Below are positions 1 through 64,000 of a stretch of 64,000 bases of DNA, one piece after another. Both the position numbers and the translations under genes were made by a program. Under the pieces are notes generated by a model. That model made no database searches. It was not told the origin of the DNA and saw only the letters and a program-made list of their open reading frames with translations. The stretch comes from Morchella semilibera (taxonomy: Eukaryota; Ascomycota; Pezizomycetes; Pezizales; Morchellaceae). Position 1 is the first letter of the stretch. The number at the start of each line of letters is the position of its first letter. Location of the stretch: assembly GCA_009192285.1 (NCBI GenBank), contig CM018603.1, forward strand, positions 6,693,613 through 6,757,612. Reading direction: 5' to 3'.

Positions 1-798
1 ATGAGTGTAGCTGGAGTCGGTCTTGTGCGCTGGAGTTTGGAGGGCATGTTTGGCGGTGTTGTGAACATCGAGGACGATGATGATGAGGATGATGAAAGGG
101 AGGAGGATATCCCACAGGAAGAAGAAGATGCGGATACGGATGGTGGGGAAAAGTCAAAAATAACTGGGAAGACCTTCAAGGTCATGGATTGTGTCACAGT
201 TAGATGCATGAAGGGATATGTTGAACTAGAGTGGGTTGGTAATGTTCTTAATGACGGGATTGCGGATGCTGTATTGGCAGTTCTCATGACTTTAGAGAGT
301 AGTCCAGCTGCGGTCAAATGTAAGCCATTTACCTTGTTCAAAATCTTGATATTTGATCCACTGACATAACTACACACAGACTCCGCCTCTAAATCCACTC
401 ACCACCACCACCACCACCGTGACCATTCCGTCGGAGCCCCCAAGGATATCTCCCCACATGCTCACATCACGCCCAGCCAACGTCTCGAACGCATCCTTAT
501 GTTCCTCGAAGCACAGTTCGGCGACTGTGTGACACCACTCCCCCGCGGCTCCCAACCCGAAAACGCGCCCAAAGGGATCACCAATGCCCCAGAGGGCGGG
601 GACATGGATCTCGACACACTTAACCAGCTCATTCCCGGCGTGCAAATCAAAATTGATAATCTTGTTGCCAACGTTTGGTTCGAGACCCTCCTAATTGAGT
701 GCAAGAATGAGAGCTTGAGGATGAGAATCAAAACAGTCGTAGAGAGAGCCGTGGAGACGGTTGCCCCCTTTGTCGACCTTGTTGGGCCGGGTTATTAG
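1..798 (+). CDS. YSH1: YSH1/CPSF73 3' part: mRNA 3'-end processing endonuclease subunit (5' end outside window)
   Basis: C-terminal part of the metallo-beta-lactamase/beta-CASP endonuclease that cuts pre-mRNA in the cleavage and polyadenylation factor in the nucleus. Exons are <1..319 and 380..798. The 60-nt intron (320-379) has GTAAGC at its start, a CTGAC branch-like site and CACAG at its end. The joined frame reads through the family's C-terminal domain: VELEWVGNVLNDGIADAVL and SSPAAVK before the intron, then LERILMFLEAQFGD and a final IKIDNLVANVWFETLLIEC block. These match what is known of the CPSF73 C-terminal region. The catalytic N-terminal domain lies left of the window, so the ATG at base 1 is internal. 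A His-rich stretch (HHHHHH) and an acidic run (DDDDEDDE) are lineage-specific insertions. Confidence is high for identity and good for the intron. Confidence 0.88.
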
Positions 799-3700
799 TA
801 GGAGTACACAAAAGAGAGGGGTTGTTTCACTAAAAATATGGTTTTTGTAGGTTAACTGAGGGGTATAACTAGTGGTTGGAGTGTTTGAAGGGTTCGGACC
901 GGGAGTAAAATGCTTTTTTCTTGTTCTTCCCCCCTTAGTAGTTGATTTTTTCTTTTCTAAATTGCCCTTATTTTCGAGCTACTTCTTGCTACGAGGTATA
1001 TGAATCTTCTACATTGTTGATACGAGATGTTTGCCCAACAAACCCAACGTAAACCAGAATACGGGAGAGAATTATGGGCTCCCTGATAGCTAGTGCATTT
1101 ACCGCCTTGCAATGGTCTGCCGTAAAGAGAGACCAAGCCTGTGATTTGTTTGTCACTTAGAGCTTTCGTTAGATTATAGAAGTTCTTGTCTACTACAGAC
1201 TTTTTTTTTTTTCACGCCCCTCCTTCCTAGATCTAGATTTTCCCTCCACCGATACTTACGTAACCGTACAAGCTTAGAACCACCTGAATCGGATCTTTGT
1301 TAGGGCCAGGTGGTTATTTCGGACTCTAGCCTGCTCATAAGAAACCTCACGTGTAAAGCCTAAAGTGCGGTCTCTTTTGCGCCTAGCGGTACGATAGAAT
1401 CACAATGTATCACTCGGACAACCCCACCGCGCCCGTTTTATGTTTGTTTTTGGGTACAAGAGAGAGGCGTCATATATACCGGATACATAATCCTAGACAC
1501 CCTGTTTGACTCGCAAGCAACAAACATTACAACAACCTGCGCTAAGAGCCCGACACCTAAACCCAACGCCGACGGGTATCAGGGAGGAAATAACCCAAGA
1601 TATATAATAACTTTGTGTCCTTTTGACAATACATTTCGTGGTTCAGGGGATAGCTTGGGTCCTTGTTAATATGGTTGCCTGTAATATTGTAGTTTGGTCT
1701 CAGTTACCAAAGTACGTGCACTTTTGTGTCAAAATAACATTAAAATAAGGCAGTATAATTCTGGAAATTAAGAACAAATCATCAATTCACCTTTAAAACT
1801 CGTTCACAGTACAAACATCCGGCGTGCAGAGGCCTTCCTAGATATCGCTCTGATGCTTTGTCGGTCGAGCACAATACCCGGACGGAATGAGTGGGCGTTG
1901 GATGTACTAGACCCGCATATATCCTTCGAGATGATTTTCTGCCGGCCAATGTGGGTTATGATATGCGAGCACAGGTATATAAAATGCACTCGTGATTACC
2001 GCCGGGCCTTTCTTACGTCGGCACTAGAAACAATGGTCATTCAATATTTACACGTACATATTCTTGATCGAAAATGTGTCAGTAGAATATCTGCGACATA
2101 TACGGATATGAATTTTATTTATTTACTCCGGTTACCCTATCCCAAGTACTACGTTTGCGCGCATCTCTGATCGAAGCGGGTCGCCGCCGGTACCACTCCC
2201 CATTAATTGTGTGTTGCGGTTTCACAATAATACCTGAACGGGCTGGCCTCAAGACGCACGGAGACTTCAACCCTTTGCCAAGGTCATCCAACTACATGTA
2301 CTCCTAGACTTTATGTTCACTCTGGTAGGGTAGATTTACGATGGTGACGGCGGGCTGCACGTACACCCCGTATATCTAGCTCTAGGTGTGGGTGTGGGCG
2401 CGCAAGAGCGGAGGTTCGGCCATATATACCCTGAATTTTCAAACGATAGCAGAACCGTACCAATTACATCGTATCCTATCCATGAGTTAATAATATAGCT
2501 AGAGTCACATCCTAGCTCCTCATTAACAACACAACATATTTACCCCCTCTACGGTCTACTTCCTGCGGACACTGTCTCGTTCCGTTGCAGCCCAGTATAG
2601 AGACAAGAGTGGGGCGAGTGATATCCCATGCAGTAGAGAAAGGCCGGAGGACAATGCATCTTGACAGACAGCAAACCTAGAAGTACGTATGAGCCCATGA
2701 TAAAAATAACGTAGGGAAAGGAAAGGACGGCAATAATGATCTTACTGGCATGCGGGTAGGCAGGAAGTTTTAAACCACTACTATAGATAAGCCTGAAACT
2801 GGCCGGTTGAGTCGGTCTCACGATCTCGTGGGGAGTGTCAATAGCCAAAGGCCCGAGGTCGATACATGCACATACGTGCAGTAGTCAGATATAGAGTAAC
2901 AAGCTTTATCTCGGATGGACTAATTTGCATGGGGAATTGCCCTTGCTACTCCGTATGTATTAGTTATATGCGCACTATATGCCCGTGCCGTCTGACATGT
3001 ATAGTATTAAGGTAAGTACATTAAGTACATGTAGCAGGGCGTCTAGAACAGACTCGCAGGTAACCTCGTGGACATCTGAAAAACTTTGCGCAGATTATAC
3101 GCGTACACGATAGGTACCTGTGACCGTGTGATCGTTCTGATAGACCGTTGAGGCTTCATCTGGAAACTGAAGCCTTTGCCTTTGCAGCGGGCAGAGTTTC
3201 ACCACATCGGCGCATGGGCATATACATCGTCTACGCGGAGACTTTCACTCCACTCTAGATACATGTAGTGTCTCAGAGATGGATGGACTGTGTTCTTCAG
3301 GAATTGAATTCGCGCTGAGAGTGTGGGTTTCGATGTTGATATTGATATTGATAATGCTCCGCGGTACACCTGTCCGAGAAAGAAGAAATAATCGAATCCC
3401 ATCCATCTGGCTCGCGCGTGCACGCACTCAAGCTAACCATCACGCATCCAGCAGACTGATCCTCACTAGCCAACCGCACAATACTCTCTCTGCATCTTCA
3501 ATGTCAACCTCATCTCCAACCCCCCGCCAAGGCCTCACGATCCCCCGAATCTACACAAATAAACCTCAGCAGTCGGCCAGAGCCAAAATTAAATCTCCGC
3601 CCAACCTCTCACTTTGAGTATATATACCTACACAAGCTAAAGGATCACACATCCTAAACTCAACGACCCCTGTGGAGGGTATGGGCTTCCTTCGGGCTTT

Positions 3701-4142
3701 GTGCACTTGCACCATTCTGTTTTCGGGATGCGCTCCATGACACTTGGGATATGGCTACCGCAGCCGGCCCAGGTTTTGTATGCTGCACGAAGATGTTAGC
3801 CAGCGCATCCTCACCCCATATGTACCTGTTTCTATCTAGAGTCGCTGCGATCTCGCTACCAAGTGATGGGGGAAGGGGTTGGATGACGCACAGCAGGTAG
3901 GGCACTTGGCTTGCATGCACATGATGATGAATAGGGTTTTTTATTCTGGGGGGCTAGTAAAGGGGTGCTGCGATAAGTTAGTCTGCTCAAGGTGGTGAGG
4001 AATTCTCTACACTCTGGAAGAGATGTTTATGCTGTGTACCAGTCGGTACTTGGACAGTACATGTATTTATACGGCCAGACCAGAAGAAACATTGTCGCCG
4101 GCCTCTCGATGCTAGCTAGCATAACTACACGGCGGCCTCACT

Positions 4143-4165
4143 CGGCGACCTGACTAAGGTCGCCG
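4143..4165. other. Perfect 8-bp inverted repeat with 7-nt loop
   Basis: CGGCGACC at 4143-4150 is followed by TGACTAA and then GGTCGCCG at 4158-4165. The arms are exact reverse complements. A second palindrome, ATGCTAGCTAGCAT, lies just upstream near 4108-4121. No gene abuts, so a terminator role is not indicated. Confidence 0.5.
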
Positions 4166-6837
4166 CTGAGCTGGGCGGGGATCAGATAAGTCAGACGCCG
4201 AAGCACAGATCACTAGATATAGATTGATCCGCAACACAACCCCCATGTATTGGATCGATCTGATGTTCTCCTGAATTGCTGTGGGATACCTAAAGTACCT
4301 ACACATTACAAAACTGTAAGCATGACAATCAGCTGGACACTGGGACAGCTAAAAAGGTGCTCGTGGTATGTACGAACCTTGAATTCGGGCCGCCTTTGCA
4401 CACGAACTTGGAGACGTACATACATTCTACGTAAACCGTAAACCGTAAACCCTACGAGCCTTAAGCTCGCTCGCGGAAAAAAAAAAAATAATAATAATAA
4501 AAAAACTTGCCAAATGGGGCAATCCCTAGAATTGACAAGCAGTACCATGTATTTACTCTGAGCAAACCCTGCTCTACACTGTGGAGTACGTAGCCGACTG
4601 GCAGCTCAAAACTCCCTGTCTAATAACGGAGGAAATAATGATCAATCCCCATCAGTGCGCCGAAAGAAATAACCCCTTCCCTCTGCCGGAAAGGTCGGGA
4701 GGAAAAAAAAACATTGCCAATTTCGTTGCGCGAATTTGGTGCCCGCGAAGTTTCAAGACGTGGGTCCGACCCGATTTGAGGTGTCCCGAGTTCTCGAGTC
4801 TCAAGGTTGATCAGTCAGGTCCGAGCTCTTGGCAATCCCGCTGTGCTGTTTGTGGTGAAACATAATAATCGCCTCCACCCTTGTAGGCTAGCTCGGTTGC
4901 GGTGGCTAGATATTCCGAACGTTAACGGTTAACCATCTCTTTCTAGAAATATCACACCACTACTACATAAAATACCCACTCGTAACCTTTTTTTTTTGCG
5001 CCCCGAGGTTATTCATGATCAAAAGGAACAAAAGAAAGCAAAAAAAAGAGTCGACCTGTCCACCATTCGGGATCCTGTACGTACGTAAAATAGACCAATC
5101 CATCATTTCAAAACCAGCGATTCAAATCTACCCCTGCATCGTCGTGGAGATGTTTACCGAACTCTACTCTACCTCTGCCAAGTGTCAGAGTCACTTTTTT
5201 TGAGCGAAATATTGACCCTGAGAGAAGGAGGCTGTTCACCAGTCCAGTCAGCCACCGGGTGCTATCCCCTCCAGGCGCCTACCTTACCCCACCATACAGC
5301 GGACAGATCATACGACTTCTTTCATTCTATGGCACTGGAAGTAAACGCACAGCAGTCCAGTCAGTGTCACCCATAGGTTATGGCTGGCTGAGCTTGACCG
5401 TGGCTATTTCTCTAGCTCCAGGTCACTGCTGCCTGCTTTTCTCGAAATAGGTGTCCACAGTGGATGGATGGATGTCATGGGTTGGGCCCTAAAGGGGTCC
5501 TTGAATTGAATATCATTTTCGGATTTCTGGGTTGTCCCTAGGAGATGGAAGAAACTTCTACCGGAACCTATCTGGTCTGAGTAGAGACTACATACATAGA
5601 ATACATACGTGGTGGTTCTAGATTAGAATTCCATGCGCGCGCGGGATTCTTGCTCGGTTTTCGAATAGGGTATTTCACTCTCACAGGGCAAGAATAATAA
5701 AAAATTTATTTACAGGATTTCCCCTACTAGGTAGCCTTTTCGAATGGGATATTCCAAGGATGAAGGGGGAGGATATATACACGTTTCCCCCTACTAGCTG
5801 GAAGGAATTGGGGGCGCGATAGATCATAGGGCCAGCAGACAAGCATTCCCCTCAATTTATCCCTTCCCTAGAGTTACTCTACTAGCTGGCGTCAAGCTCA
5901 AGGGGAAGGTTTGCAGCTAGATATCTATCAGGAGCGGACCCGATATGTGCCCTGCTGCAACTATGTAGGTGCACTTGTGCCAGCACCTTCGGGAATTATT
6001 CCGTATCAAAACCAATATAACCCCCCCCCCCCCTAAAAAAAACTTTTCTTCCCATTCGTGTCGAGTATCATAGTCGAATATATTGTGCAAGTTCCCTTGG
6101 CCATTGTTCGGTTGGCCAGGCTAGGGTATTCATCAGATTTGATTTCAATACTCACATATCCTATGTAGTAGATCCTCTACTCTAGCTATAGTGCACATAC
6201 CCTGTCTCAGGAGTATGGCCGTCACTTTTTATATCGCTCACTTTGCTATGTCAATATGCTACCAAGTGAGAGACCACATGCGAATTCCCCGGTGCCAGCC
6301 TTGTAAGGTGTAGGAAAGGGTAAGTTACGTTACTTCTAAGCGTTATGGGATCTATTAAAAACAACACTCCCTTTTTTTTTTTTCTTCCCCTCTCTCGCGG
6401 GCCTCAGCCGCTGGATTATGGATGATGGCTACATCGTAATTAATTACGGGCATCTCGATTATGTTTCTTGCCCCGCGGCTTGTAGTGCAGGTGTATCAAG
6501 TAATAACCTACTGTATGTTGTGCCTATTACAACTACATGTAAAGTATGTAGCTAGGACCTGAATTGGGACCGTGGGACAGAGGTTGATTGAGTCGAGCCG
6601 GCGGGTACTTACTAACTTGCGTAATAATGTGGGTTTACAATGAGGGGTTATTTTTCGTTTCTCTTTTTTTTTCCCCCCCCCTTCCCTTCTACCTTTTCAA
6701 TCCTGGTTAGAGCGCTGGTACCACATTGGGCACGCGAGCAGAGTCATGAAAATTTAGTCTGTATTAATTACCCGCTACCGGCACCTAGCTTTTGTGGATA
6801 CTGGAAATCAATATTTGAATACCTGCACCACCCACCA

Positions 6838-6838
6838 T

Positions 6839-6877
<39 letters not shown>
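6838..6877. repeat. Trinucleotide microsatellite (ACT/CTA)n
   Basis: About 12 consecutive CTA units, followed by interrupted CAC/ACC repeats to about 6940. It makes a spurious Leu/Pro-rich ORF. Confidence 0.9.
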
Positions 6878-6879
<2 letters not shown>

Positions 6880-7159
6880 CTACCACCACCATTCTACACA
6901 ACCACCACCCCACACCAGCTTGCCCCACCACCACCACTGCAATATCTAAATACCAGCATCTATAACTACTACTTCTGTGAAGTATTTTATAGTAATAAAA
7001 GACTTTTGTATCATGTCGTGGTCTGACTATTGTCCCGATATTTCATATACCAGTCTACTTCCTTTACTTCTTCTCTCAATACCGCTTTATCTATATTTGC
7101 ACTCGAGTAGAGAGCGTAAGGGCGTACTAGCAGTGGAGCCTCCCCATCAGCAAGTCACA

Positions 7160-9184
7160 ATGAAGCACACCCTCTCCCCCGCATTCGTCGGCGATGTACG
7201 AAAAAGTAAGTCCAATACATACACCCACCCGCTATCGATGCAACTTGCTTTTTGCGCGATCCCTCATTCCTTTTTCCATTTGAGGAAAATTTACAATCTG
7301 CAGAAGTTATAAATCATACTGACAGACAAATCGTTCGTCCGTTCAGCATCACAGCAATTCCTTCATGAGGCCCGCCGCAGAATTGCCCTAGACATAGCCA
7401 CCGAGATTTCCGGCGCTGAGACCCAGACCAATGCATCAGCACAAAGCTACCAAAATACTGGAAGTCAAGCTTGGCCGCAGGTATGGTGCGCAGAGACCGA
7501 AGCAAACTACACTGGCTTCCTTGGGTTCCAGGCTTCGGCTGCTGAGGGCGAGGAGGAGCACTCGCACCAGACATTCTACATGCCAGAAGCGCCAAAGAAC
7601 TGGAATCACCAGCACCAGAACCAGTACCACGAGCTCATTCACAGGAAACTTCCAGACATAGCTGCCCCTACCGCCCCCACCCGGGAACAGAAACCATTGG
7701 TGCTCCCTAGTTTGCCGGCAGAGATCCACCTCGAGATCATCAAGAACTTGATCTCGGCGTCGGAGTCGTCGAAGGCGGTGACAACATATGCCCAAGGCTG
7801 TGGACTTTGCAACCTTTTCCAGCTCTCCTCGCTGTGTAAAGTCAACCGCTTCTATTACTCCATCGTGTCAGAGCTTCTGTATACCAATCTTCCCTTGAAT
7901 GTGTCGACAGAGGTTTTCCCCTTCGACGGAAAGACCCTTTGCGAGGCGCACCACCACCTGTCCTCCAAGACTCAGCAGCTGGAGAAGCGGCTCCCACTGC
8001 TTTTGCGCACCCTGCGAGAGAGAAATGACCTGGCTGTGAATGTCAAGGCTATCCACCTCCCACCAAGCATTAACTGCTGGCTCACATGCTCCCTCGAGAA
8101 GGTGCTCCTTCCCAACTTGATCGATGCATGTGAGAATGTGGAAGTGATCCTGGGCACCGAGCAGCTACATGAGCGCCAGTTCTTCTCAGCAGAGCACTAC
8201 TGCCTTGATGAAGACTCGGCACAACATGGGATCCTTGCCAAAACGATAGTTGAAAAGACCAGCCTAACCCGTGTGATCTGGAGAGGGGGAGATGCTGGAA
8301 CCAGGAGGAGCGTGTGGCAGAGGGTATTTGATGGACATCCAGATATGAGGGGTGTTGGGTTCATTGAGCTCCATAGAAACTGGGGTGCCTTGAAAGAGTT
8401 AGGATTCTTTGGGGTTAGGGGACTTACGGTCCAGGAGGCGAAGGTGATTTTCGAGGGATTGCCGAAGCTAGAAAAGTTTGGGTTGGGTGATGTTAGGGTG
8501 AAGAGGAAGTCAGAGAGGGAGCTTGGACCCGCGAGCCAAGCTGTAAGAGAGGCCAGGAGAGAGGTGAAGGAAAGATTCATGCTGATCCTTGAGGCTCTTC
8601 CGGAGAGTGTACGCAACGTTGGGTTCTCTGATGTTGACGACGAGGACTTCGTGGTCGAGGTTGGGAAGTGGGCGGCTGCTAGGGTTGCAAAGAACGTAGG
8701 GTCTTCAGATGAACGCAGCGTCAAGCCCTACTTTAACCGCCTTACGTTCACCAGAATCTGCTTCACAGCCGAGAACCTGAGGTCTCTTCTCACTTCTTTG
8801 GCGGTAGAAGCTCAAGCGGGAAAATTCACATATTCAAGAAGTGCGGTCAAGGATCTCCGTTTATCTAATCTCGAGAAGAAGGATAGGTTCCTGGACACTC
8901 AGATTGATACCACTCTTTTCTCGCTCAGGGAGGATGAGGTTGAGTTAAGAGGGCTTGAAAGACTTTGCTGGGGTGTCGGGAGCTGCGAAGACAAAGAAGC
9001 TTCTATTGGTAAAGCTGGTATCTTGAGGGGCGCCCTAAGGAGAGGATGGTTCAAGAGTTTGAAAGAGGTTCTCGTGGAATCCGACCCAACCCCATTGAAT
9101 GTTATCGAAGCCTGCAAGGATAGAGGACTGGAACTCCACGAATTTAGAGATATCAAGCGTCAATCCGGAATGGTTGAGTGGTAG
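7160..9184 (+). CDS. F-box domain protein, 634 aa
   Basis: Probable substrate-recognition subunit of an SCF ubiquitin ligase or an F-box protein of unknown target. Exons are 7160..7205 and 7326..9184. The 120-nt intron starts GTAAGT and ends CTGACAG. The upstream exon supplies the ATG, because the main frame is open well upstream of its first in-frame Met at 7580, and the joined frame starts MKHTLSPAFVGDVRKN. An F-box-like block lies at about residues 140-195: LPAEIHLEIIKNL, then NLFQLSSLCKVNRFYYSIVS and a following LLYTNL, the usual pattern of fungal F-box proteins. The rest is a long, weakly repetitive Leu-rich tail without a nameable domain. No neighbour suggests its target. The exon join is good; the F-box call rests on motif recognition only. 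Confidence 0.72.
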
Positions 9185-10832
9185 TTACAATATTCGTTCA
9201 TCCTATTTTCATATCTACAATAGTTTCTTATGTTTGAAGATTTTCATTTGTATCATCTACTGGCATTTAGGTTGAAACTCATACCCTGGAGGCTATGGTT
9301 TTTAGAAAATGTATTGCAGGGTGGTGGAAAAGGCTTGGTGTTTCTGGATTGCTTCTGGTGTTCATACTTATTTCTTCATTGCATGTCACTTTTACGTTTA
9401 CTCCCCAGCTGAGCTGTAATATCTAATCAGCATGATATTCTTGGCGGCTAGAGCATAGTTAGATAATTCAAACGTTACTTCACCCACGATCGAGAAACAG
9501 GGTTTTGTGAACTCGATTCATTGACTGCGCAACCACGTGTCACAAAGCCAATCGGAAACTAGCCAGTTGATGGCTCGTAAAACGCCTCCTACTCAGCATT
9601 ACATAGTTACTTTGGGGTGACGGTAGGTGCATGGTGATATATACGAGTAAGTTTCCTTGGCTTAGTCTTAGCTATGTCCGACAAGTTGACCTTTCAGCCT
9701 TTGCATGTAGGTCTCTACTCTATAGTAGAGTAGAGTAGAGTAGAGTATATACCTAGACAATACTCTAATATTAATTGCATGTAGTACAATATATGATACG
9801 AATATCAACTTGCAACACCCGCCACCACTGGCAATGATTGATCGGTTATTTTTGTAGGTACAATTGATGGTTGACGTGGGTGGATAGCGTAACGCTTGTT
9901 CTCTAGATCATTTTTTTTTTCTTTTGTAGAGTATACATGTAGGTATAAAGTTGGTCTAAGAGTAGCCCTTCCCGAACCCCGATCTCGCTTAGACTGGACT
10001 GCAGCGTTTGGTGACATCTAACGGTAATAATTAATTTGGTTTTGTGTATCTGCCCGAGTTCCCTGCATTTCATGTAGGCATGTACTTCCTATAACCTTCG
10101 TCTCAGCTGGAACTACACAATATTCGCGCCCTTTGTCGGTACCTTCAAAGTAGATGTTTCGACCAGGAGAAGTAGAGAGCTGGAGCTTTTGTCGTGTTTG
10201 GCTATCATGTACATGACGGCGGCTACCGGTGTTTCAGGGGACAATGAAGTCATTTTAAGAACAGCTAAACCATCTTCTTTGGCCGATAGACCCTTGTTCG
10301 GGTCCCTTGCTCGGAGTCCACAGCGGCCAATGAAATTTCTTCCCCTAGCACACTAGGATTACTTGGCGCCAGCCGCAAGCCCATAATAGCGTCACCTGCG
10401 AATGCTTTTCTTGGCTTTTAATTCAAAGTTCCTGAAGCCTGCTCTGTTCTTCAAATTTCCTGACTGCGGAAAATTAATATTATTACGTCCCTCTCTTTAC
10501 CCCCCCCTTGCCACTCAGTGGTGATTCTTCTTTCTTGTTTTTCTCTGCACTCCGTTTTATCTGTTTGCTGATCTTATCATTCCGGCGCTGGTCTCCCTAG
10601 AAGGGCACGTCCCTCTTTCCCCCCCATAGAATAGATACTAGACCATATCGCTCGCTCAGTTATCCCCGAACTCTCCTCCCTCTTTTGCTCCCGTAATTCT
10701 GATAATTATTCTGTCTCAAACACCCGTTACGTTTGCTGTCACAACAACAATTGCGTTTGTCCCCAGGGACTACGACCCCAATACTTCGATAACGGCAACA
10801 CACCCAGTTAATACGATACGACTACCACAACA
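9185..10832. other. Intergenic spacer with upstream region of the CSC1-like gene
   Basis: No supported gene. It contains a (TAGAG)n run at about 9724-9748, a TACATGTA palindrome at 9934, and pyrimidine-rich stretches (10490-10720) immediately before the start of the next gene, as is common in fungal core promoters. Confidence 0.6.
9724..9748. repeat. Pentanucleotide microsatellite (TAGAG)n
   Basis: About five tandem TAGAG units followed by TATATA. Confidence 0.85.
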
Positions 10833-13800
10833 ATGAGTAATTCTACGATAACCTCGTCAATCATGTCGTCTACATCGACTATGACCTCAAGTTCAGCCAC
10901 GGCCTCAGCAACATCCAATGTTTCGATAGATCCGTTTGCAGATGCGGGAAAGGCACAAAACTCGGCAGGAATGTCTCTGGAGACCTTCCTCTCATCACTT
11001 GGAGTTGCAGCAGCTGTATTCGGCGCTGAAGTAATACTATTTGTACTTCTGAGAACGAAATTGCAACGTGTTTATGAGCCTAGGACATATCTAGTGCCAG
11101 AAAAGTGAGTATAATACCAAGCCTGATTATCTGTTCACTTTGCTGACAATAATTTGTCTAGACGCCGTACAAAACCACCTAAACCTGGATTTCTAGCTTG
11201 GTTTAAACCTGTAAGCAACAACACATACCCACGCGAGAACTAGATGTTTTTGGATGCTAAATTGGTGTTCGATTAGATATTTGCCACTGCCAATAGCGAT
11301 TTCATACAAAAATCCGGATTAGATGCCTACTTCTTTCTTCGATACCTTCTTATGCTCTTGAAAATATTCTGCATACTCGCCCTAGTCATCATTCCGGTTC
11401 TTCTACCATTAAATTCTATCGGCGGTATAGGTGGTGATTTGGTTCAAGGCCTTGATAGGCTGGCGTGGACCAATGTAGCACCAGAGGACACGAGCCGGTA
11501 TTGGGCACATTTGTTGCTTGCCCTGGGAGTTATCATTCTGTTCTGCTACATGTTTTATCGGGAACTTAGGGCATACATTCGGCTTCGACAAGCATATTTG
11601 ACATCGCCACAACATAGGTTGAGAGCCAGTGCCACAACAGTATTGGTAGCTTCAATTCCAAGGAAATGGTTGGGTGTTAAAGAATTGCTGGGATTATATG
11701 ATGTATTCCCTGGTGGAATTAGGAATATTTGGATAAACAGGTTCCTCTCCCCTTGCCAAGACATCTATTGCCTGATTACTGATCTCCTTGGCATTACAGA
11801 GATTTTGAGGAACTCGCAGAAAAAGTCCAGGAACGTGATAAACTTGCGAGGATACTCGAAAAGGCTGAAACAGCACTTATCAAGGCTGCAAAGAAGAAGC
11901 ATATTAAGAAGCTCCGAGCCGAAGCCAAAAAGAACCCTCAAGCCCAAGCCGCAGTTGAGGATGCCCAACATGCAGGCGAGATTGCAGGCCCGGGAATGTC
12001 TTCCGGGAATCCTCATCAGATCCCGGAAGATATCCATGAAGCAGCCGATAAACAAAATACTCACAGAAGAAGCAAGTCAAAGTTTGCAAATATAAACCCG
12101 ATCCCGGTTGTAGGTGATGGCCTCCAAAAACTCCAAAGGGGTATCTTTGATGGCGTAACCTCTGGGTTTGATAAGATCCGAGGTGGTGTAGAGGACGTGT
12201 TGCCAAAGCCTGCATATGGTTATCAGCCAGAAGAGACGGAGGATCATTACAGAGCACCGGCCGGGCAACGACGGCCGTCACTTAATGAACGCGGGTCCTC
12301 TCGTAGTGCAAAGCGCGGCTCAACATTAATAGGACGCGAGGAAGTCGATGATAATGAAGGTCCGTCCAGAAGGCGGAACACACTGAGAGGAGAGGAAAGC
12401 ACATCTACTACTCGGACCCCACTCCCATTGAGCACGCAAGAGGAAGTAGACGAGCCATCTAAATTAGCTTTCTGGAAACGATCCCACGCCACCCACAGCG
12501 AAGAAGATGAGACACCGCTCAGTACGGCTAGTCCAACGACCCCACGTACCAGTACTGTTGGCGAAAAGGTTGATGTCTTTGAAAAGCATGAGAATGGAGG
12601 AAAGAAAAAAAACCAAAAGAAAACGAAAACGGAATACCCCAAGGCCTATAATGAGGAAGAAGGGGATGACAAGATTGGCGAACCGGTGTGGAAGAAATAC
12701 TTGACTGAAAAGGATAGGGAAACAATGAGGCTCCCAATCCTCGGCCTCACATGGATGCCATCATTGCCGCTCATGGGAAAAAAGGTCGACACAATTTATT
12801 ACTGCCGCAAAGAGGTTGCACGTCTCAATGTTGAAATCGAGAAAGACCAGAGCGAGCCAGAAAAGTACCCTCTCATGAACTCCGCATTCATCCAATTTAA
12901 TCACCAGGTTGCCGCGCACATGGCTTGTCAGTCACTGTCTCATCACGTCCCTCAGCAAATGTGTCCCCGACACATTGAAGTCTCACCTAATGATGTTATT
13001 TGGGATAACATGAAGATAAACTGGTGGCAAAGGTATACTAGAATATTCGGTATAACAGTTGCTGTTTGTGGATTGATCATTGGATGGGCTTTCCCAGTTG
13101 CTGTTGTTGGTTTACTTTCTCAGATAGATTATCTGACAGAAGTAATTCCATGGCTTGCTTGGATAAATGATCTTCCGAATTCGGTAGTAGGGTTGATTCA
13201 GGGTATTCTGCCGCCGTTGGGTTTAGCAATTCTGATGGCACTCCTGCCCATCATCCTCAGATGTAAGCTTCCTCGGTCCCAAAACGTTAGTTTTAGCCTT
13301 ACTGATATTTCAACGCAGTGTTCGCAAAGCTTCAAGGTCTTCATACTGGTATGGCTATTGAAAGGGCTGTTCAAGGGATGTACTTTGCTTTCTTGTTCAT
13401 CCAAATCTTCCTCGTTGTCAGTATTTCTTCGGGTATCACTGTCGTATTGGAGGACCTTCTCAACAACCCGATCTCTGCGCCTTCTATTCTTGCGCAGAAT
13501 TTACCAAAGGCTTCCAACTTTTTCTTCTCCTACATGCTTCTACAGGCATTCACCGTCAGCGGAGCGGCTATTCTTCAGGTCGCCACATTGTTTATTCAAT
13601 TTATCTTGAGCCCTATTCTAGACACTACTGCTAGAGAGAAATTCACCCGTGCCACGACTCTTATGGAGATCAAGTATGGAACTTTCTTTCCTGTCTACAC
13701 TAATTTGGCTTGTATTGGAATTGTTTACTCGGTTATTTCCCCGTTGATCTTGATCTTCAATATCTGCACATTCTCGCTCTTTTGGATGGTATACCGGTAT

Positions 13801-14697
13801 AACATGCTCTACGTTAACAACTTCCGGTTCGATACCGGTGGTTTGTTGTTTCCGCGAGCAATTAATCAGCTCTTTACTGGTATCTACGTCATGGAGGTCT
13901 GCTTGATTGGTCTTTTCTTCCTGGTCCGGGACGCCCAAGGCGAAGTTGCTTGCTTTCCACAGGCAATAATTATGATCATCGCTCTCGGATTTACTTTGCT
14001 ATTCCAATACACGCTCAACTCGGCCTTTGGACCACTACTAACCTACTTACCAATAACATTGGAGGACGATGCAGTCATTGCAGATGAAAAGTTTGCAAGG
14101 GAGCACGATGAAATGAGGAGGCTGAATCGCATTGTTCCTGAGGAGCAGGACGGTGACGACTTGAATGAGGTCCTTGAGGCTCGTGAGAAAAGGGAAAAAG
14201 CAAGAGATCGCTATGAAGAGGAGATTGAGATGAGGGAGATTGAACAGATGAAGCAAGGGCACAGAAGAGGGAGGAGCACCGCTAAGAAAGCAGCCGCAGC
14301 AGCTGAAAAGGAGGAGGTAGAAAGACATGAAACTCAGAACAAGTACGAGAAAGATGTTGAGGCACAGAAGCGCCATCACACAGCCCAATCTATTCCGCAC
14401 CGCCCGGAGCTTGCTTTGTTTTCCGATATTGCGGACGAGATTGAGGACTTATCGCCCGAGGAAAGAGATGTTTTGGTTGCAAGGGCCTTTCAGCATGAAG
14501 CCCTTAGAGCTAAAAGACCTGTTATTTGGATTCCCAGAGACGATTTGGGCATCAGTGACGACGAGATCAGGAGGACGCAGAAGTTTTCAGGGAATATCTG
14601 GATTAGTAACGAATATACGGGGTTAGATGCGAAAGGAAGGGTTGTTTATAGAAGGCCACCTCCGGATTTTGACCAGATGGATTTGGTCGAACTCTAA
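10833..14697 (+). CDS. CSC1/OSCA/TMEM63-family (DUF221) calcium-permeable membrane channel, 1208 aa
   Basis: Member of the osmosensitive/mechanosensitive cation channel family (fungal CSC1, RSN1, PHM7), expected in the plasma membrane or an internal membrane. Exons are 10833..11104, 11162..11210, 11277..11740, 11800..13262 and 13319..14697, joining to 1209 codons including stop. Order: a short Ser/Thr-rich N-tail; the first TM helix (FLSSLGVAAAVFGAEVILFV); two more helices in exon 3; the cytosolic PHM7-type domain with coiled-coil (KVQERDKLARILEKAETALI) interrupted by a low-complexity insertion of about 180 residues (GIFDGVTSGFDKIRGG, then Ser/Arg-rich); a block of about seven helices from about 13030 to 14080; and a charged Glu/Lys-rich C-terminal tail. 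The insertion in the cytosolic domain is notable. Intron 3 has a weak donor (GTTCCT). Family identity is strong; which paralogue is not decidable. Confidence 0.9.
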
Positions 14698-16800
14698 TAT
14701 CAGGGTGGGAAGCAAACGATAAATGGTTTGAAGAGTACATAACGTGGCGTCTTGATTATTTTTTTCTGGTAGGGGGTTAGGTAGGTTTCCTTCTTACATG
14801 TATACTCTAGGTGTTGAATTGAGCGATGTTTTATGCATTATATTGTACATCATATACCTCATAATGACGGTTATGAACCTCTTTTTTAAAAACATTGATC
14901 CTCCTTGAATGGTCTCATGTGGCATTATACGCGTACGTTATATACTTTTAGTAAAAGTTTCTTAAATTTTTAACTTCTGTTTTTTTTTTTTTTTTCATTT
15001 ACACTACCACACTTAGTAGGAACTTAGATTTGCTCAATATGACACCCATGGCCACCCCCCATCTTTAGTGGTTTCGGTAACTTTGTGTAGAATCCTGATG
15101 GCTAATCTTCCTCATCCCGGGATTTTGGAGGTGAGCTTCGGTCCAATTCCCGTTAACCCGAGGGTCGATCTAGCTAGTAAGTCGAGAACCTACGAAAGAA
15201 AACTTTTTTACGGAACTGCAGAACAAATGACCCGGACCTGTAGCCAAAAATACAAGATAGTAGTAATCCTGCAGTTCAAAGGAATTACAAATTTATAATA
15301 TTGTTAGTACTGATATTTCCGTAGACCACGGGCACGTCTTGTAAATTTGGAGGCTCAAGCGCTTGCTTCGATAAACGATGAGCCTAGCTTTCGCTTCCTC
15401 AAACCCCCGGGTAGAGCGGGAGCGGGATTTCTTATGCTTGAGTGCCCGCCCCCCCCCCCCCCCTCCCCCGGGGGGGTTCCTTGGACAGAGTGATTATTTG
15501 TGATTTTCATTTTACAAGTTTGCCACCTTCTTAGGGCCAGGTTCTCCTGGAGAGAAAAGCAAAGCCTCTAAAGCCAAGTAGCCTCTCTGAAATTTTAGGT
15601 TATCGATAGCTCACCAATTTCCTTGTTGGTTAACACAGGGCGAGTGATGGCACATGATTCTTCGATTCAGGGAGTCGACAATCCCGAAGGTCAGAACCCT
15701 AGGCGAGAAACTACGGCTAGAGTGAAAACCAAAGGATACATAGCAGTAATTTTCATATGTATCACCTAAATAGTAAATTGTACCTTTTTGTTACAGACCT
15801 AGATCAAATCAGTTTGGTCCAGACTGCTGCTCGCCCAACCTGGAACTCTAGAATTCAATATTCCCGCAGATACGTATGGTGCATAGAATCAATCTTATAT
15901 GACGTCGGTATCCGTATTTTATGTAATCTTTTAAGACAAAGCTATAAAGTTCTAGATACGAAAACCAGTTCGGGATGGGCGGTTAGAATTGGCATAGTGG
16001 GGCTGTGCTTAGCACCGAAAGTTTCATACCTGTAAAATCACATGCTGTGACTATGTAGTATCGAGCACACGGTGTTTTGATAAAGACAATGGTAGGCAAT
16101 AAAATATTCATCATCAATCAATCAACAGAGTTATTCCAAATTTAAGACAACTGCCTCACCCTTAGATATGCTCGAATACAAGCAGCCAGGCCAATCAAAA
16201 AGCAACCAACCACCTAGCCAGGAAAACTTTATATCCTTGATTTAAATTTTTCATATGCATGGCTATGAGGTTACATCCCTCATGTCTTATCATTACGCGA
16301 GAGCCTATCCCCAGCACTGATTAGATGTCTCTAAGCATTTTGGCCCCCTGGTACACGCTCCTATTTGTCGAATAGTCTAAGAATCTTCGCATAGCGTTGC
16401 ATATAATTGGTATTGGATAGACCTCTTAGGCGGTTCAAAGGGATTAATGCCCGCGACTGTGCATCTGGGACCCCAGGACTAGGGTGGCGCAGACGGATTT
16501 TGCATACCTGTATAACAGATGGTATTAATGTTCTCAGAAATCTCATGCAAGATTCCTATTGACAACTCATGATTATCGGTGACCTGGTAGGAACATACTT
16601 CCATGCGGGGATTTTGTTTCTTTGGGGAAAAAGCATTAACAATCATGGCTAGAAGAACTATAGATCCATCCAGAACATTGATAAAAATAGCAGATGATAA
16701 CATATTGTATATAGCTAGCCGCGTAGCAAAGAAAAATCGAGTAACAAATAAGCTCTTCCTCATTTCTCATCCCAACAAAAACCCGGTAAAAGAAAGCATA
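14698..16800. other. Intergenic spacer, no supported gene
   Basis: Contains poly-T near 14980, a C-run followed by a G-run near 15450-15475 (likely a difficult-to-sequence spot), and one TACATGTA at 14795. Short ORFs (up to 94 codons) have no recognisable similarity. Confidence 0.55.
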
Positions 16801-17224
16801 TTACTCTTCCTCTTGTCCATCGATACCCTGACACCGGACCTGCAGCACTAAAAAAGAAGAAAGAAAAAAAAACTTTAGGAAAAACAAATAACGAGATATA
16901 TTCACCCTGAGCACCGAAAGCTATCTCCACGGTGATTGGACTTTCAAAACCCGCCGAGTTTTTTGCATTGTTCACAGATGCAGAGCGCGCATGCGGCACA
17001 CCTCCAGACGAAAATGTCGCCAACTTTTTTGCAAACATCGCATCTATTTGCCCCGCCTTGTACCTTGACAAAAGACTCGTGCGCGCAGCCTGACATACTT
17101 GGTTGTAGGTGATAAGACTTTCGATTGTAGGAGTATCGAAGGAAAGGTAGGATTGACGATCTAGAAATCGGATGGCAAATAAAATTTTATGCTTTGAAAT
17201 TGGCCAATTGATGAATTTTGTGAG
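16801..17224 (-). CDS. Candidate 3' exons of an unrecognised spliced gene
   Basis: Two minus-strand blocks join in frame with good splice signals. Exon 16906..17224 (106 codons plus 1 nt, no stop) is preceded by a TAG acceptor and ends in a GTGAAT donor. A 58-nt intron with a long pyrimidine tract and TTTTTAG acceptor follows, then exon 16801..16847 ending ...GIDGQEEE and a TAA. The large exon reads like a natural protein (RFLDRQSYLSF, YNQVCQAARTSLLSRY, YKAGQIDAMFAKKLATF). Upstream exons and the start codon are not resolved; a frame open from about 17303 to 17425 could be the preceding exon, joined across a 78-nt intron. I do not recognise the family. It may be a lineage-specific gene or a decayed one. 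Confidence 0.35.
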
Positions 17225-17427
17225 CTATTCGGTATACCGAAAGGTATATCCAGAAAGCTTTTGGGTAGTAAGGAGGTATTTGGAGGATGCTTTCTCAGTT
17301 ACTTGAGGGATAAGGGGAGTTGAATTCTCTACTCTTATATACTGTATCCTCTGTGCCCTGTTTGATATAACCGCTCTCGAGCCAAGCTGGACTAGTTTGA
17401 ACTTGATAATTGCTATCCTTGGGCCTC

Positions 17428-17766
17428 ATGGGTGAGTAAAACATCCGTCTTAGCAATATAATTACAGAACTTCGACGAGAATCGACTGCATTCAACACGC
17501 CTCCGACAGGGGAGCACTTGGCCATTACTGGTAAGGAGCACACAATCATGGCTAAAGCCAACAGTCTCAAGTTCCTCCGATGTAAACTACCGACTGAGCC
17601 CTCGCAAATTATCCGTAAGTAACTAAGTCGGTCAATTGTGCGTGCTCTACACTTCAATCGATCTATAGATATAGGTGCAGAACCTACATATACCAGCAGC
17701 ATCGTCCGCCGTGTCTATTCACTTGACAATTTTGGGGTTAGTGAATGGACCCTTTCTTTTTCGTGA
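17428..17766 (+). CDS. Candidate small spliced gene, 82 aa, unrecognised
   Basis: Possible exons are 17428..17431, 17468..17614 and 17669..17766, giving 83 codons with stop. The second intron (54 nt, GTAAGT...CTATAG) is convincing and keeps a protein-like frame: KANSLKFLRCKLPTEPSQII joins HIGAEPTYTSSIVRRVYSL. The first intron would be only 36 nt, unusually short, so the start may instead be the ATG at 17548. It lies opposite the possible upstream exons of the minus-strand candidate at 16801-17224, so at most one model is fully right in the overlap. No family recognised. Confidence 0.28.
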
Positions 17767-18582
17767 GCAACAATATTTACCCTGTATGGTAAATTAGTAA
17801 CGAGCCTGATTGAGCGTACTGCAGAATTGAGAACTGCGTGATAAATGGTGAGTCAAATTCGTTACTGTATGCCTACAGACCTATACCAGCCCGATAGGCA
17901 CTACATACATCGCGCAGCATGTCACGAGCGAGGTACATACAGAGACGGAGGCAGTATGTCTAGTACATTTTAAATTCGGTCACCAGGTATTCCACAGCTT
18001 TAAACTCACAGCAGCCTAGATTTTGTGTTGGAATATTTAGGGGCATTATACCTTAGCATTGGGGTGTTAGCATATAATAGCCTTACATGTAATTCACCTA
18101 TGTATATACATACTTATGTAATATATACCTATAACATACGAAGGGCTGAAGAGATGTGTGAGATCTTGTTGATCGGGTGTCCACAGATCCAGATCAAGGT
18201 TGCGGGCCTTAGCAGAGAGCTCGGCTTCATTTATCAGAGCACACCCTACCTAATAGATCCCTTGCGGATAAGAGCCCAAGATACACGTTAAAGGCGTGGG
18301 AAACAGTGCCGCTTTCCCTCCGAAATCTTTGAAATTAATACTAAATATATCGATTTCTATAATAATGGCGTACACTCCTCCTTCTCGACATTTTCTATTT
18401 CATACGGCCCATTAGAATGTCTTCATAATAGAGGCTACTTCCTAGATCAAGGCTATACCTAAACTTGATCAAAAGCCCGAAACAGAAAGAAAGAGAGAAC
18501 CAACTAGTAAGTGGCGGAATTCCCTTAATCATACCACTCTATGCGGGGGATATATATCCACAAAGTTAGAACTAGGAACAAC
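17767..18582. other. Intergenic spacer, nothing recognised
   Basis: AT-rich; one 88-codon ORF at 18025-18291 without distinctive features. Confidence 0.55.
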
Positions 18583-20564
18583 CTAGTGCTTACAGATGTG
18601 TTCCGCTTCGTTCTCAGTACTATCGTCCTCCCCACTTTCCTCCAACTGTTTCTTTCCCCCCTTCTTCAAAGGTTTTGGGGCCATCTTCTTTTGATATGCA
18701 GCTTCAGCTGCCTCCCTCTCCCCCCGCCCTTTTGCAGACATCTCGGCAGCTTTAGCCAAAAAGCCTGGATCATCTCCCGAAGTTCCAACTAGAGATTCCA
18801 GAAGTTTTATTTCCTCTGCCCATGTACTTTCAACCTTCATCGGGGTTTCCAAAACCATAGGTAGTCCTTCTAGTCTCTCATCATTCATTAGAACGCGAAA
18901 GGCCTCTAGTCCTAAAAATCCAACCCCGATATTCTGGTGCAGATCCCGGTTTGAGCCTAGAGGGGCCTTGGAGTCATTGAGATGCAGAGCAACAAGGTAC
19001 TTCTGTCCCACTATTCGGTCGAAATTGGCCATTACAGTGTCGTACGAAGCTTGTGTTCGGATGTCGTGTCCGGCTGCCTATATAACAGATCAGCACCCAA
19101 GCCAGCCGATCTCTAAGATAAGAGCCACAAACAAATAAGTGACATGTATCCAGGCAAACGCCGACTCTATCCTTATCCTTAACATCTGCTATAATGTCTC
19201 GCAAGTCTTCAAACTTTGCACCAATGATATTTCCCTGACCGGCCATATTTTCTAATACTGTTTTCACAAATTGAGTTTCCTTATGTGCCCGATTTAGGTG
19301 AGCAGCGATCCGAGCCAGTGCCTCGGAGCGCGGAAGACCAAGGGTAGATCCAGGGCTATGAGTATGTCAGCACTCGAAGATCACCAGCCCTAAAGACCTC
19401 ATAATGCCACCAGGACCCTTTAAGGCCGCGGAAAATTATACAGACAGCAAGTACTTGGAAACACATTTCTCTAGAGTGGGAAAGGTATCCAGAGTTTATT
19501 AACGCTGGCTCAACTTACTGAAAATTGTACAGCCCGATACCTAGCCTTTCACATCTCTTGAGGTCGTCGATAAAGCAGCCGTATGCTTTCTCTGCTTTCT
19601 CTTGATCGCTCTGAGCAAGGTTTATCAGATATGATCCATGCGGGAGGATGTGTCTGTCTTACAAGTTAGCCATCCTGCGGGATTGTGCCATGCCTCGTGG
19701 CTTTCAGCTGTAAAGCCCTGGTTACTGGAAACCCAGATCTTAGAGCATCATTATAGCGCCGGTCATAAATGCTGCTCTCTATATTTTGTGTCGGTCAAGC
19801 TAGTGCACCAGATAACCCTGGTGCACCAATTCCTTCGGCCCGATAACAAAAACTGCAATTTGTCCGGAGCCCATAGAACTGTTAATAGGCCTAAGACCTG
19901 GGTTCCACAGCAAGGAACATGAAGAAATGGGATGGGGAATTCCACAAACCGTTTTGGATCGAGCCGAGACTCTTTACAGCTTGCTCGGAACGCCACAGCA
20001 TCAGATTCTTTCATGTCGGGGCTCGTCCATTTCCTCTGTGATTTAAGAAACAAGGCGAATGCGTTTCCACCAATGTTGTTGCTGTTTGTGATGGCATTCT
20101 GGACCCCTGTTTTCCAAGTAACAATAAGAAAGGTTAGTAGAGAATCCCGATCTCTCAGGCAAAAGGGGTTCTTCAAGACCTTTTGCCATGCTTACATGAG
20201 CGCCCACAAGCATCTTTATGCCCACAGTTCTGGCCACAGCAGGAATCATTGTTGCTGTACCCTTCTTTGTTGAAACTCGAACTTTCTTCTGGGTGGTTGA
20301 CTTCTGGTCGCTGTTACCGTTGTCATTGTCTCCGCCGAATTTTCGTTTCACACCAGCCGCCCTTTTCTTCGATTTAATAGCTGCTTTGACTGTCTTTTCC
20401 ATTTTCGTCACAGTGACGGAAGCGTTCGACTTCATTGTAGCAGTAGTAGTTTCCCGTACTTGAGCTTTGGCAGCTCCATCACTTGATGGAGCTCCCGAGC
20501 TCTCGGAAAAGTCAATTAGTTTCGATTTCGCTTTTGAAGCGGCAGCGCGTTGAGGCCTAGGCAT
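18583..20564 (-). CDS. APN1: APN1: AP endonuclease, endonuclease IV family, 464 aa
   Basis: Base-excision-repair enzyme that cuts 5' of abasic sites and removes 3' blocks in nucleus and mitochondria. Exons (minus): 20564..20180, 20106..19950, 19653..19519, 19355..19133 and 19077..18583; total 465 codons with stop. The joins restore the family core exactly: [107 protein letters not shown] and VLETP. All expected zinc ligands (His, Glu and Asp in these motifs) are present. A basic N-terminal extension of about 120 residues with [10 protein letters not shown] resembles a bipartite nuclear signal; the C-tail has a second Lys-rich patch. Start: ATG at 20562-20564. Introns 1 and 2 use weak donors (GTCTTG and GTTTGT). 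Intron 2 (296 nt) is long for this window. Confidence 0.93.
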
Positions 20565-22861
20565 CACTACCGTACATAATAATTACTGCTGTTCGTTGTT
20601 GGGTGTGAAATGGGGGTTGAGGGTAAGTTCCGGGATGCTAGATAGGGGACGTGTGAAAAGTCCTGGGGCATTCTGTCAACCACCACCTCCTGACCCATTG
20701 TTTCCCATATCTCTAGCATCACCTCCTAAAGCTCATCTACAACTTAATCAGGAGAGTTTAGTTGTGTAGGCATTTTTTAGAATTCCATAAATAAAATTGA
20801 TAGATCTATTTAACCGACCGTAATTGTGTACAGTACCGGAAATGGGCAGAAATTGACTACCGTATTCCAGTCATTACGCTGGTGATTCCGTATTCTACTT
20901 GCGATGCTGGTTTAAACTGTTGACTGGATACCGTAGCCCCACGGTTACATTTTACCCCCACTTCCGAGACTGTAGTTATTACTCTACAGAGCCGAGGGCC
21001 CCGCAGAGCGGGAATAAAAAAAAAGAACTTTCATGAAGCTCACTGAGCAGATACCATGGCCCAACCCCTACCACCTCGACTACCACTACCGCGTCTCCGA
21101 AATAGGGTTATTGCACGAAGACCTAAGCTGCTCAGATATGGTAGAGTATTACAGCGTGTTGCGACCTTGAGCTATGTTGCGTGAAGAAGGATTAGTCATA
21201 GGTGCTCGTTCAATGAGACCCTGCTTGTCTGGGCGCCACCCTCCTTTTGCTGATGGATAGCCTGGCAAAAGGTACAGGGCGAGATTTCGTATTTTAAAGC
21301 CGAGACGACGTCTTTTGGTCAAAAGACGGGTTGATGCATCTGGGGCTATTTTCTACAGGTAAGCAATCGCTTTGGTCTAAAGTAAAAGTATGCCAAGCAT
21401 ACATGTAGTTAAGATATGACCTTTGTCCCGTATCGTGTATTGATGATTTTTGCTGGTACTATGATTTATCAAACAACAATTGATACTAAAGTACAGCGGC
21501 AGGTAATAAGTGATAGGACACAGTGATGCCCTGTTCTTTTTTTAAAATGCCACCAACATTTGGTGTTTGTACCCTCAGGCGTTCCATCGCTTATTACCTA
21601 GGCTTGTCACTGTACATGTAGTGGGTATAGAGCTAAAAATTCGGCCGAGTGATAGTTTATGAATTTATTAAAATTATTCAATAGGATCTTGTTATCATTA
21701 AGTCTGTGCGTATCTGTGAAAAACAAACGCCCAAACCATTTAATTGAGAGTATAGGCATAGCCTACCCATTTTATTTTTGCGGCCACGAGCTCTTTCCCT
21801 TACAAAGTCTGAGCTATCCAACTCTGACCGTGCTTATCTATGACTTCTAGCGGTTTTTATTTACCGATAAGATTCACAGGCTATCACTCGATTATATGGA
21901 GTTGATTGATTGCATGCAGCCCGTAGGCTATGGCAAACAAAACCTCCCATTTCACCGGAGGCAGGGTAAAATCTTCCTCGTCGACAGGAACAACAAAAAC
22001 AAAAACAAAACAATCAAAAACATAGGAACTTTCATAACTCATAATTCCACGTCGATTTCCCTCCCAGTCTTCCCGTTCTTCCCTTATTGACCATCTATGG
22101 AGTAAAAGCAACTCAGTCTGGGAAAGACTCACAAATCTAGTTCTTACTTCTTCCTTCTCATCGATATTTTTGGTCATTTGTACGTGCGGGACCAGACAAA
22201 TTTGGATTTAGGTTACGCATCACAGCCTCAAAGTCCCAAGACCCGATTAAGCTGAACTCGGGGTAAGTACTTTTTATTAAACACTGGAACAATTGAAGAA
22301 CTTGTATCTAGCATCACTCTTTGAAACTCCCTACTCCGCCCCAGGACAATCTCGTATCCATCATTAAGTACATGTATTTTCATGCATGAGAAATTCCTAT
22401 CTAAATAAACTAATTTCCCAACTTATCCACTGAACTGTATTGCGGCTCAACGCCGGCCCCGACACTGTTATAGCTGTTCACGCAAAAACAAAGGAAAGAA
22501 AAGGTAGAGGGAGAATAAAACACCATCATTTCCCATAGATCCATATTTGCCTTCCCTCCTCAAGGTATTATAGCCTTGCCCGAGTTTGGGGGGGGGGGGG
22601 GCAAGAAGAAATGAATAAAAATGAATGAATGAAGAGAAAAGAGATCTTTCAAAGTCCATCCGCTACATTCTTTAAAGTCCGGGTGATATAAATACGAATA
22701 ATACAACAGGCTAGATCATTGATAAAAAAAACAGCGTAAACTAACCGATATAAACTGATGTCCACAAATTAGACAAATGGTTCCCTTTTTGACATCTTGT
22801 TAGTCAAACTTGTTTGAAAGAGTGGCGAAGGAAAGGGTACACTACCTCTTTGTCGCCATCA
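20565..22861. other. Intergenic spacer between divergently read APN1 upstream side and the PMR1 3' end
   Basis: No strong gene. It holds three TACATGTA palindromes (21400, 21613, 22369), a small Arg-rich ORF (21056-21184), a minus-strand 97-codon ORF at 21884-22177 of unknown meaning, and a G-run near 22590. Confidence 0.55.
21056..21184 (+). CDS. Small Arg/Leu/Pro-rich ORF, 42 aa
   Basis: ATG in a purine-poor but G+4 context (ATACCATGG) opens 42 codons with composition rich in Arg, Leu and Pro (begins MAQPLPPRLPLPRLRNR). No family recognised. It could be chance, or a first exon. Confidence 0.15.
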   Translation: MAQPLPPRLPLPRLRNRVIARRPKLLRYGRVLQRVATLSYVA

Positions 22862-25800
22862 TTATACACTACTACTATAACCATGGCTCACACCAAAATT
22901 TCCACTCATGCCACCTCGCCTCTTCATCCATTTTCTCCCTTCATCTACACAAAGAACAGAACTAGCAATCAGCATGAGGGAAAATATATCCCTTAAGCCT
23001 AACGCCTCAGTCTGGAAGATATTCTGTAACCCGGGCATATAAACCACTGCTGCCTGCCCCATCAAACAGCCTGCCACTGCAAAGTTGAACATTTTGTTTG
23101 AGAAAACGTCGACCTCGCCCCTGAAGATCGACTTTGACTCGGATCTACATGAAAGGGCGAGAATCATGTCGAATAGGACAAAGCTAGTGAAAGTCATTGT
23201 CGTATCACGGCGAGTAACAATACCATCTTTCATTTCCATGGTGTAAACAAACATTGTTCCTATGACTATTGTGAACGCGGAAGTCATGATTCGAACAAGG
23301 ACAGGTTTAGTCAAGATTTGTTCGCTGCGGGAGCGAGGGGGTCGTGTCATGACGGCTGGATCGACAGGTTCGACGCCGAGGGATTGTGCAGGAGGACCGT
23401 CCATCAAGATATCTGTTTTAATGAAGTTCAGTATGAATACGCAGCTATACATGTATGAAGAAAAATGTAACATACTGATCCACAAAATCTGCATCGGATT
23501 TAGAGGGTTGCTCAATCCAAAGAATGTGCATAGCAGTACCAAACTCAATGCCGCAATGCTGGTGCTGAGTTGGAAGGTCAAAAAGTTTTGAATATTATAG
23601 AAAATCCCTTTACCCTCTTCAATTGCAGTGAGAATGGTGGAGAAATCGTCATTACTTAATATCATGTCTGCTGCTTCTTTGGCTACATCCGTTCCCTGCA
23701 GACCCATACTTATACCTATATCTGCCATCTTGAGCGCAGGAGCATCATTAACACCGTCCCCAGTCATTGCTACCACATCGCCTCTAGACTGAAGGGCGCG
23801 GATGATCTTCATCTTATGCTCCGGGGAAGTGCGGGCAAAGATAGAGGTGGTGGCGATTGCTTGAGCTAGCTGCGATTCTGTCATGTTGTCAAGGTCTTCA
23901 CCTTTCAGAACAGGCCTTACAATCCCACCAGGACCATGGTTATCTGGAAGAACATGCATCCCTAATTTTCTTGCGATAGCCACTGCTGTCGTTTCTGAAT
24001 CACCAGTGATCATAATCACTTTGACACCTCCACGCATCAATGACCGAATAGCCTTTTTAACACCCTGTCTAGGAGGGTCGTTCATGCCAACCGTGCCAGC
24101 AAAGGTGAGACCCGTGTAGGCTGAATCGTTGTCGTTTTCTACGCTGGTATGGCTAGCTCCTGAATTCGGTCTAGAAGAGACAGACCCACTCGCAAACCCT
24201 AATACCCGCAAGCCCTCTTTCGCCATCATCTCGGCATTGTCCACAGCAAGTTTCTTTTGCATGTCATCCATAGGCGCCTCTCTACCATCCTTTGTAAGGT
24301 ACGTATTGCACCTTGCAAGGACTTGTTCTAGAGCACCTTTTATATATGCTTTCTGCCCGCCTATATCACCACCACCCACTATAACACCCATCCACTTGTT
24401 TTCTGAGGAAAACGGAGATTCTGATACCCTCTGGCTTCTCTCCCTTACATCCACTTCTTCAAAGGCGTCCATCAAGTCAAGTAAAGCAACATCAGTTGCC
24501 TGTCCAACAAACCTAGAATTAGCACTAATATCGCCTGCCATTCCAATCGAAGTTGTTACAGCTGCGGCACCCAAAGAAGAAAGCCGAGCATTGTTACAAA
24601 GATTGCCAATTCGTATAACAGAGCTCAAGGAGGGGTCGGGCGAATTATCAGATAGTAACGCAGATTTTTCCATAGGTTCGGTGAATGATGGCGTCCAAAT
24701 CTTCGTAACAGTCATATGGTTGGTTGTAAGTGTCCCTGTATTTAATGTTAGACAATCGGAAGATATTGAATTAATATATGTATATATATATATATATATA
24801 TAATTGTATATATGCGTACCAGTTTTGTCACTGCAAACTACAGAGACACATCCCAAAGTCTCTACACTTGGCAGTTTCCTCACAATCCCCCCTTGGCGTA
24901 CCATTCGAAGGACCCCCAACGCAAGTGTAACGGTAACAATAATTGGCAGCCCTTCGGGAATCGCTGCAACTGCAAGAGAAACACCAACCTGAAACATTTC
25001 GATCCAGCTTCTTCCTTGCCATAAACCTATCAGGACAATGATTCCAATAACGGCAAAACTCGCGTAACTCAAATCTTTACCAAGCTTGTCCATAGAATTT
25101 TGCAGTGGGGTTTTCGGTTTGACAATGCTGTTAAGCATCGCGGTAATTGCACCAAATTCAGTTTTAGAACCAGTACCAATCACAAGTCCTTGACCATTTC
25201 CATTACGAACAAGAGTTCCCATAAAAGCGATGCATTTACGGTCGGAGATTGACAAGTCGGAAAGGGTGGGGTTCATAGAGTCCCTTGGTGCTACCGCGCC
25301 AACCTGCTTCTTCACGGGCACATTCTCGCCCGTCAAGTTAGATTCATCGATTTCTAGACCGGCAGCTTGGGTAATCCGTATATCTGCCGGGATTCTGTCC
25401 CCTGTGGAAAATGTAACCAAGTCACCGGGTACCAATTGACCGGCCATGACTATCTGAGAGGCCGGCGACCCGGTTTCCCCATCACCGGGCTTCCCCCGTA
25501 ACAGGTGCGCGTAATGCGGAACGAGCTTATTCAAAGCTTCCAAACTCTTTTCCGAGCGATACTCTTGCACGAAACCAACGGCGACCACGATGAGTACTGC
25601 CAGTGTGATACTGATCGCATCCTCCATATTCCCCATCAAGAACGAGACTGCCGCACTGCCCAATAGTAATAAAATCAGTGGAGATTCCACAAACTGCTTA
25701 AGGAACCGAATATAAATGGAATCCTCATCGGAGCTAGGGAGCTCGTTTGGACCGTGGATGGAGCGGCGGAAAATGGCATCTTGTGCAGATGTGAGCCCAT

Positions 25801-26054
25801 AAATTAATGAGGATTGTAGCTTTGATGCGGTCTCTTCGGGGGTGAGAATTGCGTAGACGGCGGACGGAGGCTATAGCGGGACAGTGAGTATTAAGGAAAG
25901 ACCCCAAGGGGGTGACGAGGCTCTATCTTACCGAGGATGTCGTGCTTGTAGCGCTGTTAATTGAATTAGCACCTGATGTGTTGAGGAATGGAGAAGCGGA
26001 TAGGCTGCGTAGTGGTATGCCTAGCGGGGTATTTGATCTAGAGGGAGGGCCCAT
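22862..26054 (-). CDS. PMR1: PMR1: secretory-pathway Ca2+/Mn2+ P-type ATPase (type IIA), 994 aa
   Basis: Pumps Ca2+ and Mn2+ into the Golgi lumen, feeding glycosylation and ion tolerance. Exons (minus): 26054..25932, 25870..24820, 24735..23476 and 23412..22862; 995 codons with stop. The first exon gives the ATG (26052-26054). Landmarks: actuator-domain TGEN ([15 protein letters not shown]), the M4 ion site PEGLP, phosphorylation motif DKTGT at about residue 388 (split by intron 2 after DKT), hinge [11 protein letters not shown] at about 718, and [15 protein letters not shown] restored across intron 3. The length and absence of a C-terminal calmodulin tail fit SPCA/PMR1 rather than PMC1. Intron 2 (84 nt) contains a (TA)11 run; intron 3 (63 nt) contains a TACATGTA palindrome. 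Reading through intron 2 is possible without a stop, which makes the uninterrupted ORF misleading. Confidence 0.94.
24781..24802. repeat. (TA)11 microsatellite inside PMR1 intron 2
   Basis: Alternating TA over 22 nt within the 84-nt intron 24736-24819, flanked by further TATATG units. Confidence 0.85.
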
Positions 26055-27504
26055 CTCCTTGAAATGAAACTAGAGAAGGAGTGAGAAGAAACAAGCTCTG
26101 ACTACTAGTGGTAAGTCGTAGGCGCTTTAGCGGTAGGTTCAAGAGATAGAAGCTATAACATGGATTGTCAAATTCCCAAGGGACAAAGGGGAGTCAAGTC
26201 TAGCTGGGTGTGGTGGTGGTGGATAATAAGTCGAATGAGTGGGGACAAGTTGTCTAGAACCGGGCAAAGGTTGTTGTTGATGATGATGATGATTACCGCT
26301 ACGAAAGGGGAGGGGGGGAGGTAATAAAGAAGAGGAGTGGATTTTTATGAGGGTGGAGGAAAGGTTGCGATAGTTGCACCTCCTGTACTAGGCAGTATTT
26401 AGCACTTTACACGATAAATCCTAATAGGAAAATTAACACACATCGAAGTCAAGGATGTGTGTCCCCCGTTGTAAAAGGTACCAATGGGAATTGGAGGCGA
26501 GGCAAAACTGATCGGGGGTACAAGTATTGGGAATCCACCCAATCGATTACCATTTCCTCAATCTATCAGTAAAGGCCTACGGATATCTACATACATGTAC
26601 TCTGCGCATATTAACTCAACACATAGCCGGATGGGATAATGTGCATCATGAATTGAGTTCCAATAATTCTTCGAAGGCATAAAAGATGATACCCCAGAGC
26701 TACATGTACCTACATGAACCATGGAAAGAGATATAAATTTGTCGAGCAGAGTAGGGGTCATACCATGTAATAGAATAACGCACATACATTAATGTATTCG
26801 TACCCCCTGCTGACAGTTATCCCTTTTCTCCTTTCAACCTGAAGTTTCCATAGGGTACCGTGCGGGATCTCGGTGAAGTTTAACCGGCGTGCGTCTTTGT
26901 TTATCTGACAATCTGATCTTATCTTTGAGTCGCCGCAACGCCGCCCAACTATTCCGACTGCAGTCTGGACATTCTCCACCCCAGCAGGCTGAGGCTGAGG
27001 CTTCTCTACTCACAAACCCCTCCCAAGCAGTAGACCATCCACCCGCCCGCCCAACCTTTCCAGCCCACCCCGCTCTTACATTCCGCCAAACGCTCTTGTC
27101 GTGTCCCTGTAAATACACTCGCGCACGCATATTTCCGTCCTTGTCTACCCTCCTGCTGTCTTGTGACTGTTCTTCACCTGATCCCTCCAACTCTCCCCCT
27201 TCCTCGCTACCTATTCCTATGGTCCACATTTCTCGTATATGATTATTGCTATTATCTTAATCGCAATCCATATCTCGCCTGATTTACTCAACACCCCACC
27301 TCCTTGATTTGTTGTCCCTCTCCATTTTGGTATTCTAGTGCGCCCCAACTCGCGTGAACTATACTCCTGCAACCACAACAACGCGCTTTCCCCTACCACC
27401 TCGCGTTATTCCCGCTCTTTGCCAGCGGCCCCCCTCCCCCCCCCCCCCTCCCCCCCTCTCAAGAACGTGTGGTTTGTTTTTATTATACAGTCCCTCTATT
27501 CGAA
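26055..27504. other. Shared upstream region of PMR1 (-) and RAD21 (+)
   Basis: The two genes are divergently transcribed, so this 1.45-kb stretch holds both promoters. It contains two TACATGTA palindromes (26592, 26701), a (TGATGA)n patch near 26280, and long C-rich/T-rich tracts (27420-27480) just before the RAD21 start. The sequence ...TTTTTATTATACAG at 27475-27490 looks like a 3' splice site, so RAD21 may have a 5'-UTR intron. Confidence 0.55.
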
Positions 27505-29771
27505 ATGTTTTATTCCGAAACACTCCTCTCAAAAACCGGGCCGTTGGCTCGCGTTTGGCTCAGCGCCAATCTGGAGCGAAAACTCTCCAAAACGCACATT
27601 CTACAGTCAAATATTGAAACTTCAGTTGGCGCAATTGTCGGTCAAGACCAGGCCCCAATGGCCTTGCGCTTGAGTGGTCAACTGCTCTTGGGGGTTGTCC
27701 GTATCTACTCGCGGAAGGCTAGATATCTGCTTGAGGACTGCAACGAAGCTCTGATGAAGATCAAGATGGTGGGCTATTACCCCCCAATCCCTCGCCTTAC
27801 CCCTCCCCCACTAATACATGCTATGGCAGGCCTTCCGACCTGGAAATGTCGATTTACCAGCTGGCGCTACGTCTCATACCGCCGCACAGCTTACCCTACC
27901 TGATGTCATCACTGAGCTCGACTTGCTTCTCCCTGACCCTACACTCGACCTTGGCGACCTTGGCCAACTTCCTTTCGACTCCGATGCACATATTTCAAGC
28001 AACGCAAATATTACCTTGTCTGACGAATTCTTCCTAGACTCCATCGATCGTGGCCGTGGGCCTGGAGCGGACGCACAGGACGACTTTGAGAACGGGTTGC
28101 TTGACGACGATTTGAACCTCGACGTCGACCCAGACGAAGAGGTGACCCCAAGACCCGTCAGAACAACTATGAGAGCCAAGAGTGAGGAATTGTTGTCGGA
28201 GTCCGACTTTGCCTCAGAAATTGGAAGAAGGGCCCCGGCACCTTTGGACGATGACCTTATGTCGGACATCAGGATGGACGATGCGGGTAACCTGGGATTA
28301 TCTGACGCTCCGAAGCAGCCGGAGTCTGAAATTGGTCTCGAGGAAGACCTAAGGCTGGGATTTGAGGGAGATGAGGATGCCGGAATGGGATTTGGGGGCG
28401 ATCTGGGTTTTGTGGGTGATGACCAAGAAGGAGATCTTACTCTTCTCGGTGCTCAAAGTGAGATTCAAAGGAACTCGCCCCCTTGGGTGGCGATGCAACC
28501 CCCCGCGCCCAATCGCCAGGCCTTGACATTGGGCGCTTTGAGAGAGCAGAGTCCTCCCCTCTGTCTTCCGTCCGTAGTAGTGTAGACCGTGACCTTGACG
28601 GTGACATCAAGACACATGGTGATCTACTTAACATGAGTTACCTGGATGATACCCTTCGCCCTCTGAGCGAGGACCCTGAGCCGGAGCCAGCTGTTCATCA
28701 TCAGCGATCAGTCAGAGGTCGAAGGGTCTTGATCGACGATGTCACCGAGATCCGCTCCAACCAAATCAAGGCGCAGCAAGAGGACAGAAGCAAGATCTTA
28801 AAGGAGCCAAGCTTCCTACCCAGAGACCCAACATTGTTGGCGCTGCTGAGCCTACAGAAGTCTAGGGGATTTGCGCAAAACGTGTTTTATCCCAAGAACA
28901 TTGCACCTGAGCTTGCAAGCTTATTGAGCCCGGAATTCGTTAAGAGAATGGCCGAGCTGAAGAGGAAGAGAGAGGACCTAGACGAGGTTGTGGCTGGAGA
29001 AGCACGTAGTGCATCTAAGCAACCCAGACTCAACATCGACGAGGAGGAGGAGGTTTTGGCGCCAATGGAAGAGGATGAGAGGGCTGGTAGTGGAGATGAG
29101 GGTGGTGCTGGGGACGAGATGTTTATGCTTCCGGAAGACGAAACAAGAGTTGAGCACGAGCTGGGAGACGATACACTCTCCATCCGTGGTGCTGGTAAGT
29201 CCCTTGACATTCCTTGTATAGCGCATCACGACCTCCATACTAATTAATTATACCACCCGCAGAAGCCGAATTCGCACCAACAACCCCGGGCATGCCGATG
29301 GCTGCTGATGAAGATGATCAACCACCCACACCTGGTCCTGAAGAAGAATCCCATATGCCCCCGACTTCTACTCAACCCATTTCCAAGCAAACGCAAGCAG
29401 CAGTTCACCTTCTCCGTGAACAGTTCTCAGAACCTATTGGAAAGAAATCGGCCAAGTTTTTGGAGCTCCTACCTCACGCCACAACCACACGGACTGATGC
29501 CACAAAGATGTTTTTTGAGGTTCTCGTACTGGCAACTAAAGATGCCATCAGCGTAAAGCAAACTGAGGGTTTTGGCGACATTTCTATTAAGAGCAAGAAA
29601 GCTCTATGGGGTGAGTGGGCTGAGGAGAGAGATGAGCAGCAAATTTTGGAAGATGAGGAGAGGGAGAAGGAGTTTGAACAACAGAGGGAAAGGGAAGGTG
29701 AAAGCGTTCAGCAAAGACACCTCGTGGTTGGTGTTGGGCGGGGTGAGGGCGCCAGTGCTGTTGCTGCTTGA
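27505..29771 (+). CDS. RAD21/SCC1 (MCD1): cohesin kleisin subunit, about 692 aa
   Basis: Closes the SMC1/SMC3 ring that holds sister chromatids together; cleaved by separase at anaphase. Exons: 27505..27768, 27830..28411, 28471..29194 and 29263..29771 (693 codons with stop). The N-terminal kleisin domain is clear (MFYSETLLSKTGPLARVWLS, KIKM joined to AFRPGNVDLPAG, LPDVITELDLLLPD) and so is the C-terminal winged helix (KMFFEVLVLATKDAI, then ISIKSKKALWGEW). Two separase-like sites (Glu/Asp-x-x-Arg) are visible: SEIGRR near residue 217 and LDIGRF near residue 300. The frame changes between about 28410 and 28480. A 59-nt GTGGGT...AAAG intron (28412-28470) solves it, but a missing base in a nearby C-run is an alternative. 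Start chosen at the conserved MFYSE. RAD21 rather than REC8 on resemblance. Confidence 0.88.
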
Positions 29772-32259
29772 GCAAGTGCAATGGCTAGGCAACGGTTTGG
29801 GAGTTTTAGGAGTTCTTCTTGTATTTCCTTTCTTTTTGTTGGCCCATTTCATTTCAGCAGGGATGGATGAGGTTATGGATAATTAGTTGACAGAAGTGAA
29901 CTTTTGGTGTTGCTACATTTTTTTTTGGAGGGTCCCTTTTTTTCTTCTTCTAATGATGGATTATATTGGAGAACGAAACGGATAGATGACGTTTTGGCGC
30001 GAATCTTTTCCCTTTCCTAGGAAAGAAAAACGGTGGTGAGCAGGGTGGTTGATCGATTTCTGAATGTGTACTTCTATGATTGATGGATGGGATGGGATGG
30101 AACCGGTAGGTGGGCAAAACGGAGGCTGTCTCCCCTATTTCTGCATCATGAATCCTCCAACTCGATTGGGTCGGAAGAGCGGGCTATGGAACGGACGGTG
30201 CGGAGGTTATCTTTTTCTTTTTCTTTTCTTTTTTCTCCTTTTGCGACAACTGTCAGTACTGCTACTTTTACTCCCATGTCCTTTCCCCATGTGTACTTAA
30301 GGCTGTCTTAGAACATCATGTATGTACCTGTACTACCTAGCTACTCCGTTATTCCCGGGTCGTCGTTTATCACGAGAAGCGAATCTGAGCCCTCGGAGGC
30401 CCTTACTACGGCAACACGAGACATCTTATATATTTTTCTCCACCTGTCTGTGCTTACTCGGCCGTATCCATTCCATTCTTCGTGCCTGCTGCTGAAATGC
30501 TCAAGTACATACCTGTAAGTAAAACCATGAACTACATTTACTTTGTACTTACATGTAGACAGATACAAGTAGACTATACCGAGACCGGCGGCCTTCATTT
30601 CGGCCGAGCGCCCAGGCCAGTGCAAATGAGACTAGAATTTAAGATAGGTACATGTACTTATAGTATACTCGAGGGTAGGTGCCGGGCTAGGGTTTGGGGT
30701 GTGTAACTCTATGGAGGTTTGTGGAGTAGAGCACAGGCAGAGTCTAGATTTGTGGCATCTACACATGGGGTTTTGGCTAACTACATGTACCTATTAGACA
30801 GATTCGCCAGTTTAGGCGTTGCTATGCACAAAGACGGCCGCCGAGAAAAGCCTAGTCACATGATGTGGCTGCAGGGGAACTTGAGAGGCTCGCTTATCGA
30901 TGGCAGCGGGGATCGTCGCACGCCAGGGAAGATCTGGGATTTGGGGAAGTGTGGAGTGGAGCCCAACCCAAATCCCAAACCAAACACACAAACCTCGCCC
31001 TCCTCCACCCCTGTCTCACCTTTGGGGGGGAGAGAGAGAGGGGTGGGAGAGTAACTACAGGGTTTGGCTTGGTGCTTGGTGCCTGCTTGGTGGTGGGGAG
31101 TTCTTAAAAAAAGTAAATTTTTTTTTGACTCAACAGAGGGGAGGGGTTTTTTCTTTTCTTTTTTCTTTTTTTCCTCTCGAGGGAGAGTGCTTGCTGGCTA
31201 GGACATGTTGTATACTGGTGCCATGGTGGCTCTGGATCCCACTCCACCAAAACACAACCTAATTTCGGACGGTCTATTACTACTGCTGCTATTTGCTGTT
31301 GCCCTTTTTCTTTGTTTTTCTTTTTTGTTTTTGTTACTAGACTGCTGCTGGGTGGAAGAGGGTGCTTGTGGTTATCATTATTTGGCTATTCTAGTAGTTT
31401 CTACTATACGGCGGGAATTGGCTAATAAAAAAAAAAGAAGTTCTTCACCTTCCTCATCTTCTACGCAGCAGCAGTCTCTCTTGTTAGCGTTATCAGATCA
31501 CCCTACTACAATTACTATCACTACCCACTACTACATCTTGCTACGGGTTATACGCTCAATAGATCTATATATCGCTCAATAGATCTATATATCATATCTA
31601 TTTCTTTTTTTTTTTTCCCTCTTTTCCCTTTTTTTTTTTTTTTTGTGGTGCTATATTTACAATCCCACTACAATCGCCAGTCACCCCTCCCCCTCCCCCT
31701 CCCCTCCCCTCCCCCACCACCATCTCCTCCTCCCCCTAATCAGCTATTTGAGAGTTATTTGCAGGTAGTCGGTCCGTCTCGATCTCCTGCAACTCGTGAA
31801 TAGCCCACCACGTTATCGATCTTAACCTACAGAGGCTGCACCCAGTTGGTAAATTTATACCTACCTGTAAGATACACAGCCGTACCGCAGTTAGCGATTG
31901 CCCATACGACATCGGCATCGGCATCATCACCAGTCTCACAGTTATCATTATTATCATCGTCACCTTTCTTCTTCTTTTTCTTACCCCTCCTCCTCCTCCC
32001 CTCTCCTCTCCCCGCCTTTACCTGCACTACCCGTGGTAGTGCTCTTACAAAAACTACCACCATCACATATCACAAAACCACATCTACAACTATTATTCGT
32101 ACTCTGCATACACGGAGGCATATCGCTTCCCCATCGCTATACACTCTGGCTCCTCCATCAGTCTCTTCCTCCACGGTCTCGGCCTCGGCCACGGCTGCCG
32201 TCCATCCCTACAATCGCCGCCGCTCATCAGCCACCACCCCCGTCACCACCACCGCCGCA
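29772..32259. other. Spacer and 5' region of SUA5
   Basis: Low-complexity DNA: poly-T/poly-C tracts (29920-29950, 31590-31730), three TACATGTA palindromes (30550, 30649, 30782), and a perfect 20-bp tandem duplication (31553-31592). The last 414 nt (31846-32259) are open in the SUA5 frame without an ATG. Confidence 0.55.
31553..31592. repeat. Perfect direct duplication, 2 x 20 bp
   Basis: The unit CGCTCAATAGATCTATATAT occurs at 31553-31572 and again at 31573-31592 without mismatch. Confidence 0.9.
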
Positions 32260-33546
32260 ATGGCAAATACCCCACCGCCATACATAGCCCGCCAGGCATC
32301 CTACATTACCGAGACTGCCAGCGTTTCATCGGCCAGCATTAGGATCACACCCTCTCCCAAACCACTGCACCCGTACGACTCGCCGACGGTCCACATCGAT
32401 GACCTAGAGACCGAGGAGGTTCTCAAGACCGCAGCGCAGCTCCTACGCCAGTCAAAGTGTGTTGCATTTCCGACAGAAACCGTCTATGGTCTCGGCGCAG
32501 ACGCGTGCAACACTGAGGGTGTGAAGAATATCTTCTCGGCGAAACAGCGACCCCTCGATAACCCTCTCATTGTTCATGTGGCGTCATTGCGACAGCTGCG
32601 TGAGCTATTGCCTCCAATGCAGCCGTCCACGTCGTCGCCACCGTCGCCTGCGCCATCGCCGCCAAATACTTCATATGGCCCCGACACAAAGATATGCCAG
32701 GAGGGTGCCATCCCGGAGGTCTATGAGCCTCTCATTGCAAAGTTCTGGCCTGGTCCCCTTACGATCCTGCTTCCCCTCCCGCCAAACTCACGACTCTCCC
32801 CATCAGTCACCGCCGGTCAGCCTACGTTCGCCGCACGCCTCCCGGAGCACCCGATTGCGCTTGCCCTTTGCTCCCTGTCCGGACTCCCGCTGGCCGCGCC
32901 ATCCGCAAACGCATCCGGCAATCCGTCGCCCACTACCGCCGCCCATGTACTCACTGACCTGGAGACGCGTATCCCACTAATCATTGACGGTGGTCCCAGC
33001 AACGTCGGCCTCGAATCAACCGTTGTTGATGGCCTCCACAGCCCACCCATTGTCCTCCGCCCCGGAGGTATCAGTGTAGAGCAGATCCGCGCCTGTGGCG
33101 GCGTCTGGAAGGACGTGATTGTGCGCAAGTCCGACACCGAGGACCACGATGCAGCGCCGCAGGCACCCGGCATGAAGTACAAGCACTATTCACCACGCGC
33201 CGGGGTTGTGTTATTCGAGCATGGCGCGAAGTCGCCGTTGCAGAAAACCATACGGCCCATCAATGCCTCCGGCACGGGATGGACAGGGAGGGTAGGGTTC
33301 TTGAGGACGAGGACGTGGCCGGAGGGCGTAGGCGCTATGGATGATAAGACCTGGACTGTGTTTGAGCGCTCGTTGGGCACCAGTGGCGGTGATATCTCAA
33401 GGGCACTCTTTGCGGGGTTGAGGGAGCTGGATGATCTGGGTGTGGATGTGATATATGTGGAGGGCGTCGAAGAGACGGATGAGGGCCTCGCGATCATGAA
33501 TAGGCTACGTAAAGCGGCAAGTGTAGTTGTTAGGCGTGTCCCGTAA
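32260..33546 (+). CDS. SUA5: SUA5: threonylcarbamoyl-AMP synthase, 428 aa
   Basis: Makes L-threonylcarbamoyl-AMP from threonine, bicarbonate and ATP, the first step of t6A37 modification of ANN-decoding tRNAs in cytosol and mitochondria. A single exon. The YrdC domain runs from about residue 45 to 265: CVAFPTETVYGLGADA, the KQRPLDNPLIVHV block, FWPGPLTILL, ARLPEHPIAL, APSANASGNPSPT and STVVDG. The linker motif PGMKYKHYSP leads into the C-terminal Sua5 domain (VDVIYVEGVEETDEGLAIMNRLRKAAS near the end). Length matches fungal SUA5. Start taken at the only in-frame ATG before the domain (32260). The frame stays open for 138 more codons upstream without ATG; see findings. Confidence 0.93.
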   Translation: MANTPPPYIARQASYITETASVSSASIRITPSPKPLHPYDSPTVHIDDLETEEVLKTAAQLLRQSKCVAFPTETVYGLGADACNTEGVKNIFSAKQRPLDNPLIVHVASLRQLRELLPPMQPSTSSPPSPAPSPPNTSYGPDTKICQEGAIPEVYEPLIAKFWPGPLTILLPLPPNSRLSPSVTAGQPTFAARLPEHPIALALCSLSGLPLAAPSANASGNPSPTTAAHVLTDLETRIPLIIDGGPSNVGLESTVVDGLHSPPIVLRPGGISVEQIRACGGVWKDVIVRKSDTEDHDAAPQAPGMKYKHYSPRAGVVLFEHGAKSPLQKTIRPINASGTGWTGRVGFLRTRTWPEGVGAMDDKTWTVFERSLGTSGGDISRALFAGLRELDDLGVDVIYVEGVEETDEGLAIMNRLRKAASVVVRRVP

Positions 33547-36500
33547 CATGCTGAGAAAAAATATTGGAGTCGGTGTGATAGAGTAGTTGTGTGGTTTCTT
33601 CTTTTTGTTTTGTGTGGTTTCTTTTCTTTTCCTTTCCTTTCTTTTCCGTTCTTTTCTTTTTCTTTTCTTTTTTTTTTTTTGGCTCGTTCATCATATCTGT
33701 TTTAACGGGGGTCTACGTGCTATTAGCTTCTTTTTTTATATATCGTACTGGGTCTATTTCTTTTTGCATTTGATTTGCGTTTATAGCTGGGACGAACAGG
33801 ACATGGAATGGGATGGGATGGGGCGAAATCTAGAGGTGGGGGTTCGGCGGGGGGAATAGTGAAACATTGAGCGGTTCTCTCTCGCTTTTTTTTATTACTT
33901 ACCTACATCATACATGTAGCTATATTTCTCTCGTTCTTTCATTTCTACCTTTTTTTTTGTGGTACTCTCCCCTCCTCTCTTAGTTGGTTAGGTGGGCTGT
34001 AAATGGACCCAAAGGCGTATCTTGCGGTGAGGCTGGCTGGCTGACTTTGGCTCCGCTAGGGTGGGTGGGCGAATGCGTGTGGTGTGGTAATAGGTTCTAT
34101 ATTCGGGGTTCTAGGAGGTGGATAGCGCTTGCACATCTGTATATTGCTGGAGCTGGCGATTTCTGTAATTATGCTCTCTGTAAGCAGGGTACGGTGTTGT
34201 TGCGCGTAGATTATAAGAACACGAGGACTGTCATAGGGCCAGCGCCGAACATCATGTCAATTCTATCATTGCCGGATATTGCTTACTAACATTTTCAGGT
34301 TGTAAGACCGTTGAGCCCTAGTGTGCGGGATTCTTGAGCATGATCCCCAGATGCGGATTTTACGTCCCGTTTGAGCAAATGAAATATTTATCTTTCTTGA
34401 GAGGTTATGCACGCCCGTTGGATAATGCATTTGATATACCACGTGCGCTTACAGGCAAGTGGGAGGTGCGGGTATGTATGTATGTACCCCGACTTTTCCG
34501 AGGGCTATTGCAGGAGGCGTTTTTCGATCGCCATGTGATTCTGCGGCGGCACGGCAGTGCCGCAAGCAATCCGTGATATTCTGCCCGGTTGTACGTACAA
34601 CGGGAGCAGTTCGACCCCATCTACTGAGCGGGCCGGGGCTCTTGTGGGGAGACAGGGCGGTACTTACTATATCCAGTGAGTTATATAGTTGATTGCGGCT
34701 CGGTGGACGCTTGCAGCTGCAGCCAAAGGGTGCTCTGTAATAAAACTACATGGTGGTGGGGTTGCATTGTATGTCTAGCTAGGGAGATTATTGGAGTTGA
34801 GTCACAATCTATCACTCGATGCTCCCAACACACCTCGAACTCTCGGAGGTCTTTTTCCCGTGTGCCGAGACGTGTAGAGCTCACTTTATCTATGAAGCCT
34901 TCGATCTTGGAGAGAGCGGTTTAATTCTTGGAACTCTCGAGAGCGTGGCCGTGGAAACACATGAGTGTGCGTGCGTGTACACGTACCCAACACTAAAACT
35001 TATTCCGCTAGCTTGGTGCCAGATGGTTTACATAAAAATTAATTTGTATCACAACTTTCTCTCTACCCCGCCTCATCTCCCGCCCCACCCGACCAACTAC
35101 ATGTAGATACTCAATCAGTTTTTATTACTGTCACCGTCCCCCTCACCGCTACGAGCAACTCTCGCCAACTGCACCACAGTAGGCTCACATCTCGCAGTAT
35201 CCATACTACAATAGAATCCTCTATATCCCACCATTGTTATTCTCACTCGGCTACCGGAATGTTGATAAAAAAAGATCTCTGAGGGGAAGTGCTTGTATCA
35301 TGGCACATCACTCGGACATATATCTCTTGGCAGCGAAGCGAGGCTTGTAACACCCTTCGAGGTCCACCAGGCGAGTCATAACCTAAATAACAGCAGAGAT
35401 TACTTCTAACGTTCTGTATAAGAGGCTTGATATTCCTTGGGATATCTGTCAGAACCCTCCTATAAACTGTGAGAAGAGACAAGGGAGATAATCGATCTTG
35501 AGGTCCCCCAAAGAGGCTTTGGGTTATCTGTAGTCGTAATACAGCGGGCTTGGAGTTAGTTTTCGGTGATCCGGGAGGAGTTTTTATTCGAAAAAAGAAG
35601 AGAAATTCTGGATGGCGGCCTGGTTTGATTATTTAAGCCCAGCTATATCAATTTCCTAGCGAGGATAGACCCCTTAATAATATTGTAGATACATGAGCCA
35701 CTAACCGGAGCGGTCCACAGGGGGTTAACTCGCCTAGGCTGATGGCTACCATGCCAGAAATTGCGGTATTAGAAAACCTTCCAAGGTAAGCAAATCCTGC
35801 CCCTACTATGCTCATAATTACCACTTGCTTTTTCACAGGTGGCGTTAGGGCGCTATATTTCCATGAGAGGAGCCTCAGCCAGCACTAGGGATATGGCCCG
35901 GTGTATTGCAGTCTGCCCGTTTATTCAGGTGCCTTTTCGGGGGGACTAAACTGCAAAACAACCTCCCCCCAAGACCAACGCAGGCCGCTCTAAACTCGGA
36001 TGCATTCCTCATGAACCGGGTCCGGGTTTGAGCAAGATTAATTATGCTGTCAAGCATTCATGGCCCGTCCAACCTAACTAGGAAGATGCGCCCCGACAGT
36101 CAACGTGCCGCTGAAATATCCTGTCAACTCTAAATAGTACGAATGTATTGTTTATCATATTCAAGGCAATAAGGGATATGTTTCGGGTCCAGGTGCGCGA
36201 TTGCCGAATATTCCAGATGACAGCCAGGCAGCCAAACTCCAAATCATGTCAAGGCCCCCATAATCCAACGGAATAAGAATGTTATGACGAAAAGATACAG
36301 GGCCATAGCTTTTTGCAATTTAGCTTTACTCCGGAAAAGGTCCACAGAAGCTTGCATAATACAAGCCCATACCATATAAGTGTAGACAACCCTCATATCC
36401 TTGGAGTACTGGGGATGGCCTATTACTTTGGTCAATACATGTAGCATAGCAGCCAAGTGTCTACTAGATTCTATCCAGTCACCGCTTAAGATATACTGCT

Positions 36501-37706
36501 TACATACATGTATTCATGAACGTTGCCCCCAGGACAAAGGCAATGTCAGCCGGCCCGACGTCTCTACACATTTCTCCACCGCTAAAGCATCTATCCGTAC
36601 CGGGACACTGTTTCTATGGTATGGGCAAAGGTATAGATGTGCATTCTCCCGCATCCAAAACAAAGTCTACGGGTCTTGGCACGACCGAATGACAGTTCAT
36701 GAAGGGAGGGCTTCTAGTGCGCACGTGATACAGAAGGCCCATGCGTATATATAGGGGTTTTTTTTTTATCACCCGCTAGGATTAGTTTTCGGTCCTAGTA
36801 GTGCTCTGCATTCTATGACCTGTAAGCGGTATTGGTAATATTTGGGCGCCTCCCCTAGGCCCCATATAGGTTATCGGCCCAGGATATATGTGTGATGAAA
36901 CGTGCTGTCGAGGCTGTAACGTACGCCGGGAGGTGTGGATATGGGGTATATGTAGGTATAAGTCTTTGGTTGGGTTTTCGAGATTGCTGGAGTATTAACC
37001 ACAGTAAAGTGTGTGTATGTACCCGCGAGGTTAAGGCGCATGTACACACCATCACGCTAGTGACAGTACTAAGTACATGTAGCTGCGAGGTTCTGGACGA
37101 GATCGAGAAGACGAGGGTATACGGTATGTACATGCTTACATGTATGCAGAACAAAGAAGTTATGTAACTTTAGACTTACTCGTAGCTCTTGATCCGTTTG
37201 GCTTTGGTTATGAAAACGGGCGAGTGAAATAAGGAAAGGGCTTATAGTTTTTAAGCTTTGGCTATCTGTATATCGCTCAAGAAAAAACGCCAGCCGGACA
37301 GAGACGCATCCTTACTTACATGTAGTATATATATGGAAAAAATCCTGTGAGTGGGTACATACATGTACTGGTGGTTCGGTTGACCCTTCGTTTAAGTCTG
37401 GTCTAGTATCAATCTACATACGTTATGTATGATGTAAGTTCATCTGAAGCTTTAGATTATACCAGGATGTTGTGTCTGGGGACAGCCATGTTTGTCGCCC
37501 GTCTAACACACACCGCACGGCTGCTGCACTGCGCATGAAGAGATCTGATCGATGGATGTGCTGCCCGTGCAATGCTCGCGAAACCCCCCACCCCGCTCCG
37601 CCTTAGCGAAGTGGGGGAGCCGCATTCCCGACTGGCCCGTGCGCTCTTGTCCGCCTACTTTTTAATTGCCGATTATTAATGATCCAGAGGCCCTTTCACC
37701 CTCAAT
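33547..37706. other. Intergenic spacer, 4.2 kb, no supported gene
   Basis: Starts with T-rich DNA that may be the SUA5 3' UTR (33580-33680). Eight TACATGTA palindromes lie at 33911, 35098, 36436, 36505, 37074, 37137, 37317 and 37360, the densest cluster in the window. A GCGGCAC/GTGCCGC hairpin lies near 34544-34561. ORFs of up to 117 codons have no recognisable features. Confidence 0.55.
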
Positions 37707-37980
37707 ATGAATACTCATCCTCAAAGTAAGTGTTTTGTGACACAAACTGCACCCTCTGCATAAATAATGACTGACAACCATAAACGGTTGCTACCAACAA
37801 CAACCACATCTACGAGTGATATCTGGTGATGGTGAGCCCCCCACTTACTTCGTGATGCGGAAACTCAATTCGAAGATCATCTGGAACGACATATCGGAGC
37901 TGCGGTCTGATTTTGAATCCCCAGCGAACAAGCGCGACAGCTCACAAAGCAACTTCATAGGCTCTTTCCTACAATGTTGA
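37707..37980 (+). CDS. Candidate small spliced ORF, 60 aa, unrecognised
   Basis: ATG at 37707 opens a 19-nt exon ending in a canonical GTAAGT donor. A 91-nt intron containing ACTGAC joins to 37817..37980 at a less usual GAG acceptor. The second exon reads like a real protein (EPPTYFVMRKLNSKIIWND, then SDFESPANKRD) up to a TGA. The open frame extends upstream through most of the intron, so another start or exon structure is possible. No family recognised. Confidence 0.28.
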
Positions 37981-40913
37981 TTCGGAGATCTCCATCAGAT
38001 CCATTCGCGGACTGGGCCGGACAGACACAGATAGACAACGTGTCATGAGCAGAAATAGACGCAAGCACGGTAAAGACGTACCGCGTCGAACAGATATTTT
38101 GCAAAGAGAAAAATCTCTTCTACACCCATAAACGCCCTCACTCAAGCCAGAAAAAACAAAAAAAACCTCCAATTCGATTGTTGATCAGTGCCATTCTAGC
38201 TCTAGCTTGCTTGCTGCCTACAGCCTGAATTATTCAGAACTGCACTGGTCCAAGGAGAGACAACATCGAACCCTCCAGTCGGGATCATCTAGAACGCCTT
38301 CGCTGGAGTAGGGGGCCACTCGAACCATATTTTCTGCGATGGACGTCGGCATGCGCATTGCATGCTCTACATATTGTTCTGCCCACCTAAAGGCAAAGAA
38401 AAACAAGATCAAGGGCTTCATTGGATCTCCCCAGCCAGCGCTGAGGTTTTTGTCGCCCGTGAGCGCTAGCTACGTATGCGATGTGCAGGGCTACGCTAGG
38501 TGGTTGGTAGGTAGGTAGGTACCTACAGCTACCTACAGCAGAGGAGTACGAATTACTTACATCTGCCATCATCATTACCGGCCATAGAAATCGAATCCAC
38601 ACAGCAACTTGTTATTGTTATTGTTATTGTTGATTGTTGTGGTAGGCTGTTGTTGTTGCTCATGTCATGTCATGTGCGTTCGTGATGTGATGGAGGGGTC
38701 CTTTTAAGCTTTGGCTGTGTTTCGGAAGACCTCATCCGAATGTCAGGTCACGAGGTGTTTTAAAAAATACTACCCCTCTCCGAGTACCTTAGAGTAGGTA
38801 GGTATTGTATGTTTCCCCCTTCACACCTTACCTGGGTAAAGTAAACAAGAAACTCTTCAGGTCAGTTGGGGTCACGCAGGTGATGAAGGTGGTGGTGGAG
38901 AAACACGAAATATACACGCTGCTGATGGTAGCTGCTGGTTGTACCGTATATTGACATTATTAGATGTTGCATGTGGAAAAGTATGGCTAGCAACTCCCCC
39001 TCCAATGATAATTGCGCCGTGCCCGGAAGGGCGCGGCGGGGGTGGGAAAAAGTAGTTTGGGCATGCATGGGGGAGGTTTGGATCCAATGGCCCACCCCGG
39101 CCTGCATCGTTTTTTTTTATTAATATTTTTTTTTTTTTTTTTTTTTTAAATACAGCTGCCTGATTCGAAAAAAAAAAAAAAAAAAAAGACCCGTTAGTCA
39201 AAAAAACTCAAGATTTCTGTTTTCTTCTTGTCACTGGTACCGGGCGAAACGGGGCATAGAGTATCTGCTGGATAGAGTAGGGTATCTACGCATACTGTAT
39301 TTACCTGCCACCTCCATCAAGAGATGCAGCGGAGCGAATCATCGCCGCCGAAGGCAATTGTCATTGTTTATTATTGTTTTGAACTTCCTTGTCGGTCAGC
39401 ACTGATCCTTGAGAACTCTTGCCTAACAAAACAGACTTAGGAACAAATACATACGGTACCTCATGCAACCTCCCTCCCCCAAGGTGAGAGGTAGGATCCC
39501 GGCTTGTCAACAAGACCCAAAGAGGTCTCACCGTAGAAACAACTCTCCTTGAGGTCAAGTAGATACATGTACCTACCTAGATATCTAAAGCAAGGGTCGA
39601 GGGCAACCATCCTAAGGAACGGAGTACCAGTTCAGTAGGCAGAAGGCAGCAAAATAGCACTGCCCTCTCCACCTGCTTGTGTCCCGCATAGACCCGCTTC
39701 GATCGTCGCGGTATCCCCAATATCGCCCTGCTGGTGCTTCCGCTTTCAATTAACCCCCTCTTATCTCACCTACCCTACTCACTCTGCTGATAGTGGCTGT
39801 CCTCTTTTTTTTTTGTTACGCCGCATCTGGTTTGGTTTGGGTTAGTTTATGTCCTGCTTTCCTTTTCACCCTTCCTCCTCACTCCCACGGCCTCTCATCC
39901 CTCCTCCCTCATCATCCTTTTGTTGTGGGTGCTTGTGTTGCCGTCCTTGCTTTCTTATCAGCTACTTGCTTGCTGCCTCAGTGGGTCTGTCCGTCGCGCC
40001 GCCGCTGCGTTTCCTCTTGTGATTGTGAATCCCGTTATTACGAACGGTTCTTGCACTTTATCACTGCAATTGCTTGTCAACAACGCGCGCGTTACCACTG
40101 AATATTACGATACCCACAAACGCCCTCTTCTCCTTTGCTCAATTCACGACACAAATCTTTTATTCCTTATATATATACGTGCTTATATATCAACGGAGCT
40201 CCTGGCAGCTCGCGTCTTTATTTGAACGTTGACTTACGATCAAACCCTTTGGTTGTAATATCTTACTTTATCTGTTTTTTTACATATCTCTTCGCGTCCT
40301 GAGTTGTAACGCTTCATTCATTCTTTGCTTCCCTTTCCACTTCTTTTTGATTTTACCCCGGAGGTTTTTCAATCATTTCTCTTTTTAGAGTTTCGGGTTT
40401 TCTCAAAAAGGGCTTCTTACGAAACGAGACACAAGAACGAAACGTACGGCAACAATACCCCCTCCTCAGAATAAAGACAGAGTTGGCTACCAAGCTAGCT
40501 GCTGCTTTTGATATATGAACGCTTTGAAACGATCCTTTTGAAATTACGACCTTGTTTGACGGCCTTTTTTCCCCCCTTACTTTACGAGAAAAAAGAATAT
40601 ATTGTCATACTCCCTCACTCACCCTCGCCCCCAACCCAATCTAGTCCTTCCTTTCCCGTTACGGAGTATACGTCACAAAGAGAAGAAAAGGCCTAGGATT
40701 ATAATATTCAATAAATTACCTGATCTCTGATACCGGTGCGGTGTAATATTTGCGACAAGTTTGGACCGTCTGGACTCTGTTTCTGCACTAGCGTTACCTT
40801 TTTGGCCATTTTAAGGGTATATATCTTATCCCTCTCAATTGATAATTACCAAAAGGCGCCGACAACTCTTAGCGCATTCAAAAGACACTGCCTGTCGTTT
40901 TTTCAAAAGAAAT
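37981..40913. other. Intergenic spacer and upstream region of the 40914 gene
   Basis: Contains (TTGTTA)n near 38610-38632, a GTAG/CTAC inverted patch near 38505-38535, opposed poly-T and poly-A runs at 39125-39187, one TACATGTA (39564), and about 1 kb of pyrimidine-rich DNA (39780-40640) that may be promoter or leader of the downstream gene. Confidence 0.55.
39125..39187. repeat. Opposed poly-T and poly-A runs around a 20-odd-nt core
   Basis: A run of about 22 T and, after AAATACAGCTGCCTGATTCG, about 20 A. It can fold into a long A-T hairpin and is likely to be length-variable or misassembled. Confidence 0.8.
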
Positions 40914-42824
40914 ATGCTGTTTGGAGAAAGAATGTCGCGCCATTCGAGAACAATGGAGTCCTCGCCAGCTTTGCCGGTGATTGACAGAGCATTTCCCGCC
41001 CCGGTACCGGCGTCCGAGGACTTATGTCCGGAGGACTGCCCATCAACGCCCCCCGCGCAGCTCTTGTCGCCCCAGCCACGAACACCAAGGCCAACAAGGT
41101 TCCTCTCGCCGCCTCGAACGCCGCTGGCGAAGGTGTTTACAAACTTTCCTACTGCAATCCGGCCCTACAGGAAGAGTGATTTAAAGAACAAGGAGGTTGA
41201 GGATATTGCGCGTCCGGAGTCATCATGTTCGAATTACTCCTCCTCGTCTGACTCGTCCTTTGATAGCCTTACAACTTTTACTACCGGCGGAAGCTGTACT
41301 AGCCCAGAGACTGAGTCTAGTTTCTTTCCGGACGATACGACCCCAAAGGAGAACAACAGTGCTAGTAAAATAGGCGAAGCAGTGGGTGTTAAGGGAAAGT
41401 CTAGGGTAAAGTCGCGCTTGCGGAAGATCAAATGGACCGAAGATATGGATGGCCATCTTTGGAGGACCTATGTGTTATGTCAGCAAGATCCAAAAATCAC
41501 ACCATTTTTTGTTCTTCCTGGCCAGGTCCCACCGTTGGGTGTATGCCATAAGGTTGCTCGGGAGGCCAAAAGATCGTGGAAGGAGGCAAAGATGGGAGAA
41601 GGATGGAAGGGACCGTTAACAAGACAGAAGCGATTTATCACCCCGGCAAAAGACACAGGCACTAGTGGTAACAGAGGTGATGTCTTTCGTAAGACTTCAC
41701 CACACTCTTGGCCGGCTTCGGAAGGATCGACCCGAAAAAGACTTAGAGAGTTGTGCAGGCAAAATTATGGGCCATCCCGTAATCCACACCACGGTTATCA
41801 CCAGCAGCGCCGGCCAATATCGACGTCAAGAATTTTACAATCGAGAGGATCTACTGTGTCCCCATCACCGTACCAAGCGACCACATCAAACAGGTTGGGT
41901 CCACGTGACACTTTGTTTTCAACCCGGGGGATCGCTCTCTCTTTAACGACAAGTACGGCTGCAACGATGAATCCGAATGGTGTCTTGGCGGCTATTGCCT
42001 CTGGCTATGATGTCGATGCGGATATGGAGATTGGCTCTAGGAGCTCTGGTGATAATTTTGGAGGTGTTTCTGGGTGGATTTCTGGGTTAAATAATAACGA
42101 CCAAGGCGTTTTGGGTTTGGGGACTGGAGGTTTAGTAAATATGGGGCCCCAGTTGGGATCTGGAGGTGCCATATTCAACGTGGCACAGAACAATACGTCG
42201 TTTGCGGGTGCGTTGGGGGTTTCGGGCACTGACGCATCACTTTCAGCATCGAATGGATCCGCATTTACCACACCTGTTCTTCTGCCCCCGCTGGAATTAA
42301 GCACCTCTGCCTCTGTGTATGGGACATGGCCTCGGCGACAGAAGCGTCAAGAAGAGCCTGAATCAAGCGATGAATCAGTGACGTTGCCGCCACCAAGGAG
42401 GGCCAGGCGGGGAACCATTGGCGATCTCTTTGGCGAGCCAGTTCCTGTGTCGACGGCACCGCGAACACGCACTAGGGGATATACTATTGGCTCAAGCTGT
42501 GGAAACAGCATGAGTCGAAGAAGATATCGCCCGCTGGCCCCACTTCTGACTGTCACTGGACCAGTCTCCTATGATTCTCCCAACGATAACGAGAGCTTAA
42601 GCCCTCTTGCATCCCGAGAGATGCTTTCTGACCCGTTCCGTGTATCACTAGAGGGCCCTAGAAATTTGGGATCCCCCTTTGTTGAACGGAAAAAAGGAAA
42701 GCAGTTCGATAGCCCTGACGAGCTCCCATCTGCTCCGGGTGAGGAGGACCTCCCCAATGATAAGCCCCACGATACTCTGGAGGTCGCTTCTTTGCTCAGG
42801 CCGGTAAAAAGAGCTCGGGAGTAG
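40914..42824 (+). CDS. Probable nuclear protein with a Myb/SANT-like block, 636 aa
   Basis: A single exon; the first in-frame ATG is 40914, but Met codons at 40932 and soon after could also serve. Most of the protein is low-complexity Ser/Pro/Arg-rich sequence. One compact conserved-looking block at about residues 170-225 has spaced tryptophans and basic residues (KIKWTEDMDGHLWRTYVL, DPKITPFFVLPGQVPP, GVCHKVAREAKRSWKEAK), which resembles Myb/SANT-type DNA-binding helices in fungal proteins of unknown function. The flanks have SP/TP sites (FLSPPRTPLAKVF) that could be CDK targets. Two RARRGTIGDLFG / RTRTRGYTIG-like segments lie near residues 500-525. A transcription-factor role is inference; the name is unknown to me. 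Confidence 0.6.
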   Translation: MLFGERMSRHSRTMESSPALPVIDRAFPAPVPASEDLCPEDCPSTPPAQLLSPQPRTPRPTRFLSPPRTPLAKVFTNFPTAIRPYRKSDLKNKEVEDIARPESSCSNYSSSSDSSFDSLTTFTTGGSCTSPETESSFFPDDTTPKENNSASKIGEAVGVKGKSRVKSRLRKIKWTEDMDGHLWRTYVLCQQDPKITPFFVLPGQVPPLGVCHKVAREAKRSWKEAKMGEGWKGPLTRQKRFITPAKDTGTSGNRGDVFRKTSPHSWPASEGSTRKRLRELCRQNYGPSRNPHHGYHQQRRPISTSRILQSRGSTVSPSPYQATTSNRLGPRDTLFSTRGIALSLTTSTAATMNPNGVLAAIASGYDVDADMEIGSRSSGDNFGGVSGWISGLNNNDQGVLGLGTGGLVNMGPQLGSGGAIFNVAQNNTSFAGALGVSGTDASLSASNGSAFTTPVLLPPLELSTSASVYGTWPRRQKRQEEPESSDESVTLPPPRRARRGTIGDLFGEPVPVSTAPRTRTRGYTIGSSCGNSMSRRRYRPLAPLLTVTGPVSYDSPNDNESLSPLASREMLSDPFRVSLEGPRNLGSPFVERKKGKQFDSPDELPSAPGEEDLPNDKPHDTLEVASLLRPVKRARE

Positions 42825-43681
42825 AAAGCTTCTCAGGAACTAAGAACCATTCGGGCTTCTTTATCTAGCGGGGAAGGTCATGGCTGCCGGTTAGCCCATA
42901 ACTCAGTCCCTCTCGATTTGGTTCTGAGGCCATCATTAGTAACTTTTTCTTAGCTTATCCTTTACCTTTCTATTCTTTTCACTTCCCGGCTTTCAGCTTA
43001 TCACCACTTTTTTTCCCCTTTGGGTGTTTTATTCCAGTTGGTCTTTAATGATCTTTTTCATTTTCCTTTTTCTTATTAAATTTTTTTGAAATTTCATCCG
43101 TTTCGGTATTTCCGTGTGGCCTTTTGAAGTCCCCCGTATGCTCAGTTCGGTTTAAACATGTGAATTGGCTGTACAGAGGATGACTGGTTCTCACACAGGC
43201 TCTGTAATAATACTCAGCAGTGTAAGAACAGGTGAGGTGTAAGTTGTATTATCTAAACTTCTGTAGTAAATAGTTGCGGAGAACTTATGAATAAACCCCT
43301 TGTTGGCAGCTCTCGTTGGTCTAGGTGGACGTGCTTTTGGTATATGTTTGCATGAAAACATGGTGGTGATTGGGGGGGGGTGCCTGATGGTAACCCTGAT
43401 GTCAAGGCTCCATATGTGTTCACTTAGAAGTGAGTATAGTATGTACTAGTACTACCGCATTAATTCGTCTCGACGGCCGGTCACACAAGAGGTTGAAATA
43501 AACTGTGGCGGCCCAGGGGCCCAGGAAGGTCTGAGCACAAGGTCCGTGGAAGTTAGAAAAAAAAATTATTTATATTTCAAAGTCTACAGCTTCGTTCTCA
43601 TCATCCTGCTCTGCTATTTCATCATGATCCCCTAAGATGTTTTTTTTTTGTTTACATCAGTAATCGTATCCAGCCCTGAGG
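42825..43681. other. 3' flank of the 40914 gene, no gene seen
   Basis: T-rich DNA to about 43100, then mixed sequence. A repeated ATGATCCCCTAAGA segment occurs at about 43624 and again at about 43694. Confidence 0.5.
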
Positions 43682-43999
43682 CTATGACGATATATGATCC
43701 CCTAAGAGGTTTTGCCTCGGTGCTCTCAGGTCTCTGAGCTTTTCACTAAGTACTACTGTAACCAATCCTTTGATGGATAACTCTGTAGAATTGGCACTCC
43801 CATCAACTGGCAGTGATAAACCTACAGTACGGAAGGCCTTAATAAATACATGAGCTCTTTCAGTACAGAAACGCTCCCATGCCTCTCCTACTGCCCAAGT
43901 AGTTGCAATTCTCCTTCGTCCTGCCTGACTATTACTTAGTAGGCTCCGGCCTGCTGCATGGTCCTTTTCTATCTTATCTATTCGGTCTTCTAAAACTTC
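43682..43999 (-). pseudogene. Degenerate coding relic, about 105 codons, family not named
   Basis: A minus-strand frame open between TAG codons (44000-44002 and 43682-43684) with no Met start. It reads like real protein: RRRIATTWAVGEAWERFC, then AHVFIKAFRTVGLSLPVDGS and ELSIKGL. Stops flank it closely on both sides and a TAA lies just upstream, so it is probably a broken piece of a gene or of a DNA-transposon-associated ORF. It lies 280 bp from the retrotransposon block. I have an impression that this motif type recurs in fungal repeats, but cannot name it. Confidence 0.4.
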
Positions 44000-44275
44000 C
44001 TAGTGAAAAAATTAGCAATATTTTTGATATTTTAGATATACTCGCTTACTCTAAAAATATATTTGAAAGGTCTATATTAATAGATACATCTAGTGGTTGA
44101 AGTAGACTTGTATGGTGGCGGACACGACAACGGGGTCGATGAAAATAGATGAAAATAGAAGAATGCCAAATCTATCCCTTCACCACAATTCAATAGTTTG
44201 TAAATCCAGCCACCGTACTTCTGTGGGGAATCAGTAAGAGAATCAAAGTACAGTGTGTAAATTAAATTAGATTGT

Positions 44276-44726
44276 TATCACGGAGCGAAGCGGAGTACAG
44301 GGCAAAGCGAGCCAAGGTACACTACCTAGGCGGGACGTAACGGTAATATTCGAGGCGGGCGGGGCGAGACTATGAAGCGAAGCGAAACGCGAGGTAGAAC
44401 CAGAGACCTGAGTATATTTCTTGAAGGACTACAAACTCCTGAAGATAGGAAGGTTGCGTGAAGAGGAAAGGAAAAGAACTATCTACAAGCGAGAACAAGA
44501 CCCCTATATATACACCACATGCCGACACGATGACTCATCCACGTAACCCTGTACAGAACCCCATGGAATCTCCCAAAACCCGTAACCCCGAACCCAACCT
44601 TATCTCCTAATCCCGAACCCTTATTACCGAACCAAACTCCGGCTTCCGAAACCCCAAGAACCTAGAAGAATCCCTGACTAATCCCTCTTCCCGCAACATC
44701 ATTAGACCATGTTCCACGCCGTGATA
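44276..44726 (-). repeat. E1 3' LTR
   Basis: 451 bp bounded by TATCACGG and CCGTGATA; matched end to end with the copy at 49870-50320. Contains TATATATA (promoter-like on the minus strand) and the AAGGTTGCGT segment (44450-44459) complementary to the primer-binding site. Confidence 0.93.
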
Positions 44727-44735
44727 GATATTAGG

Positions 44736-44743
44736 TCCCCTCT
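44736..44743 (-). other. E1 polypurine tract
   Basis: AGAGGGGA on the minus strand between the pol stop and the 3' LTR, the expected place for plus-strand priming. The same GAGGGGACCT core precedes the E2 and E3 3' LTRs. Confidence 0.6.
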
Positions 44744-44748
44744 GAGGC

Positions 44749-47700
44749 CTAAGTCCTCTTAGGCTTGCGTGGATATCGTTCGTGAAAGTCTTTGACTAAC
44801 TCAGGGGAGTTATCCACATCGCCGTAGGGTTGCCATGATGGCTTGTCGTAACCAGTATACCGAACTAGGTACTCAAGTCTTCCACGTCGTTTTCGTGAGT
44901 CCAAAATAGCATCAACTTCCCACTCTTGTTCGCCTTCGATCTCGACGGGGGGTGGGGGTATTTGTAATTGACCTGGTACGGGGTCGTTAACAGCAGGCGA
45001 GAGTAACGAAACATGAAACACTGGGTGAACTTTCATCGACGAGGGCAGTGTAAGTTCGTAGGCATAGGGACTGACGACGCGAGAGATCGGGTAGGGTCCA
45101 ACTTGCTTCCAGTCCAATTTCTTCGACGGTCTCTTTGTTAACAGATTGCGAGTGGACAGCCATACCTTATCCCCGATCGTATATCGTGGTGCTGGAGTAC
45201 GACTTGCATTGGCCGATTCTTCCTGTATCCGTTGAGCTCTAAACATCTCCGCCCGGAGGAAGTCAAACACTTCTGACATATCTCTTGCCATGGTATTAGC
45301 CTGGTCCTCGTTGGTAGTAATACCGTGTCGTAGAGGACCAAAATTCATGCGAGGATGACGACCATAGTTGGCTTCGAAGGGCGAGAGCTTGGTTGACTCA
45401 GAGACGTGATTATTGGTCGCGAACTCCGCCATGGGTAAATAAGTAGCCCAGTTGTCCTGTTGATAGTCCACGTAGCTGCGAAGATATTGCTCCATAATAG
45501 CATTAATTCTTTCAGTCTGACCATCTGTCTGAGGATGAAACGCGGTGGAATAACGAGGAGAAATTTCGAGGCACTCGCATAGTGATTTCCAGAAATCTGA
45601 GGTAAATTGTGTACCACGATCTGAAACTATCTTTTCCGGTAGGCCATGTAGCTTCCAAACGTTCTCTAAATACATTCGGGCAACGTCCCGAGCTCCTGAT
45701 TCTTCAGTGCATGGAATAAAGTGTCTCATTTTGGTGAGCCTATCAACGACAACGAGAATAGCATTATAATTATTGCTGAGAGGTAGTCCTGTAACGAAGT
45801 CCATTGAAACATCCGTCCATGGTGCCTTAGGAACTGAGAGAGGGCGAAGAACTCCTTGAGGGGCATTGCGATTTGCTTTGCTTCGGCGGCAGATATGACA
45901 ATTCATAACATAGCGGTCAGTATATTTCCGCATGTTCGGCCAGTAGTATTCGCGACTAAGTAACTCTAGGGTCTTTGCTCTACCCGGGTGTCCTGCTGAT
46001 GGTTTATCGTGATACTCCTGAAGAAGTCTAAGTTGTAACTCCTCGTGTTCTGGTACGAAGAGTTTGCGTCGATAAAGAAGAAGTCCGTCTTCATTTTCCG
46101 CGCATTCGGCAAGTGAAATTTGTTTCGATTGTTTCGTGCCATCTTTTAGCATCGTAAGTACCTTGCTCGGAAAACTGTCTTCTTGGTAAGCTTTCGTAAA
46201 TAAATCTTGAACAGTGGACGTTCCTTCAGCGGGTTCATTTGCCAAAGAACCCGCCAACAAACTTAGCTTATTATCCAAATTTTTTCTCTTCAGCACGGTC
46301 TGATACTGATACGCAAGGCGTTCATCCCCCTCCTTAGGGAGATCCCCTGATCGCCTGGTGAGTGCATCCGGCTTTCCTCCTTGTTTTCCTGGACGAAACT
46401 GAATAACGAAGTCGAAGCGTGATAAAAATTCTGACCAGCGGGTTTGCCGACGATTTAGTAGTTTGGTTGACATAAAATATTCAAGGTTCCTATGATCTGT
46501 TAAGACCTTGATAGGATATGAGGCTGTTTCTAAAAAATAGCGCCATTCTTCAAATCCCCGAATAATTGCCAATAGTTCTTTATCGTATATCTCATAATTA
46601 CATTCCGCTGGTGTATGTTTCTTGGAGAAAAAGGCGACTGGGTGCAGGATTCCTTCGTTATCCCTTTGTGACATAATGGCGGCCGAAACGTAGTCAGAGG
46701 CGTCTGTTTCCACAATAATTTCCCGATCGGGGTCGAAATGTCTAAGAATGGGAGCAGTGGTAAATGCGAACTTGAGATCCTGAAACGCTCTTTCCGTCTT
46801 GTCTGTCCATTTGAATACCACTCCTGTCCTTGTTAGAGCGGTCAGGGGAGATACTACCCTTGAATACGCGTAGATGAATCGTCGGTAGAAGTTCGCAAAC
46901 CCTAGGAATTCTTGCACATCTTTCAGGCAAGTGGGGGTTTCCCAATTCCTTATGGTAGCCACTTTGGACTCATCCATCTTGATCCCTTCGGGTGTAAGAA
47001 CAAAGCCGAGATACATGGTTTCTTTAACGTGCCATTCACATTTCTCTGGTTTAAGATAAACCTGATTTTTATCGAGTATCCGAAGTATCTTGTCGACGTG
47101 TTCTTTGTGTTCTTCAAGGGTGGCCGAGTATATAAGTATGTCATCGAGATATGCGGTTGCAAAGTGATCAAGATAAGGGCGAAGCATGTCGTTGACCCAA
47201 TGTTGGAATGCAGCGGGGGCGTTGGTTAACCCAAAGGGCATAACGGTGTATTCAAAGTGTCCATACCGCGTCCTAAATGCTGTTTTCCACTCATCTCCTT
47301 CCCTGATTCTCAACTGATGATAACCATTACGGAGATCTAGCTTGGTAAAGTACTTGGCGGAGGAGATACCCATAAACGTCTCTGGTGTTAGTGGGAGAGA
47401 ATGTCGATTCTTCACCGTTACTGCGTTCAACTTTCTATAGTCAACACAAAGTCGGAGGGAGCCATCAGCCTTTTTGACAAACAGTACCGGGGCGCCTGCG
47501 GGAGAAGTACTATGTCGAATCCGTCCATTGAATAGATACTCTGCTAGATAATCCCGGAGTGCCTGGAGTTCCAGTCGGGTCATCCCGTACATGGGTCCGA
47601 ACGGTACAGTTTTCCCTTCCTGTATATCAATAGAAAGGTCGTATTCGTTGCGATGAGGAGGAAGTTTGGAGGCATTCGGTTCACTGAGAAGATGTAAATA

Positions 47701-48315
47701 TTGATGATGTTCGACGGGGACGAGTACTCGGGGGTCCTTAGGCATTTGGACCAGGAGATCATCGAGGGCTTTGAGCGTGGTAGAGTAGAGTTTCATTCCT
47801 TTTCTTTTCTTGTTGATGAGTCTATGGAATGCGTAGGAGGTAATAACGGAGATATTTGTTGTTGGTTTAGCGGGGGGTTCGATAGAGATCCCTTTAGCAA
47901 TAATCTTTGTGTGAGTGAGGGAACAATTCTTTATACAGCTTGAAGAATTGAATTGTATTTCGTTATCGGCGGGTAGTATTGTTGTTGCATGCCTGCGCAT
48001 CCAAGGGAGGCCCATAACTATAGGATAATGACCTAATTGAGTAACAAAAAAGGGAGCATCCTCTCTGTGGCCATTAATATCGAGACTGAGGATGACCTTA
48101 TGGGTGACCTTTCCTGATTCAATGGGTCTGCCGTCTATTACGTCTATGTGTCGGGGGAGAATAAGAGGAATAGTCTTAAGTTTGTGGTGGCATACGAAGT
48201 CCTTATCTATGAACGCGTATCCTGAGGCGCCAGTATCGATGAGAGCATATGATGGAATAAAAGAATCTTTATTTTGAGAAATTGAGCAAGTTACGACTAA
48301 TTGATTCCCATCCAT
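44749..48315 (-). CDS. E1 Pol polyprotein: protease, RT, RNase H, integrase, chromodomain (1188 aa)
   Basis: Intact. Aspartic protease with DTGASG at about residues 27-32; reverse transcriptase with VDYRKLN at about 291 and catalytic YLDD at about 388; RNase H beginning near ETDASD at about 535; integrase HHCC zinc finger (HDKPSAGHPG ... CHICRRSK) from about 770, DDE residues in MDFVTGLP (about 837), SDRGTQF (about 899) and the following PQTDGQTERINAIME; chromodomain at about 1130-1185 (EWEVDAILDSRKRRGR, YLVRYTGYDKPSW). All catalytic residues are present. The chromodomain, known in chromoviruses to direct integration to heterochromatin, fits the nesting seen here. The ATG (48313-48315, MDGNQL) is conserved in E2 and E4; the frame is -1 relative to gag and is open across the gag stop. 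Confidence 0.95.
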   Translation of the reverse strand: MDGNQLVVTCSISQNKDSFIPSYALIDTGASGYAFIDKDFVCHHKLKTIPLILPRHIDVIDGRPIESGKVTHKVILSLDINGHREDAPFFVTQLGHYPIVMGLPWMRRHATTILPADNEIQFNSSSCIKNCSLTHTKIIAKGISIEPPAKPTTNISVITSYAFHRLINKKRKGMKLYSTTLKALDDLLVQMPKDPRVLVPVEHHQYLHLLSEPNASKLPPHRNEYDLSIDIQEGKTVPFGPMYGMTRLELQALRDYLAEYLFNGRIRHSTSPAGAPVLFVKKADGSLRLCVDYRKLNAVTVKNRHSLPLTPETFMGISSAKYFTKLDLRNGYHQLRIREGDEWKTAFRTRYGHFEYTVMPFGLTNAPAAFQHWVNDMLRPYLDHFATAYLDDILIYSATLEEHKEHVDKILRILDKNQVYLKPEKCEWHVKETMYLGFVLTPEGIKMDESKVATIRNWETPTCLKDVQEFLGFANFYRRFIYAYSRVVSPLTALTRTGVVFKWTDKTERAFQDLKFAFTTAPILRHFDPDREIIVETDASDYVSAAIMSQRDNEGILHPVAFFSKKHTPAECNYEIYDKELLAIIRGFEEWRYFLETASYPIKVLTDHRNLEYFMSTKLLNRRQTRWSEFLSRFDFVIQFRPGKQGGKPDALTRRSGDLPKEGDERLAYQYQTVLKRKNLDNKLSLLAGSLANEPAEGTSTVQDLFTKAYQEDSFPSKVLTMLKDGTKQSKQISLAECAENEDGLLLYRRKLFVPEHEELQLRLLQEYHDKPSAGHPGRAKTLELLSREYYWPNMRKYTDRYVMNCHICRRSKANRNAPQGVLRPLSVPKAPWTDVSMDFVTGLPLSNNYNAILVVVDRLTKMRHFIPCTEESGARDVARMYLENVWKLHGLPEKIVSDRGTQFTSDFWKSLCECLEISPRYSTAFHPQTDGQTERINAIMEQYLRSYVDYQQDNWATYLPMAEFATNNHVSESTKLSPFEANYGRHPRMNFGPLRHGITTNEDQANTMARDMSEVFDFLRAEMFRAQRIQEESANASRTPAPRYTIGDKVWLSTRNLLTKRPSKKLDWKQVGPYPISRVVSPYAYELTLPSSMKVHPVFHVSLLSPAVNDPVPGQLQIPPPPVEIEGEQEWEVDAILDSRKRRGRLEYLVRYTGYDKPSWQPYGDVDNSPELVKDFHERYPRKPKRT

Positions 48316-48373
48316 ATCCTTCTCCGAAACCGAAAACCCAGAAACCGAGAGCTTAGAAAAGGTTTTTAACCGT

Positions 48374-48400
48374 CCCTGGAGTGAGCCACTCAGTCCAGGG
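48374..48400 (-). promoter_or_regulatory. Hairpin spanning the E1 gag stop codon
   Basis: On the minus strand CCCTGGA pairs with TCCAGGG (7 bp) around a 13-nt loop that holds the gag TGA (48390-48392). An alternative fold adds GAGTG/CACTC. A run of five T lies immediately 5'. Confidence 0.65.
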
Positions 48401-49805
48401 AAAAATCTTTTAACGCCTCATCGCCGGAGGTTTCTTCCTTCTCTTCTCCTCTAATATCTGCCCTAGCTCCCCTCATCCTGGGGGCTGGGTTCCTGGGAGC
48501 CGGCGCCTGCGGGCATTCCCTAACGAGGTGTCCTACACCTCCACAATAAAAACACCTATTCTCTACACGACGAGCCTCTCTTTCCTGAGGGTCCGGGCGG
48601 CCACGACCAGTTGACAAATCCATAGGAACTACTCCTCCTGGTGTGTGGGACAGATGAGCAGCAGGGGGGTTGGGGCGAGCGGGAGTTTGATAGCGGGGGG
48701 CCGAAGGAGGCGGGGCTGAGTACCGAGGTGCGGGGGCAGCAGGAGCCTGATAGCGGGGTGCGGGACGAGCTTGGGGTGCGGGGGCCTGGTAGCGAGGGCG
48801 GTAGCGAGCAGTAATTATCTGCTGCTTGTTGTCCAAGCGTTGGAGGATGATAGCGAGTTCGGTAACGGTGGCGGGGGTCTCCTCGTGGATCATGAGCTTG
48901 GTGAGTTCCTCGCTCAGACCTTCCATGAGGGCTTCCACATTGGCAGTCTCTCCCATTCCAGCTTCGGCGGCATAGCGTTGGAACTCGGCGAAGTACTCCG
49001 AGAAGGGACGATTGAGTTGCCTGATTCTTCTAAGGGCGCGACGGGCAGTACCTACCTGGTCTGGGTCGCCGAATGCTGTATTTAAGATTTCAAAGAACCT
49101 CTCCATGGAGGGGAGGTTGATCCCGGTAGTGGTAATATATGGCATGAATTGGTCAGCGGCAGGGCCTTCCAAGCGAGAGATGGCATAGCTTAATTGATTC
49201 TGGAGGGTGGGGTATCGGTCGGCATTGCCCAAGAGCTTGAGTTTCAGCATATTTTGGAACTGTGGAAGTCCCTTCCTGTTTCCTCGATATTTCTCTGGGT
49301 CCGGAAGCTTTTCTGACCTTTCAGGTCTTGGTTCTTGGGTAAGGGTAATGCCTTCTAAGAGGCGGTTGCGGCGTCGAGAAGGGGGTGGCGGAATAGGGTC
49401 CGCTGCCGGGGGCGGAGGAGGAGGCAGGAGTGCAATCTGGGCGGCGAGTGCGGTCTCGGCGGATTGCGTTGCTTGTCTTTCGATTATTACCTGTTCTTGG
49501 AGGGTGGTGACCTGAGCTTCAAGAACTGTTATCTGTCCCTCTAGCTCTTGATTCTCCCTTCCCAACTTTGTAAGTTTCTTGGTCCATTCTTTTCGAGCTT
49601 CATCCCCATCCTCTATTTCTTCCTGCCAATTGATCATGAGTTGCTTGACGGCTTGTTGAGCGCGGAACATTAGGTCATGAATTTTCTTGGCTTCCTCACT
49701 GGCATCGTCCGCGACGGTGGGGTGTGTGGCCACGAATGTATCAAGATCCCTTTGGAGGATCTCGTAGAGTTCTTCTGACTCTTCCATAGGGTCTGCGTGC
49801 GACAT
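48390..49805 (-). CDS. E1 Gag (471 aa)
   Basis: Capsid-nucleocapsid precursor, intact. N-terminal coiled coil (about residues 60-125, with LEGQITVLEAQVTTLQEQV), a Ty3-type retrotransposon gag domain at about 165-310 (EKLPDPEKYRGNRKGLPQF, YAISRLEGPAADQFMPYI, NTAFGDPDQVGTARRAL), a Pro/Ala/Arg-rich linker, and one CCHC zinc knuckle at about residue 415 (CFYCGGVGHLVREC). The stop is 74 nt before the pol ATG. Confidence 0.93.
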   Translation of the reverse strand: MSHADPMEESEELYEILQRDLDTFVATHPTVADDASEEAKKIHDLMFRAQQAVKQLMINWQEEIEDGDEARKEWTKKLTKLGRENQELEGQITVLEAQVTTLQEQVIIERQATQSAETALAAQIALLPPPPPPAADPIPPPPSRRRNRLLEGITLTQEPRPERSEKLPDPEKYRGNRKGLPQFQNMLKLKLLGNADRYPTLQNQLSYAISRLEGPAADQFMPYITTTGINLPSMERFFEILNTAFGDPDQVGTARRALRRIRQLNRPFSEYFAEFQRYAAEAGMGETANVEALMEGLSEELTKLMIHEETPATVTELAIILQRLDNKQQIITARYRPRYQAPAPQARPAPRYQAPAAPAPRYSAPPPSAPRYQTPARPNPPAAHLSHTPGGVVPMDLSTGRGRPDPQEREARRVENRCFYCGGVGHLVRECPQAPAPRNPAPRMRGARADIRGEEKEETSGDEALKDFSLD

Positions 49806-49857
49806 GGTGGATAACAGGATATTGTATCGATGTATGTAGTGTAGGTTGGCGTTGGAG

Positions 49858-49867
49858 ACGCAACCTT
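49858..49867 (-). other. E1 primer-binding site, self-priming type
   Basis: AAGGTTGCGT on the minus strand, 2 nt (CT) inside the 5' LTR. It is the exact complement of ACGCAACCTT in the LTR (minus-strand reading of 50044-50053), about 55 nt downstream of TATATATA. It does not begin TGG, as a tRNA 3'-end site would. Confidence 0.7.
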
Positions 49868-49869
49868 AG

Positions 49870-50320
49870 TATCACGGAGCGAAGCGGAGTACAGGGCAAA
49901 GCGAGCCAAGGTACACTACCTAGGCGGGACGTAACGGTAATATTCGAGGCGGGCGGGGCGAGACTATGGAGCGAAGCGAAACGCGAGGTAGAACCAGAGA
50001 CCTGAGTATATTTCTTGAAGGACTACAAACTCCTGAAGATAGGAAGGTTGCGTGAAGAGGAAAGGAAAAGAACTATCTACAAGCGAGAACAAGACCCCTA
50101 TATATACACCACATGCCGACACGATGACTCATCCACGTAACCCTGTACAGAACCCCATGGAATCTCACAAAACCCGTAACCCCGAACCCAACCTTATCTC
50201 CTAATCCCGAACCCTTATTACCGAACCAAACTCCGGCTTCCGAAACCCCAAGAACCTAGAAGAATCCCTGACTAATCCCTCTTCCCGCAACATCACTAGA
50301 CCATGTTCCACGCCGTGATA
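49870..50320 (-). repeat. E1 5' LTR
   Basis: 451 bp, same boundaries as the 3' LTR. Its minus-strand reading has a TATATATA box and then the putative RNA start region ACGCAACCTT. Confidence 0.93.
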
Positions 50321-50986
50321 TTACGAGATTTATGATAAAGAGTTGTTGGCCATTATTCGGTGCTTCGAGGAATGGAGACCCCACCTGGAGACAGCTCAAT
50401 TTCAAGTCAAAGTACTTACAGATCATCGCAATCTTGAGTACTTTATGTCAACCAAATTGCTGAACAGGCGTCAAACTCGTTGGGCAGAGTTTTTATCCCG
50501 GTTTAATTTTATTATTCAGTATAGGCCGGGAAAGCAGAGGAGGAAGGTTGATATTTTGACTAGAAGGACTAAGGATTTATTGAAGGAAGGGGATGAGAGA
50601 TTAGAGCAACAAAGCCGAGTGGTTTTGAAGAAGGAGAATCTGGATTCTAAAATAGGTTTGTTAGCGGGCTCTTTGTCAAATGAACCCGCTGAAGGATCGT
50701 CTCCCATACTTGATTTATTTAATAAAGCTTACCAGTGTGATAGCTTTCCAAGTAAAGTCCTATCCATGCTGCGGGATGGCATTCGACAGTCGAAAGAGAT
50801 TTCGTTGGCTGAGTGCAAGAAAAGTGAAGAGTGGTTATTGCTTTATCGGAACACCCTTTATGTCCCTAATTTTGACGAACTTAAGCTCTATCTGCTACGA
50901 GAGTATCACGATAAATCTTCGGCTGGACATCCTGGACGATCAAAGACTTTAGAACTTCTCAGCCGGGAATATTATTGGCCGACCAT
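50321..50986 (+). pseudogene. B: pol fragment (RNase H to integrase zinc finger) of an E2-family element
   Basis: 666 nt that align without length change to E2 positions 55131-55796. Encodes [20 protein letters not shown], then the zinc-finger start up to ...YYWP. Its left end abuts the E1 LTR and its right end the E2 LTR directly, so it is the remnant of an older element cut at both sides. Its Pol frame is open and has CGA where E2 has a stop at 55708. Confidence 0.85.
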
Positions 50987-51620
50987 TGTCCCGGTGTCTT
51001 GGCATCTGTCCCGACAGTCTGGTAGGTGATGCATGGTTATGATTGTTGTGGTAATGTTAAGCGAGAGCGGGGAACGCGAGTTGGAGGTTGTTGTCATTAG
51101 GTTCTAGGAGGTTCGATGGCGTGATGGATTGGTAATGTAGAATAGCGGAGATGGTGGGGAGGATTATGAGGTGTGGTAGCGACGGGTTTCTATGAGGTTC
51201 TATAAGCGAGAGTGTGAGTCATAGCGGACTAGTGGAGGAGGTGTGTTAAATAGCGGGGATAGATGTTTTCCTTTGTTCTTTCTTTCTTTCCTCTCTGTCT
51301 CGTCTTCCTGTTATCTCGGTACATAGGAATCTACTCCTATTTCTAAAGCCATAGCCTCTCGTACCAAAGACTTGCTCCTCTGACAAGAGGAGACTCATAG
51401 CATCCCTCATCGTTCTCATTGAGGTCCCTTCAGTCCTCACTCTCCCTGCTCTGTGCTCTTGTGCCCTTGCTCTTGCCTTTGTCTTCGCCGGTGCCTGTGC
51501 TTGTGCCTGCCCTGCGTTGTCCCTGTCTTCATCGGCCCCCTCGTCGAGTACACTGTGCTCCTCGAGTCCCTCTGCGTCATCATTGTCATCTTCTTCTTTG
51601 CGTCGGGTTACTCCGTCACA
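50987..51620 (+). repeat. E2 5' LTR
   Basis: 634 bp, TGTCCC...GTCACA. Contains TTAAATAG followed about 45 nt later by GTCTCGTCTT (51297-51306), which is complementary to the primer-binding site. Confidence 0.92.
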
Positions 51621-51622
51621 CT

Positions 51623-51632
51623 AAGACGAGAC
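51623..51632 (+). other. E2 primer-binding site, self-priming type
   Basis: AAGACGAGAC, 2 nt (CT) after the LTR end, exact reverse complement of GTCTCGTCTT at 51297-51306. Same position and spacing as in E1 and E4 although the sequence differs from E1. Confidence 0.7.
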
Positions 51633-51681
51633 CATGCTCACTCGACTAGCACAGTCCGAGTTCCTCGTACCACAGTTCACC

Positions 51682-53348
51682 ATGACCGCCCCTGCTACCA
51701 ATGCATTTGATTATCAAAAGCTCCATACGGATCTCGAAGGGTTCTTTGTCGCTCACCCTGAAGTGGACCTCACCGCAACGGAAGAAGCGAAGCAAGCGTA
51801 TGCCCTCCTCCAAAGAGCGCACGGAGGGGTCCAGCAATATGCGGTCGACATCACCACCCATCATTCCGAAACCGAACAAGGTCGGGCCGAGTTCCGCAAA
51901 GAAATCCAGGGACTACGGGCTAAGATCAAGAAGCTGCAAGAAGGAGTCAAAGGAGGTTTAGAGGAGCTTCACGACGACTTAATCAAACCATCCAAATCCG
52001 AGAAGCTACCCGACCCGGAGAAATACCGGGGCGATCGCAAGACTCTCAGGACCTTCCAGAGACAACTTCAGATTAAGCTTACGGCCAATTTGGATCGCTT
52101 TCCTACCGCGGCTCAATAACTTGCGTATTCTATTTCTCGACTGGAAGGACCGGCGGCGGATCAATTTTTAGTTTATATTACAGATGAAGGAATCGCTCTC
52201 GATTCCATGTCGGAGTTTTTTTGAAATTTTGGATAATGCTTTTGGGGATCCAGACCGCGCCGCCACTGCTGCTCGGAATCTGAGGGAGATCAGGCAGCGC
52301 CAACGTACCTTTTCTGAGTACTTTGCAGAGTTTCAGTGATATGCTGCCGACTCTGAGTTCAACGAAGCGGCTAAGATTGAATGTTTGTTGGAAGGACTTA
52401 ACCAGGACCTAATGGCCCTGNTAGTATATGACCGTGATGATTGGGTTCTTTCTTTGTATGCCATATCCGGATTCGGATGCAAGCAGTATGAGTAATAAAT
52501 AAATAAATAAAAATCTCGATCGTTTTCCTACCTCGGCCCAACAATTGGCATATTCTATTTCTCGACTGGAGGGACCGGCGGCGGATCAATTTTTAGTTTA
52601 TATTACGGATGAAGGAATTGCTCTTGATTCCATGGCGGAGTTTTTTGAGATTTTGGATAATGCTTTTGGGGATCCAGACCGTGCCGCCACTGCCGCTCGT
52701 AATTTGAGGGAGATCAGACAGCGCCAACGTACTTTTTCTGAATACTGTGCAGAGTTTCAGCGATATGCTGCCGACTCTGAGTTCAACGAGGCGGCTAAGA
52801 TTGAATGCTTGTTGGAGGGACTTAACCAGGACCTAATGGCCCTGATGATTCAGAATGAAACACCAACTCCGATTAAGGACTGCGAGCTGCTCCTCCAACG
52901 TCTTGATAACAAACAACGGGTGCTACAGGCCAGGATGGGGAGATTTCGTTTTCAGATTCCAAGTGCCCCTGCTCCGCGTTCCTTTGCTCCTCGTCCCCCC
53001 GTTGCACCAGCAACATCCCCAGTCGTACGCGGAACACCCCAACCACCACCGAAGAGTGCTACGCCAGTGGCCCACCCTTCCTATACTCCAGGGGGAGCTG
53101 TCCCTATGGACTTATCTAATAGTTATCGTCGCCCAGATCCCAGAGAAAGGGAGGCACGTCGTGTAGAGAATCGTTGTTATTATTGCGGGGGGGTTGGACA
53201 TTTGGTTAGAGACTGTAAGCTTTCGCCCTTGGGAAGGGCAGCACCCAGGATGAGGGGAGCGTTGTTGGAAGCAAGGAAGGAAAAGAAGGAAAAGGAAGAG
53301 CAGGTATTGTCGGATGAGGAGGAGTTAAAAGATTCGTCCCTGGCCTAG
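51682..53348 (+). pseudogene. E2 gag, broken and partly duplicated
   Basis: Starts at the conserved MTAPATNAF (51682). A first stretch runs to a TAA at 52117-52119 (CAA in the second copy), then has an extra T in a T-run (52216-52222) and a TGA at 52337-52339 (CGA in the second copy). After the N at 52421 and about 100 nt of unrelated AT-rich DNA with a (TAAA)n patch, a second copy of the same gag segment begins at about 52522 and runs cleanly to the TAG at 53346-53348, including the zinc knuckle CYYCGGVGHLVRDC. The second copy lacks the gag N-terminus. Either a collapsed assembly of two copies or a real rearrangement. Confidence 0.85.
52421..52421. other. Single ambiguous base (N)
   Basis: The only N in the window, sitting exactly where the first gag copy stops matching. 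It probably marks a contig join. Confidence 0.9.
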
Positions 53349-53367
53349 GCGGCATATAGCCCAGGGA
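53337..53367 (+). promoter_or_regulatory. Hairpin spanning the E2 gag stop codon
   Basis: TCCCTGG (53337-53343) pairs with CCAGGGA (53361-53367); the gag TAG (53346-53348) is in the loop. Confidence 0.65.
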
Positions 53368-53424
53368 CCTCCAAAGGTTTTCTCTCAGGTGTCTATTTCA
53401 ACGTTTTCAGTATCAGAAGGGGAG

Positions 53425-56400
53425 ATGGATGGGAATCAACTGATTGTATTGTGTTCTATTTCACAAAATAAAAAATCTATTGTACCCACTTATGCCTTGA
53501 TTGATACTGGAGCGTCGGGATATGCATTTATTGATGAAGACTTTGTGCGTCGCCATGAATTAAAGATGAAAAATCTGAGGACTGAGAGGGAGATTGATGT
53601 GATTGATGGAAGGCCTATTGAATCTGGGAAGGTGACCAGAAAGGTGATGTTGGAATTGGAAATTAATGGACATGTGGAAGAGTGTCCTTTCTTTGTTACG
53701 AAGCTGGGACATTACCCGATTGTGATGGGAATACCTTGGCTGAGGAAGCATGGAGTTGTGATTGATAGTGGAAGGAATGAGATTCGCTTCCAATCATCAG
53801 TATGTCTTGAACATTGCATAGCCAATCGCAAACCTATTGTCGCTCGAGGAATTTCTACCCCACCGCCAGAAAGACCTGTTACAAATATTCCGGCAATTAC
53901 TCCTCGATCGTTTAAGAAACTTTCTCGAGATTCTACGGTGCAAATTTACTCGACTACCCTCTATGCTGTTAATAAAATGTTGGAAATGCCTGTCAACCCT
54001 GATGGAAGGATCCCAATTGATTATCAATGCTTTCGACAATTGTTCGATGAAACTAATGCATCGCGACTGCCACCACATCGTCCCTACGATCATGAAATAA
54101 AGTTACAGGACGGGACGGTACCACCCTTTGGCCCTATGTATAGCATGTCACGGGAGGAGTTGAAGGCATTGAGAGATTATTTGGCCGACAATTTGAAGAA
54201 ATGATTTCTTCGGTCCAGCAACTCTCCAGCTGGGGCTCCTGTTCTATTTGTGAAGAAAGCTGATGGATCTCTTCGCTTATGCGTAGACTACCGGAAGCTA
54301 AATGCTATTACAGTCAAAGATCGATATCCTCTTCCACTTACACCAGAAACTATGGCCAACCTAGCCCGGGCTAATTATTTTACCAAGCTGGATTTACGGT
54401 GGGGATATAATCAGATTAGGATCAAGGAGGGGGATGAATGGAAGACGGCTTTTAGAACTCGGTATGGGCATTGGGAATATCTGGTAATGCCTTTTGGGTT
54501 GACAAATGCTCCTGCTACTTTCCAACGCTGGATTAATGATATCCTTCGGCCCTTTTTGGACCGCTGTGCTACTGCTTATCTCGACGATATCCTTATTTAT
54601 TCGGAGACCCGGGAGCAACACCAACAGGATGTGCAACAAGTACTGGAAGCCCTGGAGGCCAACGAGGTTCATCTGAAACCCGAGAAATGTGAATTCAGTG
54701 TGCAGGAAACTAAATATTTGGGAATGATTTTAACTCCTGGAGGAATGAAGATGGACCCTGCTAAGGTACAGACAGTTGTGGATTGGGAGGCACCGAAGAT
54801 AGTAAAGGAGGTTCAGGAATTTCTTGGGTTTGCTAATTTTTATCGACGTTTTATTTATGCCTATTCCAGAGTGGCTCGACCGTTGACGACCTTGACGAAA
54901 AAACACGTACGGTTTGAATGGACCCAGAAGGTTGAACAAGCCTTCCAGAAACTTAAGACTGCTTTTATTACCGCTCCCGTATTGATGCACCCTGATCCTG
55001 AAAGAGAATTTATCGTGGAAACCGATGCGTCGGATTATGTGTCGGCAGGGATACTATCACAACGAGATGACGAAGGAGTACTTCACCCAGTTGCCTTCTT
55101 CTCCAAGACACATTCGCCAGCGGAATGCAATTATGAGATTTACGATAAGGAGTTGTTGGCTATTATTCGCTGCTTCGAGGAGTGGAGACCTCATTTGGAG
55201 ACAGCTCAATTCCAAGTCAAAGTACTTACCGATCACCGCAATCTTGAGTACTTTATGTCGACGAAATTGCTGAACAGGCGTCAAACTCGTTGGGCGGAGT
55301 TCTTGTCTAGGTTTAATTTTGTTATTCAATACAGGCCGAGAAAGCAGGGGAGAAAAGTTGATATTTTGACTAGAAGGCCTAAAGACTTACCGAAGGAAGG
55401 AGATGAGAGACTGGAGCAACAGAGCCGGGTGGTATTGAAGAAGGAGAATTTAGATGCAAAGATAGGTTTGTTCGCGGGTTCTTTGTCAAATGAACCCGCT
55501 GAAGGATCGTCTCCTGTACTTGACTTATTTAATAAAGCTTACCAGTGTGATAGCTTTCCGAGCAAAGTTCTATCCATGCTTCGGGACGGCGTTCGACAAT
55601 CGAAAAAGATTTCGTTGGGCGAGTGCAAGGAAAGTGAGGAGGGATTATTGCTTTATCGGAACACCCTTTATGTCCCTGATTTTGACGAACTCAAACTCTA
55701 TCTGTTATGAGAGCATCACGATAAACCTTCGGCTGGACATCCTGGACGATCAAAGACTTTGGAACTTCTCAGCCGGGAAAATTATTGGCCGACCATGCGG
55801 AAATATACAGACCGCTATGTCCAGAACTGCCATACCTGTCGGCGAAGCAAGACGAACCATAATCCCCTACAAGGAGTTTTGCGCCCATTATTGGTACCCA
55901 AAGGACCCTGGACAGATGTCAAGATCGATTTTGTAACGGGACTTCCGGAGAGTCATGGATTTAATGCTATCTTAGTAGTGGTGGATCGGTTGACAAAGAT
56001 GAAGCATTTAATTCCCACGACGGAAAGTGTTAACGCCAGGAATCCGTCCCGTCTATACCTGGAGCAGGTATGGAAGATACATGGGTTACCCGAGACTATT
56101 GTTTCTGATCGAGGGACACAGTTTACTGCTGAGTTTTGGAAAGCTCTCTGCGAACGGCTGGAAATTGCCCCTCGCTATTCTACGGCATTTCATCCTCAGA
56201 CCGATGGGCAAACAGAAAGGATCAATGCGATTATGGAGCAGTACCTCCGCAGTTATGTATCATATCAACAAGATAACTGGGTGGACTTTTTACCTCTGGC
56301 TGAATTTGCTACTAATAATCATATTTCCGAAACTACTACTATGTCCCCCTTTCAGGCTAACTATGGGAGACATCCGAGAATGACATTTGGACCCTTACAG

Positions 56401-56985
56401 CACGGGCAGACGGTGAATGAGGACCAGGCTAATGGGTTGGCACGAGAGATGTCTCAGGTGTTTGATTTCCTGAAAAGCGAGATGTTTAAGGCGCAGAAGA
56501 TACAGGAGGAGATGGCCAACTTACACCGGACTCCGGCACCTCGATATGCGGTCGGCGATTTTGTCTGGCTTGCGACTAGAAATATTGAAACAAAACGACC
56601 CGCGAAAAAACTTGACTGGAAACAAATTGGCCCCTACCCGGTTAAACGAATTGTGAGCCCTTATGCCTATGAGCTGGAATTACCTGCCTCTATGAAAATA
56701 CATCCGGTATTCCATGTTTCATTATTATCGCCGACAGTTGAGAATCCTATTCCCGGACAAATTGTTGAACCACCCCCACCGGTGGAAGTTGAAGGGGACA
56801 CTGAATGGGAAGTAGCGGAAATATTGGATTCGCGGAAGAGGGGGCGACAGGTGGAGTACTTGGTTAGATATGCTGGATATGAAGAACCGTCCTGGCAACC
56901 TTCGAATGACTTGGAACATAGTCCTGATATTAGAAAAGCATTTCACGACCAATATCCTTTGAAACTTCAGCCTATCAGGAGCTAG
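53425..56985 (+). pseudogene. E2 pol: protease to chromodomain with two in-frame stops
   Basis: One continuous frame with TGA at 54202-54204 (just before the reverse transcriptase) and TGA at 55708-55710 (before the integrase zinc finger; CGA in B). Otherwise complete: DTGASG, VDYRKLN, YLDD, ETDASD, CHTCRRSK, the DDE motif set, and a chromodomain (EWEVAEILDSRKRGRQVEYL). Start at the conserved MDGNQL ATG, 76 nt after the gag stop and in the +1 frame. The second stop is a C-to-T change; the first could be TGG-to-TGA or GGA-to-TGA. Confidence 0.93.
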
Positions 56986-56991
56986 GCCCTT

Positions 56992-56999
56992 GGAGGGGA
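56992..56999 (+). other. E2 polypurine tract
   Basis: GGAGGGGA, 7 nt before the 3' LTR, with the same following CCT as in E1. Confidence 0.55.
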
Positions 57000-57006
57000 C
57001 CTGATC

Positions 57007-57638
57007 TGTCCCGACGTCTTGGCATCTGACCCGACAGTTCGGTAGGCGATGTACTGTTGTGGTTGTTAGGGTAATGTTAAGCGAGAGTAGTGAGTGCGAG
57101 GGGGAGGTTGTCATCATTGGGTTCTGGGAGGTTCGATGGCGTGATGGATTGGTAATGTAGAATAGTGGGAATGGTGGGGAGGATTACGAGGTGTGGTAGC
57201 GATGGGTTTCTATGAGGTTCAATGAGCGAAAGTGTGAGTCATAGCGGATTAGTGAAGGAGGAGTGTTAAATAGCGGGGATAGATGTTTTCCTTAGTTCTT
57301 TCTTTCTTTTCTCTCTGTCTCGTCTTCCTGTTATCTCGGTACATAGGAATCTACTCCTATTTCCAAGCCATAGTCTCTCGTACCAAAAACTCGATCCTCT
57401 GACAAGAGGAAACTCATAGTATCTCTCATCGTTCTCGTTGAGGTCCATTCGGTCCTCACTCTTTCTACTCTGTGCTCTTGTGCCCTTGCTCTTGCCTTTG
57501 CCTTCGCCGGTGCCTGTGCTTGTGCCTGCCCGGTGCTGTTCCTGTCTTCATCGGCCTCCTCGTCGAGTAGACTGTGTTCCTCGAGTCTCTCTGCGTCATC
57601 ATTGTCACCTTCTTCTTTGCTCGGGTTACTCCGTCACA
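57007..57638 (+). repeat. E2 3' LTR
   Basis: 632 bp with the same ends as the 5' LTR. Visibly more substitutions between the two E2 LTRs than between the E1 LTRs, so E2 is older. Confidence 0.92.
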
Positions 57639-58182
57639 GAGAGCTTGGGAGGTTTCGCTTAATCATCAGTTGTCTCCGGAGATTGGCAGGGATTACAGGA
57701 GAGCTTGGGAGGTTTCGCTTAATCATCAGCAGTCTCCGGAGATATCAGGAGGGCTTTGCGAGCCCTCAGGAGAGCCCAGGAGATTGGCAGGGATTACAGG
57801 AGAGCTTGGGAGATCTCGCTTAATCCTCCGGAGATAGCAGGAGGGCTTGGGGAGCCCTCACGAGAACGCCCTACTCATCCTTGGGCTTATAACAGAGCGT
57901 CTCTGAAGCCTCTCTAAACGAAAACCTCTTACTAGTGTGGAGGTCTACGATATCTCGCAGCCTCTTGGGAGAGAATAACAAAGCCAGATGGCACCAGGAG
58001 AGCGCCGCTTAGCATCAGGAGAGCCCGCTAAGCCTTCTTGAAGGCTCGGGAGGCTCCTGCAAAGGCTCAGGAGGCCCTCGTACGGGCGGGTAAGCCCCTG
58101 GAGATCGAAAGTTTGACGGGTGTCTCCGAACGTCTCCCACACTTCCCGGGCCTCCGGTAGGGTTGAATAGGCTTGCTGATGA
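57639..58182. repeat. Spacer with degenerate 60-bp tandem repeat and hairpins
   Basis: The block GAGAGCTTGGGAGGTTTCGC recurs at 57639, 57699 and (changed) about 57801, with a 60-bp period between the first two. Interspersed hairpins GAGGGCT-n5-AGCCCTC lie near 57749 and 57841. The remainder to 58182 is GC-richer and has no recognisable coding. It separates E2 from the broken end of E4. Confidence 0.7.
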
Positions 58183-58896
58183 CATGGGACCAAAGGGTGG
58201 TGCCGTTCCTTCTTGTAACTTTATCTCATGATCATAGGAACGGTGTGGTGGTAGTCTGGATGCATTGGTTTCATCAAATAACTGTCGGAAGCGTTGATAG
58301 TCTATTAGGATCCTTCCATCAGGGTTGGCAGGCATCTCCAATATTTTGTTTACGGCATATAGAGTAGTTGAATAAACTTGAACAGCAGGGTCCTGAGCCA
58401 ACTTCTTAAACGATCGAGGGCTAAATGCTGAAATATGGGTAACTGGCCTTTCTGGTGGTGGCGTTGAAATTCCCCGAGCAATAATAGGTTTGCGGTTGGC
58501 TATACAATGTTCAAGACATACTGATGATTGGAAGCGAATCTCATTCCTTTCACTATCAATCAAAACCCCATGTTTTCTCATCCAAGGTATTCCCATCACT
58601 ATCGGATAGTGTCCCAGTTTTGTAACAAAGAAAGGACATTCTTCCACATGTCCATTAATCTCCAATTCTAACGTCACCTTGTTAATCACTTTTCCTGACT
58701 CAATAGGTCTTCCATCAATCACATCAATCTCCCTCTCAGTCCTCAAGTTCTTCATTTTCAATTCATGGCGGCGCACAAAGTCTTCGTCAATAAATACATA
58801 TCCCGACGCTCCAGTATCAATCAAGGCATAGGTGGGTACAATAGATTTTTTATTTTGCGAAATAGAACAAACTACAATCAATTGATTCCCATCCAT
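58183..58896 (-). pseudogene. E4 pol fragment, protease only
   Basis: Begins MDGNQL and retains DTGASG and the protease fold region, then breaks at about 58183. About 56 further codons to the stop at 58015 come from the adjoining repeat DNA. Confidence 0.88.
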
Positions 58897-58953
58897 CTCC
58901 CCTTCTGATATTGAAAACGTAGAATTAGACACTTTGGAAAAAACTTTAGGAGG

Positions 58954-58982
58954 TCCCTGGGCTATTCCGCTTAGGCCAGGGA
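58954..58982 (-). promoter_or_regulatory. Hairpin spanning the E4 gag stop codon
   Basis: TCCCTGG/CCAGGGA arms with the gag TAA (58971-58973) in the loop; loop 2 nt shorter than in E2. Confidence 0.65.
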
Positions 58983-60207
58983 CAAATCTTTTAATTCCTC
59001 CTCATCCAACAATAAATCCTCCTCCTTTTCCTTCTTTTCCCTCTTCGCTTCCAACAATGCTCCTCTCATCCTAGGTGCTGCCCTCCCCGAGGGCGAAAGA
59101 GTATAATCTCTAACCAAATGCCCAACTCCCCCACAGTAATAACAACGATTTTCCGCACGACGTGCTTCCCTTTCCCTGGGATCCAGCCGACGATGACTGT
59201 TGGACAAATCCATAGGAACAGCTACCCCGGAGGTATAGGAAGGGGGGGCTGCTGGCGCAGCATTCTTCGGTGGTGGTTGGGGTGCCAGTGGTCCCCGTAC
59301 GACTGTGGATGCTGTTGATGCAACAGGTGGGCGAGAGGCAAAGGGAAAAGGAGCGGGAGCACTAGGGATCTGAAATTTAAACCTCCCTATCCTAGCCTGC
59401 AAGGCTTGTTATTTGTTGTCTACTCGTTGAAGTAGCCCACAGTCTTTAATTGTTGTTGGGGTTTCATTTTGAATCATTAGGGCCATCAGGTCTTAGTTAA
59501 GCCCTTCCAAAAGACATTCAATCTTGGCCGCCTCGTTGAACTCAGAGTCGGCAGCGTGCCGCTGAAACTCCGCAAAATATTCTGAAAAAGTACGTTGGCA
59601 CTGCCTGATCTCTCTCAAATTACGAGCAGCGGTGGCGGCACGATCCGGATCCCCAAAAGCATTATTCAAAATTTCAAAAAACTCCGCCATGGAATTGAGA
59701 GCAATTCCATCATCCGTAATATAAACAAGAAATTGATCCGCCACCAGTCCTTCCAATCGAGAAATTGAATACGTAAGTTGTTGAGCCAAAGTAGGAAAGC
59801 GATCCAGATTAGCCGTGAGCTTAATTTGTAGTTGTCTTTGGAAGGGTCTTGCGATCACCCCGGTATTTCTCCGGGTCGGGAAGTTTCTCTGACTTAGATG
59901 GCTTGGTTAAGTCGTCATAGAGCTCCTCTTAACCTCCTTTGACTCCTTCTTGCAACTTCTTGATTTTAGCCCGTAGTGCCTGGATTTCTTTGTGGAACTC
60001 GGCCCAGCCTTGTTCAGTTTCGGAGTGGTGGGTGGTGAGGTCGATCGCATATTGCTGAACCCCTCCGTACGCTCTTTGAAAGAGGGCATATGCTTGCTTC
60101 GCTTCCTCCGTTGCAGCGGGGTCTACTTCAGGGTGAGCGACAAAGAACCCTTCGAGATCCGTATGGAGCTTTTGATAATCAAATGCATTGGTGGCTGGAG
60201 AGGTCAT
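58971..60207 (-). pseudogene. E4 gag, degenerate
   Basis: Conserved start MTSPATNAF (60207). Stops at 59929-59931 and 59493-59495 (where E2 has CAG) and near 59409-59411 (where E2 has CAA), plus a deletion of about 8 nt near 59850 that shifts the frame. The zinc knuckle CYYCGGVGHLVRDY has lost its last Cys (Cys to Tyr). Ends 74 nt before the pol ATG. Confidence 0.88.
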
Positions 60208-60256
60208 GATAGACTATGGTGCGAGGAACTCGGACTGTGCTAGTCGAGTAAGGGTG

Positions 60257-60266
60257 GTCTCGTCTT
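60257..60266 (-). other. E4 primer-binding site, self-priming type
   Basis: AAGACGAGAC on the minus strand, 2 nt inside the LTR, complementary to the LTR segment at 60574-60583; identical to E2. Confidence 0.7.
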
Positions 60267-60268
60267 AG

Positions 60269-60891
60269 TGTGACGGAGTAACCCGACGCAAAGAAGAAGA
60301 TGACAATAATGACGCAGAAGAACCTGAGGAGCACAGCCTGGGCGACGAGGAGGCCGACGAAGATAAAGGTAACACCGGGCAGGCACAAGCACAGGCACCA
60401 GCAAAGGCAAAGGCAAGGGCAAAGGCACAAGAGCACAGAACAGGGAGAGTGAGGACCGAATGGTCCTCAACGGGAACGATGAGAGGTACTATGGGTTTCC
60501 TCTTGTTAGAGGATCGAGGATTTGGTACAAGAGGCTATGGCTTAGAAATAGGAGTTAATTCCTAGATAACAGGAAGACGAGACAGAGAGAAAAGAAAGAA
60601 AGAACTAAGGAAAACATCTATCCCCACTATTTAACCCCTCCCCTCCATCAGTCCGCTACCACTCATACATCACCCCATAGAATCTCATAGAAACCCATTG
60701 CCACCACATCTCGTATTCCTCCCCACCATCTCGCTATTTACATTACCAATCCATCACGTTATCGAACCTCATAGAACCCGATGACGACACCCCCTTCTCA
60801 GCATACCTCCTCCTCGCTTAGCATTACCCCAACAATCATAACAGCACTTCAACTACCAAACCCTCGGGACCGATGCCAAGACACCGGGACA
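60269..60891 (-). repeat. E4 5' LTR
   Basis: 623 bp with ends TGTGACGG and CCGGGACA on the plus strand, homologous to the E2 LTRs in reverse. Confidence 0.9.
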
Positions 60892-61046
60892 CAATGCCAA
60901 GACGCCGGAACAAAAAATACAGGGCTAGCAACTAAAGATGAAACGAACAAGATACGAGGACTATGAGTGAGGCAGGGACTATAGTTATTCTTCTGTCCTC
61001 TAGAGGGCAAGAGGGACATCTTGGCAATGACTAAGTGTCCTAAAGT
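60892..61046. other. Short spacer between E4 LTR and an old LTR
   Basis: The first bases (CAATGCCAAGACGCCGGAAC) loosely echo the adjoining LTR end. Nothing else seen. Confidence 0.4.
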
Positions 61047-61345
61047 CTATATTGACTAAAAGGATAAGAAGGTTGCATGAAGAGGAAAAAAACTATCTAC
61101 AAGCGAGGACAAGTCCTCTATATATACTAGTATCTCATATCCATACCCGATGCCTAACTCAAACATCCCTGTAGAGAAAAACATAGAACCTTCCAAGACC
61201 ATTTTATCCGAACCCACACTTATTCCTATTCCCAAATCCATATTCCCGAACGGAACCCTTGCAGCCAAAATTCAAAGAACATAAGAGAATCTCTGACTAA
61301 CCCCTCTTCCCGCAACATCGCCAAGTATCGCTCTACACTGTGATA
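61047..61345 (-). repeat. Old partial LTR of the E1/E3 family
   Basis: Resembles the inner half of the E1/E3 LTR: GGATAAGAAGGTTGC, ATCTACAAGCGAGGACAAG, CTCTATATATA, GACTAACCCCTCTTCCCGCA and a GTGATA end at 61340-61345. The outer half is missing or too changed. The left boundary is approximate. The 87 bp between it and E3 are unassigned. Confidence 0.7.
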
Positions 61346-61432
61346 ATCTGCGGCAAAGTGACTGTTTATGAATGGGAAGCACGACTATGCTAGTATCACC
61401 CTGGTGTACTTGTTGAGTTTAACAAAGATTCA

Positions 61433-61875
61433 TATCACGGAGCGAGGCGGAGGTTAAGGCGAAGCGAGCCAAGGTACACTACCTAGGCGGAACGTAACAG
61501 TAATATCCGATGTGGGGCGAGGCGAAACTATGAAGCAAGGCGAGGTACGAAATAGGGAACCGAATATATTCGAAAAGACTACAAACTCCTGTGGATAGGA
61601 AGGTTGCGTGAAGAGAGAAGGAAAAAAAGCTATCTACAAGCAAGCACAAGACCCATATATATAACACACCACCCGACCCGATGACTAACCCGAGTATCCC
61701 TGTACAGAATCCCCTAGAACCTCCCAACCCCTATATCCGAACCCGACCTTATCCCCTATATCCGAAACCCTATTTCCGAACTGAACCCCCGATACCGAAA
61801 CCCAAAGAACCTAAAGGAATCCCTGACTAATCCCTCTTCCCGCAATACCACTAGACCGCACTCCACGCCGTGATA
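61433..61875 (-). repeat. E3 3' LTR
   Basis: 443 bp, TATCACGG...CCGTGATA. Shares the AGGAAGGTTGCGTGAAGAG segment and TATATATA with E1 but is clearly diverged elsewhere. Confidence 0.92.
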
Positions 61876-61898
61876 GGTATTAGGTCCCCCTCTGAGGC

Positions 61899-64000
61899 CT
61901 AAGTCCTCTTAGGCTTGCATGGGTATCGTTCGTGAAAGTCCTTGACTAACTCAGAAGAGTTGTCCAAGTCATCGTAGGGTTGCCATGATGGCTCATCGTA
62001 TCCAGTATACCGAACGAGATACTCCAGTCTTCTACGTCGTTTCCGTGAATCCAAAATAGCATCGACTTCCCATTCTTGTTCTCCTTCGATCTCGACGGAA
62101 GGAGGAGGAGACTGTAGTTGTCCTGGCACAGGGTCGTCGGCGGCGGGCGAGAGCAACGAGACATGAAAAACAGGATGAACCTTCATCGAGGCCGGCAGCG
62201 TAAGTTCGTAGGCATAGGGACTGACGATACGAGAAATAGGGTAAGGCCCGACTTACTTCCAATCCAACTTCTTCGACGGTCGCTTGGTTAATAGATTCCG
62301 AGTGGATAACCATACCTTATCCCCAATAGCATAACGTGGTGCCGGGGCACGACTTGCATTGGCTGACTCTTCCTGTATTCGTTGAGCTCTAAACATCTCT
62401 GCTCGAAGAAAGTCAAATACTTCTGCCATATCTCTTGCCATGGTATTGGCTTGGTCCTCATTGACTGTAGTGCCATGCCGTAGGGGGCCAAAGTTCATTC
62501 GAGGGTGACGTCCATAGTTGGCTTCGAAGGGAGAAAGCTTGGTGGATTCGGAAACATGATTATTTGTAGCAAATTCTGCCATAGGTAGATAGGTAGCCCA
62601 ATTGTCCTGCTGATAGTCCATGTAACTTCGAAGATATTGCTCCATAATAGCATTAATTCTTTCCGTTTGACCGTCCGTCTGAGGGTGAAAGGCAGTGGAA
62701 TAGCGAGGTGATATCTCGAGACATTTGCATAGTGATTTCCAGAAATCAGAGGTAAATTGAGTACCACGGTCCGATACTATCTTTTCCGGTAAGCCATGTA
62801 GCTTCCAAATGTTCTCTAGGTACATACGAGCAACATCTCTGGCTCCCGATTCTTCGGTACATGGAATAAAGTGTCTCATTTTCGTGAGGCGGTCAACAAC
62901 GACGAGAATGGCATTATAATTATTACTAAGAGGTAAGCCGGTGACGAAGTCCATCGAGATATCTGTCCATGGTGCCTTTGGAACTGAGAGAGGACGAAGG
63001 ACTCCTTGGGGGCCATTGCGATTTGCTTTACTTCGGCGACAGATATGACAATTCATAACATAGCGATCAGTATATTTCCGCATATTTGGCCAATAATATT
63101 CGCGGCTGAGTAACTCAAGGGTCTTTGCCCTACCCAAGTGACCTGCCGATGGCTTGTCGTGATATTCCCGAAGAAGTCTAAGTTGTAGCTCCTCGTGTTC
63201 TGGTACAAAGAGCTTGCGTCGATAGAGAAGGAGTCCGTCTTCGTTCTCGGCGCATTCGGCGAGGGAAATTTGCTTCGATTGCTTTGTACCGTCTTTCAGC
63301 ATCGTGAGTACCTTACTTGGGAAACTATCTTCTTGGTAAGCCTTTTTAAATAACTTTTGGACAGTAGGCGTTCCTTCAGCGGGTTCATTTGCCGAAGAAC
63401 CCGCCAACAAACTTAGCTTATTATCTAAATTTTTTCTCTTCAGCACGGTCTGGTACTGATATGCTAGGCGTTCATCCCCCTCTTTAGGAAGATCCCCTGA
63501 TTGTCTGGTGAGTGCGTCCGGTTTGCCTCCTTGTTTGCCTGGGCGAAATTGAATAACGAAATCAAAGCGAGATAGAAATTCTGACCAGCGAGTCTGTCGA
63601 CGATTTAACAGCTTGGTTGACATAAAATATTCAAGATTCCTATGATCTGTTAGGACCTTGATAGGGTACGTTGCGGTTTCCAAAAAATAACGCCATTCTT
63701 CAAATCCCCGAATAATTGCCAGAAGCTCCTTATCGTATATCTCATAATTACATTCTGCCGGTGTATGTTTCTTGGAGAAAAAGGCGACTGGGTGAAGAAT
63801 TCCTTCGTCATCCCTTTGTGACATAATGGCGGCTGAGACGTAGTCGGAAGCATCTGTTTCCACTATAATCTCCCTGTCTGGATCGAAGTGTCTGAGAATC
63901 GTGGCGGTAGTAAATGCGACCTTGAGATCTTGAAATGCCTTCTCCGTTTTGTCTGTCCATTTAAATACCACTCCTGCCTTTGTTAGGGCGGTCAGAGGAG
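61899..64000 (-). pseudogene. E3 pol, C-terminal part with one stop (5' part outside window)
   Basis: Covers the end of RT, RNase H (ETDASD), the integrase zinc finger and DDE motifs, and the chromodomain (EWEVDAILDSRKRRRRLEYL). A single TAA at 62253-62255 replaces the CAA seen in E1 (LDWKQ) and cuts off the chromodomain region; the frame continues unchanged beyond it to 61899. Otherwise open to the window edge. Confidence 0.92.

What the first reader, a model, noticed from the sequence alone, without database searches (positions are those of the whole stretch)
49858..51632. Two chromovirus families carry a Tf1-like self-priming signature instead of a tRNA primer site
Seen: in E1 the 10 nt starting 2 nt inside the 5' LTR (AAGGTTGCGT) are the exact complement of an LTR stretch (50044-50053) about 55 nt downstream of a TATA box. 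In E2 and E4 a different 10-mer (AAGACGAGAC) sits at the same place and is the exact complement of their own LTR (51297-51306; 60574-60583), also downstream of a TATA-like box. The pairing is kept while the sequence differs between families, which chance does not explain. Known: S. pombe Tf1 and related elements prime reverse transcription with the 5' end of their own RNA folded onto the primer site. Inference: these elements do the same, and the LTR match marks the RNA 5' end.
Basis: partly seen in the sequence, partly recalled or inferred. Interest (0 to 1): 0.8.

Follow-up and report, generated by a model that had tools for sequence, protein, structure and literature searches.

The report
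Self-primed retrotransposons in a fungus
Jumping genes in this fungal genome appear to start copying themselves with the folded-back front end of their own RNA instead of a borrowed transfer RNA, a mechanism already known from fission yeast, here backed by matching changes in several families.

Summary
E1, E2 and E4 carry a 10-nt primer site two bases after the 5' LTR, the perfect complement of an LTR stretch 49-53 nt below a TATA-like box. The anchored match occurs in 0, 30 and 18 of 4000 shuffled LTRs. Pairing is intact in 17 of 20 E1-type and 17 of 20 E2-type genome copies with both sites readable. Two E1-type copies keep it through a two-sided change. A third family, F512, has a different 9-nt pair at the same spacing, intact in 11 of 13. 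Two further duplexes, one a pseudoknot, match the Tf1 "pretzel" (passages of PMC10085805), though E4 shows one only weakly. E1/E2/E4 have no TGG in the first 24 nt after the LTR; 35 tRNAs examined do not pair better, but that set is incomplete. Self-priming is therefore well supported by sequence. RNA 5' ends are unmapped. It is the known habit of Tf1/sushi chromoviruses, so these are new members of a known kind. Less expected: primer/site letters differ completely between two close lineages, and the LTR end changes together with the bases after the primer.

The parts
49870..50320 (-). E1 5' LTR (TATCACGG...CCGTGATA, 451 bp)
   Evidence: many copies stop at the same ends
50099..50106 (-). E1 TATA box (TATATATA), 51-53 nt above the predicted RNA start
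50044..50053 (-). E1 self-primer ACGCAACCTT, predicted first 10 nt of the RNA
49868..49869 (-). 2-nt spacer CT between E1 LTR and primer site
49858..49867 (-). E1 primer binding site AAGGTTGCGT (duplex P1 with 50044-50053)
49905..49919 (-). E1 U5 arm of duplex P2 (GTAGTGTA-CC-TTGGC)
49836..49850 (-). E1 arm of duplex P2 after the primer site (GCCAA-CC-TACACTAC)
50038..50041 (-). E1 arm of short duplex P3 (TATC), pairs with the LTR-terminal GATA at 49870-49873
44276..44726 (-). E1 3' LTR, 99.3% identical to the 5' LTR, with the primer copy at 44450-44459
44749..48417 (-). E1 pol ORF (1222 aa): RT, RNase H, integrase, SH3_Tf2-1, chromodomain
48390..49865 (-). E1 gag ORF, stop to stop (Retrotrans_gag, CCHC)
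50987..51620 (+). E2 5' LTR (TGTCCCGG...CCGTCACA, 634 bp)
51246..51253 (+). E2 TATA-like box TTAAATAG
51297..51306 (+). E2 self-primer GTCTCGTCTT
51623..51632 (+). E2 primer binding site AAGACGAGAC
51552..51566 (+). E2 U5 arm of duplex P2 (ACTGTGCT-CC-TCGAG)
51641..51655 (+). E2 arm of duplex P2 after the primer site (CTCGA-CT-AGCACAGT)
51309..51311 (+). E2 arm of P3 (TGT), pairs with the LTR-terminal ACA at 51618-51620
57007..57638 (+). E2 3' LTR (90% to the 5' LTR), primer copy at 57317-57326
60574..60583 (-). E4 self-primer GTCTCGTCTT
60257..60266 (-). E4 primer binding site AAGACGAGAC, two bases after LTR 60269-60891

Best explanation
E1, E2 and E4 are Ty3/gypsy chromoviruses that prime reverse transcription on their own RNA. 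Transcription starts in the LTR about 50 nt (38-59 in the families examined) below a TATA-like box, so that the RNA begins with the self-primer. The RNA 5' end folds onto the primer site two bases after the 5' LTR (duplex P1). A short nested duplex (P3) joins the last 3-4 LTR bases to the bases just after the primer. A longer crossing duplex (P2) joins U5 to the sequence after the primer site. The RNA is then cut after the primer, presumably by RNase H, and the primer is extended through the LTR end. Shown by sequence: complementarity, its conservation and covariation, the geometry, and lack of a TGG site in E1/E2/E4. Inferred: RNA start, cleavage, extension.
For: Exact 10-nt pairs two bases after the LTR. 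Sites kept letter for letter more often than the median LTR 10-mer: E1 primer in 33 of 35 copies and site in 15 of 16 (median 51%); E2 primer in 45 of 50 and site in 22 of 25 (median 60%). P1 fully paired in 17 of 20 (E1), 17 of 20 (E2) and 11 of 13 (F512) copies with both sites aligned. Two-sided change in P1 in L115 and L121. F512: a different 9-nt pair; 16 of 45 matches stop exactly at the inferred LTR end and 11 more within 3 bases. P2 cells paired 232/234 (18 of 21 copies usable), 295/299 (23 of 24) and 160/168 (14 of 15), with two-sided changes in all three families. Helix column pairs that vary on both sides stay paired in 3/3, 1/1 and 2/2, against 13%, 22% and 8% of other both-variable pairs. 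The free minimum-energy fold of all six leaders examined contains P1. RNAduplex finds P2 unprompted in 5 of 6 leaders. The primer starts at a pyrimidine/purine step after a C/T-rich tract in all 7 LTRs examined.
Against: No RNA data. In E4 the best unprompted duplex is not P2 and is not better than shuffles (158 and 281 of 1000). On a cruder measure two-sided changes are not clearly enriched in the helices: 5 of 23 E1 pairs against 256 of 1690 background pairs, 0 of 23 in E2 (464 of 4848) and 0 of 19 in F512 (160 of 1980). Conservation is not unique: 22, 35 (of 462) and 41, 65 (of 645) 10-mers are kept as well as the E1 primer, E1 site, E2 primer and E2 site. Some copies have broken P1 (E1: L127, L123, L047, L027; E2: L047, L017, L116; F512: L120, L131). 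E2/E4 complementarity alone is only modestly unlikely. P3 is absent from the free folds of L115 and L109. Only 35 distinct tRNAs were compared.
Confidence: 0.93

Rival explanations
1. A host tRNA primes: its 3' end or an internal arm pairs with the site, and the LTR match is incidental.
For: Usual for Ty3/gypsy elements. The tRNA set examined is incomplete: 62 places found (lower bound), 40 fetched, 39 predicted by ARAGORN, 35 distinct; nine isotypes are missing. The E2 and E4 stretches share 7-nt exact runs with a tRNA-Thr and tRNA-Ala prediction, and with CCA added the best agreement with a tRNA 3'-terminal 12-mer over six offsets is 9 of 12 (E2, E4) and 7 of 12 (E1).
Against: E1, E2 and E4 have no TGG (complement of tRNA CCA) in the first 24 nt after the LTR. 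Best agreement with the 10-nt site is 7 of 10 (E1) and 8 of 10 (E2/E4). A T-arm-plus-site pattern has 0 hits for E1 (control 1) and 3 for E2 (control 2), none of the three predicted as a tRNA. It does not explain the covariation with the LTR. tRNA-Lys(CTT) has AAGGTTGCG in the same sense as the E1 site, so that stretch cannot pair with it.
Confidence: 0.04
2. The complementarity serves another RNA function (leader structure for packaging, dimer formation or translation), not priming.
For: The leader can form P1, P2 and P3, and such structures could have other roles.
Against: The pair sits at the primer-site position two bases after the LTR in three families and at the predicted RNA 5' end, and no TGG-type primer site is seen in E1/E2/E4.
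Confidence: 0.02
3. Chance complementarity.
For: 10-nt self-complementary pairs at free spacing are common: 11 of 14 gag-upstream loci gave at least one, two of them inside the gag frame; E2 alone is 128 of 5000.
Against: Fixed position, three families, conservation and covariation.
Confidence: 0.01

Closest known systems
Tf1/Tf2 of Schizosaccharomyces pombe (self-priming, three-duplex 'pretzel')
   Same: Chromodomain Ty3/gypsy type; primer site complementary to the presumed RNA 5' end; one central and two flanking duplexes (passages of PMC10085805; domains).
   Different: Primer 10 or 9 nt here (Tf1 has 11, recalled). E1 and F512 LTRs do not end in CA. RNA start and cleavage were shown for Tf1 (recalled; papers not read), not here.
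Tj1 of S. japonicus and Tosmo/Tcry elements
   Same: Self-priming proposed from LTR/primer-site complementarity and pretzel folds (passages of PMC4600332 and PMC10085805).
   Different: The legend in PMC10085805 says the 5' LTR always ends in CA in the elements drawn there; here only E2/E4 do.
Tcn1-clade chromoviruses of mosses and club-mosses
   Same: Most predicted to self-prime; cluster with Tf1/sushi (passages of PMC6317226).
   Different: Plant hosts; another study found evidence of neither tRNA priming nor self-priming for its club-moss copy SM-Tcn1 (passages of PMC2864245).
Chromoviruses of Morchella sextelata (protein P0008 and others)
   Same: Highest identity to the E1 RT among the 120 proteins listed, 76%; joins E1+E2 with 97/91 support.
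   Different: Their LTRs and primer sites could not be read here.

Membership tests
Chromovirus (Ty3/gypsy with chromodomain) | gag, protease, RT-RNase H, then integrase with C-terminal chromodomain | tested here: met
   Pfam hits in E1 (gag, RT, RNase H, integrase, chromo; no protease family reached the cut) and, over several ORFs, in E2 (gag, protease, RT, RNase H, integrase, chromo). Of E4 only a protease-bearing ORF was scanned.
Tf1/sushi group | No TGG primer site complementary to tRNA CCA ends | tested here: met
   No TGG in the first 24 nt after the LTR in E1, L115, E2, E4; in F512 (L109, L110) a TGG occurs only at positions 18-21 of the 24, after the 9-nt site.
Tf1/sushi group | Primer site complementary to the LTR stretch at the RNA 5' end | tested here: met
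   Complementarity met; its location at the RNA 5' end is only inferred, from TATA distance and pyrimidine/purine start.
Tf1/sushi group | Three-duplex 'pretzel' leader | tested here: met
   P1 and P2 in E1, L115, E2, F512; P3 by sequence in the three families, in the free folds of E1, E2, E4 and L110 but not of L115 and L109; in E4 P2 is not the best duplex. Potential only; no probing.
Tf1/sushi group | Pol falls in the fungi/vertebrate cluster | tested here: inconclusive
   In a 19-row RT tree (E1, E2 and 17 of 120 listed proteins) fungi plus vertebrates are split from plants and a green alga at 100/99; the fungal rows do not form one group because of a long Rhizoctonia branch; Tf1, sushi and an outgroup were not included. 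PF24626 SH3_Tf2-1 is present in E1 and E2.
Tf1/sushi group | RNA 5' end, cleavage after the primer and extension demonstrated | not testable with these tools
   No RNA or cDNA data.
Fission-yeast Tf1/sushi elements | 5' LTR ends in CA (as stated for those elements) | tested here: not met
   E1 ends GATA and F512 ends TAGA; E2/E4 end in CA. I saw no statement that this defines the whole group.
tRNA-primed Ty3/gypsy elements | Primer site complementary to a host tRNA | tested here: inconclusive
   Not met for 35 distinct tRNA predictions; set incomplete.

The most novel reading that the evidence does not exclude
The priming module evolves as a unit that can be replaced wholesale. The close lineages E1 and E2 (RT 75% identical) have entirely different primer/site letters but the same layout: primer, 2-by-2 loop, LTR-end duplex P3, 2-nt spacer, site, and a crossing duplex P2 of 7-8 plus 5-7 pairs around a 2-by-2 loop. 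The LTR's own 3' end (GATA, ACA or AGA) changes in step with the bases after the primer (TATC, TGT or TCT), so the priming fold constrains the ends that integrase must recognise.
Probability: 0.45. Interest if true: 0.55.

Novelty: new member of a known kind. Interest (0 to 1): 0.36.

Why it matters
It extends sequence-supported self-priming, with compensatory changes, to several chromovirus families of a fungus whose nearest named relatives are Pezizales (truffle and morel kin, inferred). It offers natural pairs of variants in duplexes P1 and P2, which could test directly whether the pretzel fold, not its letters, is what reverse transcriptase needs. It also predicts RNA start sites to the base.

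Tried and rejected
10-nt self-complementary pairs found de novo in 14 gag-upstream loci (11 gave at least one, L108 none, L117 and L118 only masked runs; at most 8 shown per locus): only the pair in L115, next to an LTR end, and the E2-type pair in L111 were kept. The look-alike pairs in L107 and L114 lie inside the gag frame, and about 2.6 such pairs per locus are expected by chance (my estimate, not a call). That scan and the 8-nt scan both missed the 9-nt F512 pair, which I saw by eye and whose LTR end one search then bore out. The 748-codon-gag family's LTR and primer site were not resolved. A protein named Tf2 (P0070) looked like a fused fungal gene named by similarity and was left out of the tree. 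Rows dropped: identical copies; copies whose primer did not align (E1 L027; E2 L053, L015, L111, L003; F512 L058, L011), although L111's pair is intact by direct search; P2 not readable in E1 L126, L026, L024, E2 L015, F512 L140. Papers: passages only of PMC4600332, PMC10085805, PMC2864245, PMC6317226 and PMC5006619; others only as search listings. Levin 1995 is not held; Butler 2001 was seen only as a citation. One search found no paper with Morchella, retrotransposon and primer binding together; that covers this library only.

Full report
What was checked. The finding's coordinates were read directly and searched. E1 lies on the minus strand, with its 5' LTR at 49870-50320, a 2-nt CT spacer and AAGGTTGCGT at 49867-49858; the exact complement lies at 50053-50044. 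E2 lies on the plus strand with LTR 50987-51620, a CT spacer and AAGACGAGAC at 51623-51632; the complement is at 51297-51306. E4 (minus) has 60266-60257 and 60583-60574. The E1 and E2 3' LTRs hold the same LTR site (44450-44459, 57317-57326). E1 and E2 are chromoviruses by Pfam: gag, RT, RNase H, integrase with SH3_Tf2-1 and chromodomain; a protease family was matched in E2 and E4 but not in E1.

Chance. With the site fixed two bases after the LTR, its complement turned up in 0 of 4000 (E1), 30 of 4000 (E2) and 18 of 4000 (E4) dinucleotide shuffles of the LTR. If any place in the first 24 nt counts, 15, 128 and 138 of 5000 shuffles do as well. So E1 stands alone, while E2/E4 need further support because their LTR is C/T-rich.

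Genome copies. The window lies in a 56.8-Mb assembly that could be searched. Searches with the LTR-plus-site stretches gave 40 (E1), 64 (E2) and 75 (E4) matches, lower bounds since only 40 candidates were scored each time. I fetched 30 E1 and 30 E2 loci, six loci of a related LTR, and later stretches upstream of 14 chosen gag hits out of 150 and 20 short stretches of chosen copies. After identical rows were dropped, 21 E1-type, 24 E2-type and 15 F512 copies carried the primer-site region. Both sites could be aligned in 20, 20 and 13 of them, and P1 was fully paired (G-U allowed) in 17, 17 and 11. Broken or unreadable ones are named under evidence against and Tried and rejected. The primer and site were kept letter for letter in 33 of 35 and 15 of 16 E1 copies against a median of 51% for all LTR 10-mers, and in 45 of 50 and 22 of 25 E2 copies against 60%. 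Conservation alone is not unique: 22 and 35 of 462, and 41 and 65 of 645 10-mers (the sites themselves included) were kept as well.

Covariation in P1. L115 and L121 have ACGCAATCTT with AAGATTGCGT: the C-G pair of E1 has become T-A on both sides. A third family, called F512 here after its 512-codon gag frame, has AGGCAACGT with ACGTTGCCT (9 nt), again two bases after the LTR. I inferred the LTR end GTTAGA from the layout; in the later copy search 16 of 45 matches stop at exactly that base (query position 538) and 11 more within 3 bases after it.

Extra duplexes. Beyond P1, a duplex P2 joins U5 to the sequence after the site: GTAGTGTA-CC-TTGGC with GCCAA-CC-TACACTAC in E1, ACTGTGCT-CC-TCGAG with CTCGA-CT-AGCACAGT in E2, GTATATC-TT-GAGCC with GGCTC-CC-GATATAC in F512 copy L109. 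Paired cells are 232 of 234 (18 of 21 copies usable), 295 of 299 (23 of 24) and 160 of 168 (14 of 15). Two-sided changes occur in E1 (A-T in twelve copies, T-A in six; G-C to A-T in L020), in E2 (A-T in eighteen, G-C in two, G-T in three) and in F512 (A-T in three, C-G in nine, unpaired in two). RNAduplex found P2 unprompted in five of six leaders (E1, L115, E2, L109, L110); shuffled after-site sequence did as well in 3, 13, 19, 5 and 6 of 1000, and shuffled R/U5 in 17, 36, 92, 19 and 13 of 1000. In E4 another duplex scored best and was not better than shuffles (158 and 281 of 1000). P2 crosses P1, making a pseudoknot (E1 RNA positions 1-10/187-196 and 135-149/204-218). The free minimum-energy folds of all six leaders contain P1. 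Those of E1, E2, E4 and L110 also contain a short P3 joining the LTR's last bases to those after the primer; those of L115 and L109 do not. By sequence P3 is GATA with TATC in E1, ACA with TGT in E2 and AGA with TCT in F512 (whose counts take each pair on both strands and in overlapping loci).

Controls on covariation. Among column pairs that vary on both sides (at least two copies off the commonest letter on each), the helix pairs stay at least 85% paired in 3 of 3 (E1), 1 of 1 (E2) and 2 of 2 (F512), against 337 of 2551, 325 of 1499 and 72 of 911 other pairs (24, 32 and 15 rows). A cruder count shows no clear excess: 5 of 23 E1 helix pairs had a two-sided change against 256 of 1690 background pairs, 0 of 23 in E2 against 464 of 4848, and 0 of 19 in F512 against 160 of 1980; I think one change in E2 was lost there to an alignment gap, and one F512 pair was set aside by the pairing threshold. 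I rely on the first because it conditions on variability, but the numbers are small.

RNA start. In the seven LTRs examined the primer starts with a purine after a pyrimidine, at the end of a stretch with 16-20 C/T in 20. A TATA-like box lies 51-53 (E1), 57-59 (L115), 49-51 (E2, E4) and 38-40 nt (three F512 copies) upstream. This fits an RNA that begins with the primer. It is an inference.

tRNA alternative. No TGG lies in the first 24 nt after the LTR of E1, L115, E2 or E4. Against 35 distinct tRNA predictions from 40 fetched of 62 found, the best agreement with the 10-nt site was 7 (E1) and 8 (E2/E4), and with a tRNA's 3'-terminal 12 nt 7 and 9 of 12. A T-arm pattern had no E1 hit (control 1) and three E2 hits (control 2), none a tRNA by ARAGORN. 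Nine isotypes are missing from the set, which keeps this open in principle.

Placement. In a 19-row tree of E1, E2 and 17 of the 120 listed proteins, E1 and E2 are sisters (95/92), next to a Morchella sextelata protein (97/91), and fungi plus vertebrates are split from plants and an alga (100/99); Tf1, sushi and an outgroup are absent. The best named relatives of a host gene (Sua5) are Rhizina and truffle kin at about 57-63% identity; unnamed proteins reach 73-91% (best 120 of 7995 listed). The host is thus probably one of the Pezizales; this is inferred.

Known or new. Self-priming with a three-duplex pretzel is described as common to the Tf1/sushi chromoviruses (passages of PMC10085805; PMC4600332; PMC6317226). 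The present elements fit that group in mechanism. What I did not see in those passages is the change of the LTR's own end in step with the bases after the primer, and LTRs of this group ending in TA or GA. Verdict: observation right, interpretation supported, kind known.

Noticed in passing
44276-50320 and 50987-57638: Neither E1 nor E2 has matching 5-bp flanks (CGTAA/ACAAT; ACCAT/GAGAG), so no target-site duplication is seen; E1's 5' side abuts RNase H/integrase-like sequence of an older plus-strand element (50320-50986) that E2 then cuts.
   Followed up: partly
49870-50320; L110: E1 and F512 LTRs start TATCACGG and end in GATA or TAGA, not TG...CA.
   Followed up: partly
61433-61875 and L127: A further E1-like element (E5): 3' LTR in the window, probable 5' LTR outside it, with a one-base mismatch in its primer site.
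   Followed up: partly
61063-61319: Degenerate E1-like LTR piece with ATGCAACCTT at the primer position, next to E4.
   Followed up: no
52087-52844: Direct repeats of 204 and 135 nt spaced 424-425 nt inside E2, overlapping its gag-side ORFs.
   Followed up: no
G000 contigs C9/C10, C12/C13, C21/C22: Matches recur at near-identical coordinates in contig pairs, as if both haplotypes were kept.
   Followed up: no
L107, L108, L114, L119: A gag family with a frame of up to 748 codons whose LTR ends and primer site could not be resolved; might serve as a control.
   Followed up: partly
L069, L096, L097: tRNA-Lys(CTT) carries AAGGTTGCG, the same sense as the E1 primer site and thus complementary to the E1 self-primer; probably chance.
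   Followed up: no
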